Shown here: positions 1 through 64,000 of the stretch, one piece after another
Layout: every line of letters begins with the position of its first letter
Position numbering within the stretch: position 1 is the stretch's first letter
Assembly: GCA_944320355.1 (NCBI GenBank)
Contig: CALUHC010000039.1
Coordinates: 1-64,000, forward strand
Length of the DNA: 64,000 nt
Source: an uncultured Prevotella sp.
GTDB taxonomy: Bacteria; Bacteroidota; Bacteroidia; Bacteroidales; Bacteroidaceae
Direction: 5' to 3'
The notes under the pieces: generated by a model
Told to the model about the DNA's origin: nothing
What the model saw: only the letters and a program-made list of their open reading frames with translations
Database searches by the model: none
Position numbers and translations under genes: made by a program

Positions 1-155
1 GCGGCTGACAGTTCTTTGCCTAATGCAGCTTCGCGGATGAACGCTGCCACAGACAGCCGTGCGGCATTGGCTTTCTGCTCAACTACGGCATATTCCGCTT
101 CGTTGAACTGTATTTCCTTGCGCTTGGTGCGTTTGTTCCCATTTTCTGTTTTCAC
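1..155 (-). CDS. MobC-like mobilization protein, second copy, cut by window edge
   Basis: Reading from a GTG at 155 to the window edge gives about 51 residues that closely match the N-terminal part of the neighbouring MobC-like pseudogene (shared AAFIREAALGKELSAA). The family helps a relaxase act at the origin of transfer of Bacteroides mobilizable elements. The start region overlaps the 3' end of the neighbouring copy in another frame, so the two copies sit in tandem. Only the N-terminus is visible, so whether this copy is intact is unknown. Confidence 0.45.
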   Translation of the reverse strand, partial: MKTENGNKRTKRKEIQFNEAEYAVVEQKANAARLSVAAFIREAALGKELSA

Positions 156-629
156 CTTCTGCGGTATAAAGGTAATAGTTGGTCGCCGCTTTCTGTAATT
201 CCGTGTTCTTCTCTTGAAGCTCACGTACTTTTGCGGCAAGTTGTTCCTGCTGTTTCTGTTCAGATTCATAAGCCGACAAATCCATTTCATGCCATATGCC
301 AGTCTTGAAATATTCGTTGGTACGGCAGATGTATTCGCGGATAGCGTCTGTTACAAAAGGTAAGCCGTGGATATTGGCCAGCCGTGCAATCTGATTGAGG
401 TTGACTTGCATCTTGTAGCTGATGTTGGCCGTGCGTTTCATCCGCTCGCTTACCTCTAAGGAGAGTGCGGCTGACAGTTCTTTGCCTAATGCGGCTTCGC
501 GGATGAACGCTGCCACAGACAACCGTGCGGCATTGGCTTTCTGCTCAACTACGGCATACTCAACTTCGTTGAACTGTCTTTTCTTGTGCTTGGTGCGCTT
601 GTTATCGTTTTCTGCTTTCGTCTTCTGCG
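1..629. repeat. Diverged tandem duplication inside mobC relics
   Basis: Bases 1-163 and 467-629 align base for base at an offset of 466 with scattered substitutions (near-identical over the first 110 bases, weaker after). The divergence argues against an assembly duplication and for two related mobC copies. Confidence 0.75.
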
Positions 630-658
630 CCCTCCTTTTCGTTGTTTGTTCTTGTCAT
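79..658 (-). pseudogene. MobC-like mobilization protein with broken start
   Basis: The open part (79-522, longer if the upstream frame is included) encodes a small basic protein with a helix-rich N-terminal half containing AAFIREAALGKEL and a charged coiled-coil C-terminus rich in Q, E and K, as in MobC/BfmA mobilization proteins of Bacteroides elements. A plausible start ATG at 658 (MTRTNNEKEG...) runs into a stop at 602-604. The MobC frame is open only one base out of phase, so a frameshift lies between about 640 and 612. The C-terminal 20 or so residues run out of frame through the start of the next copy, which suggests the end was made by recombination. Probably a relic of a mobilizable transposon. 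Confidence 0.5.
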
Positions 659-775
659 GGTCAAGCGTGTTGTCGCTGTTGCCGCTGCCTGTGCTTATTC
701 GGACAACTGCCGGTTGAACGATAAGTTCGGTTATGCCTTCTATCAGATTGCCGCTAATAGATGTTGTTTCAGGGG
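659..775 (-). pseudogene. C-terminal fragment of an unknown mobile-element gene
   Basis: Upstream of the MobC-like relic the minus strand is open for about 40 residues (contains GNLIEGITELIVQPAVV). It then merges into a relic of the palindromic repeat family at about 780. The position suggests the tail of the gene that normally precedes mobC in such elements. I do not recognise the family. Confidence 0.25.
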
Positions 776-779
776 CTGG

Positions 780-950
780 CGCAGTCTGTGTTGTTGGGCG
801 AACGGGACGTTTCAAGATGCGATATGGCACACATTGGGAGTCAAGAAAATAGCTGACGTTTTTTAGTTGTGCGTTTGCTTGCATGAGTGTATGTGGCGAA
901 GCAACCGGGCGGATATGCCCGCAAAGGCATTCTATGCTACGGGAGAAAGT
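780..950. repeat. Degenerate copies of repeat families A and D
   Basis: Bases 795-870 (GCGATATGGCACACA, then a TCAAGAAAA stretch and TTTAGTTG) match the outer flank of palindromic-array copies at 50325-50385 and, inverted, 37797-37850. Bases 886-950 resemble the family D stretch at 38455-38515 (GAAGCAA-CGGGCG-ATATG). No gene is visible between 870 and 1012. Confidence 0.5.
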
Positions 951-1012
951 CGAGGTTTGATGGGGCAGGAACGGTTTTTGTCTCGCGTCCGTTGTTCCTG
1001 TCTTTTGCGTGT

Positions 1013-2200
1013 TCAGAAAGCTTCGTTGATGTTGAACATGAAGCCCGACTGTCCGCTCTTGCCGAAGCCATAGTCCAGGCGGACGTTCATGTCTTTCTTG
1101 AATTCCCAGCGGTAGCCTATTCCGTAGTTGGGCAGCACGTGCGAGAGGCGCATCGAGCTGAACTTGTCGAACACCGTGCCTGCGCCCACCCATGCCACGA
1201 GTCCGTGGCGCTTCCACACTTTCTGCCGCAGCTCCACCTGCGCTTCCACCTTGTGCTTGTCGCGGTATCGGCCTTCATAGTAGCCGCGCATGGAGTATGG
1301 GCCTCCCAGCTTGGCCATCATTCCCCACGAGGGGTTGCCGAAGTTGAGCGTGCCGCGCAGGTCGCCGGCTATCGTCGCGCCGCGCCACAGGCTTCCGTAG
1401 GCGTTGGCCCGCATCTCGGTTGTGGTGAATGCATGGTCGTTTCCGAGGAATCTGGGGCGGAAAGTCTGCTCTATGCTCACGTAGACGCCGCGGTGCGGGT
1501 TGGTGATGACGTCGCGTGTGTCGTAGACGAGCGACAGTCCCAGCCCGAAGTTGCTTGTCTTCGTGTCCATGCCGTTGAGCAGTTCGGGCCGTTCCACGTC
1601 GGTGGCGTACATGAAGTCGTAGGCGGCCACGGGGCCGAAATACAGTCCTTCGGCCACCCGTATGAGGAAGCTGGCCTTGGCCTGTGCCTGCTTGCGCTCC
1701 ATGTCCGACTCGTTTCCGCCGTTGTTTCCGTTGGCGTAGCCGATGCCCCAGTACTTGCTTGGGAACGAGTAGAAGTAGAGTGTGTAGTCGAGCCTGTACC
1801 TGTTGTGCGGGAAGATGTGCAGGCCTCGCACGCCGAGCATATAGAACCCAACGGTGGACACGTTGCCGAAGAGCGACACGTTTGATGGTTTCATGAGCGA
1901 GTCGGTGCGGTCGGTGTTGTACAGTCCGGCGGCCACCAGTCCCAGCCCGAGCTTGGTGTTGGTGTTGAAGTACGGGCCTCCGAGTATGCTGAAGTCGAAC
2001 TTCTTGTCTGTTTTTGTCTTGTTGGCGTTGCTCAGGTAGTCAAGTATGCGCTTGCCTATGCTCTTTTTGTGGCGTGCCGTGTCGATGGCCACGCCGGTGT
2101 CGGCGGCTGCTGTTGTGGCTGCCGTGCTGTCTTGCGCCCCGGCCCGGGCGGTGGCGCACGCCAGCATGATGGCCGTCATGGCCGGCAGTAGTCGTTTCAT
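1013..2200 (-). CDS. Omp85/BamA-type outer-membrane beta-barrel protein
   Basis: 395 residues: a signal peptide (about 1-22), a low-complexity Ala/Thr linker, then a barrel rich in alternating aromatic residues. GGPYSMRGYYEGRYRDKH near residues 308-325 resembles the conserved RGY/RGF strand-end motif of the Omp85 (bacterial surface antigen) family, and the protein ends in Phe, as barrel proteins often do. It lacks POTRA domains, so it is a short member and not the essential BamA. It follows the PCMD gene at a 67-bp gap on the same strand and may be co-transcribed with it. The substrate or role cannot be read from the sequence. Confidence 0.75.
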   Translation of the reverse strand: MKRLLPAMTAIMLACATARAGAQDSTAATTAAADTGVAIDTARHKKSIGKRILDYLSNANKTKTDKKFDFSILGGPYFNTNTKLGLGLVAAGLYNTDRTDSLMKPSNVSLFGNVSTVGFYMLGVRGLHIFPHNRYRLDYTLYFYSFPSKYWGIGYANGNNGGNESDMERKQAQAKASFLIRVAEGLYFGPVAAYDFMYATDVERPELLNGMDTKTSNFGLGLSLVYDTRDVITNPHRGVYVSIEQTFRPRFLGNDHAFTTTEMRANAYGSLWRGATIAGDLRGTLNFGNPSWGMMAKLGGPYSMRGYYEGRYRDKHKVEAQVELRQKVWKRHGLVAWVGAGTVFDKFSSMRLSHVLPNYGIGYRWEFKKDMNVRLDYGFGKSGQSGFMFNINEAF

Positions 2201-2267
2201 GTCGTTGTGTCGGTTGATGCTGTTTGTTTAATGGTGTGCGACTGCTTGCGCTGCCGGCTTCGCGCCG

Positions 2268-3236
2268 TCAGTATACAAGTCTCACGTTGTCTATCCAGAG
2301 CGTGTTGCCGGGTGTGCCTATGAAGGCTCCGCCGTGGCTCGACGAGAATTGCAGCACCATGTGTGTGGGCTTTTCGGATGCCGGTGCCCATCCCGTTTCC
2401 CTCACCAGCACGCTCTCGCCCTTGCTGTTGCGTGCGTAGTCGGTTTGCCTCAGGCCCATTGTCGCGGCGTTGTAGTGCGGGTTTTTCCTTATGTCGCCGT
2501 ACAGAATCTCGTAAGTGGCGTTGTTTATCCATCCGTTGGTGGTCTTGCCGTAGCGCACCACCATGGTGCCCACGCGCTTTGCCGTAATGTTTCCCTTGGC
2601 GTCTTCGGTGCGCTTCTGCAGCAGGAACACCGTCGTGGCATAGTCTTGCCCGGCCACGGTCTGCTTGCGGCTGAACCCGTTTTGCTTTATCCTGTCCTTG
2701 GATCCGTTCACCGCCACGCGGTAGTCGTAGCGCAGGGCCTTTGGCTTTCCGGTGAAGGGTATGCCGAAGTTGAGGTACTTCTCGCCGCCTTTCGGGCTTG
2801 TGATGGGCTCGTGCATATCGCCGAGGAATATCGAGCCGGCGGCCAGTACCTTTATGTTCATCAGCCCGAGCACCTTCACGCTCTCTATGTGGGTGGTCAG
2901 CTTGGCGCAGTATCCGGTGCCGCGCTTCTCGCGGTACACGCTGTTGTTGGTCTTCACCACGCCCATCACCTTTGCCATCACGTTCGATGTTCCCCACGGC
3001 GAGCCGCCGAGATTGGTGTAGGCGTTGTTGCCGTTGAGCGTGCGGTTGGGGCCTATCTCATAGAGCGTCTTGGTGTTGCCGCCTATGATGCCTGACTCTG
3101 TGATGTGGCGCACCACCCACTGGTCCATGTCGCCATACTTCAGCGGCACCACTTTCTCGGGCGTTCCGGCGTGCAATGGGGCTGCCGCCGCCATGGCGGA
3201 AAGCAGCATCCCGAAAACTATCTGCTTCATAATCAA
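2268..3236 (-). CDS. PCMD-domain secreted protein
   Basis: 322 residues with a signal peptide (about 1-23, ending in HAG). The N-terminal YGDMDQWVVRHITESGIIGG, the later NTKTLYEIGP, the central short strands and the C-terminal GTPGNTLWIDNVRLVY fit the putative carbohydrate-metabolism (PCMD) family of Bacteroidota, a jelly-roll-like module of unknown biochemical role. Start could be the first or third codon (Met-Ile-Met). A -7 box lies 26 bases upstream. Likely first gene of a two-gene unit with the outer-membrane barrel gene. No sugar-utilisation genes are adjacent, so a carbohydrate role is only by family. Confidence 0.7.
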   Translation of the reverse strand: MIMKQIVFGMLLSAMAAAAPLHAGTPEKVVPLKYGDMDQWVVRHITESGIIGGNTKTLYEIGPNRTLNGNNAYTNLGGSPWGTSNVMAKVMGVVKTNNSVYREKRGTGYCAKLTTHIESVKVLGLMNIKVLAAGSIFLGDMHEPITSPKGGEKYLNFGIPFTGKPKALRYDYRVAVNGSKDRIKQNGFSRKQTVAGQDYATTVFLLQKRTEDAKGNITAKRVGTMVVRYGKTTNGWINNATYEILYGDIRKNPHYNAATMGLRQTDYARNSKGESVLVRETGWAPASEKPTHMVLQFSSSHGGAFIGTPGNTLWIDNVRLVY

Positions 3237-3261
3237 TGATGTATCATTTCGGAAACGGCTG

Positions 3262-3269
3262 CAAAATTA
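3262..3269 (-). promoter_or_regulatory. -7 box of the PCMD gene
   Basis: TAATTTTG on the minus strand matches the Bacteroidota -7 consensus TAnnTTTG. No convincing -33 TTTG sits 19-21 bases upstream. Confidence 0.45.
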
Positions 3270-3335
3270 CTACTTTATTTCCAATATGCATATTCCGTTT
3301 TGTCGCCAAAAGTGTCCGCCATCCCGCCAATTAAC

Positions 3336-4346
3336 CTATTTTATCTTTTCCGCCGCGGCCTCTTGGCTGTGCCTGAGGGCTTCGCTTTGCCTCTCGTCGC
3401 GCTTCCGCTTGCGCCACAGCTGCCACGAGTTGAACAGGTTCTGCCATATTATGTAAGTGCCGGGAGCCACGGCGAGCACCGGCGAGAGGTAGGTGTACGA
3501 CACCCAGATGCCGAAGATGGTGTTCTTCTGCCCCAGCCCCTGCCCCCCGCCTATGCGCTCGCCGTAGCGCGCCCCGATGCCCTTGCCGAGGGCGAACTGC
3601 AGGGCGCAGGCCGCAAGGCTGACCACAGAGAGCAGCCACTTGATGTGGGCGCCCACCGGGCTGTCGGCGAGGAAGCGGCACGTCTGCCCCACGGAGAGCA
3701 CCAGGCCGAACCCCCACAGGTAGAAGGCAAGGTCGCGGCAGCCGGCCACCACCCGCGCGTGGGCCTTGGGAAAGAACTCGCGCAGGCCCCAGGCCAGCAG
3801 GAAAGGGCAGATGAGCAGCGGGAACACCCGCCGCAGGATGGTGAGAAACTGGCTGAGGAAAGGGGCGTCGGCGCGGCTCTCCACGAGCGGGAACACGAGC
3901 GGAATGATGATCGCCGCCGCGAGGTTGCTCAGTATGGTGTAGGTGGTCAGCGTGGTCTCGCTGCCGCCCAGCTTGCCCGTGATGACCGCCGCCGCGCCCG
4001 CCGTGGGGCACACGAGGCATATCATGAGCCCCTCGGGGAGCAGGGCGTGGCCCGACGCCGGCGCGAAGTGCAGGATGAGGGCTATGGCGAGGCACGACAG
4101 CAGCTGGAAGGCCACGAGCCATGCGTGCCACGGCGTGACGCGCATGAGGCGCGGGTCCACCTTGCAGAAGGTTGCGAACAGCATCACAAACAGCACTGTG
4201 GGCATCAGCGCCGACGACGCTTCGGCCGCAGCCGGCTTCAGCGGCGCGAGCCAGTGCACGTAGTGGAAGGCCAGGAAGCCCAGCAGGCCGCAGGCCATGC
4301 CTATGGGCAGCGTCCAGTTTTTCAGTATCTTTGTCAGTTCGTTCAT
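3336..4346 (-). CDS. BASS-like (bile acid:sodium symporter family) membrane transporter
   Basis: 336 residues from the ATG at 4346 (a GTG two codons earlier is possible). About nine or ten hydrophobic helices. The conserved stretches CLVCPTAGAAAVITGKLGG (near residue 120) and GQKNTIFGIWVSYTYLSP (near 285) are typical of the two inverted halves of BASS-type carriers, where they line the ion and substrate sites. The C-terminus is short, basic and cytoplasmic. The substrate is not predictable; homologues in Bacteroidota are usually annotated only as transporters. Monocistronic, with its own -7 box at 4373-4380. Confidence 0.75.
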   Translation of the reverse strand: MNELTKILKNWTLPIGMACGLLGFLAFHYVHWLAPLKPAAAEASSALMPTVLFVMLFATFCKVDPRLMRVTPWHAWLVAFQLLSCLAIALILHFAPASGHALLPEGLMICLVCPTAGAAAVITGKLGGSETTLTTYTILSNLAAAIIIPLVFPLVESRADAPFLSQFLTILRRVFPLLICPFLLAWGLREFFPKAHARVVAGCRDLAFYLWGFGLVLSVGQTCRFLADSPVGAHIKWLLSVVSLAACALQFALGKGIGARYGERIGGGQGLGQKNTIFGIWVSYTYLSPVLAVAPGTYIIWQNLFNSWQLWRKRKRDERQSEALRHSQEAAAEKIK

Positions 4347-4372
4347 AGTCACTGTCTTGTTTTTTCAGGGTG

Positions 4373-4380
4373 CAAAGTTA
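4373..4380 (-). promoter_or_regulatory. -7 box of the BASS-like transporter gene
   Basis: TAACTTTG on the minus strand, 26 bases upstream of the ATG, matches TAnnTTTG. Confidence 0.5.
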
Positions 4381-4464
4381 CGTAGCTCGGGGCTTCAGGC
4401 CCATACACGGATTACTGATTGTAGCACCAATTCCGACGCTGTTGTGTCAGGATGCGCATTTTAT

Positions 4465-4600
4465 CCCAAATCGGTCATTAGAGTCCAAAGTGCTTTCGCC
4501 CTGCCAGCGGCATCTTGTCTGCCGCTGGCAGGGCGAAAGCACTTGGAAAGCCTGAAAAGTGACAAAAATATATTCCTGGCGGTCTAATGACCGATTAGGG
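4465..4600. repeat. Family G stem-loop element, copy 1
   Basis: 136 bp bounded by inverted ends CCCAAATCGGTCATTAGA (4465) and its complement at 4583-4600 (17 of 18 match). Inside is a perfect 24-bp inverted repeat (4489-4512 with 4520-4543, 7-base loop) starting AGTGCTTTCGCCC. It has no coding capacity. The second copy at 38539-38731 shares the ends and the AGTGCTTTCGCCC core, so this is a mobile, MITE-like element. Confidence 0.8.
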
Positions 4601-4629
4601 TTTATGGCAATGGCCCTCTCCCCATGCGG

Positions 4630-4700
4630 CTGTGCCAAAAAGGAGTTGGCGGGAGCTTGGAACTTCGCCCGAAGTCGCCGGGAGTTGGCAGGCGTATGTC
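4630..4700 (+). repeat. Family B element fragment
   Basis: Begins CTGTGCCAAAAAGGAGTTG and carries the GAAGTCGCC core seen in the full copies at 9078-9266 and 60140-60289. The matching opposite end appears at 5122-5203, so a family B element may have been split by families C and D. Confidence 0.5.
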
Positions 4701-4748
4701 TTGACAGCGATTTGGAAGCTGTTTTGATTTTATAAAACTTGTTTTTAT

Positions 4749-4953
4749 GAATGTCCGCAAGTTGCCAAACGTGTTTGAAGGAGTTTCACTTGTCCTCTCC
4801 TTTTCCAAAGGAGGGGCGTGGGTGGTTTGTCAAAATAGGTTTATACACAATAAGTTTCATCATAGATTATGGCATTATTCTACAAACCACCCCTGCCCCT
4901 CCTTTGGAAAAGGAGGGGACAATGCGCTTCTATTTGTCAATATGCGGACATTC
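4749..4953 (+). repeat. Family C 205-bp element, copy 1
   Basis: Bounded by inverted ends GAATGTCCGCA (4749) and TGCGGACATTC (4953). Inside, the stretch CTCCTTTTCCAAAGGAGGGG recurs in inverse complement near the other end. The copy at 38001-38207 is nearly identical in inverted orientation. No open frame; it behaves like a non-autonomous element. Confidence 0.8.
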
Positions 4954-4969
4954 ATCATTCATACTTGTT

Positions 4970-5115
4970 TTTTTATACCTGCCGTCTTGAGTGCCTTTTC
5001 GGTTATATTCGCCCGTTTGCTTCGTCACATAGCCCGCTATGCTCCTCAGCAACCAGACAAATATACCTCGAAAATCCATCTCAATTCGGCAGTTTATAAA
5101 ATCAAAAACAGCTTC
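4970..5115 (-). repeat. Family D repeat, copy 1
   Basis: The reverse complement reads GAAGCTGTTTTGATTTTAT ... GGATTTTCGAGG ... GCTGAGGAGCAT ... GAAGCAAACGGGCGAATAT and aligns along its whole length with 38351-38520 on the plus strand. Confidence 0.7.
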
Positions 5116-5121
5116 TTACAA

Positions 5122-5203
5122 GCTGTTGTCCGTTAACTTCCGGCGGCGGCAGGTCGCCTGGCTTCGGTTAACCCCCTATCAACACCATTTCGGCACACCT
5201 CCC
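5122..5203 (-). repeat. Family B element fragment
   Basis: The reverse complement starts GTGTGCCGAAATGG and contains AAGTTAACGGACAA, as in other family B copies (9078-9266, 60140-60289). Confidence 0.5.
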
Positions 5204-5213
5204 GCGTCAAACC

Positions 5214-5246
5214 CATTTTACAGAATGTCTTTCACATTTTACAGAA
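5214..5246. promoter_or_regulatory. Paired direct repeats upstream of the araC-type gene (candidate operator)
   Basis: CATTTTACAGAA occurs at 5214-5225 and again at 5235-5246, a spacing of 21 bp (two helical turns), both in the same orientation. This is the usual geometry for an AraC-family dimer. The sites end about 38 bp before the -7 box at 5284. Confidence 0.55.
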
Positions 5247-5283
5247 AGAACGGCCGCGGCATACGTATGTCGCAGGAAAACGT

Positions 5284-5291
5284 TAACTTTG
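5284..5291 (+). promoter_or_regulatory. -7 box of the AraC-family gene
   Basis: TAACTTTG fits the consensus. The -33 position (about 5260-5264) holds no TTTG, consistent with a promoter that needs an activator bound upstream. Confidence 0.45.
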
Positions 5292-5387
5292 CCAGTGCCG
5301 TGACGCCCGCAGCCAGACGCTGGCCGGCGCGCGGCCCGCGCTTGGAGCATCATGCTGACTCAAATCCTAAACACATATATATATATT

Positions 5388-6293
5388 ATGGGCGAGATAT
5401 TGGACTTACAGACCATCCACGACTACAACACCTTTCTCGGACTCGAAACGCTCAACCCCATGGTGGGGCTCGTCGACTTCTCCAAGGTGAAGGTGCTGCC
5501 GCACCGGCGCAAGTGCTTTGGCTTCTACGCCATATTCCTGAAGGAGAAAATCCACGGCCCCATCACCTACGGCCGCAGCAAGTACGACTACCAGGAGGGC
5601 ACGCTCGTGTTCATAGCCCCGGGCCAGGTGGGCGGCATAGACGACGACGGCGAGACGCCCAACCCGCAGGGCCATGCCCTCGTGTTCCACCCCGACCTGA
5701 TACGCGGCACGTCGCTCGCGCACCGCATGAGGGAGTACACGTTCTTCTCATACGAGGTGAACGAGGCGCTGCACACCTCGGAGCGCGAGCGCCAGACGGT
5801 GCTTGGATGCTTCGGCGAGATAGAGGAGGAGCTGCACCACAGCATAGACAAGCACAGCCGCAGCATCATAGTGGCCAACATAGAGGTGCTGCTCAACCAC
5901 TGCCTGCGCTTCTACGACCGCCAGTTTGCCACCCGCGAGGCCATCAACTCCGATGTGCTCACCCGCTTCGAAGCCTTGCTTGCCGGCTACCTCAACTCCC
6001 GCCAGCCCATCATGCAGGGCCTGCCCTCGGTGGCGTGGTGCGCCGACCAGCTGCACTTCTCGGCCAACTACTTCGGCGATTTGGTGAAGAAGCAGACCGG
6101 AAAGTCGGCCATAGAGCACATACACCTCGCCGTGATAAGCAAGGTGAAGGACCGCCTGCTGGAGACAAACAAGACCGTCAGCGAGATAGCCTACGAGGTG
6201 GGCTTCCAGTATCCGCACCACCTCAGCCGCCTGTTCAAGAAGGTGGTGGGCCAGACGCCAAACGAATACCGCGCGCAGGCAAGGGCTGTGTGA
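5388..6293 (+). CDS. AraC-family transcriptional regulator
   Basis: 301 residues from ATG 5388 (an upstream in-frame ATG at 5352 would add 12 unlikely residues). The N-terminal two thirds form a cupin-like sensing domain (YQEGTLVFIAPGQ, HALVFHPDLI). The last 100 residues are a double helix-turn-helix: first helix pair around ADQLHFSANYFGDLVKKQTG, second TVSEIAYEVGFQYPHHLSRLFKK, ending in GQTPNEYR, as in AraC/XylS. The gene stands alone between repeat-rich spacers. Two CATTTTACAGAA sites 21 bp apart precede its promoter, so autoregulation is plausible. The ligand and target genes cannot be told. Confidence 0.9.
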   Translation: MGEILDLQTIHDYNTFLGLETLNPMVGLVDFSKVKVLPHRRKCFGFYAIFLKEKIHGPITYGRSKYDYQEGTLVFIAPGQVGGIDDDGETPNPQGHALVFHPDLIRGTSLAHRMREYTFFSYEVNEALHTSERERQTVLGCFGEIEEELHHSIDKHSRSIIVANIEVLLNHCLRFYDRQFATREAINSDVLTRFEALLAGYLNSRQPIMQGLPSVAWCADQLHFSANYFGDLVKKQTGKSAIEHIHLAVISKVKDRLLETNKTVSEIAYEVGFQYPHHLSRLFKKVVGQTPNEYRAQARAV

Positions 6294-6330
6294 CCTTGCT
6301 TTTATTGGTGCAGACCGGTGCCTGCGCGCA

Positions 6331-6366
6331 GGCGGGCGGCCGTCATCGTGCTGCCAGCCGCCCGCC
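6331..6366 (+). terminator. GC-rich hairpin after the araC-type gene
   Basis: GGCGGGCGGC pairs perfectly with GCCGCCCGCC across a 16-base loop. No T tract follows, so termination is uncertain. Confidence 0.35.
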
Positions 6367-6607
6367 GGGCGCGCCAATGGGGTGCGCCGTGGGGCGAGAA
6401 GGGTCTCGCAAGGTTAACAAATGTAAACAAAACAGCGGCTGCTGCACGGCAAACATTTCCGAAATGTTGACAAACAGAACCAGCGAAACAGAGCGGCGCG
6501 CCCCCTCGGCCGGGGCTTCGCTACCGTGATTGTTGCGCCGCGGACTGCGTTTCCTGCCACAATGCGGGGCAGAACGGCCTCTTTTACCTTCTTCCCGTTC
6601 TCCCAAA

Positions 6608-6695
6608 CGCACCGCTTCGCCTTGCAAAACGGCACATATCGCAGCGCAAAACGACCCGTTTCACCTTGCAAGACAGCACGTTTTGCAATCCCGTT
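6608..6695. repeat. Family A palindromic array, copy 1
   Basis: Short palindrome-like units (AAAACGGCAC..., AAAACGACCCGTTT, AGACAGCACGTTTT) recur at about 21-22 bp. The 150 bp to the right (6700-6870) resemble 58085-58250, which follows copy 8, so the two share a longer element. No gene between 6294 and 7402. Confidence 0.65.
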
Positions 6696-6939
6696 CGCCT
6701 CTTTTCGTTGCACATTTCTTCTCTTTGCTTGGTAATGTCTTTGGCTATCAGTAAGTTGCGATTGCACGCGCGTTTTGCCCGTATTTGCGCCCGATGGCGT
6801 TTTCGCAGAGAAAACGCCAAAATTGAACGCCTTTTTCTGAAATCCTTGCGGGCAGAACCAATGCCGGCTTTCACACTTGTTAAGAACTCGTTTGGGTTAA
6901 GAACCACAGATTGCGCCGATATGTGCGGACGGGGATTCT

Positions 6940-7285
6940 TAAAAGTAAAAGGGTAAAAAGGTAAAAAAGTAAAAAAAGGCTGCGCACGGATACGTGGCCT
7001 GGGGCAAACTACTCCCTCGCCCTTTGGGAGAGGGATGGGGAGAGGGTCGTGGCCATCAGGTGTGCATTTTGATACGCCATCAGCAGTTTACACTCGATCA
7101 GTCTGCTTTCGCGCAGACCTTTTTACCTTTTATGAATATCCGCATTCTGCCAAATAGGTTTGGATCGGCTTCCACTTGTCCCCTCCTTTGGGAAAGGTGG
7201 GGACAATGCGCTTCGAGGTTGGCAACTTGCGGACATTCATTTTACCTTTTTACTTCTTTGCCTTTTTACTTTTAATCTGGCGAGG
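6940..7285. repeat. Low-complexity and repeat-derived spacer, with short family C copy
   Basis: 6940-6976 and, inverted, 7240-7282 hold A-rich runs with a repeating GTAAAAA-type word. 7012-7045 is a stem CCCTCGCCCTTTGGGAGAGGG related to the core of the 38266-38349 element. 7133-7237 is an internally deleted family C copy: ends GAATATCCGCA and TGCGGACATTC, and only one CCCCTCCTTTGGGAAAGG core. Confidence 0.6.
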
Positions 7286-7402
7286 GTTGCTGACAGCAAA
7301 AGTATTTTGTGGCATCCCTTCTGTTTACTCCCCCTCCCTTTTAGCTCGCTGCGGCTTATGAGCATGGGGAGTTCTGCCAATCAGTGCAATCTGTGGTTTG
7401 TA

Positions 7403-8527
7403 TTATGGCCTGAGTTTTAAAGTTTCACTTGTTCCGTCAGCGAAGTTCACCCGCACGATTGTGACGGGGGACGAGATGCGGGACTTAGGAATGTCAAATC
7501 GTTCACTGCTTACCGTGTTGTTTGCCATAGTCTGCCCTTTAGCGTTATAGAGCCGTATATGCTTAATAGATTTGTTTGCTTGCAACACATACGTATCGCC
7601 ATTGTCTGTTACGGACAATCCGGCACTTTTCCTGACATTTTTTATGCCAGAATAAGGGCGTGAGGTGCTGAGCCCAAGGAACTTCATATCTTTCCAGCCT
7701 TCCGCCTCCATATACAAATCAATGCTCTCATCAGGAACATAAACCGTCTGTTGGCTGCAGTTCAGAAAAACATCCTTGCCCAATCTTGGGGGTATGGCGG
7801 CAAGGCATAATAAATAAGGAATGGGATTGCCCTCTCCCCAAATGCCCATGTCTATTACATTGGCAAAAGCCCGGTCTCCAATTGAATCTACGGTGGCAGG
7901 TATGGAGCCAGTGGAATATATGAAACCATTCTCAAACGCGTTTGAGTATATGACCCTAACCCCATCACGAATACCTATAGAACCATAGGTGGTTCGGAAG
8001 AGGGTGTCACCATCCAACGAATAAATGCCTTCGTCATAATGCTTATATCTGTCATTGTCTTCCGATAGCACTATGTCGACAAACGAGTCGTGTGTATTCC
8101 CGTAAACATTATTCCCGAGCGTGGGATATTTCCCCGTCAGTACGAAAGTATAGTTGGCGCGCACATGCAGTCCATAGTCAGCGATATGCTTGAGTCTTAC
8201 AGGCAATATGGTCTTGGCATCGCGGGGAGGTAGAAACAATTCGCAGTCGAACGCATGAGCGGGGATTGTGTCGATGTCGGCATCGCGCAGGTTGAGTTCC
8301 GCGAGTTGGCCGAGCAATCCCGCGCGCAGGTAGGCATAGTCCTCCTCTTGCAGCGTGCCGGTGACGGTGAGGTGTGTCACCGATTGCTTCTGCTCATCGG
8401 TGAGCAGGCTTTTGAGCCGCTCCGCGCCCACGTTCACGGTGACGCGCGTAGGGTCGGCGTTGTCTTGTGCCAATGCGCGTGGCAGCACGGTGGCGAGCAT
8501 TGTAGCCAGCAATAATGTTCTCATCAT
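7403..8527 (-). CDS. BspA-like leucine-rich protein with probable T9SS C-terminal tail
   Basis: 374 residues with a signal peptide (about 1-20, ...RALAQ). Residues 45-260 contain loosely spaced LRR_5/BspA-type repeats (LAELNLRDADIDTIPAHAF, IPATVDSIGDRAF). The last 70 residues (KSIKHIRLYNAKGQTMANN ... VTIVRVNFADG) resemble a type A Por sorting domain: strand, turn with G-Q, strand, then a hydrophobic strand before a D-G turn. This suggests export by the type IX system, whose regulators PorW and PorX are encoded at 11.5-16.0 kb. BspA-like proteins are usually adhesins; the role here is inferred only. Confidence 0.65.
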   Translation of the reverse strand: MMRTLLLATMLATVLPRALAQDNADPTRVTVNVGAERLKSLLTDEQKQSVTHLTVTGTLQEEDYAYLRAGLLGQLAELNLRDADIDTIPAHAFDCELFLPPRDAKTILPVRLKHIADYGLHVRANYTFVLTGKYPTLGNNVYGNTHDSFVDIVLSEDNDRYKHYDEGIYSLDGDTLFRTTYGSIGIRDGVRVIYSNAFENGFIYSTGSIPATVDSIGDRAFANVIDMGIWGEGNPIPYLLCLAAIPPRLGKDVFLNCSQQTVYVPDESIDLYMEAEGWKDMKFLGLSTSRPYSGIKNVRKSAGLSVTDNGDTYVLQANKSIKHIRLYNAKGQTMANNTVSSERFDIPKSRISSPVTIVRVNFADGTSETLKLRP

Positions 8528-8557
8528 AATCTTTACTTTTAGCAGGTGAAACTTGGT

Positions 8558-8690
8558 CTATTTTGCAATGATCATCCGCCGTGTGCCAATGAGGCTGCCA
8601 TCGACGATGAGGCTGCAGAGGTACATCCCGGTGCCAAGGCCTTCGTTGGTCATGGCAATGGAGAAGTCGCCGCGGTCGGCGATGATAATA
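8558..8690 (-). pseudogene. Relic of a T9SS sorting tail
   Basis: Minus-strand codons ending at the TAG at 8558-8560 encode about 44 residues including GTGMYLCSLIVDG and ending RRMIIAK. This is the typical end of a type A Por secretion tail (G-x-Y-x-x-S-L-I-x-D-G then K/R-R-M). Upstream the frame enters AT-rich sequence with no start or body, so it is the remaining 3' end of a lost secreted-protein gene, 30 bp upstream of the BspA-like gene. Confidence 0.5.
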
Positions 8691-9077
8691 AGTATTTTTT
8701 ATGTTTCTTGTTTTTGGTTATTGGTAAATATTGGTTGTGATTTATTTCCCAGCGGCGTTTGATTCTTTTCGAATCGTAGCATTTCCGTTTACGAATATAC
8801 AAATATATTAAATAAGTTGTATTCTTTTATGGATGGTTTTTAACCAATATTATAAATATCAGCGTTGATTTAGTTATTTTTGATGTAGCATCATTGTTAA
8901 TAGTGTAAATAGTCTTATTAGTAGTAAAAATACACCATGATTTCTGTTTGTGTGGTTCTGTGGCCAGCTTCTGTGTTTGTATTCTCTTATGTATCCTCAT
9001 TGGGCTTGACACGGGGTGCGCGAAGCAGTATCTTTGCACCGCTATCTGCCTGTCGGCACAGTAACAAAATAGGGGGA
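8691..9077. other. AT-rich gene-free spacer
   Basis: 8691-8950 is markedly AT-rich compared with its surroundings and has no credible open frame on either strand. A short inverted repeat GATTC-TTTTC-GAATC lies at about 8761-8775. I see no promoter or RNA gene. Confidence 0.5.
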
Positions 9078-9266
9078 CTGTGTCAAAATGTAGTTGAAAG
9101 GAGTTGACCGAAGTCAGGCGACCTGTCGGTCGTCGGAAGTTAGCGGACACGTGTTGCCAGAACGCAGCGGAAAATGGCGTGGAAATCAGCAACAAAACAT
9201 ACGTCTGTTGACTCCAGATAACTTCGGGCGAAGTCCCAAACTCCAGTTGACTTCATTTCGGCACAG
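9078..9266 (+). repeat. Family B element, full copy
   Basis: 189 bp with imperfect inverted ends: CTGTGTCAAAATGTAGTTGA at 9078 and, complementing it, TTGACTTCATTTCGGCACAG ending at 9266. The core includes GACCTGTCGGTC and GAAGTTAGCGGACA. Related copies are at 60140-60289 and in pieces at 4630, 5122 and 50100. Confidence 0.65.
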
Positions 9267-9344
9267 CCCCGTAGGGCGGCAAAAGTCGTGGTCTGTTTGG
9301 ACCGACATGGGAGCATGGGCGTTTGCAAACTTTTGCACAGTCGA

Positions 9345-9376
9345 TTTGCGTGTGCCGATTATAATGCGTAAATTTG
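9345..9376 (+). promoter_or_regulatory. Promoter of the aroA-porX run
   Basis: TTTG (9345-9348), 20-bp spacer, TAAATTTG (9369-9376): full Bacteroidota promoter match. The ATG of aroA follows 45 bases later. Confidence 0.7.
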
Positions 9377-9421
9377 CATTCAGTAAGAGCTTGACAGACG
9401 ATAACTAAACATTGGTATAAT

Positions 9422-10672
9422 ATGCAATACATACTTTATCCACCACGGAAACTCGATGCCACGATAACCCTGCCGCCGTCGAAGAGCATCAGCAACAGGG
9501 CGCTCGTGATGCACGCGCTGGCCGGCGGAGGCCCGCTGCCCGAGAACCTGTCTGACTGTGACGACACGCAGGTGATGGTGGGCGCGCTGCGCGATATGCC
9601 GCCCACCATCGACATAAAGGCCGCCGGGACGGCCATGAGATTCATGTCGGCCTATCTCGCCGTGACCCCCGGCGAGCACCTGATAACGGGCACCGAGCGT
9701 ATGCTCCACCGCCCCATAAGCGTGCTGGTGGACGCGCTGCGCTATCTCGGGGCAGACATTGAGTATGCCGGCGAGGAGGGCTTCCCGCCGCTGCGCATAC
9801 GCGGCCGCAGGCTTGATGGCGGTCCGCTGGTCATCCCCGGCGACGTAAGCTCGCAGTACATATCGGCTCTGCTCATGATAGCTCCCACGCTGGGCAGCGG
9901 CCTGGAGCTGCGGCTCGCGGGCGAAATCATATCGCGCCCGTATATAGACCTCACGCTCTGGCTGATGGGCAAGTTCGGCGCAGAGGCCGAATGGAGCGAC
10001 ATTGACACCATAACAGTGAAGCCGAAGCCCTACGTGCCCCGCCAGTGGGTGATAGAGAACGACTGGAGCGCGGCCTCATATTGGTACGAGATGATGGCTC
10101 TCAGCGAGGGCGGCGACGACAGCCTTGCCCTGTGCGGGCTGACCGACGGCAGCATGCAGGGCGACTCGTCGGCACGCTACATCTTCAGCCTGCTGGGGGT
10201 CAAGACGGCGTTCGACAGCACCGGCCCCGGCGCGCTCACCACCGTGAGGCTGCGCCACAATGGGCGGCGGTTGCCAAGGCTGGAGTATGACTTCGTGAAC
10301 TCGCCCGACATGGTGCAGACGTTTGTGGTGTGCTGCGCCGCGCTTGGCATCAGGTTCCGCTTCACCGGGCTGCAGACGCTCAAGATAAAGGAGACCGACC
10401 GCGTGGAGGCGCTGAAGGCTGAGATGCGCAAGCTGGGCTACGTGATGCGTGACACCGACGGGCGCGAGCTGGAGTGGGACGGCGAGCGGTGCGAGCCGCA
10501 GGCCGACGCTGCCATTGACACATACGCCGACCACCGCATGGCCATGGCCTTCGCGCCGCTGGCACTGCGCCGTCCCGGGCTGCGGATAAACGACCCGCAG
10601 GTGGTCACAAAGTCTTATCCCGGCTTCTGGGACGACCTGCGCCGCGCCGGGTTCACCATAGAGGAGGCTTGA
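9422..10672 (+). CDS. aroA: 3-phosphoshikimate 1-carboxyvinyltransferase (EPSP synthase)
   Basis: 416 residues. Joins phosphoenolpyruvate to shikimate-3-phosphate, the sixth step of the shikimate pathway, in the cytosol. PPSKSISNRALV (about residues 19-30) is the phosphate-binding PSKS motif. AAGTAMRFMSAYLA near 63-76 corresponds to the G-T-x-x-R site, and DTYADHRMAMAFAP near 360 carries the conserved D-H-R-M. Slightly shorter than the E. coli enzyme, as is usual in Bacteroidota. A full promoter lies 45 bp upstream. First gene of a run with a metal permease, porW, porX and tsaE. The 13-bp gap to the permease suggests one transcript. Confidence 0.95.
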   Translation: MQYILYPPRKLDATITLPPSKSISNRALVMHALAGGGPLPENLSDCDDTQVMVGALRDMPPTIDIKAAGTAMRFMSAYLAVTPGEHLITGTERMLHRPISVLVDALRYLGADIEYAGEEGFPPLRIRGRRLDGGPLVIPGDVSSQYISALLMIAPTLGSGLELRLAGEIISRPYIDLTLWLMGKFGAEAEWSDIDTITVKPKPYVPRQWVIENDWSAASYWYEMMALSEGGDDSLALCGLTDGSMQGDSSARYIFSLLGVKTAFDSTGPGALTTVRLRHNGRRLPRLEYDFVNSPDMVQTFVVCCAALGIRFRFTGLQTLKIKETDRVEALKAEMRKLGYVMRDTDGRELEWDGERCEPQADAAIDTYADHRMAMAFAPLALRRPGLRINDPQVVTKSYPGFWDDLRRAGFTIEEA

Positions 10673-10685
10673 GGGGCGCGCGACG

Positions 10686-11498
10686 ATGATTCTTGAGTAC
10701 GCCTTCTTCCGCAACGCCCTCATAGGCTCGCTGCTGGCGAGTGTGGCCTGCGCCTTCATAGGCACGTATATAGTGAGCCGCCGGCTGGTGTTCATCAGCG
10801 GCGGAATCACACACGCCTCGTTCGGCGGCATAGGCCTCGGGGTGTTTTTCGGGCTCAATCCCATACTCTCGGCCATGGCGTTCGCCGTGGCGAGCGCGTG
10901 CGGCGTGCAGTGGATGTCGGCGCGGGGGCGCGTCCGCGAGGACTCGGCCATCGCCGTGTTCTGGACGCTGGGTATGAGCGTGGGCATCATCTTCGGCTTC
11001 ATGACGCCGGGTTTCGTGCCCGACCTCTCGTCATATCTTTTCGGCAGCATACTCGCCATAGGCCCTGCCGACCTGTGGCTGCTGGCGGCGGTCGCGGCGG
11101 TGGTGACAGTGGTGTTCGCCCTGCTGGGGCGCACGATAGTGTGCATAGCCTTCGACCCCGTGTTCGCCCGCTCGTTGCGCCTGCCGGTGACGGCCATAGA
11201 GTACCTGATGATGGCTCTCACGGCCATGACCATAGTGTCCACGCTGAGGCTTGTGGGCATAGTGCTCGCCATGAGCCTGCTCACCGTTCCGCAGCTCACC
11301 GCCGGGCTGTTCACGTACAGTTTCCGGCGCACCATAGGCCTTAGCATGGCCTTCGGCGTGGCGTACTGCGTGGCGGGGCTGGCTGTGTCCTATTGGCTCA
11401 ACGTGCCTTCCGGCGCGTCGATAATATTCGTCTCGATTGTGATTTATGCGGCCCTTAGGGCAATAAAATCGCTAAAAAGCAAGTTTATAAAGGTGTGA
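10686..11498 (+). CDS. Metal ABC transporter permease (ABC-3 family, ZnuB/MntB-like)
   Basis: 270 residues, eight or nine hydrophobic helices. SRRLVFISGGITHASFGGIGLG near residues 31-52 is the hallmark ABC-3 motif, with a later loop (FDPVFARSL) that contacts the ATPase. The family imports zinc, manganese or iron across the inner membrane. The ATPase and binding protein are not adjacent, which is odd for this system; they may be encoded elsewhere. Its stop codon overlaps the GTG start of porW (GTGA), so translation of the two is probably coupled. Confidence 0.88.
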   Translation: MILEYAFFRNALIGSLLASVACAFIGTYIVSRRLVFISGGITHASFGGIGLGVFFGLNPILSAMAFAVASACGVQWMSARGRVREDSAIAVFWTLGMSVGIIFGFMTPGFVPDLSSYLFGSILAIGPADLWLLAAVAAVVTVVFALLGRTIVCIAFDPVFARSLRLPVTAIEYLMMALTAMTIVSTLRLVGIVLAMSLLTVPQLTAGLFTYSFRRTIGLSMAFGVAYCVAGLAVSYWLNVPSGASIIFVSIVIYAALRAIKSLKSKFIKV

Positions 11499-14437
11499 AG
11501 AAGTATGTACGCCAGCATATAGCCCTGTTGTTGGCCGCCGTCGCCCTGCTGACGGTGGCAGGGTGCTCCACGAAGAAGAACACGAGCGGCTCGCGCTGGT
11601 GGCACTCCTTCAACGCCCGCTACAACACTTACTACAACGGAAGCCAGGCATACATAGACGGTTGCCTTAAGATAGAGAGCGGCAACAAGGACAACTTCAC
11701 CGAGATGATACCACTCTATCCAGTGGCTAACAAGGCCAGCCGCGACCTCGGCAAGGGCGACTTCGACCGCGCCATAGAGAAGTCGGAGAAGGCAATCAAG
11801 CTGCACAGCATCAAGCGCAGGCCCACGTGGGACAAGCGCCGGCGCAAGACGGCCAAGGACATAGAGTGGCTCAACCGCAAGGAATACAACCCGTTCCTGT
11901 GGAAGGCGTGGCTGCTCATGGGCAAGTCGCAGTTCCAGAAAGGCGAGTTCGACGAGGCGGCGGCCACCTTCTCATATATGTCAAGGCTCTACTCCACGCA
12001 GCCGGCCATCAACGGAGTGGCCAGGGCGTGGCTCGCCAAGTGCTATGTCGAGCTGGACTGGCTCTACGACGCCGAGGACGTGATCACCAAGATGCGCCGC
12101 GACACAATGCACTACAAGGCTGTGGAGGAGTGGGACTACACCTACGCCGACTACTATGTGCGCAGCAAGCAGTACGAGGAGGCTGTGAAATACCTTGCCA
12201 AGGTCATCAAGCACGAGGGCAGGCGAAAGCTCAAGGCGCGCCAGTGGTACCTCATGGGACAGCTGCAGACGGCGCTCGGCAACAAGGCGGCGGCCTACAA
12301 AGCCTACGGAAAGGTGATACGCCAGAACCCGCCCTACGAGGTGGAGTTCAACGCCCGCATAGCCCGTACGGAGGTAATGGCAGGCGGACGGCCCAAGCAG
12401 ATGATAAAGAAGTTGCGCCGAATGGCCGCCTCTGACAAGAACAAGGACTATCTGGACCAGGTGTATTACGCCATAGGCAACATCTACCTGCTGGACCGCG
12501 ACACCATGAACGCTATCGCGGCCTACGAGCGTGGCAACAAGGAAGCCACGCGCAGCGGCGTGGAGAAAGGCGTGCTGCTGGTCAAGCTCGGCGACCTGTA
12601 CTGGGCAAAGGAGAAATACAACGACGCGCAGAGGTGCTACGGAGAGGCCATCGGCCTGCTCGACAAGGAACGGCCGGGCTATGAGGAACTCTCAAAACGG
12701 TCGAAAGTGCTCGACGAGCTGGTGCCATATACCGACGCTGTGTACCTTCAGGACTCGTTGCAAGTGCTGGCCAAACTGCCCGAGGCCGAGCGCAACGCCG
12801 CCATAGACCGCGTCATCGAGGAGCTGAAGAAGAAGGAAGAGGAGGAGAAGCGCGCCGCGCAGGAGGCTGAAGTGGAGAAACAGCTGCAGCAACAGGGCGC
12901 GGTTGGCAACCAGTCGGGCGCTAACTTCACCAACGCCACGCAGACATCGAAGTCGGGAGAGTGGTATTTCTACAACCCGATGGCCGTCAACCAGGGCAAG
13001 ACGGCATTCCAGAGACAGTGGGGCAAGCGCCAGAACGTGGACAACTGGCAGCGCATCAACCAGACTGTGGTCAACCTTGCCGGCACTGACGGGCAAGGAG
13101 GCGAAGCCACAGACTCGCTGTCCGCCACCGGCGAAGGGGATACGGCAGCGGCCGACAGCACGCAGACAGCGGCCGCACCGGCCGACTCTGCCGCAGCCGA
13201 CCCGCACACCCGCGAGTACTATCTCGCCCAGATTCCCTTTACCGACGAGCAGAAGGCCGAGAGCGACAACATCATAAAGGACGGCCTCTTCAACTCAGGC
13301 GTCATCTTCAAGGACAAGCTTGACAACCTGAAACTGAGCGAAAAGGCTCTCACAAGGCTCACCACGCAATACTCGGACTACGAGAAGAACGACGAGGCAC
13401 TGTACCATCTGTTCCTGCTCTACTCGCGTATGGGCAACCAGGCCATGGCCGACAACTGCCTCGCGAAGCTCAAGTCGCAGTTCCCCAACAGTGAGTGGAC
13501 AACGCTCCTGAGCGATCCTTACTTCGCGGAGAACGCCAAGTTTGGCGTGCATATAGAGGACTCGCTCTACGGAGCAACTTACGACGCGTTCAAGGCCGAC
13601 CGCTTTGCCGAGGTGAAAGCCAACGCCAAGCTCTCCGCCGAGCGGTTCCCGCTGGGAGCCAACAGGGCCAAGTTCATATTCATAGAGGGCCTTGGGATGC
13701 TCAATGACGGCGATGCCGACGGCTGCGTGGAGCGCATGAAGACCGTGGTGGAGAAGTATCCGCAGAGCGAGGTGAGCGAGATGGCGGGCATGATAATAAA
13801 GGGTGTGCAGGAAGGGCGGGCGCTCTATGGCGGCAAGTTCGACATAGGCGACATCTGGTCGCGTAGAGGTGTGACGCTCGAAGCCACAGACTCCACCGCT
13901 GCCGACACGCTGAGCGCCGAGCGATACACGGGCTACGTGTTCCTGCTGGCCTACCAGCCCGACTCCGTGAACGCCAACCAGCTGCTCTATGACATGGCCA
14001 AATACAACTTCACCAACTTCCTTGTGCGCAACTTCGACATATCCGTAGACCAGGACAACGGCATCTGCCGGATGATGATAAGCGGATTCATGAGCTATGA
14101 CGAGGCCCTGCAGTACGCGCGCCACCTGTATGCCGACGCCGACATGGCCGCCAAGGTGAAGGGCTGCCGGCGCATAATCATCAGTCAGGACAACTTGCCT
14201 CTGCTCGGCACCAAGTACAGTTACGTGGAGTATGAGAAGTTCTTCGAAGACGCGCTCGCACCGCTCACCATCAGCAAGGAGCAGCTGCTCAACATCCCGG
14301 AGAGCGTGGAGCAGGAGCAACCGGCCGGGGAAGATGTGCCGGCTGAGGGCGGCGACATACCGGAAGACAACTTTATTAACAACGCGGAGCCGCAATACAA
14401 GAACAGCTTCGACTTTGACGACGACTTTTACCAATGA
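11495..14437 (+). CDS. porW: PorW/SprE-type TPR lipoprotein of the type IX secretion system
   Basis: 980 residues. The signal peptide ends in a lipobox (LTVAGC, Cys24). Residues 60-420 are TPR-like helical pairs; 430-580 is a charged and then Ala/Thr/Asp-rich low-complexity stretch (KKEEEEKRAAQEAEVEKQLQ). 590-830 again holds TPR-like helices, and the C-terminal 100 residues form a small compact domain ending in an acidic tail. This order fits PorW/SprE, an outer-membrane-linked lipoprotein needed for T9SS and, in gliders, motility. Start GTG 11495 overlaps the permease stop. The 3' end overlaps the porX ATG (ATGA). The immediate link to porX supports the call. Confidence 0.8.
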   Translation: MKKYVRQHIALLLAAVALLTVAGCSTKKNTSGSRWWHSFNARYNTYYNGSQAYIDGCLKIESGNKDNFTEMIPLYPVANKASRDLGKGDFDRAIEKSEKAIKLHSIKRRPTWDKRRRKTAKDIEWLNRKEYNPFLWKAWLLMGKSQFQKGEFDEAAATFSYMSRLYSTQPAINGVARAWLAKCYVELDWLYDAEDVITKMRRDTMHYKAVEEWDYTYADYYVRSKQYEEAVKYLAKVIKHEGRRKLKARQWYLMGQLQTALGNKAAAYKAYGKVIRQNPPYEVEFNARIARTEVMAGGRPKQMIKKLRRMAASDKNKDYLDQVYYAIGNIYLLDRDTMNAIAAYERGNKEATRSGVEKGVLLVKLGDLYWAKEKYNDAQRCYGEAIGLLDKERPGYEELSKRSKVLDELVPYTDAVYLQDSLQVLAKLPEAERNAAIDRVIEELKKKEEEEKRAAQEAEVEKQLQQQGAVGNQSGANFTNATQTSKSGEWYFYNPMAVNQGKTAFQRQWGKRQNVDNWQRINQTVVNLAGTDGQGGEATDSLSATGEGDTAAADSTQTAAAPADSAAADPHTREYYLAQIPFTDEQKAESDNIIKDGLFNSGVIFKDKLDNLKLSEKALTRLTTQYSDYEKNDEALYHLFLLYSRMGNQAMADNCLAKLKSQFPNSEWTTLLSDPYFAENAKFGVHIEDSLYGATYDAFKADRFAEVKANAKLSAERFPLGANRAKFIFIEGLGMLNDGDADGCVERMKTVVEKYPQSEVSEMAGMIIKGVQEGRALYGGKFDIGDIWSRRGVTLEATDSTAADTLSAERYTGYVFLLAYQPDSVNANQLLYDMAKYNFTNFLVRNFDISVDQDNGICRMMISGFMSYDEALQYARHLYADADMAAKVKGCRRIIISQDNLPLLGTKYSYVEYEKFFEDALAPLTISKEQLLNIPESVEQEQPAGEDVPAEGGDIPEDNFINNAEPQYKNSFDFDDDFYQ

Positions 14438-16002
14438 GCAACGGATTGTTACTTTGGGCCGACGACGAGATAGAACTGCTCAAGGCCCACCTCCTCTTTC
14501 TCGAAAAGAAAGGCTATGAGGTCATCACCGTGACCAACGGCACCGACGCGATAGACCAGTGCCGCAGCCATAACTTCGACCTGGTGCTGCTCGACGAGAT
14601 GATGCCGGGCCTAAGCGGGCTGGAGACTTTGCAGAAAATCAAGGAAATACTGCCTGCGGTTCCCGTGGTGATGGTGACCAAGAGCGAGGAGGAAAACATA
14701 ATGGACCAGGCTATAGGGTCAAAGATTGCGGACTACTTGATAAAGCCCGTGAACCCCAACCAGATTCTACTCTCGCTCAAAAAGAACATACACCGCAAGG
14801 AGATTGTCACCGAGGTGACGCAGAGCGGATACCAGCAGGAGTTCCAGCAAATTGCCATGCAGACCGCCGAGTGCCGCACCTGCGACGACTGGGTGGAGCT
14901 GTACAAGAGGTTGGTGCACTGGGAACTGGAGCTGAGCGGCACCGACAGCAACATGACTGAGACGCTGCGGATACAGAAGGACGACGCAAACAACGCCTTC
15001 GCCAAGTTCATACGGGCCAACTACCTCGACTGGGTGGCCACGCTCGCTCCTGGCGGCAGCACCGACGGCAGGCCCATGCTGAGCCCCGAACTCTTCAGGC
15101 GCAAGGTGTTCCCGCTGCTCAACGAGGGGCGCAAGGTGTTCATGGTGGTGCTCGACAACTTCCGTTACGACCAGTGGCGGGTGGTGGCACGCGAGCTGGG
15201 CGACGCCTTCGACATCGACGAAGACCTCTACTTCAGCATACTGCCCACGGCCACGCAGTACGCCCGCAACGCCATCTTCAGCGGGCTCATGCCAAAGGAG
15301 ATAGCCCGGATGTTCCCCGACCTGTGGGTGGACGAGGACGAGGAGGAGGGCAAGAACCTCAACGAGGGACCGCTCATCGGCACGCAGATAGAGCGGTTCC
15401 GCCGCCACGACACTTACTCTTACCACAAAATCAACGACCCCTCGGGCGCGGAGAAGTTCATGCAGAAGCTGCGCCAGCTTGAGAGCAACGACCTCAACGT
15501 GGTGGTGTTCAACTTCATCGATATGCTCAGCCATGCCCGCACGGAGTCAAAGATGGTGCGCGAGCTGGCCAGCAACGAGTCGGCATACCGCAGCATCACG
15601 CTCAGCTGGTTCCGCCACTCGGTCATATCCGAGCTGTTCAAGCAGCTGGCGCAGACCGGATGCACCGTCATCGTGACTACCGACCACGGCTCAATACGTG
15701 TCAACAAGCCCGTGAAGATAATCGGCGACCGCAACACCAACACCAACCTGCGCTACAAGCTCGGCAAGAACCTGGCCTACAACGACAAGTCGCTATTCGT
15801 CATCAAGGAACCGGCGCGGGCGCAGCTGCCGTCGCCAAACATCAGCACGAGCTATGTGTTCGCCACGGGCGACTCCTTCTTTGCCTACCCGAACAACTAT
15901 AATTACTATGTGTCGTACTACAAAGACACATTCCAGCACGGCGGGATATCGATGGAAGAGATGATAATCCCCATAATAACCATGACAGGAAAAAAACGAT
16001 AA
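14434..16002 (+). CDS. porX: PorX: response regulator with PglZ phosphatase-like domain
   Basis: 522 residues. An N-terminal receiver (1-120) has acidic D10/D11, phospho-acceptor Asp54 (LLDEMMPG), the K-S switch region (VMVTKSEEEN) and YLIKPVNP. A helical linker follows. Residues about 220-515 are a PglZ domain of the alkaline-phosphatase superfamily: metal ligands expected in VVLDNFRYDQWR, nucleophile Thr in SILPTATQYARNAIFSG, and TTDHGS near 413-418. PorX with the PorY kinase (not in this window) controls T9SS genes through SigP in Porphyromonas; recent work in that genus describes nucleotide phosphodiesterase activity. Coupled to porW by ATGA and followed by tsaE two bases after its stop. 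Confidence 0.9.
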   Translation: MSNGLLLWADDEIELLKAHLLFLEKKGYEVITVTNGTDAIDQCRSHNFDLVLLDEMMPGLSGLETLQKIKEILPAVPVVMVTKSEEENIMDQAIGSKIADYLIKPVNPNQILLSLKKNIHRKEIVTEVTQSGYQQEFQQIAMQTAECRTCDDWVELYKRLVHWELELSGTDSNMTETLRIQKDDANNAFAKFIRANYLDWVATLAPGGSTDGRPMLSPELFRRKVFPLLNEGRKVFMVVLDNFRYDQWRVVARELGDAFDIDEDLYFSILPTATQYARNAIFSGLMPKEIARMFPDLWVDEDEEEGKNLNEGPLIGTQIERFRRHDTYSYHKINDPSGAEKFMQKLRQLESNDLNVVVFNFIDMLSHARTESKMVRELASNESAYRSITLSWFRHSVISELFKQLAQTGCTVIVTTDHGSIRVNKPVKIIGDRNTNTNLRYKLGKNLAYNDKSLFVIKEPARAQLPSPNISTSYVFATGDSFFAYPNNYNYYVSYYKDTFQHGGISMEEMIIPIITMTGKKR

Positions 16003-16004
16003 CG

Positions 16005-16418
16005 ATGGAAATAAAGATTGAGAACCTCGACAGCATACGCATTGCCGCACGCCAGTTTGTCGACAGCATGGGCGGCGGCAACGTGTTCGCCTTCTATGGG
16101 AAGATGGGGGCAGGCAAGACCACCTTCATCAAGGCAGTGTGCGAAGAGCTTGGGGTAGGGGACGTGATCACCTCGCCAACCTTCGCCATAGTGAACGAAT
16201 ACCTCGCTGAGCCTTCGGGCAAGCCGGTCTATCACTTCGACTTCTACCGCATAAAGAAGATAGAAGAGGTCTACGACATGGGCTACGAGGACTACTTCTA
16301 CAGCGGCGCGCTCTGTCTCATAGAGTGGCCAGAGCTGATAGAGGAGCTGCTGCCCGCCGACGCGACGCGCGTCACCATTGTCGAGCAGCCCGACGGCAGC
16401 CGCACCGTCAGTTTCTGA
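16005..16418 (+). CDS. tsaE: tRNA threonylcarbamoyladenosine biosynthesis ATPase TsaE
   Basis: 137 residues. The Walker A motif GKMGAGKT is at residues 32-39. It is followed by SPTFAIVNEYL and YHFDFYRIKKIEE, the typical TsaE core, and the YSGALCLIEWPELIEELLP signature near 100-120. TsaE is the ATPase that drives the TsaB-TsaD complex making t6A37 in ANN-decoding tRNAs. Last gene of the aroA run; a strong terminator follows at 16472. Confidence 0.92.
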   Translation: MEIKIENLDSIRIAARQFVDSMGGGNVFAFYGKMGAGKTTFIKAVCEELGVGDVITSPTFAIVNEYLAEPSGKPVYHFDFYRIKKIEEVYDMGYEDYFYSGALCLIEWPELIEELLPADATRVTIVEQPDGSRTVSF

Positions 16419-16471
16419 CCGCCTGGCGACAAATGCCACAGTCTGCCTCGGCGCGCCATCTGCCGTCAAGC

Positions 16472-16514
16472 CAATGCCCGCTGGCCACAGTGCCAGCGGG
16501 CATTGATTGTTTTT
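16472..16514 (+). terminator. Rho-independent terminator after tsaE
   Basis: A perfect 13-bp stem (CAATGCCCGCTGG with CCAGCGGGCATTG, 8-base loop), then ATTGTTTTT. Confidence 0.8.
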
Positions 16515-16710
16515 AACGCGGTGTTAAAATTCCGGGCGGTTTTATGCCTTAAAATTCGTGCTCAGTTGCCGGAACTATCATCGGACGGCAAATACGGCAG
16601 AAATGGAGGCTTTGTTGCAAGTGACTGTGCGTCAGTGTGCTAAGTGTGATGGGTGGCATCCGGCACTGTTGCTTGGCCGTAAAAACAAGTCCCAAAAGCC
16701 GCCAAAACCG

Positions 16711-16835
16711 GTGTGTTTTGGCTTGAAACGCGCGGCAGGACCTGCCGTTTCGTCGCGCAATACGGGTCGTTTGGCCTTGCGATATGTGCCGTTTTGCCAT
16801 GCCGAACGGCACATATCGCGGTTTCATCGGCCGTT
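16711..16835. repeat. Family A palindromic array, copy 2
   Basis: Contains AATACGGGTCGTTTGG, GATATGTGCCGTTTTGCC and AACGGCACATATCGCG at the usual pitch, more decayed than other copies. The rest of the 16515-17116 spacer shows no gene. Confidence 0.55.
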
Positions 16836-17116
16836 CTTGCCGCTGAAATTCCCTAAACGTTTTTTTTCGTTCTCTATTTCGTCTCTTCCGGAAGTGTTAA
16901 ATTCTCTGGCATGGGATGTCTTGCCTGATGTGTCTGCAGGCAAGGGGCGGAGGCGTTTGTGAAGCAAGATGCGGATGCGGAAACAAGTATTCTGCTGCCT
17001 GATGAACGATTGCGGGTTTATGGGCTGAATACGGGCCGGTGCGCCGTTTTTACTTGTCGGCATCAGCCTTTGCGCGGTGTCAAGGTGGCGGTGAGGCAAG
17101 AAAAATGGCTTTTCCC

Positions 17117-17147
17117 TTTGCGCTTTATCCGATTTGCATTACCTTTG
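17117..17147 (+). promoter_or_regulatory. Promoter of rpoN
   Basis: TTTG (17117-17120), 19 bp, TACCTTTG (17140-17147). The spacer ends TTTGCAT, and the whole element resembles the promoter at 58318-58348. Confidence 0.65.
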
Positions 17148-17221
17148 CATAAGGCAAGCGGCGCTCTGGAAACAGAGAACGAGTTCTCTTTCCGCTCGCT
17201 TGCGTTGCCTTTGCGCATGGA
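17143..17221 (+). repeat. Family E palindromic element in the rpoN leader
   Basis: GCATAAGGCAAGCGG ... GAACGAGTTC ... CGCTTGCGTTGC is an imperfect palindrome bounded on both sides by CTTTG. The same element with the same CTTTG borders interrupts two family C copies (23520-23595, 38815-38888). Here its left CTTTG is part of the rpoN -7 box. Confidence 0.55.
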
Positions 17222-17254
17222 AGGCATAACACTAAGGAACCTAAACAAGGCTAT

Positions 17255-18769
17255 ATGGCTCAAGGTCAGATACAGGTACAGAAGCAGGAACAGACCCAGA
17301 AGCAGACTCAGACCATCACCCAGCAACAGCTGTTGCAGGCACATCTGGTGGAGTTGCCCATCAACCAGTTGATAGAGAGAATCAACACAGAGATGGACGA
17401 CAACCCCGCCCTTGAGGCCGAACCGGCCGCCGATGCCCATGAGGTCGACTCTGACCCATACGCCGAGAGTGCCGACGGCACCGGCGGTGAGGACGACTTC
17501 GCGGCCACAAAGGAGCGTGAGGAGCGACAGTCGGCGCTCGACGAGGCCCTGGCTTCCATCGGGCGCGACGACGAGGAGCTGCCCGTGTATCATGGCGGAG
17601 GCGCGGTGGGGGGCGACGAGCGCGACGAGATTGTGTACGGAGCCACCGTGTCTTTCTACGACCAGCTGCGCGAACAGATGGGCGAGACTGTGCTCGACGA
17701 CCGCCGCCGCGACATAATGGAGTACCTCATAGGGTCGCTCGACGACGACGGCCTGCTGCGCAAGCCCATCGACAGCATCGTGGACGAGCTGGCCATATAT
17801 CACGGTGTGGACACCTCGGCAGCCGAGGTGGAGGCGGTGCTGCGCAGCCTGCAGGAGTTCGACCCGCCCGGCATAGGCGCGCGCAACCTGCAGGAATGCC
17901 TGCTGCTGCAGATAGACCGCCGCGACGACTCGCGGCTGAAGGAGCTGATGCGGCGGGTGGTGGAACGCCATTTCGACGAGTTCACCAAGAAGCACTGGGA
18001 CAAGATACAGTCGGCACTCGGCCTCACCGACGTGCAGGCCGAGGCTCTCTGGCGCGAGTTGCGCAAGCTCAACCCGAAGCCGGGAGCCGCGATGGGCGAG
18101 ACCGTGGGCCGGAGCATACAGCAGATAACGCCCGACTTCATCGTGGACACGCTCGACGACGGCACCGTGACGTTCACCCTCAACACCGGCGACGTGCCCG
18201 AGCTGCGCGTGTCGCAGTCGTTCGTGGACATCATGCGTGAGTACCAGGGCAACCGCGCGGGCATGAGCCGACAGGCAAAGGAGGCTCTGCTCTACACGAA
18301 ACAGAAGGTGGAGGCCGCCCAGGGCTTCATAGAGGCCGTCAAGACGCGCCGCCGCACGCTCTCGCTCACCATGCAGGCCATCATCAACTGGCAGCGGCGC
18401 TTCTTCGAAGACGGCGACGAGGCCTCGCTGCGCCCCATGATCCTGAAGGACATAGCCGAGCGGACGGGCCTCGACATATCCACCGTCTCGCGCGTGTGCA
18501 ACAGCAAGTACGCGCAGACGCGCTGGGGAACGTTCCCCCTGCGCCACTTCTTCAGCGACAACTTCGCCACCGCATCGGGCGAGGAGCTGTCCACGCGCCG
18601 CATCAAGGCCGCCCTGCGCGACATCGTCGACGCCGAGGACAAGGCCCACCCGCTTGGCGACGACGCGCTGAAAGAGGCGCTCAACGCCAAGGGGTTCCCC
18701 ATAGCCCGCCGCACAGTGGCCAAGTACCGCGAGCAATTAGGCATACCAATAGCCCGACTAAGGAAATGA
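17255..18769 (+). CDS. rpoN: RNA polymerase sigma-54 factor
   Basis: 504 residues. The Gln-rich N-terminal region I (QKQEQTQKQTQTITQQQLLQ, residues 9-28) contacts activators. An acidic region II spans about 50-105. The core-binding domain follows (FDPPGIGARNLQECLLLQI near 195-213), and the C-terminus holds the RpoN box (ARRTVAKYREQLGIP near 488-502), which reads the -24 element. A close family match at normal length. Its promoter is of the housekeeping type with a palindromic element between the -7 box and the ATG. Its stop overlaps the start of the next gene (ATGA). No sigma-54 activator is encoded in the window. Confidence 0.95.
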   Translation: MAQGQIQVQKQEQTQKQTQTITQQQLLQAHLVELPINQLIERINTEMDDNPALEAEPAADAHEVDSDPYAESADGTGGEDDFAATKEREERQSALDEALASIGRDDEELPVYHGGGAVGGDERDEIVYGATVSFYDQLREQMGETVLDDRRRDIMEYLIGSLDDDGLLRKPIDSIVDELAIYHGVDTSAAEVEAVLRSLQEFDPPGIGARNLQECLLLQIDRRDDSRLKELMRRVVERHFDEFTKKHWDKIQSALGLTDVQAEALWRELRKLNPKPGAAMGETVGRSIQQITPDFIVDTLDDGTVTFTLNTGDVPELRVSQSFVDIMREYQGNRAGMSRQAKEALLYTKQKVEAAQGFIEAVKTRRRTLSLTMQAIINWQRRFFEDGDEASLRPMILKDIAERTGLDISTVSRVCNSKYAQTRWGTFPLRHFFSDNFATASGEELSTRRIKAALRDIVDAEDKAHPLGDDALKEALNAKGFPIARRTVAKYREQLGIPIARLRK

Positions 18770-19383
18770 AACACAGCAACATATTCATCGTGGCGAGGGT
18801 GTTGAGCATGGTGTTCACACCCTTCTACCTGCCCCTCCTGGGCCTGATGGCACTCTTCGTGTTCAGCTATCTCAGCCTGTTGCCCCTGGCATACAAGCTC
18901 ACCGTGCTCGCCATCGTCTACCTCTTCACGGTCCTGCTGCCCACCCTGCTCATACGCCTCTACCGCCATTACAACGGCTGGACGCCCATAGAGCTGGGCC
19001 GCAAGGAGCGGCGCATGGTGCCATACGTGCTCTCCATAGCCTGCTACTTCGCCTGCCTGTACCTCATGGAGAGCCTGCACATACCGCGGTTCATGGGGGG
19101 CATACTCATAGCCGCGCTGCTCATACAGATCACCTGCGCCCTGATCAACGCCTGGTGGAAGATAAGCACGCACACGGCGGCCACGGGTGGCGTGGCCGGC
19201 GCGCTCTTCTCGTTTGCCGAGATATTCGGCTTCAATCCCGTGTGGTGGCTCTGCGCCGTGCTCATACTGGCCGGCGCGCTCGGCACCAGCCGCATGATTC
19301 TGCGCCAGCACACCCTCTCGCAAGTCGTGGCCGGCTTCCTCGTTGGCTTCGTATGCGCCGTGGTCGGCATACTGTTCGTGTGA
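18766..19383 (+). CDS. PAP2-like integral membrane protein
   Basis: 205 residues, ATG overlapping the rpoN stop (ATGA). Five or six hydrophobic helices. A later stretch, TGGVAGALFSFAEIFGF then RMILRQHTLSQVVAGFLVGF, resembles the last motif (SR-x5-H-x3-D/Q) of PAP2-type phosphatases. The first catalytic motif is weak, so enzymatic activity is uncertain. It follows rpoN by translational coupling. Confidence 0.6.
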   Translation: MKHSNIFIVARVLSMVFTPFYLPLLGLMALFVFSYLSLLPLAYKLTVLAIVYLFTVLLPTLLIRLYRHYNGWTPIELGRKERRMVPYVLSIACYFACLYLMESLHIPRFMGGILIAALLIQITCALINAWWKISTHTAATGGVAGALFSFAEIFGFNPVWWLCAVLILAGALGTSRMILRQHTLSQVVAGFLVGFVCAVVGILFV

Positions 19384-19587
19384 GAAGGGTTAAAGATTAA
19401 AAGGGAAAAATAAAAAAAGAGGCTGCGCAACGCAGGCCGACAGGAAAAGAGGTGAACGATATTTTGTGGCAAGGGGTGGAGCAATGCCGCACGTAATGGT
19501 GCATGAGAGCTGCCGATTGAAAGCCCATGACGGCTCAGCCCCCGCCACACAATTATGAAATATGTTATTAAAAATCGCGCAAGCGAC

Positions 19588-19625
19588 AACCCAAAACTCG
19601 AAATTCAAAACTCAAAACTAACTAT
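19588..19625 (+). repeat. Seven-base-periodic leader before purE
   Basis: Words AAAACTC, GAAATTC, AAAACTC, AAAACTA follow each other at a 7-base step right up to the ATG at 19626, preceded by AATCGCGCAAGCGACAAC. Almost the same 55 bases end at the ATG of prfB on the minus strand (28625-28678). Confidence 0.7.
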
Positions 19626-20132
19626 ATGGACGCATTGGTAAGCATAATCATGGGCAGCACGAGCGACCTGCCCGTAATGGAGAAAGCCTGCAAACTGCTC
19701 GACGAGCTGCAGGTGCCGTTTGAAGTCAACGCCCTCTCGGCCCACCGCACTCCCGAGGCCGTGGAGGCATTTGCGCGCGGAGCCAAGGCCCGCGGCGTCA
19801 AGGTCATAATAGCGGGGGCAGGCATGGCCGCCGCCCTGCCCGGCGTTATAGCCGCCTCCACCACGCTGCCCGTCATCGGGGTGCCCATCAAGGGGATGCT
19901 CGACGGGCTCGACGCCATGCTCAGCATCATACAGATGCCGCCGGGAATACCCGTGGCCACCGTCGGCGTTAACGGCGCGCAGAACGCCGCCATCCTCGCC
20001 GTCGAGATGCTCGCGCTGGCCGACGGCGCGCTGGCCGACCGCCTGGCCGCCTACAAGGACGGCCTGAAGGCCAAGATAGAGAAGGCCAACAAGGAGCTGG
20101 CCGAAGTGAAGTACCAGTATAAGGTGAACTGA
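19626..20132 (+). CDS. purE: N5-carboxyaminoimidazole ribonucleotide mutase
   Basis: 168 residues. SIIMGSTSDLPVMEKA (residues 6-21) holds the conserved GSxSD phosphate loop. SAHRTPE carries the catalytic His, and GAGMAAALPGVIAA the GGAAHLPG-like loop. Class I PurE converts N5-CAIR to CAIR in de novo purine synthesis. PurK is not in the window. The gene ends one base before the ispG ATG. The leader is an unusual heptamer repeat shared with prfB. Confidence 0.93.
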   Translation: MDALVSIIMGSTSDLPVMEKACKLLDELQVPFEVNALSAHRTPEAVEAFARGAKARGVKVIIAGAGMAAALPGVIAASTTLPVIGVPIKGMLDGLDAMLSIIQMPPGIPVATVGVNGAQNAAILAVEMLALADGALADRLAAYKDGLKAKIEKANKELAEVKYQYKVN

Positions 20133-22022
20133 ATGGTAGACCTGTTCAACTACCGGCGCAGGCCCACGGCTGTGGTCCACGTGGGCAACACGCCGCTGGG
20201 CGGCGACAATCCCATACGCCTGCAGTCCATGACCACCACCCCCACCTGCGACACCGAGGCATCGGTGGCGCAGGCACGGCGCATTGCCGACGCTGGCGGA
20301 GAGTACGTGCGCCTGACCACGCAGGGCGTGAAGGAGGCCGAAAACCTGCGCAACATCAACGCCGAGCTGCGCCGGGCGGGCTGCATGGTGCCGCTCGTGG
20401 CCGACGTGCACTTCAACCCCCGCGTGGCCGAGGTGGCCGCGCTCTATGCCGAGAAGGTGCGCATCAACCCCGGAAACTACGTTGACCCGGCGCGGACGTT
20501 CAAGAAGCTGGAGTACACCGACGAAGAGTACGCCGCCGAGTTGCGCAAGATTGAGGAGCGGTTCGTGCCGCTTCTCGACATCTGCCGCGCCCACCACACG
20601 GCCCTGCGCATCGGCGTTAACCACGGTTCGCTGTCAGACCGCATCATGTCGCGCTACGGCGACACGCCCGAGGGCATCGTGGAGAGCTGCATGGAGTTCC
20701 TGCGCATCTGCCGCCGCGAGCGGTTCGACGACGTGGTGATATCCATCAAGGCCAGCAACACGGTGGTGATGGTGCGCTCGGTGCGCCTGCTCGTAAGCGC
20801 GATGGAGGCCGAGGGCATGGACTATCCGCTGCACCTCGGCGTGACGGAGGCCGGCGAGGGCGAGGACGGACGCATAAAGAGCGCCGTAGGCATAGGCGCG
20901 CTGCTGGCCGACGGGCTGGGCGACACGGTGCGCGTGTCGCTGTCTGAAGAGCCGGAGGCCGAGATTCCCGTTGCCCGCCACCTCGTTGACTACGTGACGA
21001 GCCGTGCCGGCCACGCCCCGATACCCGCCGAGGCAGCGCCCGGCTTCAGCTGGTTGCGCCCCGAGCGGAGGCCAACGCGCCGCGTGGCCAACGTGGGCGG
21101 CGACTGCGTCCCGGTGGTGGTGAGCAGCCGCACGGGCTGCGCAGAGCCGTCGGCGGCCGACTATGTGTATATAGGCGACGGCCGGGCGTGGACCGACTGG
21201 GCCGACACCGACAGCGACAACGGCACAGACGGCAAGGCCAAACGCCCCGTGCTGGTGGCCGACTTCGGCGAGTGCGCCGCGCTGCGTGCCGCCCATCCCG
21301 GGGCAGACATAGTTCCGATATTCCCGCACACGGCCATGCCGTTTGTCGGGCTGGTGCCTGGCAGGGTCAAGTTCCTCGTGTTGCAGTATGGCGTTCCGGC
21401 CGAAGAATACGCGGCCTGCCTCAAGGCTCACCCCGAGGTCGTGGTGGTCTGCATGGCCAACCACGCCAACCGCCTCGGCCAGCAGCGCGCACTGGTGCAC
21501 GAGATGATGCTCGCGGGGGTGCATAACCCCGTAATCTTCTGCCAGATGTACCGCCACTCGGCCGAAGAGAAGGGCGACTTCCAGATAGAAGCCGCCGCCG
21601 ACATGGGCGCGCTGATGATGGACGGGCTCTGCGACGGCCTGTGGCTGATGAACGACGGCACGTTGCCCGCGGCCTGCGTCGAGGCCACTGCCTTCGGCAT
21701 ACTGCAGGCGGCGCGGCTGCGCATGACCAAGACCGAGTACATCAGCTGCCCGGGCTGCGGCCGCACCCTCTACGACCTGCGCTCCACCATAGCCCGCATC
21801 AAGGAGGCCACGGCCTCGATGACGGGGCTGAAGATAGGCATCATGGGCTGCATAGTGAACGGCCCGGGCGAGATGGCCGATGCCGACTACGGCTACGTGG
21901 GGGCCGGACGGGGCAAGATATCGCTCTACCGACGCAAGGAGTGCGTGGCCAAGAACATACCCGAGGAGGAGGCCGTCAAGCGGCTGCTCGCCCTCATCGA
22001 GGCCGACCGCAAGGCCGGTTGA
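20133..22022 (+). CDS. ispG: 4-hydroxy-3-methylbut-2-enyl diphosphate synthase (long form)
   Basis: 629 residues. Makes HMBPP from MEcPP in the non-mevalonate isoprenoid pathway, using a 4Fe-4S cluster. The N-terminal TIM-barrel half starts with NTPLGGDNPIRLQSMTTT. The extra central domain (about 290-520) is the insertion known from plant, Chlamydia and Bacteroidota enzymes. The C-terminal cluster domain has CPGCGRTLYDL and, further on, GCIVNGPGEMADADYGYVG. Directly after purE, a pairing often seen in Bacteroidota. A hairpin follows at 22092. Confidence 0.95.
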   Translation: MVDLFNYRRRPTAVVHVGNTPLGGDNPIRLQSMTTTPTCDTEASVAQARRIADAGGEYVRLTTQGVKEAENLRNINAELRRAGCMVPLVADVHFNPRVAEVAALYAEKVRINPGNYVDPARTFKKLEYTDEEYAAELRKIEERFVPLLDICRAHHTALRIGVNHGSLSDRIMSRYGDTPEGIVESCMEFLRICRRERFDDVVISIKASNTVVMVRSVRLLVSAMEAEGMDYPLHLGVTEAGEGEDGRIKSAVGIGALLADGLGDTVRVSLSEEPEAEIPVARHLVDYVTSRAGHAPIPAEAAPGFSWLRPERRPTRRVANVGGDCVPVVVSSRTGCAEPSAADYVYIGDGRAWTDWADTDSDNGTDGKAKRPVLVADFGECAALRAAHPGADIVPIFPHTAMPFVGLVPGRVKFLVLQYGVPAEEYAACLKAHPEVVVVCMANHANRLGQQRALVHEMMLAGVHNPVIFCQMYRHSAEEKGDFQIEAAADMGALMMDGLCDGLWLMNDGTLPAACVEATAFGILQAARLRMTKTEYISCPGCGRTLYDLRSTIARIKEATASMTGLKIGIMGCIVNGPGEMADADYGYVGAGRGKISLYRRKECVAKNIPEEEAVKRLLALIEADRKAG

Positions 22023-22091
22023 GAGGCCGCGCCGCCGATGGCCTGTGAAAGGGCGTGGCAAGGCGCGGCAGTGTGGCAGTGATATTGTAAG

Positions 22092-22132
22092 CGACGGGGA
22101 GCCGTCTCGCAATGCGAGGCGGCTCCCCGTCG
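22092..22132. terminator. Hairpin between ispG and the sulfatase maturase gene
   Basis: CGACGGGGAGCC pairs with GGCTCCCCGTCG around a further small stem. It lies between two convergent genes and can serve both, though neither side has a long T tract. Confidence 0.6.
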
Positions 22133-22157
22133 TGTTGTCCATGGCCCAGCCAGCAGG

Positions 22158-23357
22158 TCATCCGGCAGGGTGGAAGCCCATCACATTGGCCGGGGCGCGG
22201 CCTGCGTCAAGCTCGGCCTTCATGTAGTCCATGTAGGGTGCCACGTGCTCGAAGTAGCGGCGGTAGCCCGGGCAGAGGTAGTTCAGGCCGGGCAGGCCGT
22301 GGCTGTCGCGCACGAAACGGTTGCGCGGGCACTCGCCGTTGCAGGCGAAGAGCCAGCGGCACTCGCGGCACTGTCGTGGCAGTGCCGCGCGCTTGGACTG
22401 TCCGAAGGCCGCCTGCCTGCGCCCGTACATCATCTGCGTGACGCTCTCGCGGCGTATGTTGCCGAGGCGGTAGGCCGGGAACACAAAGTGGTCGCAGCTG
22501 TAGAGTGTGCCGTCGGCCTCCATGGCTGCCGCCTGTCCGCACACCGGGGCCAGCGAGCACACGCCCGGCGGCACGCCGGCCCAGTTGGCCAGAGTGGCAT
22601 CGAACAGCTGCACGAAGACCTCGCCGACGTCGGCCCGCACCCACTCGTCGAACACTCCGCAGGCAAAGTCGCCCCACTGCTCGGGCGTGACCGACCACGG
22701 CGTGAGGCGGCCTCCCTCCTCGCCGCCCGACAGCAGGCGGCCCGTGCCGTCGTCGGCTGTGCGTTCCACCACGGGCGTGAACTGCAGGAAGCGGCAGCCT
22801 ATGGAGCGGAAGAAGCGGTAGAAGCCCGCGGGGTCGGCGGCGTTGAGGGCGTTGACGGTGGCCATGGCGTTCCATTCCACGCCGTGGCGGTCGAGGAGTT
22901 CGATGCCGCGCATCACGCTGTCGAACGTATGTCCGCGCAGGGCGTTGTGCGCCTGGCGCGGCCCGTCGATGCTGATGCCTATCAGGAAGCCCTCGTCGCG
23001 GAAGAAGCGGCACCACTCTTCGGTGATTAGCGTGCCGTTGGTCTGCAGGCAGTTGTCCACGTGGCGGCCACGGGCGTAGCGCCGCTGCAGCTCAAGGGCG
23101 CGGCGATAGAAGCTGACGGGGCGCAGCAGAGGCTCGCCGCCGTGCCACGTGAAGAGCACCTCCGGGGCTGTCTGCGCCTCAAGATACTGGCGCGTGAAGG
23201 TCTCCAGGGTCTCGTCGGTCATGTCTGTTGGCGCGTCGGGGGCGTAGAGAGCCTCCTTCTCCGTGTAGTAACAGTAGCGGCAACGCAGGTTGCAGCGGGG
23301 CCCGGCGGGCTTCAGCATCACATAGATGGGGCGCGAGAAAGGTGACAGGGTTTGCAT
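22158..23357 (-). CDS. Anaerobic sulfatase-maturating radical SAM enzyme
   Basis: 399 residues. The radical SAM motif CNLRCRYC gives Cys22, Cys26 and Cys29. TWHGGEPLL, LQTNGTLI and ISIDGPRQAHN follow in the usual order. The SPASM region near 275-350 carries the auxiliary cluster cysteines (VCSLAPVC, LYSCDHF, CRECRWLFACNGECPRNRF). The family oxidises a Cys or Ser of sulfatases to formylglycine in anaerobes. No sulfatase is in the window, so it probably serves distant ones. It stands alone. Confidence 0.9.
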   Translation of the reverse strand: MQTLSPFSRPIYVMLKPAGPRCNLRCRYCYYTEKEALYAPDAPTDMTDETLETFTRQYLEAQTAPEVLFTWHGGEPLLRPVSFYRRALELQRRYARGRHVDNCLQTNGTLITEEWCRFFRDEGFLIGISIDGPRQAHNALRGHTFDSVMRGIELLDRHGVEWNAMATVNALNAADPAGFYRFFRSIGCRFLQFTPVVERTADDGTGRLLSGGEEGGRLTPWSVTPEQWGDFACGVFDEWVRADVGEVFVQLFDATLANWAGVPPGVCSLAPVCGQAAAMEADGTLYSCDHFVFPAYRLGNIRRESVTQMMYGRRQAAFGQSKRAALPRQCRECRWLFACNGECPRNRFVRDSHGLPGLNYLCPGYRRYFEHVAPYMDYMKAELDAGRAPANVMGFHPAG

Positions 23358-23401
23358 TGTCAGACAATGTTTTTAGATTAATGGCTGCATATTACTAAGC
23401 C

Positions 23402-23652
23402 TGCACACACGTCTCCCCTCCTTTTTCAAAGGATGGGAGGTGGTGGTTTGTGGAACAATGACCTAACACAAGGTCTGTCATATTGCATATCATCGTATTT
23501 GACAAACCGCCCCTGCCCCTCCTTTGCATAGGCCAAGCTTCGCTCGGGCAAATGAGAGCAAGCTCTCTTGCCACTCGCTTGCATTGTCTTTGGAAAAGGA
23601 GGGGACAAGCGGAACGCTTTTCAAGTGAGTTTGTCAATATGCTGATATTCAC
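23402..23652 (+). repeat. Diverged family C copy carrying a family E insert
   Basis: CTCCCCTCCTTTTTCAAAGG near 23411 and AAAGGAGGGGACAAG near 23595 are the two family C cores. Between CCTTTG and CTTTGG lies the family E palindrome (23524-23592), flanked on each side by CTTTG. Confidence 0.6.
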
Positions 23653-23756
23653 ATATTTCTCATGCCAGTCGGCGCGCCAGTTGCCGCAGACGCGGGCGCG
23701 GGTGGCAGCCGGCAGACCTTTGTTTTTTGCCACGCGGCGGTCGGTGCGTGCCGTCT

Positions 23757-23902
23757 CTGTAACTAATTGACTGTCAGTGGGGTTGCAAAATGTGCCGTTT
23801 TGGCTTGCGAGACGGCACGTTTCAGCTTGCGAAACGGGTCGTTTCATCGCGCAAAACGGCGCGTTTTGCGCGATGAAACGGCAGGCTTTGATTTTTGATA
23901 CG
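23757..23902 (-). repeat. Family A palindromic array, copy 3
   Basis: Five units: AAAATGTGCCGTTTT, GAGACGGCACGTTTC, GAAACGGGTCGTTTC, AAAACGGCGCGTTTTG and a closing GATGAAACGGC. The outer flanks (TAACTAATTGACTGTCAG; GGCTTTGATTTTTGA) match, inverted, those of copy 6 at 46839-46980. Confidence 0.75.
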
Positions 23903-23933
23903 GTTCGGGGCTGCATACGGGTGCGGTTTTCTT

Positions 23934-24836
23934 TCAGAATTCAACGTATGGAGCGAGGCGGCCGATGGCCTCGGGCGTGAAGTCCTTGTGCAGCTTCAGG
24001 TCGGACAGGCTGTGCAGCCGACCGTGCTGGCGGCGGTAGTCTATGATGGCCTTGGCCTGGTAGAAGCTGATGTAGGGGTGCTGCCTCAGCCGGCTGAACG
24101 GCAGCTTGTTGAGGTTGAGCTTGCGCGTATGCGTGTCGCCGATGGTGAAGAAGGCCTTGGCATCGGGTGGAAAACCCTCTATCTCGTCGAGCTGGTCGGT
24201 GCTCACGTAGCCGCCGAGCCTCTCTCCATAGCGCACTATGGCGCGGGCAAAGTATCGGCCTATGCCCGGCACGCGCATCAGCTGGGCGGTGTCGGCGGCG
24301 TTGAGGGCAATGCGCTCGCCCTCCTTCAGTTTCACGGGATAGCGCAGCGAGTCGCGCCGCGCGGGCCCGTCGGCCACGAGCGTGGCGGCGGGCAGGAAGT
24401 CGGCCGATATGCGTATGTAAGGCTCCAGCCGGCGATATTGCCCCACGGTGAGCCCGTAGAGGCGGGCGAAGTCCTCCTTGCGGCGGTACACTCCGCCACG
24501 CGCGCGATACTTATATATGTTGCGCACCTGCCACGGCTGCAGCCCGAGGCGCAGCAGGGCGGTGCTGTCGGCCGTGTTGGGGTCGAAGGCGAACAGCTCC
24601 GCCTTGGCCGCAGGCACGGCGTATGTGTATGCCTTCGCGCGGCGCGGGGTGGTGTCCGTGGTCGCGGCCTGCACGGTGCTGTCGGCCGGGACGGCCTCCC
24701 CGGCGTCGCTGCCGCCGCTGCCCACGCCAACGAATATGGCCGCGCACACCGACGCCACGGCCACGAGGGCGGCTATGGCGCGGCGGTCGGAGCGCTGGTA
24801 GGAGAACTTTCCGGAGGGCTTCATGGTCGTGGGCAC
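23934..24836 (-). CDS. ComEA-like helix-hairpin-helix membrane protein
   Basis: About 296-300 residues (ATG 24824, giving MKPSGKF, is the likelier start). A single N-terminal membrane helix (about 18-38) is followed by at least four helix-hairpin-helix units, the clearest LMRVPGIGRYFARAIVRYG and FYQAKAIIDYRRQHGRLHSLSDL. Such proteins bind DNA non-specifically; ComEA receives incoming DNA during uptake, but this longer Bacteroidota family has not been tied to competence and no com genes are adjacent. Followed downstream by nothing on its strand for about 580 bp. Starts just after the transporter gene stop (18 bp), so the two may be one unit. Confidence 0.75.
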   Translation of the reverse strand: MPTTMKPSGKFSYQRSDRRAIAALVAVASVCAAIFVGVGSGGSDAGEAVPADSTVQAATTDTTPRRAKAYTYAVPAAKAELFAFDPNTADSTALLRLGLQPWQVRNIYKYRARGGVYRRKEDFARLYGLTVGQYRRLEPYIRISADFLPAATLVADGPARRDSLRYPVKLKEGERIALNAADTAQLMRVPGIGRYFARAIVRYGERLGGYVSTDQLDEIEGFPPDAKAFFTIGDTHTRKLNLNKLPFSRLRQHPYISFYQAKAIIDYRRQHGRLHSLSDLKLHKDFTPEAIGRLAPYVEF

Positions 24837-24854
24837 ACTGTCGCGGGGCGCGGG

Positions 24855-26219
24855 TCAGACAAGCCCGAGCTGGTGGAGGAATATCATTGCGATGCCAAGC
24901 GGGCACACATACTTCACGGCCACGATGAACAGGCGCAGGTAGCGGCCGCGCAGAGTGCCGCGGTTGGTGAACTCGTCGCGCACGATTTTGTGTGGCATAT
25001 ACCAGCCTACGAGCAGGCAGGTGAGCAGTCCGCCGAAGGGGAGGAGCACCTGCCCGGTGACAAAGTCGCAGATGTCGAACAGCGACTTGCCGCCGATGCT
25101 GAGCCAGTCGAGCGCGCCCAGCGACAGCGAGCACAGCGCTCCGAGCGTGGCTGTGAATGCTGTCACTATGGCGGCAGCCCGCCGCCGTGTGATGTGCAGC
25201 TCCTCGTGGAGGAACGCCGTGCCCACCTCGTGGAGAGAGATGAGCGATGTCAGTGCGGCCAGAGTGAGCAGGGCGTAGAACAGCACGGCCACCACCGTGC
25301 CGACAAAGGGCACCGAGGCGAAGGCCATGCGGAACACGTTGGGCAGCGTTATGAATATCAGCGATGGGCCGCTGTCGGGCTGTATGCCCACGGAGAAGGC
25401 TGCCGGGAATATCATCAGGCCCGAGAGCACGGCCACGAGTATCACTATCACGCCTATCTGCATGGCCGAAGTCCCCAGCCGGGTGTCGCGCTTGAAGTAG
25501 GAAGCGTAGGTGCACATACAGCCCATGCCAATGCTCAGGGAGTAGAACGCCTGCCCGAGCGCGCCGAGAAACACGTCGCCCGTCACCTTGCTGAAGTCGG
25601 GCTTGAAGAGGAACTCAACGCCCCTGCCCGCCCCGGGCAGCAGGCACGAGGCCACCACGACGATGAGCAGCAGGATGAACAGGGCCGGCATCATCAGCTT
25701 TGAGGCGCGCTCTATGCCGTCGCGCACGCCGTGGGAGATGACGTAGTGGGTTGCGAGGAGTGTCAGTACGGTCCACACGATGGGCTTCACGGGGTCTCGC
25801 TCGAACTCGGCGAAGTATCGGCTGATCTCTTCAGGCCCGGCATCGGCAAAGCTGCCCGCGCCGGATGCGATGATGTACTGCAGGCACCAGCCCGACACCA
25901 CGGCGTAGTAGCCCGTGATGAGCACCCCGGTGAGCACCCCCATGTAGCCCACCCAGGCCAGTGGGGTGCGCCCGCCCAGATGGCGGAAGGCGCGGGCGGC
26001 GTTGGCCTGCGCGTGGCGTCCTATGACAAACTCGGCCACCATGCACGGCATACCGAGCAGCAGCACGCAGCCTATATATACAAGCATGAAGGCGGCCCCG
26101 CCGTTCTCGCCCGCCATATAGGGAAAGCGCCACACGTTGCCCAGGCCTACAGCCGAGCCGGCCGTGGCCAGAATGACGCCTATCTTGCTGCCGAACTTTG
26201 CTCTTTCCAGTTGTGCCAT
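24855..26219 (-). CDS. Sodium-dependent transporter, NSS (SNF) family
   Basis: 454 residues from ATG 26219 (a start ten codons earlier is less likely). Eleven or twelve helices. The N-terminal KIGVILATAGSAVGLGNVWRFPY is the NSS signature, with the sodium and substrate sites in the first helix (AVGLGNVWR). Bacterial NSS carriers take up amino acids such as Trp, Leu or Tyr with sodium; the substrate here is unknown. Diverges from the vanZ-like gene. A -7 box TACTTTTG lies in the shared spacer. Confidence 0.88.
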   Translation of the reverse strand: MAQLERAKFGSKIGVILATAGSAVGLGNVWRFPYMAGENGGAAFMLVYIGCVLLLGMPCMVAEFVIGRHAQANAARAFRHLGGRTPLAWVGYMGVLTGVLITGYYAVVSGWCLQYIIASGAGSFADAGPEEISRYFAEFERDPVKPIVWTVLTLLATHYVISHGVRDGIERASKLMMPALFILLLIVVVASCLLPGAGRGVEFLFKPDFSKVTGDVFLGALGQAFYSLSIGMGCMCTYASYFKRDTRLGTSAMQIGVIVILVAVLSGLMIFPAAFSVGIQPDSGPSLIFITLPNVFRMAFASVPFVGTVVAVLFYALLTLAALTSLISLHEVGTAFLHEELHITRRRAAAIVTAFTATLGALCSLSLGALDWLSIGGKSLFDICDFVTGQVLLPFGGLLTCLLVGWYMPHKIVRDEFTNRGTLRGRYLRLFIVAVKYVCPLGIAMIFLHQLGLV

Positions 26220-26294
26220 AACTTCAATTTTATAGGTTTGCAAGTGCAAAAGTATAAAATTATTGCTAATTTTGCACCCAAAACGGAAGTAATT

Positions 26295-26705
26295 ATGCTA
26301 TTCGTAGTCGGATTGTTAAGAAAATACCCGCTTGCGTCGCTGTGCGTGGCGGCAATTTGGTATCTGTCTTTTTTCACGCCGCCACGCACTGAACTCGACA
26401 ACGTGGCGTTCATAGACAAGTGGGTTCACATAGTCATGTACGGCGGAACGTGCGCTGTGGCGTGGGGCGAATATATCCTGCGCAACGGGCACAGGCATAT
26501 CACCCCGAGGGCAATCGCCTTCGGTTGGCTCGCGCCCATACTCATGAGCGGGGCCATAGAGCTGTTGCAGGCCTACTGCACCGGCGGCAGGCGCAGCGGC
26601 GACTGGCTCGACCTGGCCGCCAACGCCACCGGCGTCACCCTTGCTCTTGCTGCCGGATGGCTTGCCGCTCGGCTTCGCTCCAGGCGCAGAAAGGACGGCG
26701 AGTGA
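26295..26705 (+). CDS. VanZ-like small membrane protein
   Basis: 136 residues, four hydrophobic helices: KYPLASLCVAAIWYLSFF, then DKWVHIVMYGGTCAVAWG with the D-K-x-x-H motif of the family, a helix ending GAIELLQAY, and RRSGDWLDLAANATGVTLA with the D-x-D/N turn. VanZ-like domains lie in the inner membrane; VanZ itself gives low teicoplanin resistance, but most homologues have no known role. TAATTTTG at 26267-26274 is its -7 box. Its last 71 bp overlap the 3' end of the CYTH gene on the other strand. Confidence 0.8.
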   Translation: MLFVVGLLRKYPLASLCVAAIWYLSFFTPPRTELDNVAFIDKWVHIVMYGGTCAVAWGEYILRNGHRHITPRAIAFGWLAPILMSGAIELLQAYCTGGRRSGDWLDLAANATGVTLALAAGWLAARLRSRRRKDGE

Positions 26706-27150
26706 GGCTGGAGTTGTAGAAACGGCGGTCGCCGGTGACCTCGTCGCCAAGGAATGGGGGCCGCTCGAAAGGCTCGTCCGTGCTCCGCAGCTCCACCTCG
26801 GCCACCACGAGGCCGTTGTTCTCGCCGTGGAACTCGTCGACCTCGAACGTGTGGCGCCCGCAGTCCACGAGCCAGCGGGTCTTGTCTATGGCTCCCGGCT
26901 CGCACAGGCGGAACAGCTCTTCGGCCTCGGCGGGCGTTATCTCCTTCTCGAACTCGTAGCGGCTCAGGCCGCCGTCCGCGCTCGGCCCCTTGATGGTGAG
27001 GTAGCCGCGGTCGCCGCGCAGGCGCACACGCACGGTGCGCCCTCGGTCGCTGCAGATGTAGCCCTGCCTGATGCGGCTGCCGCCGCGCGCCATGTCCTTG
27101 TAGCCTTCGCCCCTGACGAGGAACTTGCGCTCAATCTCCTGTCCGCTCAT
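26635..27150 (-). CDS. CYTH-domain triphosphatase-like protein
   Basis: 171 residues. EIERKFLV at residues 5-12 is the E-x-E-x-K signature of the triphosphate tunnel family. Conserved strands follow (IRQGYICSD, VRVRLRGDRGYLTIKGPS, YEFEKEITPAEAEELF, VDEFHGENNGLVVAEVEL). Members hydrolyse tripolyphosphate or, as class IV cyclases, make cAMP; activity is not predictable here. The last 25 residues, a hydrophilic tail, are encoded in the overlap with the vanZ-like gene. Confidence 0.88.
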   Translation of the reverse strand: MSGQEIERKFLVRGEGYKDMARGGSRIRQGYICSDRGRTVRVRLRGDRGYLTIKGPSADGGLSRYEFEKEITPAEAEELFRLCEPGAIDKTRWLVDCGRHTFEVDEFHGENNGLVVAEVELRSTDEPFERPPFLGDEVTGDRRFYNSSLTRRPFCAWSEAERQAIRQQEQG

Positions 27151-27159
27151 CGGTTGCCT

Positions 27160-27303
27160 TTATTGCATTATGTTGAACGTGTAAAGCACGAACAATATGG
27201 CCAGCAGCACCAGGACGATGAATATCCAGTTGACTATCTTCTTGGCCTTCTTCTCTTGCTGCGCCTCGTATGCCGCGCGGCGTGCCTTTCCTTTGTCACT
27301 CAT
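27160..27303 (-). CDS. 47-residue single-pass membrane peptide
   Basis: ATG at 27303, TAA at 27160-27162. Starts MSDKGKARRAAYEAQQEKKA, a basic cytoplasmic segment. One membrane helix follows (IVNWIFIVLVLLAILFVLY) and a five-residue tail. It lies 9 bp upstream of the CYTH gene on the same strand, so probably is translated with it. The codon pattern and the clean charge-then-helix design argue for a real gene. Family and role unknown. Confidence 0.65.
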   Translation of the reverse strand: MSDKGKARRAAYEAQQEKKAKKIVNWIFIVLVLLAILFVLYTFNIMQ

Positions 27304-27502
27304 AGTCTTATGTTTTTAGTATTGTTGTTATGCAAACGGACAGCCGGCTGTGAGGCCGGTCGCCTTTGTTGTTGTCTCCCTGACGGGTCCATGCACGCTC
27401 TTCTGCCGAGGCGTATGGCCGCCAGCGGGCCGATGTCCGTTAATTACGGCAACCGCAGGGCGGCCGCCTTCCGTTGACTCCTGCCGCCTCCCGCAAACCG
27501 GT

Positions 27503-28624
27503 TCACTCCTCGTCGTTCACCGGGAACTCCATGAGGTAGGCCTTGATGAAGCCGTCTATCTTGCCGTCCATCACGCCGTCCACGTCGGTTGTCTGGTAGT
27601 TGGTGCGGTGGTCCTTCACGCGGCGGTCGTCGAAGACGTAGCTGCGGATTTGGCTTCCCCATTCTATCTTCTTCTTGCCGGCCTCGATTTTGGCCTGCGC
27701 CTCCAGCCTTTTCTTCATGGCGCGGTCGTAGAGCTGCGACTTGAGGAGGCGCATGGCGTTGTTGCGGTTCTCGAGTTGCTTGCGGCTCTCGGTGTTCTCG
27801 ATGAGTATTTCCTCCTCTTCGCCGGTGTCGGGGTCAACGTACTGGTAGCGCAGGCGCACGCCTGTCTCCACCTTGTTGACGTTCTGTCCGCCCGCGCCTC
27901 CGCTGCGGAAGAGGTCCCAACTGACGCGCGCCGGGTCGACGTAGACCTCTATGGTGTCGTCGACGAGCGGCGTTACGAACACGCTGGCGAAGCTCGTCAT
28001 GCGCTTGCCCTGTGCGTTGAACGGCGAGACGCGCACCAGGCGGTGGACGCCGTTCTCGCTCTTCAGGTAGCCGTAGGCGTACTCGCCGCCCTCTATCTCC
28101 ATGGTCACGCTCTTTATTCCGGCCTCGTCGCCGTCCTGCAGGTTGCTGACGGTCACCTTGTGGCCGTGTGCTTCGGCCCAGCGCATATACATCCTCATGA
28201 GCATCTGCGCCCAGTCCTGGCTCTCGGTGCCGCCCGCGCCGCTGTTTATCTTCATCACGCAGTCCATGGGGTCTTCCTTCTGCCGCAGCATATTCTTCAG
28301 CTCAAGGTCCTCTATGGCCTTGATGGCGCGGTCGTAGTCGGCGTCCACTTCCTCTTCGGTCACCATGTCTTCCTTGTGGAAGTCGAAGGCCAGCTGCAGC
28401 TCGTCGGCGCAGGTGCGCACCTCGTTGTAGCCGTCTATCCAGCGCTTTATGCCCTTCACCTTCTTCATTTGCTCCTCGGCCCGCTTGGGGTCGTCCCAGA
28501 AGTCGGGAGCCTGGGTGCGCAGGGTCTCTTCCTCGTATTCTACTTTCTTCTTGTCTATGTCCAGGTAACGGTGCAGCGCTTCGGCGCGTTCCATCACGTC
28601 TTTCAGTTGTTCTGCGGTAATCAT
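27503..28624 (-). CDS. prfB: Peptide chain release factor 2, without the frameshift site
   Basis: 373 residues. The stop-codon recognition motif SPF occurs in VRVSPFNAQGKRM. The GGQ loop is in SGGAGGQNVNKVETGVRL. RF2 releases peptides at UGA and UAA. Many bacterial prfB genes need a +1 frameshift at a UGA near codon 26. Here the same place (LHRYLDID, residues 17-24) is continuous: TAC CTG GAC stands where TAT CTT TGA C would be, and no other in-frame stop occurs. The leader is the heptamer repeat shared with purE. Confidence 0.95.
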   Translation of the reverse strand: MITAEQLKDVMERAEALHRYLDIDKKKVEYEEETLRTQAPDFWDDPKRAEEQMKKVKGIKRWIDGYNEVRTCADELQLAFDFHKEDMVTEEEVDADYDRAIKAIEDLELKNMLRQKEDPMDCVMKINSGAGGTESQDWAQMLMRMYMRWAEAHGHKVTVSNLQDGDEAGIKSVTMEIEGGEYAYGYLKSENGVHRLVRVSPFNAQGKRMTSFASVFVTPLVDDTIEVYVDPARVSWDLFRSGGAGGQNVNKVETGVRLRYQYVDPDTGEEEEILIENTESRKQLENRNNAMRLLKSQLYDRAMKKRLEAQAKIEAGKKKIEWGSQIRSYVFDDRRVKDHRTNYQTTDVDGVMDGKIDGFIKAYLMEFPVNDEE

Positions 28625-28678
28625 ATATTTAGTTTTGAATTTTGAGTTTGGAGTTTTGAGTTGTCGCTGCGCGATTTG
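28625..28678 (-). repeat. Seven-base-periodic leader before prfB
   Basis: On the minus strand AATCGCGCAGCGACAAC is followed by CAAACTC, AAAATTC and AAAACTA words ending at TATATG, where ATG is the prfB start. It aligns with the purE leader at 19570-19625 almost base for base. Confidence 0.7.
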
Positions 28679-28799
28679 GAGTTCTCCGATTTTGAATTGG
28701 CTGGCGGAGTGGGTGGGTTGAGTCGCGGGATGGGGTGGGTTGACTCGCTGGATGGACCGGACTGCCGCACTGCCTGTCTATTGCCAATTAATCAACTAA

Positions 28800-28952
28800 C
28801 AATCGTGCGGCGACAATTCGTAACCCTTAATTCGTGATTCCCAATTCTTCATCGCGCGGCGGCAATTCGCGGCTCTCAACTCGTGATTCCCAATTCTTCG
28901 TCGCGTAGCGACAATTCGTAACTCTCTGCTCTTAATTCCTGATTCACTCTTC
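28800..28952 (+). repeat. Three tandem copies of a 47-bp module
   Basis: Modules start at about 28806, 28852 and 28900. Each has a TCGCGnnGCGACAATTCG-like head followed by TTCGTGATTCCCAATTCTTC-type words. The head equals the GCGCAGCGACAAC part of the purE and prfB leaders. The array runs into the last codons of the acyl-CoA ligase gene. The 28680-28800 stretch shows nothing else. Confidence 0.65.
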
Positions 28953-30752
28953 GTACATGCGGTCTATCTCTGCCTTGTAGTTCTCGTTGATGACGCTCCG
29001 CTTCAGCTTCAGCGTGTTGGTGAGCTCGCCTCGCTCCATGCTGAAGTGGTGTGGCAGCAGCGTTATGCGCTTCACCTGCTCGTAGTGTGCCAGCTGTTGC
29101 TGTAGCGTGTCTATGCGGTGCATCATCATGCGCTGCACCTTGGCGTTGGCGCACAGGTCCTCGCGGCTCTCGAATGGTATGCCGTGGGCGCGGGCGAACT
29201 CCTCCACGAGGCGGTATTCGGGTATGATGAGCGCCGAGACGAACTTGCGCTCGTCGGCTATGATGGCTATCTGGTCTATGTACTTGTCCACGAGCAGCTT
29301 GGCCTCTATGGCCTGCGGGGCGATGTACTTGCCGTTGGAGGTCTTGAAGAGGTCTTTTATCCTCTCCTTGAGGAACAGCTCCCCGCCCTCCAGGTAGCCC
29401 GCGTCGCCGGTGCGGAAGTAGCCGTCGGGGGTGAAGGCCTCCTTGGTCAGCTCGGGGCGGTTGTAGTATCCGCTGGTTATGGTGGGCCCTTTGAGCAGTA
29501 TCTCGCCCTCGGGGCTTATCTTCACGTCGAGCCCGTCGATGGGCTTGCCCACCGAGCCTACGGTGAAAGGCTCGCCCAGGCGGTCGCACGACACGGTGGC
29601 GAGGCTCTCCGTGAGGCCGTAGCCCACTATCATGTTGAGCCCTATGGTGTGGACGAACTCCTCCACCTCCTTAGACACTGTGGCGCCGGCTGTGGGGAAG
29701 ATGTTGGGGCGCTCAAGGCCAAGCTCGTGGCGGACGAGGCTGAACACGGTGCGGTTCATCATCTCGTACTCCATCTTCAGCTTCATGGGCGGGCGCAGCC
29801 CGCGGGCCACGTAGTCTATGTTGTGGCGGCGGCCCACGGCCAGCGCGTTCCTGAACAGGGCGCGCTTGACGGGGTTGGCGCGGTCTATCTGCTCCTGCAC
29901 CCCGGCGTAGACTTTCTCCCAGAAGCGCGGCACGGCGCTCATGCTCGTGGGGTGGGTCTCGCGCATTGACTGCTGTATCTCAAGCGGGTTGGTGTTTATT
30001 ATCAGCGTGGCCCCCATGGATATGCTGAGCAGCGCCCAGCCTTTCTCGAATATGTGGGCGTAGGGCAGGAAGCTCATCACGCGGTCGCGCCCGGTCACGG
30101 GCACGCACTTGCCGTTGGCCACGAGCGCGGCGTGGTATTGACCGTGCGTGAGCACCACGCCCTTGCTGTCGCCCGTGGTGCCGCTGGTGTAGAGTATGTT
30201 GGCCACGTCGGCGTGGTTTGCGCTACCGGTGCGGCTCTCCACCTCGGCGGCCGCGCCGGGGGCGCCGGCCAGCTTCAGGAAGTCGCAGTAGTAGAGGGCG
30301 TTGGGGTCGTGGGTGCTGATGCGCACCGAGCGGTCGAAAATCACTATCCGCTCCAGCAGGGGGCACAGGGCGAACACGCGGTGGGCCTTGTCATACTGCT
30401 CCTGCTCGCCCACAAAGAGCACCCTTATCTTGGCGTCGTTGAGCATGAACTGTATCTGCTGCTCGCTGCTCGTGGCGTAGAACGGCACCGTGACGGCCCT
30501 TGCCTTCCACGCGCCGAAGTCGCAGGCTATGTACTCCACGCAGTTCTGCGAGAACACGCCCACGTTTTCCTGCGCCTGCACGCCGAGTGCCAGCAGCGCC
30601 TCTGCCGTCGCGCTTGCCGCTCCTTCGAGTTCGCCCCATGTCCATGACTCCCATTTCTTGCTGCCGAACTTGCGGAACACCACGGCCTCGTCGTCGTGGC
30701 GTTGCTCTCCGTAGTCGCGCAGCATCTGCGCAAAGTGTTTGGTATTCTGCAT
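28944..30752 (-). CDS. Long-chain acyl-CoA ligase (AMP-forming)
   Basis: 602 residues from ATG 30752 (MQNTKHFAQMLRDYGEQR). The open frame continues upstream through a repeat, but the promoter at 30854-30884 rules that out. The nucleotide loop YTSGTTGDSKGVVLTHGQ is near residues 183-200. GYGLTESLATVS, GYFRTGDAGYL and KTSNGKYIAPQAIE follow in the order of FadD-type ligases. It activates fatty acids to acyl-CoA at the inner membrane. The C-terminus is encoded in tandem-repeat DNA, so its last residues (EIDRMYEE) may vary between strains. Monocistronic. Confidence 0.9.
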   Translation of the reverse strand: MQNTKHFAQMLRDYGEQRHDDEAVVFRKFGSKKWESWTWGELEGAASATAEALLALGVQAQENVGVFSQNCVEYIACDFGAWKARAVTVPFYATSSEQQIQFMLNDAKIRVLFVGEQEQYDKAHRVFALCPLLERIVIFDRSVRISTHDPNALYYCDFLKLAGAPGAAAEVESRTGSANHADVANILYTSGTTGDSKGVVLTHGQYHAALVANGKCVPVTGRDRVMSFLPYAHIFEKGWALLSISMGATLIINTNPLEIQQSMRETHPTSMSAVPRFWEKVYAGVQEQIDRANPVKRALFRNALAVGRRHNIDYVARGLRPPMKLKMEYEMMNRTVFSLVRHELGLERPNIFPTAGATVSKEVEEFVHTIGLNMIVGYGLTESLATVSCDRLGEPFTVGSVGKPIDGLDVKISPEGEILLKGPTITSGYYNRPELTKEAFTPDGYFRTGDAGYLEGGELFLKERIKDLFKTSNGKYIAPQAIEAKLLVDKYIDQIAIIADERKFVSALIIPEYRLVEEFARAHGIPFESREDLCANAKVQRMMMHRIDTLQQQLAHYEQVKRITLLPHHFSMERGELTNTLKLKRSVINENYKAEIDRMYEE

Positions 30753-30853
30753 GATTGTGAGTTTAATGGTTTGTTGTCTGGCGCGCGCCTCGGCTCGCCC
30801 CTTTGGCTGCGGCAAGTCCGCCACGCCTTTTGCGGCTGCGGCTTGGCATACTG

Positions 30854-30884
30854 CAAAAATACTGAAAATATTGTAAAGGACAAA
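30854..30884 (-). promoter_or_regulatory. Promoter of the acyl-CoA ligase gene
   Basis: On the minus strand TTTG (30884-30881), 19-bp spacer, TATTTTTG (30861-30854). It sits about 100 bp before the chosen start. Confidence 0.65.
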
Positions 30885-30990
30885 GAAAACCGCCCAAACT
30901 TTTGCTGTGGCGGGGGCAGAAATGTCGCGCCGGGCGCGCCCCTTCAGGGCATGGCCGTGGAGGTCGGAAAACGCCGGGCGCGTGGCCGGT

Positions 30991-31103
30991 CTGCGATATG
31001 TGCCGTTTCGCACTGCGAAACGCGCCGTTTTGGGCGATGAAACGTGCCGTTTTGCAAGCCAAAACGGGTCGTTTCGTAACGTGTTGAGCGTCAGGTGGTT
31101 GCG
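30991..31103 (+). repeat. Family A palindromic array, copy 4
   Basis: Units GATATGTGCCGTTTCG, GAAACGCGCCGTTTTGG, GAAACGTGCCGTTTTGC and AAAACGGGTCGTTTCG, then a flank GTGTTGAGCGTCAGGTGGTT that matches copy 5 (37941-37960). Confidence 0.75.
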
Positions 31104-31421
31104 CGTCCCCTTGCGCAGGGCATGAAAAAATGGCACCATGCTCCGCCCGCCGGCGGTGGTGCCATCACCTCTCTTAATGTACTCTATATGTTTAACTGTT
31201 ACCCTGTCGGAAGTGATGTATCACAAATGATTACATACTATATCATACAATTGGTCGAAAAAGTTATTGTGTAAAATAAACATCAGAAAAGAGTTATGTT
31301 ATCGTCCGCCCGCTCCGGGGGCGTGCCCTCGCGGGTGTCCCCCTTTGCCCGGCGCTTGCCCCTGCCGGGGCCGCGCCTCGCCGGCACCCTCCCCTCGCGG
31401 GGCAGGCGCCGGCACGGCGGT
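31104..31421. other. Gene-free spacer with a very GC-rich block
   Basis: 31170-31290 is AT-rich without a clear promoter. 31300-31420 is very GC-rich, with nested short inverted repeats (GCCCCTGCCGGGGC; GCCGGC ... GCCGGC). It follows the OmpA-family gene on its strand and may fold into its terminator. Confidence 0.4.
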
Positions 31422-32531
31422 TCATTTTGTTATGCTTATAGCGGCCCGGTTGCGGTCGTTCTCGGCGAACGGCTGCACGCGCGAGCCCTTGCTGTCGGTT
31501 GTTATCCTCGCCGGGTCTATGCCGTGGCGCTTCTCCAGCATCCCGGCCACGGCCTTGGCCCTCAGCGCCGATATCCGGTCGTTCACGGCGTCGGTGCCGG
31601 TCTGCGCGTCGGCATATCCCGTTATGGTCACCTTGGCGTCGGGGTTGGCCTTCAGGTAGTCGGCCAGCTCGGCCACCTTGGCGGCCTCGGCCTCAGATAT
31701 CTCGGCCGAGTTTATCCTGAAGAACACGTCGCGGCGCATCTCCTCGGGCTGCGGCTTGGGTGCCGGCTCGGCCTTGGGCTCGGGCTTCTCGTCCACCACG
31801 GGCGGTGCGGGGGCCGGAGCCTCCTGCGCCGGCACGGGCGCCGGCACGCGCTTGCGGTGCGTCTTGCCGAGGTTTATCTTTATGCCTGCCAGGGCGTTGA
31901 AATACCAGTCGGGCTGGCCGGCGTCCTTGGAGTTGTACTTGTCGGAGGTCACGTTGGCGTTGCCCTCGATGCCTATCGAGACGGCGTCCGACAGGCGGAA
32001 GTCCACGCCTATGCCGGCGCGGCCCACGGGCCTGGCCTTGGTGCCCTCCCAGAGGTATGCCATCCGGTATCCCTGGCGGTCTATGTCGGCGGCCTCGTCG
32101 TTGCCGAAGCCGATGTTGACCCCACCGCCCACGAAGGCGGTCACGCCCACCACGCGGCGCGGGTTGAACCCGCCGATGGCGTCAGTGAGGCTGAACACCA
32201 CGTCTACGGCCGGGGCCACGTAGTTGTACTTGTATGTTATGTTCCTCGCCGGGCCGTCGGCCGTGTATCCGTTGAATCCCCCGCGGCTCTGCCACGCGCC
32301 CACAGAGAGCCTCGCCCCGAGCCACGGCAGGAACCTGTATCCGCCGGCCACCTGCACCGCCGGCGAGATGAGGTCGCCGAAGGCGGCCTCGCCGAGTGTG
32401 TACTGCGCGCCTCCCTGCACCTGCAGGTAAGCGTGCGGGCGGAACTCATAGCCCGCCTCCTGTTGCTGTTGGGCCGTTGCCGTGAGCGACATTGCCATCG
32501 CCGCGGCAACCAGTGTATGTCTCTTTCTCAT
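31422..32531 (-). CDS. OmpA-family outer-membrane protein
   Basis: 369 residues from ATG 32531. Signal peptide 1-20. Residues 25-230 form an eight-strand-like beta barrel (alternating hydrophobic and aromatic strands). A Pro/Ala/Glu linker spans about 235-265. The OmpA peptidoglycan-binding domain covers about 268-369: FFRINSAEISEAEAAKVAEL, VTITGYADAQTGTDAVNDRIS, then the R-A and N-R positions (SKGSRVQPFAENDRNRAAIS). It tethers the outer membrane to the wall. Lies 20 bp after the small lipoprotein gene, probably in one unit. Confidence 0.9.
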   Translation of the reverse strand: MRKRHTLVAAAMAMSLTATAQQQQEAGYEFRPHAYLQVQGGAQYTLGEAAFGDLISPAVQVAGGYRFLPWLGARLSVGAWQSRGGFNGYTADGPARNITYKYNYVAPAVDVVFSLTDAIGGFNPRRVVGVTAFVGGGVNIGFGNDEAADIDRQGYRMAYLWEGTKARPVGRAGIGVDFRLSDAVSIGIEGNANVTSDKYNSKDAGQPDWYFNALAGIKINLGKTHRKRVPAPVPAQEAPAPAPPVVDEKPEPKAEPAPKPQPEEMRRDVFFRINSAEISEAEAAKVAELADYLKANPDAKVTITGYADAQTGTDAVNDRISALRAKAVAGMLEKRHGIDPARITTDSKGSRVQPFAENDRNRAAISITK

Positions 32532-32551
32532 AGTCCAAGTACTTTTAAATG

Positions 32552-33031
32552 TCATTTCACCTTTGATTTGTCAGAGAGTTCCAGATACCACTGCGAGCCG
32601 ATGCGTTGCGGTGCGAACGTCACGCGGATGGTGTTCTGTATGCTGTCGCGAGGGTCTTTCTTGAAGAATTCAATGGCGTATGCCACCGTGACGCGGTTTG
32701 CGTTGACAAACTCCATGTCCGCCACGCGGTAACTCAGCACGGGAAATGTCTTTTGCTGGGCGCGTATCCGCTGCTCTGTCGCCTCGGACAACGGCATCAC
32801 GCTGTCGTCCACAATGGTGCGGAGCATGGCCGTGGCCTTGTCGTATTCCTTGTTCTTCACGCACTCAAGGTATTCGGCGGTGAGCCTCAGCACCTCCGTG
32901 GTGTCTGCTTTCACGAATGTCGGTATGGTGTCCTTGTGCTTTCCGCTGTCTGACGAGCAGCCCGAGCACGCCCCGAACCCTATCGCCGCGGCCACGAGTA
33001 TCAGCGCTGTTATTACGTAATTCTTCATCAT
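32552..33031 (-). CDS. Small lipoprotein, DUF4878-like
   Basis: About 159 residues from the ATG at 33031 or 33028. The signal peptide ends at IGFGAC (lipobox Cys about residue 21-22), then SGCSSDSGKHKD. A mature domain of about 120 residues is of the NTF2-like fold seen in DUF4878: EVLRLTAEYLECVKNKEYDKA helix, and a final YLELSDKSK strand. The function is unknown. Between the giant coiled-coil lipoprotein gene and the OmpA-family gene. Confidence 0.6.
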   Translation of the reverse strand: MMKNYVITALILVAAAIGFGACSGCSSDSGKHKDTIPTFVKADTTEVLRLTAEYLECVKNKEYDKATAMLRTIVDDSVMPLSEATEQRIRAQQKTFPVLSYRVADMEFVNANRVTVAYAIEFFKKDPRDSIQNTIRVTFAPQRIGSQWYLELSDKSKVK

Positions 33032-33039
33032 TGTCAAAT

Positions 33040-33082
33040 ATTTAGGAAAGAAAGGCACCCTCTCTTTATCAAGAAAAGATGC
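33040..33082 (-). terminator. Hairpin after the giant lipoprotein gene
   Basis: On the minus strand GGAAAGGCA pairs with TGCCTTTCTTTCC across a purine-rich loop, followed by TAAATATTT. It would separate the giant gene from the small lipoprotein gene. Confidence 0.5.
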
Positions 33083-33125
33083 CTTTCCGACTATATAAAC
33101 TTAGTGCTCTGCTTGTCCTGTGATG

Positions 33126-36100
33126 TCAGATTGCGGGTTCCACGGTGACAACAATCTTGGCTGTCAGTGTCTGCCACTTCGTTTCCATTACGACAGGAAT
33201 CTCTATCTTAAACGACTGTCCTATGGCGTTGCCCGACATATTGCTGAAGGTGACCTTGCTTTCCGTAGCGTCCACACTCACGATGTACTTCGGAGTGCCG
33301 TCACTGTTCTGTATGTCGCTCAAGAGGACGTTGCAAGCGGTGCCTATCGAGCCATCCTTCTGGATGTTGGTCTTGGCCTCGCCGATGGCGTATGTCGGAG
33401 TCTCGGGAACGCCATACCACTTCATCAACTCTTCGTTCGAAGTTCCGCCGTTCACGTAGACTGTGCGCTTGTTGGTCGTGAACGCCTCGGTTATCTTGAT
33501 CGTTTTGCTGAACGAGGTCGACGAGCTGCCGCCGGCCGTGATGTCCTTGAGCGTTACGGGCACTGTCGGGTTGTTGAATGCCAGCGGCGTGAGGAATCTC
33601 ACGTTGTGCTCCTCGAACACTTCCGTGAGGTTGCACCACTCGTCAACCAGCTTCACGGGTACGCACTTGCCGACGAGCAGTTTTGCGCCTTCAGAAGGCA
33701 CGCTGCCGGTGTTGGGCTTCTCTAATCTGCTCTCCCACAGCTGCACGCGGTCGTTGCTTGCAATGAATGCTGCCTCCACTCCGTTGTAAGACAGGTGCTT
33801 GCTGTCTGCGCTCAGCGTCCAGTCGAGAACGTTGGTGCCGGTTGCGGCTGCCACTTCGTCAAGGCGGTCGCCGTCAATTACGAACTGAACGTCGTCGCCG
33901 AAGTTGACAAGCTCGTCAACAGAAGCCGGGGTCTTGCCGTCATTGATATAGCCCTTGAGGAGACTGCCCAATATCATGGTCGTCTCATAGCCGCCATGGC
34001 TTGCATTACCGTATGTGGCATCGGTCTCGAGCTGCGGGTTGATGTTGCGCTCGCCGTTGCTGCTCCACATGGTCTGGTCGTGGCCGAGGCCGTCGGCCAG
34101 TGCCATCTTGGCGATGTTCAGGCGCAGGGTGACGTGGAAGATGATGCGGCTGTTGGCGTTGGTCGTGCTCTGGTAAACACCGTATGCATCCCTCTCCATG
34201 TAGCCTCTCTCATAGTCTTCCTGCGTGGCCTCGTTGGCTGTCGTGTTGATGGTCCACTGCAGGTTGTGTGTCTGGCCGTGGCCCTCGTCGTCGGCAAGGT
34301 CCTTGATTGAGCCAAGTGCAGGCGTTGAGTTCTGTGCCTTCTTGGCGTCTTCGAGTGTCGCATAGAGCTTGGTGTCAAGCGTGTAGCTGTTGTGGAACTC
34401 GTCGCGCGACAGGTTCTTCCAAGCATACAGGGCGTTGAGTTCCTCCTCGCCTATGATGTTATTGATCTCGTTGCCGCAAACATAGTCATCAGTGAAGTCC
34501 TTGAGGTCTTCGGGATACTCCTCGATGGCAGTCTTGTCAACCCACTTCACCTTGAAGTAGCGCACGTCGACAACCTTCGGGTTCTCCGGGTCGCGTACGT
34601 CCTTCAGCACAACCTGTATCATAGGCTGGCGGCCTATGGCGTCGCGGTTCTTCTCCTCACCGTTGCGTGCGGTGGAAACGAGCGTGTGGCCGTCCTCAAG
34701 CAGCTTGCCGAAGTATTTCTGGTTGGTGGCGTCGTGCGTTTGGCCTTCGTTCTCGAGAGTGTAGTCCATGATGTTGAACTGGTAGTCGAGTCCGTACTCT
34801 TCCTCAAGATACTGCACGTGGTCTTCCTTTGCGCAGACCATCACGAGGTCAAGGAGGTCAAGCTCCTCTTCGTAATACTTCTCGATGGCGATGTGCTTCG
34901 TGTTGAATTCTGTCGGCAGTTGCGTTTTATCGTCACTGTTGTTGTAGACCTCAGAATAGCTCCAGAAGTGTGCGTCTTCGTCGCTTTCAAGCTTGCCGCT
35001 CTTGTCAATGGCCAGCTCGTTGTGTATGCGCGGGGTCACGGAAGTCTCGTACACGCGTGCCCAGTCAGAGTAAACCTCGGCTTTCTCTCCGTTGGCTTTC
35101 TCCTCGTCTGTCAGGTACTTGTCGTCGAGCGTGGCCTTCAAAGCTACGATGGTGAAGTTCTCCTTGCCGTCACCGAGGCTCTCGGTGCCGTTCTTTTGGA
35201 GTTTCAGCTTGAGCACGTAAGCGCCGTTTTCGTTCGTCACGAAATCCCAACCATCTTCCACTACAGATATTGGCGCCTCGGGATTGACGGCGCGCGTAAT
35301 GTCGTTGGTTGCGTTGTTGTACACGAATGCAAGCTCCTCTATGTCGCTCTTCAGCACTCCGCGCGGGTTGGCGAAGTACTCAACCTCCAGCTCCTTGTTG
35401 TCTATCGAGTAGTTGGCATTGCCAGCCTTGGCTGCGTCAGCCTTCCAGTCGGCTTCACTTGTTCCCCAATCTGTGTACTTCAGCGTGGCGAACTTGATGC
35501 ACTCAATACCGTCAACATAGGTTGTCGGGCAGAACACGAGGCTCTTCAGCTGCTTGCTCAGGCCGGCCAGGCGAGCCAACTCGCTGTCAAGGGCGGTCAG
35601 AGTGTTTGTCATCTTCTGGTGGTTGATGGCGAGCTGTGTCCAAATGATGCCAATCTCGTTGGTCACGTCGGCCAGCTGGCTCTCTATGTCGCTGCGCAGT
35701 GTTGCGATGGTCTGCTCAACGTTGTCGATGCGGCTGTTGGCTGCGTTTATCTTCTCGTCGATGAGGCCAACGGTGCCATCGTCGCCAGTGATTAAGCCGA
35801 TTTGCGTCCTGATGTCGTCGAGCTGGTCGTTGATGCCGCCCTCGCCGGTCAGCTTGCCATCAAGAGCGTCAATCTTGGACTGCAGTTCGGTGTTGACCTC
35901 GTTGATCTCTCCGCGCAGAGCCTCGCCCTGAGCGCTGATTGCCTGGGTGTAGGCATCGGTCAGGTCTTTCTTGAGCTTAGCAAGAGCTGCGTCGTTGGAC
36001 GAAACGTATGCGTTGAACTCCTGTGTCAGCTTGGCGAGGTTTTCTTTTGCCTCGTCAACGGTGCCTTGGAGCGCGTCGAGGTCGGTGCGCAGGGCGTCTG

Positions 36101-37304
36101 TCTGGCTCTGCACGGTCTCAATCCTCGTGTCGTGGAGCTTCAGCGTGCTGTTGATGTCCTCAATCTGGCCTGCTATCACGCCGATCCGTGCGGTCAGCGT
36201 GGTCATGTTGCTCTCGATGGCCTCCTGTGCTGTGGCCAGATCCTCCTCCAGCTTCTTGATGCTCTCGCTCACGCCGGCATTGGTGGTCTCCTGGTTCTTC
36301 AGTGCCTCGTTGATGCTGCTGATGGTTTTCTCGGCTGTCGTGATGCGGATGACGGCGGCGGCAAGGTCGCCCTTCACTTCTTCGATGTCAGCTCCGAGTG
36401 CAGACTTCAGCGCGGCCACCTCGGTGTCGGTGTAGGCCTTGGCTGCGGTGAGGTTGGCCTCGCAGGCTGCCTGCATCTTCGTCAGCTGCTCTTGCAGGGC
36501 CAGCAGGTCGTTGGTGTTTTTGGTTATCTTCTCTGCCAGCTCGGTGTCAGTGGCCTGCAGAGCCTCGATGGAGGTGGTGTTGGCAGCTATGAGGGCGTTG
36601 ACCTCGGCCAGCTTGCCGTCCACCTCGGCCTTGTTGGCGGCCACGGTCTCTATAACTCCGTCAACCTTCTCGCCGAGGACTGATATCTGTCCGTCGAGTT
36701 CCTCCTTCACGGTGGTGAGGTTGGTCACGAGCTGTGCCAGCTGCTCGGCGTTCTGGTTGGCCGTGTTCTGTGCTGCCTCAGCAGCCTGCTGTGCTGTGGT
36801 GGCCATGTTCTTGGCTGTCTCAATCTCGCCGTTGGCGGTGTTGATGGCGGTCTGCAGGGCGTTGTCTGCGTCAAGCAGGGCTGCTATCTGCTGCTCCTGC
36901 GTGGCCACCTGCCCGTCGAGTGCGGCCAGCTTTGTGTTGGCGTCGTCGATTCCGGCCTGCAGTGTTGCCTGCGCGGCGGCTATCTCCTGGCGTGCTGCCT
37001 CTATGGCAGCGGCCTGTGCGGCGGCAGCCTGCTGGTCAGTGTAGGTCTTGGCGGCTGCCAGATCTGCCTGAGCCTGCGTGAGCGCCTCCTGAAGAGTAGC
37101 GTCCTGACTCTTCAGAGCGTTGATCTCGGTGGTGAGGTTGCTCACCTTCTCGTTGACCAGCTCTTCGAGAGTAGACGCATTAGTTGTGATTTGTCCCTGC
37201 AGGCCATTGATGTCGTCATCGTAGTCCTTGCAAGAAACAAACGTGCTTGTCGAAGCCGCAACAAGGGCTCCGAAAAGCAGTGCACTAATAAACTTCTTTC
37301 TCAT
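33126..37304 (-). CDS. Giant coiled-coil surface lipoprotein
   Basis: 1392 residues. The signal peptide ends at the lipobox STFVSC (Cys25) and is followed by KDYDDDIN, an acidic stretch right after the Cys, as in lipoproteins shown to the outside by Bacteroidota. Residues about 35-600 are heptad-rich coiled coil, heavy in Ala, Gln, Glu, Leu, Thr and Asn with few aromatics. Residues 610-1392 are a globular, aromatic- and Asp-rich region with bacterial-Ig-like strands near the end (TLKDITAGGSSSTSFSKTI). No known catalytic motif. A stalk with a distal head, perhaps an adhesin or S-layer-like protein, is inference. The only consensus promoter nearby points away and lies between inverted repeats. 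Confidence 0.75.
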   Translation of the reverse strand: MRKKFISALLFGALVAASTSTFVSCKDYDDDINGLQGQITTNASTLEELVNEKVSNLTTEINALKSQDATLQEALTQAQADLAAAKTYTDQQAAAAQAAAIEAARQEIAAAQATLQAGIDDANTKLAALDGQVATQEQQIAALLDADNALQTAINTANGEIETAKNMATTAQQAAEAAQNTANQNAEQLAQLVTNLTTVKEELDGQISVLGEKVDGVIETVAANKAEVDGKLAEVNALIAANTTSIEALQATDTELAEKITKNTNDLLALQEQLTKMQAACEANLTAAKAYTDTEVAALKSALGADIEEVKGDLAAAVIRITTAEKTISSINEALKNQETTNAGVSESIKKLEEDLATAQEAIESNMTTLTARIGVIAGQIEDINSTLKLHDTRIETVQSQTDALRTDLDALQGTVDEAKENLAKLTQEFNAYVSSNDAALAKLKKDLTDAYTQAISAQGEALRGEINEVNTELQSKIDALDGKLTGEGGINDQLDDIRTQIGLITGDDGTVGLIDEKINAANSRIDNVEQTIATLRSDIESQLADVTNEIGIIWTQLAINHQKMTNTLTALDSELARLAGLSKQLKSLVFCPTTYVDGIECIKFATLKYTDWGTSEADWKADAAKAGNANYSIDNKELEVEYFANPRGVLKSDIEELAFVYNNATNDITRAVNPEAPISVVEDGWDFVTNENGAYVLKLKLQKNGTESLGDGKENFTIVALKATLDDKYLTDEEKANGEKAEVYSDWARVYETSVTPRIHNELAIDKSGKLESDEDAHFWSYSEVYNNSDDKTQLPTEFNTKHIAIEKYYEEELDLLDLVMVCAKEDHVQYLEEEYGLDYQFNIMDYTLENEGQTHDATNQKYFGKLLEDGHTLVSTARNGEEKNRDAIGRQPMIQVVLKDVRDPENPKVVDVRYFKVKWVDKTAIEEYPEDLKDFTDDYVCGNEINNIIGEEELNALYAWKNLSRDEFHNSYTLDTKLYATLEDAKKAQNSTPALGSIKDLADDEGHGQTHNLQWTINTTANEATQEDYERGYMERDAYGVYQSTTNANSRIIFHVTLRLNIAKMALADGLGHDQTMWSSNGERNINPQLETDATYGNASHGGYETTMILGSLLKGYINDGKTPASVDELVNFGDDVQFVIDGDRLDEVAAATGTNVLDWTLSADSKHLSYNGVEAAFIASNDRVQLWESRLEKPNTGSVPSEGAKLLVGKCVPVKLVDEWCNLTEVFEEHNVRFLTPLAFNNPTVPVTLKDITAGGSSSTSFSKTIKITEAFTTNKRTVYVNGGTSNEELMKWYGVPETPTYAIGEAKTNIQKDGSIGTACNVLLSDIQNSDGTPKYIVSVDATESKVTFSNMSGNAIGQSFKIEIPVVMETKWQTLTAKIVVTVEPAI

Positions 37305-37368
37305 ACGATAAATTATTAATTAAAAAATAGACACAATTGCTTCGATTTCTATGCCTCTGCCCGGTCTC

Positions 37369-37387
37369 TCTCTTGTTAAGAGACGGA
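37369..37387 (-). repeat. Inverted repeat, gene-proximal copy (IR-L)
   Basis: The complement of 37369-37387 reads TCCGTCTCTTAACAAGAGA, identical over 19 bp to 37546-37564 on the plus strand. IR-L itself sits in a GC-rich hairpin (CCGGTC ... GACCGG). Confidence 0.9.
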
Positions 37388-37504
37388 CCGGGGCGTATTT
37401 TACACATTATATATATGATTGTGTCTGTCACTACGAAAACGGACCGTTTTGTCGAACATTTGTTTGAATATTTTCAACAACGGCGAAAAAAATGTTTTAA
37501 AATG

Positions 37505-37536
37505 TTTGCTTGTTTACTGAATAATCCATATCTTTG
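37505..37536 (+). promoter_or_regulatory. Promoter inside the inverted-repeat segment, pointing away from the lipoprotein gene
   Basis: TTTG (37505-37508), 20-bp spacer, TATCTTTG (37529-37536). The start of transcription would fall at the edge of IR-R. Downstream on this strand there is no convincing gene, only a doubtful 74-codon frame from ATG 37580. Confidence 0.7.
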
Positions 37537-37545
37537 CATCGTCAA

Positions 37546-37564
37546 TCCGTCTCTTAACAAGAGA
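37546..37564 (+). repeat. Inverted repeat, gene-distal copy (IR-R)
   Basis: TCCGTCTCTTAACAAGAGA. Together with the following CGGA it forms a self-complementary site (CCGTCTCTT-AAC-AAGAGACGG). 158 bp separate it from IR-L. Confidence 0.9.
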
Positions 37565-37796
37565 CGGATTGCTTGTATTATGGTTTCCCTTATCTTTGTT
37601 CTTGCATTGCCTGTGGCTTTGGCGCGGTGTGTCGTGGTGGCTGCCTGCGCGTTCCGCGGCCTCGTCACCGGCTCTCCCCGGCGTGCGGGCTGTATGGCAG
37701 GCTCTGCCAGGCCGGCACAATCCTCGGCTCGCCTTTTGTCCTGCGGGGCTGCCTTTGCGGAGGTGGTCATACGCATACTGCCATGCTTGCAGATGT

Positions 37797-37962
37797 GCAA
37801 CTAACGACGGCGGCTGTGTCCTTGATATCACGTATGTGTCATGTCGCGCCACGAAACGGCCCGTTTTGCGCTGCGATATGGCCCGTTTCAGCCGCCAAAA
37901 CAGCCCGTTTCGGAAGCCGAAACGGCTCGTTTCGCAACACGTTGAGCATCAGGTGGTTAGCG
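37797..37962 (+). repeat. Family A palindromic array, copy 5
   Basis: Left flank GCAACTAACGACGGC ... CATGTCGCGCC. Then GAAACGGCCCGTTTTGC, GATATGGCCCGTTTCAGCC, AAAACAGCCCGTTTCGG and GAAACGGCTCGTTTCGC. Right flank AACACGTTGAGCATCAGGTG. The left flank is shared, inverted, with copy 7. Confidence 0.75.
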
Positions 37963-38000
37963 GGGAGGCGCGCTGTCGTTGCGATTAACATAAATGAAAT

Positions 38001-38207
38001 GAATGTCCGCATATTGCCAAATAGAAGCGCATTGTCCCCTCCTTTTCCAAAGGAGGGGCAGGGGTGGTTTGTAGAATAATGCCATAATCTATGATGAAAC
38101 TTATTGTGTATAAACCTATTTTGACGAACCACCCCCCGCCCCTCCTTTGGAAAAGGAGGGGACAAGTGAAGCACTTTTAAAAACAATTTGGCAACTTGCG
38201 GACATTC
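38001..38207 (-). repeat. Family C 207-bp element, copy 2
   Basis: Ends GAATGTCCGCA and TGCGGACATTC. The interior is the near-exact reverse complement of 4749-4953, including the TGCCATAATCTATGATGAAA middle. Confidence 0.8.
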
Positions 38208-38265
38208 CATTTAAATTAATGCCCGCATATTGCCGACTCGACGTACACATCTCGGAGGTGTGTCA

Positions 38266-38349
38266 AAATGTGTGTTTAGGTCTGCAAGCCCTCTCCCCGG
38301 CCCTCTCCCAAAGGGCGAGGGAGTGTTTTGCAGGCCTAAACACACATTT
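38266..38349. repeat. Family F stem-loop
   Basis: AAATGTGTGTTTAGG at 38266 pairs perfectly with CCTAAACACACATTT ending at 38349, and the pairing continues after one mismatch (CTGCAA with TTGCAG). The loop region is CCCTCTCCCCGGCCCTCTCC then AAAGGGCGAGGGAG, a second stem related to 7012-7045. Confidence 0.7.
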
Positions 38350-38350
38350 A

Positions 38351-38520
38351 GAAGTTGTTTTGATTTTATCAACCGTCGGGTTGGGGTGGATTTTCGAGGC
38401 ATAATTGTCTGCTTGCTGAGGAGCATTTTTCGCTTCGCTCAACAACACGTGCGGGCTATGTGACGAAGCAAACGGGCGAATATGACCGAAAAGACACTCA
38501 AGGCGACGGGGATAAAAGAC
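38351..38520 (+). repeat. Family D repeat, copy 2
   Basis: GAAGTTGTTTTGATTTTATC ... GGATTTTCGAGG ... GCTGAGGAGCAT ... GAAGCAAACGGGCGAATATG aligns with the reverse complement of 4970-5115. Confidence 0.7.
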
Positions 38521-38538
38521 AGCTTTGATAAAATTAAA

Positions 38539-38731
38539 CCCAAATCGGTCATTGGACCGCCGGGGATATGTTTCGCTTCTTTTCCCGGCTTTCCATGTGC
38601 TTTCGCCCTGTCGGCGGCATCTTGCCTGCCGCTTTGTCTCGACGTAGCCCGCTACGCCTTCGACAAAAGGCGACAGCCAATCTGCACACCGACAGGACGA
38701 AATCGCATTGGCCTCAAATGACCGATTTGGG
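38539..38731. repeat. Family G stem-loop element, copy 2
   Basis: 193 bp between CCCAAATCGGTCATT (38539) and AATGACCGATTTGGG (38731), a perfect 15-bp inverted end pair. The interior shares GTGCTTTCGCCCTG and GGCGGCATCTTG-like words with copy 1 but has a longer, degenerate stem. Confidence 0.75.
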
Positions 38732-38783
38732 TTAAAAACAGCTTTTTAGATATGTCTCCTTGGGGCGAGGGGCTTTGCTGAAT

Positions 38784-38939
38784 GGGAAACGCACTTGTGC
38801 ACCCGCCCCTGCCCGTCCTTTGCGTATGCCACGCTGCGCTCGGGCAAATGAGGGCAGGCTCTCTTGCCTCTCGCTGGCATTGCCTTTGGAAAAGGAGGGG
38901 ATACGTGCGCGTCGGGTAGGCAATATGCGGGCATTCATA
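38784..38939 (-). repeat. Diverged family C copy carrying a family E insert
   Basis: The right end is GGCAATATGCGGGCATTC and the core is CTTTGGAAAAGGAGGGG. The family E palindrome (38818-38888) sits between two CTTTG words exactly as in 23524-23592. Confidence 0.55.
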
Positions 38940-38992
38940 AATAAAAAGAGTTGCTAAAAATCAAAAAGTTTGGGCTAAAAAGTGCTTTGCGC

Positions 38993-39023
38993 TTTGTCGA
39001 TTAAAAAAAAATGCGTAATTTTG
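38993..39023 (+). promoter_or_regulatory. Promoter of rpmH
   Basis: TTTG (38993-38996), 19-bp spacer containing an A-run, TAATTTTG (39016-39023). ATG follows 43 bases on. Confidence 0.75.
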
Positions 39024-39066
39024 CAGCCCAAAGTGTGTAAACAATAACGATAAAAACGATAAAGCA

Positions 39067-39222
39067 ATGAAAAGAACATTTCAGCCTCACAACAGGAGGA
39101 GAGTGAACAAGCACGGTTTCCGCGAGAGAATGTCAACCAAGAACGGTCGCCGTGTGCTGGCTTCCCGCCGCGCCAAAGGCCGCAAGAAGCTCAGCGTTTC
39201 TGACGAGCATCACGGAAAGTAA
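39067..39222 (+). CDS. rpmH: 50S ribosomal protein L34
   Basis: 51 residues. [20 protein letters not shown] at the start and [20 protein letters not shown] near the end are the L34 signature, very basic. L34 is a late-assembling large-subunit protein. Full promoter upstream and a strong terminator 28 bp downstream, so it is a one-gene unit. rnpA, its usual neighbour in many bacteria, is absent here. Confidence 0.97.
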
Positions 39223-39250
39223 GCCTGCGGCCGAAGGCCGATGTGGCGGC

Positions 39251-39300
39251 AATCCGAAGGGGGACAGGGCTATGCATCTGTCCCCCTTCGGATTTTTTTT
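39251..39300 (+). terminator. Rho-independent terminator of rpmH
   Basis: A perfect 17-bp stem (AATCCGAAGGGGGACAG with CTGTCCCCCTTCGGATT) followed by a run of T. Confidence 0.9.
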
Positions 39301-39323
39301 GTGTCTGTGTGCGCCCCGCGGCG

Positions 39324-39881
39324 TCACAGCGGCATGGCTCCGTAGACCGAGCTGCGCGCCGCCGGCACGAGCCTGCCGTCGAGCGTGATGCGCCCGGAGC
39401 GCAGGTTCTGGCTGATGCGCGCCGTGGCTTCGTTGCTGTTGCGCCACAGCGTCACAGACACTTGGGCCGAGAGGGCGTGTCCGCTCACGCCGATGTCTAT
39501 GATGGTGTTGCCCCGTCGGTCTGTGCTCTTCCTGTATTTCACTATGCGGCCGTCTACGGTTATGCCGCCCAGTCCGTTGAATCCCGGCCACGGCACGTCG
39601 AATGCCACCTGCACCACGGCCCACTGTCCGCACACGGCGACGAAGTTGGTGTTGGCCGTCACTGATGCCATGTAGCCCCGCTTGAACGTCACCCGGTCGG
39701 CTTCGATGACGAATGCCGAGTCGTCTATGGCTGCGAGAGCCTCGCTGTGGGCCTCGCGGGCCATGCTGTCGCGCGCCGCGCGGCGTTGCTCCTTGTCGTC
39801 GGGCGGGGTGGACCCGCTGCCCGTTGCCGTTACCGCCAGTGCCACGGCGGCCGCCAGGGCTATGTATGCCAGTCGTCTCAT
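39324..39881 (-). CDS. DUF4251-type secreted protein
   Basis: 185 residues from ATG 39881 (an earlier Met would add 25 residues without a signal sequence). Signal peptide about 1-20. FVIEADRVTFKRGYMASVTANTNFV near 57-81 and FNGLGGITVDGRIVKY near 103-118 are the conserved DUF4251 blocks. The C-terminal half is all strands. A periplasmic or surface role of unknown nature. Convergent with rpmH. Confidence 0.72.
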   Translation of the reverse strand: MRRLAYIALAAAVALAVTATGSGSTPPDDKEQRRAARDSMAREAHSEALAAIDDSAFVIEADRVTFKRGYMASVTANTNFVAVCGQWAVVQVAFDVPWPGFNGLGGITVDGRIVKYRKSTDRRGNTIIDIGVSGHALSAQVSVTLWRNSNEATARISQNLRSGRITLDGRLVPAARSSVYGAMPL

Positions 39882-40159
39882 GGTTCCCTCCTTTGTTTTG
39901 TTGCGTTGCATATAAGTAGGCGGCAAGATTGGCGGACGGATGTTTTTATGCTCCATCTCCTCGACTCCTTTTGGGCGGTCTTGCCGGGCTTTGCCAGTGG
40001 CAGGGCCCTCATCGCTTCTTCTTCAGCTCCAAGAAAACCGCTCAGAAGCGAGCGCGACAAATATGTCCATTGGTTGTTGTCACCTATTTATATAACGCGC
40101 GAAAGGTGGAAATAATGCGTGTGGAGGGCTTGTTGTGGTGTTAACGTTGTGTTAATTAA

Positions 40160-40196
40160 GAAGCTGTTTTGATTTTGCCAAAAATCAAAACAGCTT
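40160..40196. terminator. Hairpin after the psd-pssA-DUF4834 unit
   Basis: GAAGCTGTTTTGATTTT pairs with AAAATCAAAACAGCTTC. The minus-strand transcript would end in a stem with flanking T-rich sequence. The stem word also begins the family D repeats. Confidence 0.7.
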
Positions 40197-40197
40197 C

Positions 40198-40515
40198 TCA
40201 GATTTCTTCGTAGTCCACATATTCGCCCTCGTTGTCGGCGAATATGCGGCGGGCGGCCGTGGCCTGGTCGCGCGTGTCGGTTATGGTTATGCCGTCAGCC
40301 TGCCGTCCGCCTTGGCTGTAGGCGTCGCGCCGGTTGTCGCGGCCGGCGTGTCTCTGCCCCGCCTGTCGGCTGCGCGAGGCTTTGCCGGCGGCGTTGCCGC
40401 CCACGGTTTCGCGCAGTCTGTTGAGCCATTTGCGCACAATGACGTTCACGGCGACAGCCCCCGCGACAATGGCCACGAGGAAGAACAAGAGGATGAATGC
40501 AATGAAGTTGAGCAC
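40198..40515 (-). CDS. DUF4834-type membrane-anchored protein
   Basis: 105 residues. One N-terminal membrane helix (LNFIAFILLFFLVAIVAGAVA), a basic Gly/Arg/Gln-rich middle, and an acidic end (IFADNEGEYVDYEEI), the DUF4834 pattern of Bacteroidota. Role unknown. Third gene of the psd-pssA unit, 15 bp after pssA. Confidence 0.75.
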   Translation of the reverse strand: MLNFIAFILLFFLVAIVAGAVAVNVIVRKWLNRLRETVGGNAAGKASRSRQAGQRHAGRDNRRDAYSQGGRQADGITITDTRDQATAARRIFADNEGEYVDYEEI

Positions 40516-40530
40516 CGCCGGAGCCTCCTT

Positions 40531-41250
40531 TCAGTGCCTTGCGCGGCGGTTGGCGATGGCCGACAGCGCCACGTACCACGCTATTGCGGCTGCCACGCCC
40601 GGCACTCCGAGCACGGCAATGATGGCGGCGGATGTGGCCACGAATATGTATTTGATTTCGTTGCCGCGCCATCCCCATGTCTTGAACTTCAGGGCGAACA
40701 TGGGTATCTCGGCAACGAGCAGCCAGCAGCACACGAGCATGAGCGCCATGGTGGCGGCTATGCCTGCCGCGGAAGAGGCAAGGCTGTCGCCCGCGCCCAC
40801 TATGAGCGCTGCCCAGAAGAGAGTGTTGGCAGGCGTTGGCAGTCCGATGAACGACGAGGACTGCCGCTCGTCGAGGTTGAACTTGGCCAGGCGCAGCGCT
40901 GAGAACGCGGCCATGACGAAGGCTGCGAAGGGCAGCACGCCGCTGAGCGGCTGCAGTGTGGCCGGCCACGAGGCCGAGGCCAGCAGTGTGTAGAGCATGG
41001 CCGAGGGCGCCACGCCGAAGGTGACGTCGTCGGCAAGCGAGTCGAGTTCCTTGCCTATGGGCGACGACACGCCGAGCAGGCGCGCCGACATTCCGTCGAA
41101 GAAGTCGAACACCGCGCCTATGGCGATGAACAGGAACGCGGTCTCAAAGAGTCCGAAAAAGGCGTTGTAAGAGGCGATGCAGCCCGAAATGAGGTTGCAG
41201 CAGGTAAGTGTGTTGGGTATTTGCCGTGTTATTGCGTTTGCCATATTCAA
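40531..41250 (-). CDS. pssA: CDP-diacylglycerol-serine O-phosphatidyltransferase
   Basis: 239 residues. The CDP-alcohol motif is complete: DFFDGMSARLLGVSSPIGKE then LDSLADD (D-G-x2-A-R-x8-G-x3-D-x3-D). Seven or eight hydrophobic helices. Makes phosphatidylserine from CDP-diacylglycerol and serine at the inner membrane. Just downstream of psd (21 bp), which decarboxylates its product to phosphatidylethanolamine. Confidence 0.95.
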   Translation of the reverse strand: MNMANAITRQIPNTLTCCNLISGCIASYNAFFGLFETAFLFIAIGAVFDFFDGMSARLLGVSSPIGKELDSLADDVTFGVAPSAMLYTLLASASWPATLQPLSGVLPFAAFVMAAFSALRLAKFNLDERQSSSFIGLPTPANTLFWAALIVGAGDSLASSAAGIAATMALMLVCCWLLVAEIPMFALKFKTWGWRGNEIKYIFVATSAAIIAVLGVPGVAAAIAWYVALSAIANRRARH

Positions 41251-41271
41251 AAGAGTTGGGCCGTTGTGCCG

Positions 41272-41961
41272 TCACTTCAGCCTGGCTATAACGGTGAGGT
41301 CGCCCGTGGTGGCCTGCCCCATCTTCACGCAGACCTCCGAGCCTACGGGCAGGAACACGTCGACCCGCGAGCCGAGCTTGATGAAGCCGAGGTGCTCGTC
41401 GATGTAGCACTCCTCGCCCTCCTTGGCGTATGTGACGATGCGCCGCGCCATCGCGCCGGCTATCTGGCGGCAGAGAATGTCTGTCCCCTCGGGCGTTGTG
41501 ATCATCACGTCGGCTCTCTCGTTCTCCTCGCTGGCCTTGGGCAGCCACGCTTTGTGGTAGTTGCCGTCCTGGTGGCGGACGAACTTAACCTTGCCGTCGA
41601 CGGGAAACCAGTTGGCGTGGACATTGAAAAGACTCATGAATATCGAAATCATGAGCCTCTTGTCGTGGAAGTATTCGTTCTCTTCCACCTCCTCGATGAC
41701 CACCACCTTGCCGTCGGCGGGAGCCACGACAACCCTCTCCGTGTCGCCGTTGAAGTAGCGGATGGGGCAGCGGTAGAAGTTGAGCACCACCGCCCAGGCC
41801 GTGCCGAGCACTATGACGAAAGCCCAAAAGGGAACGGCGGAGTCAAAGACGTGCCACAGCAAGGCCGCCACGGCTATGATGGCAACCATACTGAACACAA
41901 GCGTGTCAGTGCCTTCACGATGAATTCTGATTTCTTTCAGTCTTCTGATTCTCTTTCCCAT
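41272..41961 (-). CDS. psd: Phosphatidylserine decarboxylase (short form)
   Basis: 229 residues from ATG 41961 (the open frame upstream is spurious). Two N-terminal membrane helices. The core [18 protein letters not shown] and the self-cleavage site [14 protein letters not shown] (Ser of LGS becomes the pyruvoyl group) mark the short PSD type. Produces phosphatidylethanolamine. A divergent promoter pair with dnaE: the psd promoter is TTTG (42023-42020), 20 bp, TACCTTTG (41999-41992). Confidence 0.95.
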
Positions 41962-41991
41962 GGGTCCGGCTAAGATTGTTTTTTGATGCTG

Positions 41992-42023
41992 CAAAGGTAC
42001 GGCTTTTTCGCATATCTCACAAA
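41992..42023 (-). promoter_or_regulatory. Promoter of psd-pssA
   Basis: TTTG - 20 bp - TACCTTTG on the minus strand. Confidence 0.65.
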
Positions 42024-42038
42024 TTTTTACCTTATTCT

Positions 42039-42070
42039 TTTGGCTGTCTCGCATATTAGGAGTAACTTTG
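42039..42070 (+). promoter_or_regulatory. Promoter of dnaE
   Basis: TTTG (42039-42042), 20 bp, TAACTTTG (42063-42070). It fixes the dnaE start at 42103 and not the ATG at 41983. Confidence 0.7.
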
Positions 42071-42102
42071 ACCCTCAAAAACAACCCCACAGAAAGCGCA
42101 AA

Positions 42103-45100
42103 ATGCAGGATTTCGTCCATCTTCACGTACATACGTACTATTCCATACTTGACGGGCAGTCGAGCATACAGAGGCTCGTAGACAAGGCCGTGGGCAACGG
42201 CATGAAGGGCATGGCCATCACCGACCACGGCGATATGTTCGGCATCAAGGAGTTCTGGGACTATTGCGCTGGCGTGAACGGCAAGCGCAAGAAGGAGGGC
42301 CTGGAGCCTTTCAAGCCAATACTCGGGTGCGAGATGTACGTGGCTCACCGTCACAAGGAGGACAAGACGGAGAAGAGCGACCGCAGCGGATACCACCTCA
42401 TAGTGCTGGCCAAGAACTACAAGGGCTACAAGAACCTGATAAAGCTCGTGTCGAACTCGTGGATTGACGGTTTCTATATGCGCCCGCGCACAGACCGCGC
42501 CGACCTTGAGAAGTATCACGAGGGACTCATCGTGTGCTCGGCCTGCATTGCCGGCGAGGTGCCGGCCAAGATCCTGAACGGCGACATGGCCGGAGCCCGC
42601 GAGGCCGTGGAGTGGTATAAGCGCGTGTTCGGCGACGACTATTACCTTGAATTGCAGCGCCACGAGGTGAAGAACCCCAACCAGCGGGCCAACCGCGAGA
42701 CCTTTCCGCTGCAGCAGCGGGCCAACAAGGTGCTCATAGACTTGGCCCGCGAGTATGGCATAAAGCTGGTCTGCACCAACGACGCCCACTTTGTCGACGA
42801 GGAGAACGCCGAGGCCCACGACCACCTGCTGTGCCTTTCCACGGGCAAGGACCTCGACGACCCCACCCGAATGCTGTACTCAAAGCAGGAGTGGTTCAAG
42901 ACGAAGGAAGAGATGAACGAGGTGTTCGGCGACGTGCCGGAGGCCATGGCCAACACTGTCGAGATACTCGACAAGGTGGAGTTCTACAGCATTGAGCACG
43001 CGCCCATCATGCCCTTCTTCCCCATTCCCGAGTCGTTCGGCACGGAAGAGCAGTGGCGCGCCAAGTTCACCGAGGAGCAACTGTTCAAGGAGTTCACCAG
43101 CGACGAGAACGGAGAGAACCCCTTGCCGCGCGAGGAGGGCGAGAAGAAAATACAGAAGCTCGGAGGCTTTGACAAGTTGTACCGCATAAAGTTCGAGGCC
43201 GACTACCTGGCCAAGCTGGCCTACGAGGGCGCGAGGAAGCTATACGGCGACCCGCTTCCCGACGAGGTTGACGAGCGTGTGCGCTTCGAGCTGCACATAA
43301 TGAAGACCATGGGCTTCCCCGGCTACTTCCTCATAGTGCAGGACTTCATCAACTCCGCGCGCGACGAGCTGGGCGTAATGGTCGGTCCGGGCCGTGGCTC
43401 GGCCGCCGGTTCCGTCGTGGCTTACTGCCTCGGCATCACCAAGATAGACCCCATCAAGTACGACTTGCTGTTCGAGCGTTTCCTCAACCCCGACCGTATA
43501 TCGCTCCCCGATATAGACACCGACTTCGACGACGACGGCCGCGGCCGCGTGCTGGAGTGGGTCGAGGACAAGTACGGCCACGACAACTGCGCCCACATCA
43601 TCACCTACGGCACCATGGCCACCAAGAACTCCATCAAGGATGTGGCCCGCGTGGAGAAGCTGCCGCTGGAGCAAGCCAACTACCTCTGCAAGCAAATACC
43701 CGACAAGCTGCCCGACGGCCTGAAGGTGAACCTCACGAACGCCATCAAGTGCATACCCGAGTTGCGCGACGCCGAGGCCAGCGCCGACCCCAAGTTGCAC
43801 AACACCATGGAGTACGCCAAGATGCTTGAGGGCACCGTTCGCGGCACAGGCATCCACGCCTGCGGCTTCATCATCTGCCGCGACCCCATCAGCGACTGGG
43901 TGCCGGTGTCCATAGCGGAGGACAAGGCCGATCCGGGCCACAAGCTCAGGTGCACGCAGTACGACGGTCATGTGATAGAATCGACGGGACTGATCAAGAT
44001 GGACTTCCTCGGGCTCAAGACCCTCTCCATACTCAAGGAGGCGGTGGAGAACGTGAGGCTGACCACGGGCAAGGTGATAGACCTCGACACAATACCCATC
44101 GACGACCCGCTCACTTACAAGCTCTACTGCGAGGGACGCACCATCGGAACGTTCCAGTTCGAGTCGCCCGGAATGCAGAAGTACCTCCGAGAGCTGCACC
44201 CCTCGGTGTTCGAGGACCTCATAGCCATGAACGCCCTCTACCGTCCGGGGCCTATGGACTACATCCCTTCCTTCATCGCCCGCAAGAACGGGAAGGAAGA
44301 GATTAAGTATGACATACCCTGCATGGAGAAATATCTCAAGGACACTTACGGCATAACGGTCTACCAGGAGCAGGTCATGCTGCTCTCGCGCCAGCTCGCC
44401 AACTTCACCCGAGGCGAGAGCGACGCGCTGCGCAAGGCCATGGGAAAGAAGAAAAAGGCCATCGTCGACCAGATGAAGCCCAAGTTCATAGAGGGCGGAC
44501 AGGCCAACGGCCACGACCCGAAGGTGCTTGAGAAGATATGGGGCGACTGGGAGAAGTTCGCCTCATACGCCTTCAACAAGAGCCACGCCACGTGCTATTC
44601 GTGGGTGGCCTACCAGACTGCCTACCTCAAGGCTCACCACCCAGCCGAGTATATGGCCGCTGTGATGAGCCGCAACCTCGACAACATCACTGAAATAACC
44701 AAGCTCATGGACGAGTGCCGGGCCATGGGCATACCCACGCTCGGCCCCGACGTGAACGAGAGCCGCCAGAAGTTCAGCGCCAACACCAAGGGCGAGATAC
44801 GCTTCGGCATAAGCGCCATCAAGGGCGTGGGTGGCGCGGCGGCCGACGCCATCATCACCGAGCGCGAGAAGAACGGGCCGTACAAGGACATATTCGACTT
44901 CATACAGCGCGTCAACCTCGGGGCCGTCAACCGCAAGTGCGTTGAGTCGCTCGTGCTCAGCGGCGGTTTCGACGGCTTCGGCAAGATGAAGCGCGAGGAC
45001 TACTTCGCGCGCAATGCCAAGGGCGAGGCGTTCCTCGACACGCTCATGCGCTACGGCCAGACCTACCAGGCGGAGCAGGCGCAGATGCGCAACTCGCTCT

Positions 45101-45810
45101 TTGGCGGCGACAACGAGGTAGAGATAGCCACGCCGCCCGTGATAAAGGGCGAGAGCTGGAGCGACATAGAGAGGCTGAACCGCGAGCGCGACCTCGTGGG
45201 GATATATCTCTCCGCCCATCCGCTCGACGAGTACAAGATTGTGCTCGACAACCTGTGCAACACCCGTTGCGCCGAGCTTGGCGACCTGTCGGCGCTGTGC
45301 TCGCGCGAGTCGGTGGTCATAGGCGGCATTGTCACCGGCATAAAGTCGAAGTTCACCAAGACAGGAAAGCCTTGCGGCTTCGTCACCATCGAGGACTTCG
45401 ACGGCAGCGGCGAGCTGGCCTTGTTCGGCGAGGAGTGGGGCCGCTGGAGCGGTATGTTCAAGGAGGGCTGCGCAGTCTACATCACGGCCAAGTGCCAGCA
45501 GCGCTTCCGCGACAGCAAGTTCTACGACCTGCGCATACAGAACATAGAGTACCTGCAGACCATCAAGGACAAGGCCATAGACCGCATCACCATATCGCTC
45601 GCCGCCGACGAGCTGAACGACCAGGTGGTGGAGGAGCTCAACGAGATAATATGCGAGAACCCGGGGCAGACCAAGCTATACTTCAGCCTGCGCGACGCGA
45701 GGGGCAAGAACCACGTGCTGCTGGTGAGCCGCAAGCGCAGCGTTGACGTGAAGCGCAGTCTCATAAACTTCATAGAGCAGACCCCCGCGCTCGACTATAC
45801 GATAAACTGA
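42103..45810 (+). CDS. dnaE: DNA polymerase III alpha subunit
   Basis: 1235 residues from ATG 42103 ([20 protein letters not shown]). The N-terminal PHP domain has HLHVHTYYS and ITDHGDMFG. The polymerase core includes [19 protein letters not shown] and [12 protein letters not shown], with the catalytic acidic residues. Helix-hairpin-helix and OB regions follow ([19 protein letters not shown]). It is the replicative polymerase. Starts a unit with trxA and a small acidic protein, divergent from psd. Confidence 0.96.
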
Positions 45811-45911
45811 CAGCCGCCTGGCGCGTGGCACGCATTTTGCTGTGCCTTATATGCCGGACAGGCACCGCCCGAAAGGCCAACAAACATTACAAACACAATA
45901 AAAGAAACAAC

Positions 45912-46226
45912 ATGGAAGTAAAAATCACAAACGAGAATTTCGAGTCTTTGAAGAACGGCAGCCTGCCCTTGGTAGTTGACTTCTGGGCTACGTGGTGCGG
46001 CCCGTGCCGCATGATTGCGCCCATAGTGGAGGAGCTGGCCACTGAGTATGACGGCAAGATAAGCGTGGGCAAGTGTGACGTCGAGGAGTGCGAGGACATC
46101 GCGGCCGAGTTCGGCATACGCAACATCCCCACCATAATATTCTTCAAGGACGGGCAGATGGTCGACAAGCTCGTGGGAGCTGTGTCGAAGGCCAAGCTCG
46201 AAGAGAAGTTCAAAGCCCTGCTGTAA
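45912..46226 (+). CDS. trxA: Thioredoxin
   Basis: 104 residues from ATG 45912. DFWATWCGPCRM holds the active-site CGPC pair (about Cys30/Cys33). The cis-Pro is in IRNIPTIIFF, and VGAVSKAKLEEKF ends the fold. A cytosolic disulfide reductant. Follows dnaE at about 100 bp. Confidence 0.95.
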   Translation: MEVKITNENFESLKNGSLPLVVDFWATWCGPCRMIAPIVEELATEYDGKISVGKCDVEECEDIAAEFGIRNIPTIIFFKDGQMVDKLVGAVSKAKLEEKFKALL

Positions 46227-46230
46227 GCCT

Positions 46231-46563
46231 ATGGCAACGCTTGACGATGAGCTTCGCATGGACGACGAGGAGAACGCCCGCGAGGCCGAATATATTCTCA
46301 GCACCCTTCCGGCCGACCTGAAGGACAAGTATGACCGCCCGCTGCTCCGCTACATGATGGACGCCATCGTGGACTATTACTACGAGAGCGGGGTGCTTGA
46401 GGCCGAGCCCGACGACGACGGGTATGTGGACATAGACCTGCAGAAGGTGGCCGACTACGTGTGCGAGCGTGCCGCGAAAGAGGGTCGTGGAGACCTCGAC
46501 CCTGCCGAGGTGTTCTTCGTGGTGCAGGCCGACATGGATTTCCAGGAGGAGAATCTGGACTAA
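46231..46563 (+). CDS. Small acidic protein of unknown function
   Basis: 110 residues, rich in Asp and Glu, mostly helical (DKYDRPLLRYMMDAIVDYYYES, VADYVCERAAKE), ending PAEVFFVVQADMDFQEENLD. No signal or membrane segment. It starts 4 bp after trxA and is very likely co-translated. A conserved-looking small protein, but I do not recognise a named family. Confidence 0.7.
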   Translation: MATLDDELRMDDEENAREAEYILSTLPADLKDKYDRPLLRYMMDAIVDYYYESGVLEAEPDDDGYVDIDLQKVADYVCERAAKEGRGDLDPAEVFFVVQADMDFQEENLD

Positions 46564-46838
46564 GATTTGGCAGCTGCGGCCAATTAAATCGCAGTATTCT
46601 TCAAAATAAACTTTCCATGACGGGGGTGCGCGTGAGCGTATTCCCGTTTTTTGTTTCCGCCGTGCGTCATTTTGTCGGTCGGCTTGTGGCAGTGTTGTGC
46701 CATTTGTGACAATCTGCCCTGCGCGGCGCAAAATATCGGCGAACTACAAAATTCCTACAGATTTTTGAGCTATCTTTGCAAATGTCAAGCTGCGCTCGTC
46801 GCCGGGTTGGCGGGCAGGTGGCGCTGCGCTCTTGGCGT

Positions 46839-46980
46839 GTCAAAAATCAAAGGCTGGCGTTTGACCGTGCGAAACGGGCCGTTTTGCACGATGAAACGGG
46901 CCGTTTCGGGAGCCAAAATGGCACATTTCGGAGCCTAAAACGGCACGTTTTGCAACCCCGCTGATTGTCAATGGGTTACG
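46839..46980 (+). repeat. Family A palindromic array, copy 6 (best preserved)
   Basis: Four units at 21-22 bp: GAAACGGGCCGTTTTGC, GAAACGGGCCGTTTCGG, AAAATGGCACATTTCGG, AAAACGGCACGTTTTGC. Flanks TCAAAAATCAAAGGCTGGC on the left and AACCCCGCTGATTGTCAATG on the right. The remainder of 46564-47198 has no gene; TATCTTTG at about 46773 is an isolated -7-like word. Confidence 0.85.
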
Positions 46981-47198
46981 GAGACGGTACGGGCGGCGCG
47001 GCGCGTGGCAAAAAACTAAGTTCCTTGGTGCGCGCCCCTGTGCGGCGGCGTGGTGCCGATAGGGCTGCGGCAGGCATGGTTGCTGACATTTATTAAATAA
47101 AAAGGAGGTGAGCTGTTGGTAGGTCAGGGGCATTCGTCTGTGCTTCTGTCTCTTGTCGCCGGCCTCTTTTTCAAGTAAATAAAGGAGAAATATGTTGC

Positions 47199-47615
47199 AT
47201 GAAAAGACTGTTTGTTGTTGATTGGGCGTTGGTGGCGGCGTTTCCGCTTACGGCCGTCACGGGGCTGATGCTCCACGCCGCCGGCCACGGTGCGAGCCAC
47301 GATGTGTGGCACAATACGGCCGTGGCGCACGTAGTGGCCGGCCTGCTCTTTCTCGTTTTCGGCGCGTGGCACGTGTGGATGCACCGCGTGTGGTACCGCC
47401 ATTTGGGGCGCGCCCTGCGGCGCGGGCGGCTCACGCTGCTGCTCACCGTCGTGTCCGCCTTCGTCACGGTGAGCGGCGTGGCGTTGCTGGGCATCAGTGG
47501 CGGCGGCTCCGGGGTGGGGCTGTGGCACTACGGCGCGGGCCTGCTGCTGTGCCTCTGCTCGGTGGCTCATGTGCTGGGGCGGCTGTCGCCGCTGCGCAAG
47601 TCGTTGGGGAGGTGA
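47199..47615 (+). CDS. DUF4405-type membrane protein (cytochrome b-like helices)
   Basis: 138 residues, four membrane helices, with histidines at helix ends (LMLHAAGHGASHDVWHN; GAWHVWMHRVW; GLWHYGAGL; VAHVLGRL). DUF4405 proteins resemble the haem-binding helices of cytochrome b or formate dehydrogenase gamma; haem binding here is inferred from His spacing. Intact, though the genes that follow are broken. Confidence 0.7.
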   Translation: MKRLFVVDWALVAAFPLTAVTGLMLHAAGHGASHDVWHNTAVAHVVAGLLFLVFGAWHVWMHRVWYRHLGRALRRGRLTLLLTVVSAFVTVSGVALLGISGGGSGVGLWHYGAGLLLCLCSVAHVLGRLSPLRKSLGR

Positions 47616-47621
47616 GCGGCC

Positions 47622-48037
47622 ATGTGGAAGCATTACGCGCTGCTATCTGCTTTCTTTGCCGCCCTCACGGCATACTCGCCAAGGTGGGCGTGCGTGACGT
47701 CAACTCCGACTTGGCCACAGCCATACGCACGGCGGTCGTCCTGCTGCTCACGTGGGGCATAGTCATCTTTGGCGGCCATGCCGCCGAGCTTCGCTGCGTG
47801 GGCCGCCACACGTGGTTGTTCCTCGTGCTCTCGGGCCTGGCCACGGGCCTGTCGTGGCTCTTCTACTTCAAGACGCTGCAGGCGGGCGACGTGTCGCGCG
47901 TGGCTCCGGTCGACAAGTTGAGCGTCGTCTTCACCATCTGCTTGTCCTTTCTGTTTCTGCGCGAGCCGGTCAGCCTGCGGGTTGTGGCCGGCGCGGCGCT
48001 CATCACGTGCGGCAGCATAATAATGTTGGTAAGATGA
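47622..48037 (+). pseudogene. EamA-type permease, frameshifted
   Basis: ATG 47622 gives MWKHYALLSAFFAALTA, which then leaves the family frame. The continuation ILAKVGVRDVNSDLATAIRT is open one base away. One base is missing near 47671. After the shift the sequence is a full single EamA unit (about 139 residues, four helices, ending GSIIMLVR). Its end overlaps the response-regulator ATG. Confidence 0.7.
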
Positions 48038-48713
48038 AACTGCTTGTAATAGAAGACGAGCGCGAGCTGTCCGACAGCATCGTGGCCTATCTCAGCGCGG
48101 AAGACTACCTGTGCGAGCAGGCCTTCACGTACTCCGACGCGCGCATGAGGCTCGGTGTCTATGACTACGACTGCGTGCTGCTCGACCTCATGCTGCCCGG
48201 GGCAGCGGCATAGACCTGCTGCGCTTCATCCGCGAGCGGCGCAACCCCGTGGGCGTTATCATCGTCTCGGCCAAGGATTCGGTCGATGACAAGGTGCGGG
48301 GACTGGAGATCGGGGCCGACGACTACCTGGCCAAGCCCTTCCACCTGTCGTAGCTGAGCATGCGCATCTATGCCATCATACGCCGCAAGGAGTTCGCCGG
48401 GACCAACACCCTGCGCAGCAACGGCGTCACCATCGACCTGCCCGGCAAGGCCGTCAGCGTGGGCGGGCGGCGCGTCGCGCTCACCCGCATGGAGTACGAG
48501 CTGCTGCTCTTCTTCATCGGCAACCGCGGGCGGGTGGTGTTGAAGGCCGCCCTGGCCGAGCATCTCAGCGGCGACATGGCCGACATCATGGACACTCATA
48601 ACTTTGTCTACACGCACATCAAGAACCTGAAGGCCAAGCTGGCCGCCGCCGGTGTGCGCGACTGCGTGAAGAACATCTATGGGACAGGGTATAAATGGAT
48701 TGAATATGAGTAA
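48034..48713 (+). pseudogene. OmpR-type response regulator, doubly broken
   Basis: Starts MKLLVIEDERELSDSIVAYL; phospho-acceptor Asp in DCVLLDLMLPG. A one-base loss in the G run at 48199-48202 (P-G-G-S-G-I-D expected) puts the rest out of frame. Further on, the restored frame KPFHLS is stopped by TAG at 48351-48353 where relatives have Glu (S-E-L-S-M-R). The winged helix follows intact (SVGGRRVALTRMEYELLLFF, GTGYKWIEYE). Two independent lesions make a sequencing error unlikely. The pair partner is the truncated kinase next door. Confidence 0.75.
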
Positions 48714-50082
48714 GCAGCGCAGCCTCTCGCGCAAGATGCTCACGCAGTTTGCCGCCTGCATGGCGCTGCTGTTCGTGCTCGCCACGCCGCTGTTCTACCT
48801 GCTCACCGAGCGCTACTACGCCGAGGACATGATAGACATCATCGAGGCTGTGGGCAGCGGCCGGCCCATTCCCTCGCTCGACCTTGAGGAGGACATCATG
48901 CACGGCGTGATGATACAATACGGCGTTATAGTGGCCGTCCTGTCGGTTGCCGTGGCGCTCACGGTGCGCTTTCTCTCGCGCAGGCTGTGGCATCCGTTCT
49001 ACGAGACGCTGCGCCGCGCCGAGGGCTTCCGCCTTGAGGACGGCACGCTGCCCGACCTGCCGCCGAGCGACGTGGCCGAGTTCACCCGGCTCAACAACAC
49101 GCTCTCCACGCTCATGGCCAACGGGCTGGCCAGCTACCGCACGCAGAAGGAGTTCACCGAGAACGCCTCGCACGAGCTGCAGACGCCCATAGCCGTCATG
49201 CGGAGCACGCTCGACCTGATGCTGCAGCAGCCCGGCCTCACGCCGCGCCTGGCCGGGATGATACAGAGCCTCTATGGCGTTACGGGCCGGCTGGCGCGGC
49301 TCAACCGCAGCCTGCTGCTGCTCGCAAAGATAGAGAACAACCAGTATGACAGCCGCGAGGACACAGATGTGGTGGCCCTTGTGCGCTACCTGCTGCCCCA
49401 GCTTGAGGGTGTGGCCGGCAGCGTGGCCTTGCGCGACGGCATGGGCGACGGCATGCTGGCGGTCAGCGCCAACCGCGCGCTGCTCGAAGTGCTCGTGAGC
49501 AACCTGCTCGTCAACGCCGTGCGCCACAACTGCCCGGGCGGCACCGTGGGCCACACCCCGGCCGGGACGTCGGGGCGTAACACTGCGCGGCAGGTGGCCG
49601 ACAGCCTGAACACCACCGGAATATATTCCGTTGTGCGCCACCCTCTCTACCTTGGCAACTTCCTGATGTGGCTCGGTGTGTCGCTGCTCACGTGCAGCCC
49701 GGGCTTTGTGGCCGCCTTCGCCCTGGCCTATTGGATATACTACGAGCGCATCATGTATGCCGAGGAGCAGTTCCTGCGGCGCAAGTTCGGCACGGCCTAC
49801 GTGCTCTGGGCCGCTTCCACCCTGGCCTTTCTGCCCCGCATCGGGCAGTATGTCCCACCGGCGTTGCCATTCTCATGGCGGAAGGTCCTGAAGAAAGAGA
49901 AGAACGGAGCCTTCGCCCTTTTGCTCACGTTTGCCGCCTTCGACGTCCTCGGCGCGTGGCTCGGCGGTTCCGGCAGCGTGAACATCCCGCTGGCAGCGGC
50001 TGCCGCGGCGCGTGGCGTGGCATACGTAGCGCTGACCGTGATGAAGCACCATACGCGCTGGCTCGATGAGGAAGGAAGGTGA
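48706..50082 (+). CDS. Truncated histidine kinase fused to an isoprenylcysteine-methyltransferase-like domain
   Basis: 458 residues in one frame from ATG 48706. Residues 1-280: sensor kinase with two membrane helices (about 17-37, 70-92), phospho-acceptor His in ENASHELQTPIAVMRSTLD, and the start of the ATP domain (VSNLLVNAVRHNCPGGTV, N box). There it stops. From about residue 285 the sequence is the C-terminal half of a phospholipid/isoprenylcysteine methyltransferase-type membrane protein (SLNTTGIYSVVRHPLYLGNF, YERIMYAEEQFLRRKFG). The G boxes of the kinase and the first helices of the methyltransferase are missing. An in-frame deletion near 49550 best explains it, so it is probably a non-functional scar. 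Confidence 0.7.
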   Translation: MSKQRSLSRKMLTQFAACMALLFVLATPLFYLLTERYYAEDMIDIIEAVGSGRPIPSLDLEEDIMHGVMIQYGVIVAVLSVAVALTVRFLSRRLWHPFYETLRRAEGFRLEDGTLPDLPPSDVAEFTRLNNTLSTLMANGLASYRTQKEFTENASHELQTPIAVMRSTLDLMLQQPGLTPRLAGMIQSLYGVTGRLARLNRSLLLLAKIENNQYDSREDTDVVALVRYLLPQLEGVAGSVALRDGMGDGMLAVSANRALLEVLVSNLLVNAVRHNCPGGTVGHTPAGTSGRNTARQVADSLNTTGIYSVVRHPLYLGNFLMWLGVSLLTCSPGFVAAFALAYWIYYERIMYAEEQFLRRKFGTAYVLWAASTLAFLPRIGQYVPPALPFSWRKVLKKEKNGAFALLLTFAAFDVLGAWLGGSGSVNIPLAAAAAARGVAYVALTVMKHHTRWLDEEGR

Positions 50083-50099
50083 GCCTTGCCCGTCAGGGG

Positions 50100-50165
50100 C
50101 TGTTCAAGACGTAGTTGGAGGTAGTTGGCAGACGTCAGGCGCCATGTCGGCGGGAGCGCTCTGCC
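50100..50165 (+). repeat. Family B fragment
   Basis: CTGTTCAAGACGTAGTTGGA, then AGACGTCAGGCGCCATGTCG, is a weak match to the left end and core of 9078-9266. Confidence 0.35.
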
Positions 50166-50182
50166 ATTAACACATTTATGTT

Positions 50183-50207
50183 AAAGACGGCCATATAGGC
50201 CGTCTTT
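50183..50207. terminator. Hairpin terminator after the fused kinase gene
   Basis: AAAGACGGCC and GGCCGTCTTT pair perfectly over a 5-base loop, then GTTAATCG. Flanking TTAA on both sides makes it symmetric. Confidence 0.7.
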
Positions 50208-50212
50208 GTTAA

Positions 50213-50395
50213 TCGTTTGATATTCAATGAGTTGCAAAACGGGCCGTTTCGCATTCTGAAACGTGCCGTCTTGGCGGCTGAAACAGGCCATATCGCAGCG
50301 CGAAACGCGCCGTTTCGAGGCGCGATATGGCACACACGGGAAATCAAGAAAACGGCTGCTGTCTTTAGTTGCATATTTGCAAGTATGGCCAGATG
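50213..50395 (-). repeat. Family A palindromic array, copy 7
   Basis: AAAACGGGCCGTTTCGC, GAAACGTGCCGTCTTGG, GAAACAGGCCATATCGC, GAAACGCGCCGTTTCG, then GCGATATGGCACACACGGG, a TCAAGAAAACGGCTGCTG stretch and TTTAGTTGCA. That right flank is the left flank of copy 5 inverted. Confidence 0.75.
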
Positions 50396-50448
50396 GCGGA
50401 TGTCCATTTCATTAATTAACACTACGGGAACGAAAAACGTCTGTTTCG

Positions 50449-50480
50449 TTTCAATATGTCACGGATTATTAGTATTTTTG
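50449..50480 (+). promoter_or_regulatory. Promoter of the XRE-cupin gene
   Basis: TTTC (50449-50452, one off consensus), 20 bp, TATTTTTG (50473-50480). Confidence 0.5.
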
Positions 50481-50507
50481 CACGATTCTAAAACGATTTT
50501 ATTATAT

Positions 50508-51062
50508 ATGGACGAAGCAATAAAACAAATCGGAGAACGCCTTAAGGGCTTGCGCGAGGTGCTTGACATCCCGGCAGAGGAGGTTGCCGAACTGTGTGGC
50601 ATCACGCTCGAACACTACCTGAAGATAGAGGCCGGCGAGGCCGACCCGTCTGTGTATCGCCTGTCGCGCATTGCCAAGCGCTACGGCATCGCGCTCGATG
50701 TGCTGATGTTTGGCGAGGAGCCGCGCATGAGCAGCTACTTCCTTACGCGCAAAGGCCAGGGGCCAAGCGTGGAGCGGCGCAAGGAGTACAAGTACCAAAG
50801 CCTGGCCAGCGGGTTCCGCGGGCGCAAGGCAGACCCGTTCATGACGCAGGTGGACCCGCTGCCCGGCGACCGCAAGTACAGCAAGAACTCACACGACGGG
50901 CAGGAGTTCAACTACATCGTGGAGGGCCGGATGGAGATAACAATCGGCGACAAGGTGATGACGCTCGGCGAGGGCGACAGCATATACTTCGACGCTACGC
51001 AGCCCCACTGCATGAGGGCGCTCGACGGAAAGCCGGTGAAATTCCTCGTGATGGTAATCTGA
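50508..51062 (+). CDS. XRE-family regulator with C-terminal cupin domain
   Basis: 184 residues. An N-terminal helix-turn-helix (RLKGLREVLDIPAEEVAELC then ITLEHYLKIEAGEADPSVYRLSRIAKRYG) covers about 8-65. A cupin barrel covers about 110-184 (HDGQEFNYIVEGRMEITIGD, GEGDSIYFDATQPHCMRAL) with the metal-site His and Glu of cupins. Members regulate nearby metabolic genes on binding a small ligand. The acyl-CoA ligase gene 217 bp downstream on the same strand is the likely target or operon partner, a pairing commonly seen in this phylum. Confidence 0.88.
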   Translation: MDEAIKQIGERLKGLREVLDIPAEEVAELCGITLEHYLKIEAGEADPSVYRLSRIAKRYGIALDVLMFGEEPRMSSYFLTRKGQGPSVERRKEYKYQSLASGFRGRKADPFMTQVDPLPGDRKYSKNSHDGQEFNYIVEGRMEITIGDKVMTLGEGDSIYFDATQPHCMRALDGKPVKFLVMVI

Positions 51063-51063
51063 C

Positions 51064-51215
51064 ACAGCGCAGAAGTCAGAGTGACGAGTGCAGAGGTATG
51101 ATTACTTCGAGTGCAGGAAACTTAATGGCAGCCCACGAAGCATTTGTCCTCTAACTCCTTGGCGGAACGAAGTGGAGTGATAACTCCTTCTGACTCCTTT
51201 TAACTCCTAAAAAGG
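51064..51215 (+). repeat. Seven-base-periodic repeat between the regulator and ligase genes
   Basis: GTGACGAGTGCAGAGGTATG then ATTACTTCGAGTGCAG (51081-51117) is repeated at 52945-52981 after the ligase gene. 51149-51215 follows with TAACTCCT, TGACTCCT and TTAACTCCT words up to about 65 bp before the ligase ATG. No gene. Confidence 0.65.
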
Positions 51216-51279
51216 ATTTGCCTGCACTCCCGTCTCCTTTCTCCTATAAAGAATAAACAACAAAATTCAAAAAGACACA

Positions 51280-52953
51280 ATGATAGAGAGATTTCTGAAG
51301 CAGACGCGCTTTGAATCGCAAGACGATTACAGGCGCAACCTGCAGTTCATAATACCCGACAACTTCAACTTTGCCTACGACGTGATGGACGCATGGGCGG
51401 AGGAAGCGCCCGACAAGGTGGCCCTGATATGGACCAACGACGAGGGAGAGTGCCGCAAGTTCACATTCAAGGACCTGAAGGAGCAGAGCGACCGCACCGC
51501 CGCCTACTTCACGCAGATAGGCATAGGGCGCGGCGACATGGTGATGCTGATACTCAAGCGGCGCTATGAGTTCTGGCTGTCCATGCTCGCCCTCCACAAG
51601 ATAGGGGCCGTGGCCATACCCGCCACGCACATGCTCACCAAGCACGACATAGTGTATCGCAACACACGGGCGGGCATCAAGGCCATCGTCTGCGTGGGCG
51701 AGGACTACGTTTTGCAGCAGGTCAGCGAGGCCATGGCAGAGAGTCCGTCGGTCAGGGTGCTCGTGAGCGTGGGGCCGAACGTCCCCGAGGGCTTCCACGA
51801 CTGGCACAGGGAGTGGGCCGCTGCGCCGGCCTTCGTGCGCCCGGCCTTCGTCAACAGCAACGACGACACCATGCTTATGTACTTCACCAGCGGCACCAGC
51901 GGCGAGCCGAAGATGGTGGCCCACGACTTCCTCTACGCCCTGGGCCACCTCACCACGGGCGTGTTATGGCACAACCTCGGCCCCGACAGCATCCACCTCA
52001 CCGTGGCCGACACGGGCTGGGGCAAGGCCGTGTGGGGCAAGCTCTACGGCCAGTGGTTCGCCGGGGCGGCCGTGTTCGTGTTCGACCACGAGAAGTTCAC
52101 GGCCGAGAAGATAATGCGCCAGATAGAGAAATACCGCATAACGTCGTTCTGCGCGCCGCCCACGGTCTATCGCTTCATGATTCACGAGGACTTCTCCAAG
52201 TACGACCTGTCGTCGCTGCGCTACTGCACCACGGCGGGCGAGGCGCTCAATCCCGCCGTCTTTGACAAGTTCCTGCAGCTCACTGGCATACGCCTCATGG
52301 AGGGCTTCGGCCAGACCGAGACCACCATGACCCTTGGCACGATGCCCTGGACCAAGCCCAAGCCCGGCTCTATGGGACTGCCCAACCCGCAGTACGACAT
52401 CGACCTGCTGAAGCCCGACGGCACTCCCTGCGAGGACGGAGAGAAGGGCGAGATTGTGATTCGCACCGACCGAGGCAAGCCCATAGGCCTCTTCAAGGGC
52501 TATTATCGCGACGATGAGCTGACGCGCCGCGTGTGGCACGACGGCGTTTACCACACGGGCGACGAGGCATGGCGCGACGAAGACGGCTACTACTGGTTCG
52601 TTGGCCGCATCGATGACGTGATAAAGAGCAGCGGATACCGCATCGGCCCGTTCGAGGTGGAGAGCGCGCTGATGACCCATCCCGCCGTGCTCGAGTGTGC
52701 CATAACGGGCGTTCCTGACGACATCCGAGGCATGGTGGTCAAGGCGACCGTGGTGCTCAGCAAGGCGTGGCGCGACCGCGCGGGCGACGATTTGGTGAAG
52801 GAACTGCAGAATCACGTCAAGCATGAGACCGCGCCATACAAGTATCCGCGCGTCATCGAGTTCGTGGATGAGCTGCCAAAGACCATCAGCGGCAAGATAA
52901 GGCGAGTGGAGATAAGGGAGAAAGACAGTAAAACGAAGAACGAAGAGTGCTGA
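51280..52953 (+). CDS. AMP-forming acyl-CoA synthetase (acetyl/medium-chain type)
   Basis: 557 residues. YFTSGTSGEPKMVAHDF near 205-221 is the P loop. EGFGQTETTMTLG near 345, YHTGDEAWRDEDGYYWFVGR near 425-444 and a C-terminal KTISGKIRRVEIRE with the catalytic Lys. The medium-chain/acetyl-CoA synthetase group activates short or medium acids. The precise acid is not predictable. A cupin-type regulator precedes it. The stop codon lies inside a repeat (52945-52981) that also occurs upstream of the gene, so the last few residues (TKNEEC) are repeat-derived. Confidence 0.9.
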   Translation: MIERFLKQTRFESQDDYRRNLQFIIPDNFNFAYDVMDAWAEEAPDKVALIWTNDEGECRKFTFKDLKEQSDRTAAYFTQIGIGRGDMVMLILKRRYEFWLSMLALHKIGAVAIPATHMLTKHDIVYRNTRAGIKAIVCVGEDYVLQQVSEAMAESPSVRVLVSVGPNVPEGFHDWHREWAAAPAFVRPAFVNSNDDTMLMYFTSGTSGEPKMVAHDFLYALGHLTTGVLWHNLGPDSIHLTVADTGWGKAVWGKLYGQWFAGAAVFVFDHEKFTAEKIMRQIEKYRITSFCAPPTVYRFMIHEDFSKYDLSSLRYCTTAGEALNPAVFDKFLQLTGIRLMEGFGQTETTMTLGTMPWTKPKPGSMGLPNPQYDIDLLKPDGTPCEDGEKGEIVIRTDRGKPIGLFKGYYRDDELTRRVWHDGVYHTGDEAWRDEDGYYWFVGRIDDVIKSSGYRIGPFEVESALMTHPAVLECAITGVPDDIRGMVVKATVVLSKAWRDRAGDDLVKELQNHVKHETAPYKYPRVIEFVDELPKTISGKIRRVEIREKDSKTKNEEC

Positions 52954-53160
52954 GTGCAGAGGTATGATTACTTCGAGTGCAGATGTCAGAGCACTGAGTG
53001 TAGAGGTATGATTACTTTTAGGCATGAATGAAAACGGATGAGGCCGAGACAGGCAGAAGTGCCAATCAATGCAAGTTCCGCGCCAATAATGCTCATGCTT
53101 CTTCACTCATCATCCTGTTCTCTGCGCTAAAGCTAATCATACCTCTTCACTCATCACTCC
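52945..53160. repeat. Repeat block between the ligase gene and proB
   Basis: AGTGCAGAGGTATGATTACT at 52954 and AGTGTAGAGGTATGATTACT at 52997 are direct copies. The complement occurs at 53133-53150 (AATCATACCTCTTCACTCAT), so the block can fold on itself. The words GAGTGCT, GAGTGCA, GAGGTAT, GATTACT step by seven bases. The rest to 53181 ends in CACTCC, AAACTC and TAAACTAAG right before the proB GTG. Confidence 0.65.
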
Positions 53161-53181
53161 AAACTCTAAACTAAGTAGAAA

Positions 53182-54249
53182 GTGCGTTTAGTGATAAAGG
53201 TGGGCAGCAACGTGCTGACCCGCGACGACGGCAAGCTCGACATCACCCGTATGTCGGCCCTGGTGGACCAGGTGGCGTGGCTCCGCGGCGAGGGGCACGA
53301 GGTCATTCTCGTGTCGAGCGGTGCCGTGGCGAGCGGCCGCGGCGAGCTGAAGGTGAGCCACAGGCTCGACAGCGTGGAGCAGCGGCAGCTGTTCTCGGCC
53401 CTCGGGCAGGCCAAGTTGATAAACCTATACTACGACCTGTTCCGCGAATACCGCATCCCTGTGGGGCAGGTGCTCACCATGAAGGAGAGCTTTGCCACGC
53501 GCCGCGAGTACCTGAACCAGCGCGCCTGCATGGCGGTGATGCTCGACAACGGGGTCATTCCGATAGTGAACGAGAACGACACGGTGAGCGTCACGGAGCT
53601 GATGTTCACCGACAACGACGAGCTGTCGGGTCTCATCGCGGCCATGATGGATGCCGACGAGCTGATAATACTGAGCAACATTGACGGCATTTACGACGGA
53701 ACGCCCGGCTCGCCCGGGGCGAAAGTGATACCCGAGGTGGCCCCGGGGCGCGACCTCAGCACATACATCAGCCGCGAGAAGAGCGGCTTCGGGCGTGGCG
53801 GAATGCTCACCAAGTGCAACATTGCCCGCCAGGTGGCCGACGAAGGGATAAGGGTTGTCATAGCCAATGGCAAGCGCGATGACATCCTGAAGGCCCTGAT
53901 GACCAGTCCGGCGACCACGCTCCACACGGAGTTCACACCCAATCCCGACGCCGCATCGAACGTGAAGAAATGGATAGCCCACAGCGCGAGCTTTGCCAAG
54001 GGGGTGGTGCGGATAAACAGCAAGGCGGCCGACGTGCTGCGCGGCGACCGCGCCGTGAGCCTGCTCCTTGTCGGCGTGACCGCCATCGAGGGCGACTTTG
54101 AGGAGGGAGACATCATCACCATAGCCGACGAGAGCGGCTCAACCATCGGCGTTGGGCGCAGCAGCTACGGCAGCGACGAGGCCCGCCGCCTCATGGGGGC
54201 GCACGACGTGAAGCCCCTCGTGCACTATGACTATCTGTGCTTGGAGTGA
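53182..54249 (+). CDS. proB: Glutamate 5-kinase
   Basis: 355 residues from a GTG at 53182; a stop two codons upstream leaves no earlier start. The amino-acid kinase domain starts RLVIKVGSNVLTRDDGKLD, with SSGAVASGRGEL and NENDTVSVTELMFTDNDELSG. A C-terminal PUA domain occupies about 270-355. First step of proline synthesis (Glu to glutamyl-5-phosphate). Followed by proA and argF' on the same strand. Confidence 0.95.
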   Translation: MRLVIKVGSNVLTRDDGKLDITRMSALVDQVAWLRGEGHEVILVSSGAVASGRGELKVSHRLDSVEQRQLFSALGQAKLINLYYDLFREYRIPVGQVLTMKESFATRREYLNQRACMAVMLDNGVIPIVNENDTVSVTELMFTDNDELSGLIAAMMDADELIILSNIDGIYDGTPGSPGAKVIPEVAPGRDLSTYISREKSGFGRGGMLTKCNIARQVADEGIRVVIANGKRDDILKALMTSPATTLHTEFTPNPDAASNVKKWIAHSASFAKGVVRINSKAADVLRGDRAVSLLLVGVTAIEGDFEEGDIITIADESGSTIGVGRSSYGSDEARRLMGAHDVKPLVHYDYLCLE

Positions 54250-54470
54250 GGAATGGAGGCAGAAGCCCCTCCCCGCCCTTCCCGGTGGGGATGGAGCGGC
54301 TGCGCATTCCGGCTGTGGCACCTCGTGTGTCGGTGCATATATGCGGTGCATCTATGATTTAATGATGTCTTTGCCTGCCGTCTTGGGCATTCCGAACGCC
54401 GGATACCATAGTCTGGACTCCTGTACTCCTGCAACTTCTGAACTCCTAAATAGAAATATATTTAATCTAT

Positions 54471-55721
54471 ATGGTAAGATTGACCGATATTTTCAAAAGT
54501 GCGAAGGCCGCGGGGCGACGCCTCGCCCTCATGTCGGACGATGAGCGGAACGCCGTGCTCGCCGACGTGGCCGACGCCATAATGGCAGGCAGCGGGCGCA
54601 TACTCGCGGCCAACGCCGATGACCTGAGCCGCATGGACGCGGCCAACCCGCTTTACGACCGCCTGAAGCTGACCGCCGAGAGGCTCGACGGCATAGCCAC
54701 GGATATGCGCAACGTGTGCCGGTTGCCGTCGCCGCTGGGGCGCGTCACCAACGGGCGCACACTGCCCAACGGCCTCCGCCTGAGGCGCGTCAGCGTGCCT
54801 TTCGGCGTGATAGGCATCATCTATGAGGCCCGGCCCAACGTCACGTTCGACGTGTTTGCGCTCTGCTTCAAGAGCGGCAACGCCTGCGTGCTGAAGGGCG
54901 GGCGCGATGCCGACCGCTCCAACCGCGCCGGGGTGGAGCTGATTCACGAGGTGTTGCGCCGTCACGGCATCGACACTGCCGCCGTGCAGTTGCTTCCCGC
55001 CACCCACGAGGCCACCGCTGAGATGCTCGGGGCCGTGGGTTATGTCGACCTGTGCATACCGCGCGGCGGCCGGAAGCTCATCGACTTTGTGCGCGACAAC
55101 GCCCGCGTGCCGGTCATAGAGACGGGTGCCGGGGTGGTGAACACCTACTTCGACGCCTCGGCCGACCTCGACATGGGCCGTCGCATTGTGAACAACGCCA
55201 AGACGAGGCGCGTCAGCGTGTGCAACGCCTTGGACTGCCTGATAGTCCACTCGTCGCGCCTTGCCGACCTGCCTGCGCTCTGCGAGCCGCTGGCCGCAAG
55301 CAAGGTGGTGCTCTATGCCGACGAAAGGGCACTGCCGGCACTCGCCGACGGCTATCCCGGCGAACTGCTCCGGCAGGCCACGGCAGAGAGCTTCGGCACG
55401 GAGTTCATGGACTACAAGATGGCAGTGCGCACCGTCGATTCGCTCGACGAGGCCCTGGAGCACATAGCGCGCTACGGCTCCGGCCACAGCGAGTGCATCA
55501 TAACGCAGAGCGAGGAGGCCGCCAGCCGCTTCCAGGCGCAGGTTGACGCGGCCTGCGTTTACGTCAACGCGCCCACCAGCTTCACCGACGGCGCACAGTT
55601 CGGGCTGGGTGCCGAAATTGGCATCAGCACCCAGAAGCTCGGCCCGCGCGGCCCCATGGGCCTCGAAGAGATAACCACCTACAAGTGGCTCATAGACGGA
55701 CAGGGGCAGACAAGGCCATAG
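54471..55721 (+). CDS. proA: Glutamate-5-semialdehyde dehydrogenase (gamma-glutamyl phosphate reductase)
   Basis: 416 residues. [20 protein letters not shown] near 105-124 and the catalytic Cys in [16 protein letters not shown] are typical. [24 protein letters not shown] near the end matches the family. It works with ProB, taking the phosphate to the semialdehyde with NADPH. A 221-bp spacer follows proB; its last 50 bases are CTCCT-rich words and AT-rich sequence up to the ATG. 30 codons from the end it keeps the usual [13 protein letters not shown]. Confidence 0.96.
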
Positions 55722-55749
55722 GCATACAACGGCTTGGCCAACATACTTT

Positions 55750-55779
55750 CTTAATTCTTAATTTTTAATTCTTAATTCT
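55750..55779 (+). repeat. CTTAATT heptamer leader before argF'
   Basis: Four exact-step copies of a CTTAATT/TTTAATT word lie directly in front of the ATG at 55780. Same placement as the purE and prfB leaders, with a different seven-base word. Confidence 0.7.
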
Positions 55780-56742
55780 ATGAACTCTTTCATCAACGTA
55801 GAAGACATCGGCGACCTCGGCAAAGCCCTCGCCGAAGCACAGGAGATAAAGCAAGACCGTTACAAATATCAGCATCTGGGCAAGAACAAGACCCTGATGA
55901 TGATATTCTTCAACAACAGCCTGCGCACAAGGCTGAGCACGCAGAAGGCCGCCATGAACCTGGGCATGAACGTCATTGTGCTCGACGTGAACGCCGGCGC
56001 GTGGAAGCTGGAGACCGAGCGCGGCGTGATCATGGACGGCGACAAGAGCGAGCACCTGCTCGAAGCCATCCCCGTGATGGGCTGCTACTGCGACATGATA
56101 GGCGTGCGCAGCTTCGCCGGACTGCAAGACCGCGACTACGACTATGCCGAGACCGTGCTCCACCAGTTCATAAAGTACAGCGGCAGGCCCGTGTTCGCCA
56201 TGGAGACGGCCACCGTTCACCCGCTGCAGGCCTTCGCCGACCTGATAACCATAGAGGAGCACAAGGCGAAGCCGCGCCCCAAGGTGGTGCTGACGTGGGC
56301 CCCCCACTGCCGCGCCCTGCCGCAGGCAGTGCCGAACTCGTTCGCACAGTGGATGAACGCGGCCGACGTGGACTTCGTCATCACCCACCCGGAGGGCTAT
56401 GAGCTAGACCCTAAGTTCGTCGGACCGGCCCGCGTGGAGTACGACCAGATGAAGGCTCTGGAGGGAGCCGACTTCGTTTACGCCAAGAACTGGAGCTGTC
56501 CGGGCGTGACAAATCCCGCCGACTACGGCAAGATATTGAGCCGCGATATGTCGTGGACCATCGACGCGGCGCACATGGCCGTGACCAACCACGGCAAGTT
56601 CATGCACTGCCTGCCCGTGCGCCGCGGCCTCATAGTGACCGACGACGTGATAGAAAGTCCCGACTCGCTCGTGATACCCGAGGCAGCCAACCGCGAAATC
56701 TCCGCCTCGGTGGTGATAAAGCGTATGCTCGAAGCACTCTGA
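55780..56742 (+). CDS. argF': N-succinyl-L-ornithine carbamoyltransferase
   Basis: 320 residues. The carbamoyl-phosphate loop reads FFNNSLRTRLSTQ where ordinary ornithine transcarbamylases have S-T-R-T. The proline- and Trp-rich loops (LTWAPHCRALPQAVPNSF; HCLPVRRG near the end) fit the succinylornithine enzymes of Bacteroides. It carbamoylates N-succinylornithine in the variant arginine pathway. Next to proBA, which use glutamate as well. Confidence 0.93.
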   Translation: MNSFINVEDIGDLGKALAEAQEIKQDRYKYQHLGKNKTLMMIFFNNSLRTRLSTQKAAMNLGMNVIVLDVNAGAWKLETERGVIMDGDKSEHLLEAIPVMGCYCDMIGVRSFAGLQDRDYDYAETVLHQFIKYSGRPVFAMETATVHPLQAFADLITIEEHKAKPRPKVVLTWAPHCRALPQAVPNSFAQWMNAADVDFVITHPEGYELDPKFVGPARVEYDQMKALEGADFVYAKNWSCPGVTNPADYGKILSRDMSWTIDAAHMAVTNHGKFMHCLPVRRGLIVTDDVIESPDSLVIPEAANREISASVVIKRMLEAL

Positions 56743-56761
56743 CGGCGGCCGAGGCAGGGCG

Positions 56762-56887
56762 GTTTTCCTGGCGTTTCCCGGCGGTTCGGTTATCGTTTTC
56801 TTGTTTCCGGTTGTCGTTTTCTGTCGATATATAACGTTATATGACGATATATAACGACAGAAAACGACAACCCAAACCCAGGAAAAC
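56762..56887. repeat. Nested palindrome after argF'
   Basis: Outer arms GTTTTCCTGG (56762-56771) and CCAGGAAAAC (56878-56887). Middle arms GGTTGTCGTTTTCTGTCG (56809-56826) and its exact complement (56855-56872). An inner ATATAACGTTATAT lies in the centre. No T run. Possibly a terminator or a small repeat element; no other copy is in the window. Confidence 0.65.
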
Positions 56888-57049
56888 ACCAACCGGGGCG
56901 GCAAAAACAACAGCCAAAACGCAAAAAAATCAACCACAACAAAACGCAAAAAACATGGAGAAACGAGTGATGCTGAACGGGACAACGCCTGAGACCGCAG
57001 CTGCATCTGCGACAGACCAGCTGCCGGATATGCTGAAGGGAGCGCGGCC

Positions 57050-57796
57050 ATGGGCGTGAACATCGGCTCCACGGCGGGATACCTATGGCTCGACAGCTGG
57101 GTGATGGCCAACGTCATCTACCTGAGCACGCAGAGCTTCTGCCGCCGCTTCCTGAACAGGGACAACGACCCGTGCGGACGGCTGTACGACCAGATGACGC
57201 AGGCGGCACGCTCCGTGCAGGCCAACATAGCCGAAGGGGCTGCCCGGCACCAGACTTCCATAGAGACGGAGATGAGGCTCACCGATGTGGCCCGCGCCAG
57301 CCTGAGCGAGCTGGCGGGCGACTATCTGAACTACCTCATGGACCGCGGGCAGACGGCGTGGCCCAAGAGCCATCCCGAGTGGCGTGAGGTGCAGGCCACA
57401 AGGCTGTCGCCCCCACGCTACGGCAGCGACCTAATGCACGACGTGTCGGCGCACATCATAGAGCAGAGACGCAAGTTCGAGCGGTGGACAGAGGCTGCCG
57501 ACAGCTCTGTGGCGGCCAACGCCATGCTGCTGCTCTGTGGCCGGCTCACCACGATGCTGCGCAAGCAACTGGCCGGACAGCTGGCCGGCTTCAAGGAGAG
57601 CGGCGGGTTCACCGAGAACATGACCGCCGAACGCCTCGCCGCCATCAAGGAGAGCCAGCGTGCGGCCGGCGCTCCTGCCTGTCCCATCTGCGGCAAGCCG
57701 ATGGTGAAGCGCATGGCCCGCAAGGGCATGAACAGCGGCCACGAGTTCTGGAGCTGCACCGACTATCCCAACTGCCGCGGCACAAAGAGTCTCTGA
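57050..57796 (+). CDS. Four-helix-bundle suffix protein with topoisomerase-type zinc finger
   Basis: 248 residues in the main frame. Residues about 20-110 are a four-helix bundle (WVMANVIYLSTQSFCRRFL; QAARSVQANIAEGAARH, with the S-x-x-x-N-I-A-E-G motif of the S23 family). A charged helical stretch follows. Residues 213-245 form a C4 zinc finger (ACPICGKPMVKRMARKG, FWSCTDYPNCRG) as in topoisomerase I tails. The true N-terminus may be ATG 56955 (MEKRVMLNGTTPE...), which is open to 57059 in a neighbouring frame, so a one-base loss near 57055 is possible. Function unknown. Confidence 0.7.
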   Translation: MGVNIGSTAGYLWLDSWVMANVIYLSTQSFCRRFLNRDNDPCGRLYDQMTQAARSVQANIAEGAARHQTSIETEMRLTDVARASLSELAGDYLNYLMDRGQTAWPKSHPEWREVQATRLSPPRYGSDLMHDVSAHIIEQRRKFERWTEAADSSVAANAMLLLCGRLTTMLRKQLAGQLAGFKESGGFTENMTAERLAAIKESQRAAGAPACPICGKPMVKRMARKGMNSGHEFWSCTDYPNCRGTKSL

Positions 57797-57940
57797 CGCG
57801 CCGCGCGCCACACTACCGGCTGCGGCAAGTTACGCCGTTTTTCCGGTAAAGAATCTTGACAAAGCCATTCGCTCTAAAAAAACGGAAGCAGCCCCCTGAA
57901 GAGCCTTTCCGGGTCTCCAAGACAGTCAAACAGCGCACCT

Positions 57941-58033
57941 TGTTTTGCAAAGCGTGCCGTTTCGCAGTGCAAGATGCCCCGTTTTGCATCGCTGTTTGTG
58001 CCGTTTCGCATCGCGAAACGGTGCATATTGCAG
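57941..58033. repeat. Family A palindromic array, copy 8
   Basis: AAAGCGTGCCGTTTCGC, AAGATGCCCCGTTTTGC, GTTTGTGCCGTTTCGC and GAAACGGTGCATATTGC at 21-22 bp. The following 58085-58250 resemble 6700-6870 (AGTTGCGACTGCACGCCC; GGCGTTTTCGC). No gene in 57797-58433. Confidence 0.7.
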
Positions 58034-58317
58034 GCTGTTTCCTATCAAAAAGCTAAGCTTTCGGCTGCTTTTTGGCAAATATTAGGGTCTCTTTTATTGC
58101 ACAGTTTTGCCTTTCTTTACTTTATGTCCTTGTCTCCCAGTGAGTTGCGACTGCACGCCCATTTTCGCGTTTTTTGCCGCCGGGAGGCGTTTTCGCGGTG
58201 GCGGCGCGATTCTCGGCGGGCTTTTTTGGGTCCGATGCCGATGCATACGGCATTTCGGCACCGCCTTTAGGGGCAGAACTGCGAGCTAATTTATATTCAA
58301 AAAAAACGCTTTTTCCC

Positions 58318-58348
58318 TTTGATTTGTCTGCAACTTGCATTACCTTTG
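58318..58348 (+). promoter_or_regulatory. Promoter of the threonine aldolase gene
   Basis: TTTG (58318-58321), 19 bp, TACCTTTG (58341-58348). The bases TTTTCCC before the -33 box and TTGCAT before the -7 box also occur at the rpoN promoter. Confidence 0.65.
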
Positions 58349-58433
58349 CATGATGATAGGCTGTGCGTGGAGCAGCTGCGGGCAAGAGTTCTGCAGCCGT
58401 TGTGCAACGCCGCTACACTAATCGGAACGCATT

Positions 58434-59459
58434 ATGATTTCATTCGAAAACGACTACAGCAACGGAGCCCACCCCAAAGTGCTGCAGCGGCTGCTCGAAA
58501 CCAACGACGAGCAGACGCTGCCCTACGGCTTCGACCGCTTCTGCGAAGACGCAAAGGAGAAGATAAAGCAAGCCTGCGAGGACGAAGACGCAGTGATATT
58601 CTTCCTCGCCGGAGGCACGCAGACCAACGCCACGGTGATAGACTCGTTCCTATACCAGTATGAGGGCGTGATAGCCCTCGACACCGGGCACATCAATGTG
58701 CACGAGGCTGGAGCGATAGAGTTCACCGAGCACAAGATAATAAACATAAAGGGGCGCGACGGCAAGATGCACGCCGACGACCTGCACCGCTATCTTGAGG
58801 ACTTCAAGCACGACGGCAACAACGCCCACTCGGTGTTCCCCGGCCTGGTCTACATCACCTTCCCCACCGAGCTGGGCACACTCTACAGCGCGGCCGAGCT
58901 GGATGCCATATACCAGGTGTGCTGCAGCAACAACCTGCCACTGTACGTTGACGGCGCCCGCCTGGGCTACGGGCTCGTGGCCGAAGGCAACGACATCACC
59001 CTGCCATACCTCGCCCGCCACTGCGACGCGTTCTACATCGGCGGCACAAAGATAGGCGCGCTGTGCGGCGAGGCCGTGGTGTTCACCCACAACAACGCCC
59101 ACCGCCACTTCTTCACCATACAGAAACAGCACGGAGCGCTCATGGCCAAGGGCCGCCTTCTCGGCGTTCAGTTCGACGCTCTGTTCACCGACGGGCTCTA
59201 CTTCGACATATCGCGCAACGCGATAGACATGGCCATGAGGATGAGAAAGATATTCGAGGAAAAGGGCTACAGGTTCTGGCTCGACTCGCCCACCAACCAA
59301 CAGTTCATAATTATGAACAACAAGGACGTGGAAAGGCTGCAGCGCGACGTGCTCTTCACCCACTGGGGCATGGCCGACGAGAACCATACCATCTGCCGCT
59401 TCGTGACGAGCTGGTCGACCACCGAGGCCGACCTGCGGCTGCTTGAGTCACTGCTCTGA
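58434..59459 (+). CDS. Low-specificity L-threonine aldolase
   Basis: 341 residues. A PLP fold-type I enzyme. FFLAGGTQTNATVI near 61-74, DTGHINVHEAGAIE with the stacking His, YVDGARLGYGL with the Asp that holds the pyridine, and FYIGGTKIGALCGEAVVF with the Schiff-base Lys. It cleaves threonine or allo-threonine to glycine and acetaldehyde. Its own promoter lies 86 bp upstream. Its last 12 bp overlap the convergent NigD-like gene. Confidence 0.92.
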   Translation: MISFENDYSNGAHPKVLQRLLETNDEQTLPYGFDRFCEDAKEKIKQACEDEDAVIFFLAGGTQTNATVIDSFLYQYEGVIALDTGHINVHEAGAIEFTEHKIINIKGRDGKMHADDLHRYLEDFKHDGNNAHSVFPGLVYITFPTELGTLYSAAELDAIYQVCCSNNLPLYVDGARLGYGLVAEGNDITLPYLARHCDAFYIGGTKIGALCGEAVVFTHNNAHRHFFTIQKQHGALMAKGRLLGVQFDALFTDGLYFDISRNAIDMAMRMRKIFEEKGYRFWLDSPTNQQFIIMNNKDVERLQRDVLFTHWGMADENHTICRFVTSWSTTEADLRLLESLL

Positions 59460-60113
59460 CAGGCGGAAGCGCCTGGTCACGGTGCCGTCGTAGGTGTTCA
59501 CCGTGAGCGCCACGCTGTCGGCGGGTATCGCCCGGCGGGCTATGCTGACGTAAGTCTTCGAGGAATAATATTCGGGCACGCCCCCCTGGTCGTGGTACAG
59601 GCGCAGGTGGGCAGTGCTCACCCCGCTGTCTGACATGGTGACGGAGTCGCACACCATGCCCACCGTGTGGTGTGCGTCGTCGTCGTCGCCCTCGCCCGTC
59701 TTGAGGTACAGCCCCATGTTGAGATACCGTCCCGACGCGCTCAGCCACGCGCTCTCAAGGTCTACCGGGTCGGTCTGCACGGAGTCGAGCTGCACTGCGG
59801 GCTGCACCGACAGCACAGGCACTGCTGCCAGGCTGCGCGGGCGCACCGAGCTGCCCTCCGAGCGGTCGTAGTGGAGCACGGCGCGGTACATGGTGTCGGG
59901 GCGCACAGCCCACGAAACGGAGACCGCAGGGGTCAGAGCGAGCGAGTCGCCGCCATCGGTCAGCGCGTAGTCCACGGCGCATTCGGCATTGGTGTGAGCC
60001 TCGACAAAGTCGCCGGTGAGCATCGAATACTCGCCCGTTCCCTCGTCATAGCCACCCATCTCGCAGCCCGCAAGGGCCAAGAGCGGCAGCAAAAGCAGTA
60101 ATTTTTTCATCAC
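59448..60113 (-). CDS. NigD-like lipoprotein
   Basis: 221 residues. The lipobox LALAGC ends the signal peptide (Cys about 17), then EMGGYDEGTGEYSM. GDFVEAHTNAECAVDYALTD near 34-53 and the C-terminal beta-rich block (TAHLRLYHDQGG, SVALTVNTYDGTVTRRFRLS) are the two NigD-like modules. NigD comes from a bacteriocin-associated operon of Prevotella nigrescens, but the family is wide and its role is unclear. Alone on its strand. Confidence 0.75.
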   Translation of the reverse strand: MMKKLLLLLPLLALAGCEMGGYDEGTGEYSMLTGDFVEAHTNAECAVDYALTDGGDSLALTPAVSVSWAVRPDTMYRAVLHYDRSEGSSVRPRSLAAVPVLSVQPAVQLDSVQTDPVDLESAWLSASGRYLNMGLYLKTGEGDDDDAHHTVGMVCDSVTMSDSGVSTAHLRLYHDQGGVPEYYSSKTYVSIARRAIPADSVALTVNTYDGTVTRRFRLSEQ

Positions 60114-60139
60114 AAAAGATTGTCAAGACATAAAAGAGG

Positions 60140-60289
60140 CTGTGCCAAAACAGGAGTGGCACGGAGTTAACTGAAGTCAGACGACCTATCGGTCGCCGGA
60201 AGTTAACGGACAATGGCTTTGAAATCAGAGACAAAGCATTCGTCCGCTAACTTCGGGGCAAAGCCCCAAACTCCTGTTAACTCCATCTT
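60140..60289 (+). repeat. Family B element
   Basis: Starts CTGTGCCAAAACAGGAGTGG. The cores GACGACCTATCGGTCG and GAAGTTAACGGACAAT are followed by CTTCGGGGCAAAGCCCCAAA and GTTAACTCCAT, as in 9078-9266. The right end is degraded. Confidence 0.65.
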
Positions 60290-60308
60290 TCCCCGGTCTG
60301 ATATCAGT

Positions 60309-61472
60309 TCAAACATTCTCTCCCAACGCCGCCATCTGGTTGATGGCCGGGTTGGCGTACATCGTCAGGATGCACCCGCGCAGGAACGCCTCGTCGCGAT
60401 TCGGCAGGTCTATCTTGGCCACCTGCCCGTCAACATAGTCCAAGAAGACCTTCTTCTCGTCGGCCGTGTAGTGGCCGGAAAGCTTCCCGCCAAACCTGAC
60501 AAGGTCGGCGGCGACGTAGTTTCCGGGGTATAGGCGGTAGTGGCAGTGTATGTCGCGGTCTATGCGGCGGGCCACAGCGTCGAGCAGTTCGCCCTTGGGC
60601 ATATCGTCGGGGAGCGCGCCAAGGAAGTCGTCCAGGCACGGCGAGCAGTGGTAGTGTATGCGCCCCTTGAAGCCGGCTATGCCGGTCTTCATGCTCATCA
60701 CGTCGTCCTGCTTGGTCTTTGTCCATCCCGGCACGTCGCGCTTCAGCTGGAACTCGCGTGCCTTGAGGTAGTCGCAGGGGTCATACTCGTACGATATGGC
60801 CAGCGGGACAATGTGCAGCTGCCGCAGCCTTTCGGCCACGCTGCCCTCTCCGCCCATGGCCATCATCTTCAGCAGGGCGGTCTGTGTGCGGTCGTCGCTG
60901 TCCTTGGCGCGTCCCTCGCGCTGCGCTATCCAGATGTTGTCGTGCTTGCGGCCGATTATGTAGTGCATATAGTCGGCCATGCGCTTGCTGCTGGCGAGCA
61001 TCTCGCGGAGGCTCGCGCTGCGCTCCACTATGAACGATTTGTTCAACTTTACGAGGTCTTTTATCCACGGCGCGGCCAGAAGGTTGTCGCCGATGGCTAT
61101 CTCGCAGGTCGTGCCGAAGCCCGAGTCTATGAGCTTGAGGGCGAGCAACGCCGAGTCGAGCACTATGTCGCGGTGGTTGCTCACGAACGTATAGCGCCCC
61201 TGCCTGGATATGGCCGAGCAGTCGAACGTGAATGCTGTGGATGCCTTGGCGAGCAGGTTTTCGAGGAACTTGTGGCAGAAGCGCACCTGAAACTCAAGGC
61301 ACGTCTTGCACTTGCGTATCTCGTGGTCCAGCGCTTCGATGGGAACGCCGGGCAGGGCGTATGCGAGCGCGGCGCGGAACTGCGGGTCGGACAGCATCCT
61401 GTCGAACGCCGCCGGCAGCTCTTCCGGCTCAAACGGGCGTATGGCGTCATAGCGCCTCAACTCTTCATCCAT
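60309..61472 (-). CDS. PlsC-type acyltransferase
   Basis: 387 residues. VSNHRDIVLDSALLALKL near 97-114 carries the acyltransferase His and Asp (motif I, here H-x5-D). AQREGRAKDSDDRTQ is motif III. A helical N-terminus precedes. The protein is longer than PlsC (about 240), matching a Bacteroidota family of glycerophosphate or lipid acyltransferases, and may acylate lysophosphatidic acid or another lipid. Downstream of ddl by 32 bp on the same strand. Confidence 0.85.
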   Translation of the reverse strand: MDEELRRYDAIRPFEPEELPAAFDRMLSDPQFRAALAYALPGVPIEALDHEIRKCKTCLEFQVRFCHKFLENLLAKASTAFTFDCSAISRQGRYTFVSNHRDIVLDSALLALKLIDSGFGTTCEIAIGDNLLAAPWIKDLVKLNKSFIVERSASLREMLASSKRMADYMHYIIGRKHDNIWIAQREGRAKDSDDRTQTALLKMMAMGGEGSVAERLRQLHIVPLAISYEYDPCDYLKAREFQLKRDVPGWTKTKQDDVMSMKTGIAGFKGRIHYHCSPCLDDFLGALPDDMPKGELLDAVARRIDRDIHCHYRLYPGNYVAADLVRFGGKLSGHYTADEKKVFLDYVDGQVAKIDLPNRDEAFLRGCILTMYANPAINQMAALGENV

Positions 61473-61504
61473 TGGCTTCTTGGTTTGGTTTGTGCCCGAT
61501 GCGG

Positions 61505-62521
61505 TCAGGCTATCTGGTTTTCAACAATCTCGGTGAGCACTTCCGTCATGGTCATCCCCGCCGCCTTGACCTGCTGCGGGATGAAGCTGGTGGCCGTCAT
61601 GCCGGGAGTCGTGTTTATTTCGAGCATGTATATCTTGTCCACCTCGGTGCCGTCCTTGCCCGGTCCGCGCGCTATGATGTAGTCGATGCGTATGATGCCG
61701 TTGCAGTGCAGTATGTCGTAGATGTGGCTTGTCAGCTCGCTCACGCGGCGGGCGGTGTCCTCGCTGAGGCGGGCGGGGGTGATTTCGGTCACCTGTCCGT
61801 TGTATTTCGCGTCGTAGTCAAAGAACTCGTTCTTTGTCACCACTTCCGTTGCTGGCAGCACCACGGAGCGTTTGTCGGTCTTGTAGCAGCCCACCGAGAT
61901 TTCCGTTCCCGTGATGCAGGCTTCCACCATCACCTCCGGGCTTTCGAGCATTGCCTTGCGTATGGCCGGGGCGAGCTGGTCTTTGTTTTTCACTTTGGTT
62001 ATTCCGAAGCTGCTGCCGTCGGCCGCCGGCTTGACGAAGCAGGGCATGCCGATGCGCTCTTCCACCTCGTCGTCGCTCACAAGCTCCTCGTATCCGCTGC
62101 GTATGAGCAGGCTGTCGGCCACCAGCACGCCGTATCCGCGCAGGTATTGGTTGAGCACGAACTTGTTGAAGGTCATCGCCTCTACGAGCACTCCGCTCGT
62201 GGAGTAGGGCAGGTGGATGAGGTCAAAGTAGCCCTGCAGCACTCCGTTCTCGCCCGGTGTGCCGTGGATGGTGATGTAGGCGTAGTCGAAGAACACTGTC
62301 CGGCCGCCCTCGTTGAACGAGAAGTCGTTGCGGTTTATCTTTGCCGTGGTGCCGTCGCTGAGGTCAACATGCCAGTCGAGGCCTTTCACGTCTACTATAT
62401 ATACGTTGTAACGCTCCTTGTCGAAGAACGAGTATAGCCCTTGCGCCGAGCGCAGGGACACGTCGTGCTCCGACGAATCGCCGCCGCATACGATGGCGAT
62501 GTTTTTCTTTGTCTGTTTCAT
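61505..62521 (-). CDS. ddl: D-alanine-D-alanine ligase
   Basis: 338 residues. IAVVCGGDSSEHDVSLRSAQ-like start (E-x-x-V-S), FVKPAADGSSFGITKVKNKD with the ATP-grasp Lys, then EACITGTEISVGC, and the metal-binding end MLEINTTPGMTATSFIPQQ. It makes the D-Ala dipeptide for peptidoglycan. Third in the PASTA-rluD-ddl-acyltransferase unit. Confidence 0.96.
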   Translation of the reverse strand: MKQTKKNIAIVCGGDSSEHDVSLRSAQGLYSFFDKERYNVYIVDVKGLDWHVDLSDGTTAKINRNDFSFNEGGRTVFFDYAYITIHGTPGENGVLQGYFDLIHLPYSTSGVLVEAMTFNKFVLNQYLRGYGVLVADSLLIRSGYEELVSDDEVEERIGMPCFVKPAADGSSFGITKVKNKDQLAPAIRKAMLESPEVMVEACITGTEISVGCYKTDKRSVVLPATEVVTKNEFFDYDAKYNGQVTEITPARLSEDTARRVSELTSHIYDILHCNGIIRIDYIIARGPGKDGTEVDKIYMLEINTTPGMTATSFIPQQVKAAGMTMTEVLTEIVENQIA

Positions 62522-62549
62522 CAGTCTATGTTTGTGTATTTATATTTGC

Positions 62550-63638
62550 TTAGTCGTTGCCTTCTGCCGCGTCCTTTCTGCCGCTGATGTAGCGCCGCCA
62601 CCGCTCCACGAGCTGCTCCATGTCGGCCGGCAGGGGCGAGGTGAAGTCCATCTGGCGGCCTGTCCGCGGATGTGCGAAGCCCAGCGTGCGGGCGTGGAGC
62701 GCCTGCCTGGGGCAGAGCTTGAGGCCGTTCAGCACGAACTGGCGGTAGCTGCCGGTGCGCTCGCCGCGCAGTATCTCGGTGCCGCCGTAGCGCTCGTCGC
62801 CGAAGAGGGGGTGCCCTATGTGGCGCATGTGGGCGCGAATCTGGTGCGTGCGGCCCGTTTCGAGGATGCACTCCACGAACGTAACGTAGCCCAGCCGCTC
62901 CAATACCCGCCAGTGGGTGACGGCTGGCTTGCCTGTGTCGGAGCCCGGCGGGAACACCGTCATGCGCAGCCTGTCCTTGGGGTCGCGGCCGATGTTGCCC
63001 TCGATGGTGCCGCTGTCGGCGGTCATGTTGCCCCAGACGAGGGCGTTGTAGCTGCGTCGGCTGGTCTTGTTGTAGAACTGCGCGCCCAGCGCGGTCTTGG
63101 CTTCAGGGGTCTTGGCCACCACGAGCAGTCCGCTGGTGTCCTTGTCTATGCGGTGCACGAGACCCACCTGCGGGTCGTTGGGGTCGTAGGTCGGCAGGTT
63201 GCGCAGGTGCCATGCCACGGCGTTTACGAGCGTGCCGCTGAAGTTGCCGCAGCCGGGATGCACCACCAGTCCGGCGGGCTTGTTGACCACCATGAGGTCG
63301 TCGTCCTCGTAGACTACGTCGAGCGGTATGTCCTCAGGCTCTATGGTGGTGTCGTAGTGCGGGCGGTCGAGCATCAGCGTGACCACCTCTCCGGGCCTCA
63401 CCTTGTAGTTGCTCTTCACCGGGCGGCCGCCCACGTGGACGAACCCCGCGTCGGCCGCCTTCTGTATGCGGTTGCGGCTGGAGTGCTGCAGCTTCTCGAA
63501 CAGGAACTTGTCTACCCTCACCGGGGCTTGCCCGCGGTCCACTTCTACGCGGAAGTGCTCGTAGAGCTGCCCCTGCTCGTCGTCGTCAAGCTGCTCGATG
63601 TCTGCGTCGGGCCATGCTGTTTCTGTGCCTTCTGTCAT
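62550..63638 (-). CDS. rluD: RluD-type 23S rRNA pseudouridine synthase
   Basis: 362 residues. An S4 RNA-binding domain covers about 35-95 (RVDKFLFEKLQHSSRNRIQK). The catalytic motif VHRIDKDTSGLLVVAKT near 165-181 holds the catalytic Asp. RTHQIRAHMRHIGHPLFGDERYGG near 265-288 closes the fold. RluD modifies helix 69 in E. coli; among RluA-type enzymes the exact site is a guess. ATGA overlap with the PASTA gene upstream. Confidence 0.92.
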   Translation of the reverse strand: MTEGTETAWPDADIEQLDDDEQGQLYEHFRVEVDRGQAPVRVDKFLFEKLQHSSRNRIQKAADAGFVHVGGRPVKSNYKVRPGEVVTLMLDRPHYDTTIEPEDIPLDVVYEDDDLMVVNKPAGLVVHPGCGNFSGTLVNAVAWHLRNLPTYDPNDPQVGLVHRIDKDTSGLLVVAKTPEAKTALGAQFYNKTSRRSYNALVWGNMTADSGTIEGNIGRDPKDRLRMTVFPPGSDTGKPAVTHWRVLERLGYVTFVECILETGRTHQIRAHMRHIGHPLFGDERYGGTEILRGERTGSYRQFVLNGLKLCPRQALHARTLGFAHPRTGRQMDFTSPLPADMEQLVERWRRYISGRKDAAEGND

Positions 63639-64000
63639 TCTGTTGTCTCTGTGATGGGTTGTTGTTGCGGCGTGGCTGCCGGGTCCGTGGCCTCGTCGGC
63701 GGGCGGGCCGGTGACCACCTCGAACTCGTCTATCTCGCTTTCCATGCCGCCGTAATCGGATTCCACGTAGTCTATCTCCATGTTGTCGTCGTCGTACATT
63801 CCGCTGCCCACTTGCAGTTGCAGCGGCACGTCGATTGGCACGCGGTCGCCCATGCTCACCCGTCGGCCGCCTGCCGTGATGCCGTACACCCAGTCTTTCT
63901 CACCGGCCACCGGCTTGGGGTCGAGCATCCTGAAGCCCATGGCCCGCAGCCGGGCCTCGGCCTCGCGCACGCTGCTGTTGTCCACTATGTCGGGGATGGT
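63635..64000 (-). CDS. PASTA-domain protein, 5' end outside the window
   Basis: The last 121 residues. A PASTA repeat (TIPDIVDNSSVREAEARLRA, then GDRVPIDVPLQLQVGSG) is followed by an acidic tail with DDDNMEIDYVESD and a Pro/Thr-rich end. PASTA repeats bind muropeptides in kinases and PBPs of Gram-positives; here they belong to a Bacteroidota protein usually encoded just before rluD. Its N-terminus is not visible. Its stop overlaps the rluD start. Confidence 0.85.
   Translation of the reverse strand, partial: TIPDIVDNSSVREAEARLRAMGFRMLDPKPVAGEKDWVYGITAGGRRVSMGDRVPIDVPLQLQVGSGMYDDDNMEIDYVESDYGGMESEIDEFEVVTGPPADEATDPAATPQQQPITETTE

Follow-up and report, generated by a model that had tools for sequence, protein, structure and literature searches.

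The region upstream of a gene for a 1392-residue lipoprotein in an uncultured Prevotella sp. very probably (probability roughly 0.86) carries an invertible promoter, assembled in the OFF orientation, that would be flipped by a tyrosine recombinase on behalf of an S-layer-like operon. The best candidate for the enzyme is a 403-aa protein encoded on another contig, C11. The window, that is, the whole stretch of 64,000 nucleotides analysed, lies on contig C39 of a genome assembly of 2.48 Mb in 42 contigs that is 80% complete. A sequence-only reading had already described the region as an invertible promoter in the OFF state served by a recombinase acting in trans, and this description is supported by sister segments in the same genome, by matched centres within site pairs, by flipped homologues and by nine loci carrying related lipoprotein genes.

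Repeat pair and promoter

The anatomy of the locus was observed directly (Table 1). Two 19-bp sequences had been reported as identical, inverted and 158 bp apart, with the near copy 65 bp from the ATG of the lipoprotein gene at position 37304; the coordinates, the identity (19 of 19 positions) and the distance to the gene were all confirmed. A chance repeat was ruled out for this pair, with no match expected on the basis of 100 shuffles. Each repeat is itself a quasi-palindrome around a 3-nt centre, with arms of 13 bp (100%) at the far site and of 15 bp (87%) at the near site, and each thus resembles a complete site rather than a single arm. The core of both is TCTCTT-N3-AAGAGA, which is of recombinase type. 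Scans of the window for tRNAs and Rfam families gave no match, and a search of viral contigs returned 0 matches for the 19-mer and 0 for the site-pair pattern.

Table 1. Features of the window and of related sites in the same genome.
Feature	Position	Strand	Remarks
Near putative recombination site	37369..37387	-	Core TCTCTTGTTAAGAGA and inner CGGA
Far putative recombination site	37546..37564	+	Identical to near site, inverted; wider palindrome 37543-37571
Putative invertible segment, 158 bp	37388..37545	none	Between near and far sites
Promoter TTTG-N20-TATCTTTG	37505..37536	+	Directed away from lipoprotein gene (OFF)
Stretch from near site to ATG	37305..37368	-	Last part TTTTTTAATTAATAATTTATCGT common to L109, L116 and L117
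Lipoprotein, 1392 aa	33126..37304	-	Signal peptide, lipobox-like C (by eye), coiled-coil-like stretch, conserved C-terminal part
Small lipoprotein, gene 2 of likely operon	32552..33031	-	Listed ORF extends to 33058; Met at 33031 likelier
OmpA-family outer-membrane barrel, gene 3 of likely operon	31422..32555	-	PF00691, PF13505
AAACGGNNCGTTT arrays	6605-6661, 23788-23866, 31018-31074, 37437-37449, 37854-37932, 46872-46950, 50237-50315		
Candidate tyrosine recombinase, 403 aa	L005:4840-6051, contig C11		PF13102, PF00589, PF17293
Centres of the five inverted pairs	C39 (window), C11, C7, C3, C17		GTT, CAC, GGT, TGC, TGT, respectively

The full promoter that had been placed inside the segment and aimed away from the gene was found at 37505-37536 as described, and its -7 box ends 13 bp short of the far site's 15-bp core. 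In the accessible parts of two papers (PMC4747536, PMC3090145), TAnnTTTG is given as the -7 box of Bacteroides. No such box faces the lipoprotein gene within the 1200 bp upstream of it, which bears out the absence noted earlier for the segment. Recalculation from the position of the box gives a leader of about 85 nt after inversion, in place of the earlier figure of about 75 nt. A second TATCTTTG is present at 37591-37598, just beyond the far repeat and in the same direction as the inner one; the relatives of the lipoprotein locus that were compared have no box at the equivalent position.

Two other kinds of repeat were observed in the window. The palindrome AAACGGNNCGTTT occurs in arrays at 22-bp steps, with 37 strand-matches at up to 1 mismatch against 1.0 expected; a lone copy lies inside the putative invertible segment (37437-37449) and similar copies are found in L005 and L123. 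These palindromes, at present unexplained, may be REP-like or protein-binding. A nearly identical intergenic stretch, cgcttcgctcaacaacacgtgcgggctatgtgacgaagcaaacgggcgaatatgacc, occurs at about 38427-38487 of the window and at about 9190-9250 of L005, and is a dispersed repeat found on two contigs of the genome.

Lipoprotein gene and putative operon

The 1392-residue ORF described as a lipoprotein is present and has a signal peptide followed by a lipobox-like VSCKDYDDD, the lipobox being judged by eye. A long part of the protein is coiled-coil-like, and its C-terminal part is kept in relatives. Searches of Pfam and NCBIfam gave matches of the coiled-coil type only, and a search of PDB sequences gave only weak, coiled-coil-like matches, the best chain having an E-value of 0.067. 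The gene is followed by those for a small lipoprotein and for an OmpA-family protein, the latter matching PF00691 with an E-value of 3.6e-17 and PF13505 slightly below the cut-off. The three genes are likely to form one operon, the product of which, to judge by analogy, is probably an S-layer-like coat. Among nine related loci listed, a barrel-like gene 3' of the lipoprotein gene was also seen in L109, L117, L154 and L155, a Pfam check of these genes covering L109 and L117; the listing shows none for L110, L148, L150 and L151, where the available stretch in part ends.

Sister pairs in the same genome

With at most 1 mismatch allowed, TCTCTTNNNAAGAGA occurs at 13 places in the genome, every one of them matching on both strands; the reversed control gave 5. 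Ten of the 13 make up five inverted pairs and three are single. In every one of the five pairs the centre is identical in inverted register (Table 1). Further copies of the 19-mer, for which a search of the genome had been proposed, are represented by one further pair, on contig C11, that matches the window 19-mer with no more than 2 mismatches. An address code as a selected property does not follow from these pairs: the five centres are all different, as would mostly be the case for five 3-mers drawn at random.

The promoter of the C17 pair is directed at a UpxY gene (103 bits) and that of the C11 pair at a gene with a UpxY match below the cut-off (66 bits, cut-off 100); both promoters face their gene and are thus ON. 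At C7 a UpxY gene (119 bits) lies behind the promoter, which is thus OFF. At C3 the promoter is directed at a gene for a GDSL hydrolase, and its box lies 79 bp from the core as against 12-17 bp in the other four pairs. The UpxY-led operons at C11, C17 and C7 are presumably polysaccharide operons; the sole Pfam match downstream of the UpxY-type genes is a flippase at C7 (MatE, below the cut-off), and the C11 contig ends soon after its gene.

Candidate recombinase

The C11 repeat begins 25 bp past the stop codon of the gene for the 403-aa protein, which matches PF00589 and PF13102 above the cut-offs. Full-length relatives were aligned in 42 rows, some of which repeat the same gene; K279, H352, H374 and Y383 were present in all 42 rows, R351 in 41 and R253 in 40. 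These six residues are presumably the catalytic set of tyrosine recombinases. Genome-wide searches with PF00589 and PF00239 placed no recombinase on contig C39, in agreement with the earlier finding of none in the window. Either a tyrosine or a serine invertase had been envisaged elsewhere in the genome: a candidate for the first was found on C11; no serine invertase was found, PF00239 giving no match at E-values of 0.01 or lower in this genome (80% complete). Mpi is a serine recombinase. The label Mpi-type that had been attached to the presumed enzyme is accordingly unfit, since no serine recombinase was found and the letters of the site differ from the capsule-type repeat GTTCGTTTAA given in the accessible part of PMC12118408.

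Nine further recombinase loci were inspected. A TCTCTT-type pair lies beside the gene in seven of them, six of which are on contigs that apparently also carry segments among the 46 described below; of the other two, L017 has one core right before the contig end and L016 has none. No core, even with 2 mismatches allowed, lies within 1.5 kb of the genes for the three nearest relatives of the C11 protein (62-64%; G088, G522 and G481).

The recombinase gene on contig C23 (L123:4802-6250, minus strand) is accompanied by a different inverted pair, ACAATATGAAGCGGCCAT, at L123:3966-3983 and 4129-4146, with 145 bp between the copies and about 650 bp between the pair and the 3' end of the gene. Within it, TACCTTTG at L123:4114-4121 is directed at the recombinase side; behind it lies a 599-aa ORF with a start that is UpxY-like by eye. 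This pair is probably a sixth switch, in the OFF state and with an enzyme of its own. At L059, L082 and L088 the recombinase beside the segment is split over two or three reading frames; in these loci either the recombinase may be broken or the assembly may be faulty.

Site family in other species

Genomes of 84,980 species, one per species, were scanned for stretches with the core at both ends and the centres left free. The scan yielded 46 stretches, which carry Bacteroidales names except for one from Lachnospiraceae (L054) and two named 'bacterium' (L055 and L078). The centres are identical in inverted register in all 46 segments and comprise 18 different centres; a random match of centres has a probability of 1/64 in each, the 46 loci being partly dependent (L053 and L083 are nearly alike). 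A TAnnTTTG box lies 10-18 nt inside a repeat and is directed outward in 39 of 46 segments, compared with 0.68 expected from shuffles.

The gene neighbourhoods of the segments were likewise observed directly. A relative of the C11 recombinase is encoded 6-405 bp away from 28 of the 46 segments, with the box toward the recombinase side in 18, toward the opposite side in five and no box found in five. When 27 recombinase-linked segments were compared with L077, taking a score of at least 25 as informative, 15 aligned in the same orientation, four aligned only when flipped and eight were too diverged to be informative; below that score, four leaned toward the flipped orientation and one toward the same. 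The four flip-only segments (L065, L068, L079 and L091) showed identities of 0.69-0.72 flipped against 0.56-0.62 unflipped. Inversion has therefore occurred between relatives within the TCTCTT/AAGAGA site family.

The exact 16-bp core was present in 19 of 36 genomes picked for the recombinase (the window's own included), at 43 strand-places as opposed to 5 in the reversed control. In the genus it was present in 27 of 200 genomes, and the total of 56 strand-matches is little above the 30 of the reversed control; a single core is thus near background there and only pairs are telling. Inverted pairs 170-195 bp apart with matched centres were found in G184 (two), G008, G126, G059, G166, G068, G009 and G088, as well as in the window. 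Two genomes use one centre twice, with TCT in L085 and L096 of Segatella baroniae B14 and GGT in L084 and L089 of the metagenome-assembled genome BRZ_RM__bin123, which makes it less certain that the centres keep different switches apart. No text on invertible elements with TCTCTT or AAGAGA was found in open-licence full texts, a body of text to which figures and supplements do not belong.

Several further features of the family were noted. The lengths of the 46 segments cluster near 180, 188 and 200 bp, perhaps through helical phasing. Site cores lie no more than 55 bp from the contig start at G221:C1:3-18, G377:C20:4-19 and G113:C5:39-54, and such contig breaks may result from the presence of both orientations in the sample. 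Among L055, L064, L066, L096 and L085, switches of the TCTCTT type lie near genes for SNF2-type helicases; L055 also has a PLD-like gene, and the helicases of L055 and L066 show sub-cutoff likeness to models of anti-phage helicases. In Segatella baroniae a switch of this type lies near a C5 cytosine methylase gene. Switches near helicase and methylase genes possibly represent phase-variable defence.

Lipoprotein locus in related genomes

Three overlapping sets of genomes, with the window's own counted in each, were searched for relatives of the lipoprotein: the genus set gave 9 of 398, the family set 7 of 399, and a genus set restricted to completeness of 90% or more gave 4 of 277. Seventeen gene copies were examined, including that of the window, of which 16 were usable, L115 being without a start. 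An inverted pair lies just upstream in nine of the 16 (window, L109, L110, L111, L116, L117, L150, L151 and L153); the box of every one of these pairs lies by the far site and is directed away from the gene, as in the OFF state. The independent loci number fewer than nine, because a single genome supplies both L109 and L110 and because L116 is almost the same as L117. Centres are identical within pairs in the seven of these loci that were printed out, and L109, L116 and L117 (clearly) and L110 (weakly) have segments that resemble that of the window and align with it unflipped.

G127 (L112 and L154) has one site, and the 1.5 kb upstream offers no second unless 5 or more mismatches are allowed. 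No inverted pair was found at six loci (L148, L149, L152, L113, L114 and L161, the search at L161 taking in the core only). A promoter box facing the gene lies within 350 bp at three of these six, namely TACCTTTG at -162, -159 and -329 in L148, L149 and L152, respectively; in L113, L114 and L161 gene-facing boxes occur only at -528 or beyond.

A recombinase relative (E <1e-30) was present in all six site-bearing genomes tested (G481, G163, G127, G522, G088 and G267), of which G127 has a single site. Among five site-less genomes tested it was absent from G169, G552, G067 and G305 and present in G296; the completeness of G169, G552 and G067, at 63-84%, could account for the missing recombinase, and G067 is without the start of the lipoprotein gene. 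The count leaves out G593, G677, G767 and G806. Co-occurrence of sites and recombinase is not strict, G296 being the exception. In G127 and G163 one recombinase gene follows that for the lipoprotein at a distance of 2-3 kb.

Proposed mechanism and alternative explanations

A tyrosine recombinase, for which the C11 protein is the candidate, would bind the TCTCTT and AAGAGA arms of both sites, join the sites and exchange strands across the 3-nt centre, a reaction for which tyrosine recombinases would require the centre to be matched within a pair. The segment would thereby invert and the promoter come to adjoin the near site, from where it is predicted to transcribe the genes for the giant lipoprotein, the small lipoprotein and the OmpA-type barrel. 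The assembly shows the OFF form at the window locus; flipping there, the resulting expression and the S-layer function of the product are predicted from the features described above. The C11 enzyme would probably also turn four further segments, three of them before UpxY-type genes.

The same features could belong to a fixed regulatory region, in which the quasi-palindromes serve as hairpins or protein-binding sites (terminator, attenuator or operator), the promoter serves the other side and no inversion takes place. Each repeat alone is a strong palindrome, and the single orientation at nine of nine lipoprotein loci is also what would be expected of a segment that never flips. For a hairpin, however, it is immaterial whether its loop matches that of another one 160 bp off, whereas the centres do match in 46 of 46 pairs, and flipped homologues do occur in the site family. 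Past the promoter, moreover, the plus strand offers nothing but short ORFs with TTG starts (139 and 168 aa) before an rpmH-like gene (by eye) at about 39067, beyond the segment on the far side, and the far-side neighbours vary among the relatives listed. A fixed region is on these grounds improbable. Still less credible, and barely worth retaining, is a small MITE-like element with inverted ends that carries a promoter by accident: the short inverted ends and the overall size of about 200 bp would suit it, but the position upstream of related genes is constant in nine loci, the ends have a pair-specific centre in common and the promoter box lies at a near-fixed distance from one end.

An invertible promoter could also be turned by an enzyme other than the C11 protein, whether that encoded on C23 or C37 or one from the fifth of the genome that the assembly lacks. 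The genome encodes five PF00589 proteins, that of C11 and four others, and the C11 gene is unlinked to the window; G481 has eight relatives of the recombinase, and the closest relatives of the C11 protein are without an adjoining site. Against this, among C11, C23 and C37 a TCTCTT-type pair lies beside the C11 gene only, and that pair is the one that comes within 2 mismatches of the window 19-mer. The C23 gene has its own, different 18-bp pair and so probably serves its own switch, and the C32 and C9 proteins, at 312-316 aa, would correspond in size to XerC/XerD. Another enzyme is accordingly unlikely, though less so than the absence of inversion, and the C11 protein is preferred as the putative enzyme for the window segment.

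A bolder and distinctly tentative proposal, which we consider doubtful, is that one tyrosine invertase runs a surface regulon of five promoters (three UpxY-led operons, the GDSL hydrolase and the S-layer-like operon), with the 3-nt centre as a private address for each switch and the S-layer switch resting OFF. If true, the ends of one switch would recombine together and not with those of another, and one enzyme could serve many switches in a cell without large rearrangements.

An invertible promoter as preferred here would give uncultured Prevotella-type relatives a predicted phase-variable S-layer-like coat with a readable switch, and would extend to them a system known from Bacteroides. The site code of fixed arms with a free 3-nt centre matched within each pair would allow promoters served by the same enzyme to be found from sequence.

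Comparison with known invertible systems

Invertible elements of this kind are already known; what the present case adds is this member, the site family and the regularity of fixed arms with a free, pair-matched centre. The comparisons below hold as far as the accessible portions of the cited papers extend. The nearest counterpart in layout is the BT1927/BT1926 S-layer locus of Bacteroides thetaiotaomicron, described together with seven related loci (PMC12548429, PMC12578637, PMC12118408). That locus is mostly OFF, with about 1 in 1,000 cells ON in rich medium (PMC12548429), and BT1926 is the putative anchor barrel of BT1927 (PMC12578637). Both systems have a promoter bounded by inverted repeats and a surface lipoprotein gene with a barrel or OmpA-family gene alongside; the lipoproteins are likened by gene order, not by sequence homology. 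A 19-bp repeat, CCGTTACCTABVRAGTAAC, is given for the S-layer/OmpA loci and a nearly identical one for four capsule operons with tyrosine invertases (PMC12118408), so that sharing of a repeat with capsule operons, or here with presumed polysaccharide operons, is a further likeness. The repeat here is instead TCCGTCTCTTNNNAAGAGACGGA, and whereas a site-specific integrase lies near the BT1927 locus, the candidate recombinase of the present genome is unlinked.

Tsr19 (BF2766) of Bacteroides fragilis, with the promoters IVp-I and IVp-II (PMC4747536, PMC3090145), offers a parallel for the proposed enzyme. There one tyrosine recombinase acts on a local polysaccharide promoter, which is mostly OFF, and on a distant one before a cluster that includes a lipoprotein gene. 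Two promoters are served in that system as against up to five here, and the likeness is one of description, not of recombinase sequence; no B. fragilis is among the 46 core-pair segments. The Mpi regulon of B. fragilis comprises seven polysaccharide promoters (PMC4747536) and shares with the proposed regulon the use of one enzyme for many promoters and the UpxY-type first genes, unlike it in having a serine enzyme, for which this 80%-complete genome gave no PF00239 match. By description, rather than by the letters of the motif, the present family also resembles the inverton groups of gut Bacteroidota, in which promoter families defined by repeat motif are tied to groups of tyrosine invertases (PMC11892184).
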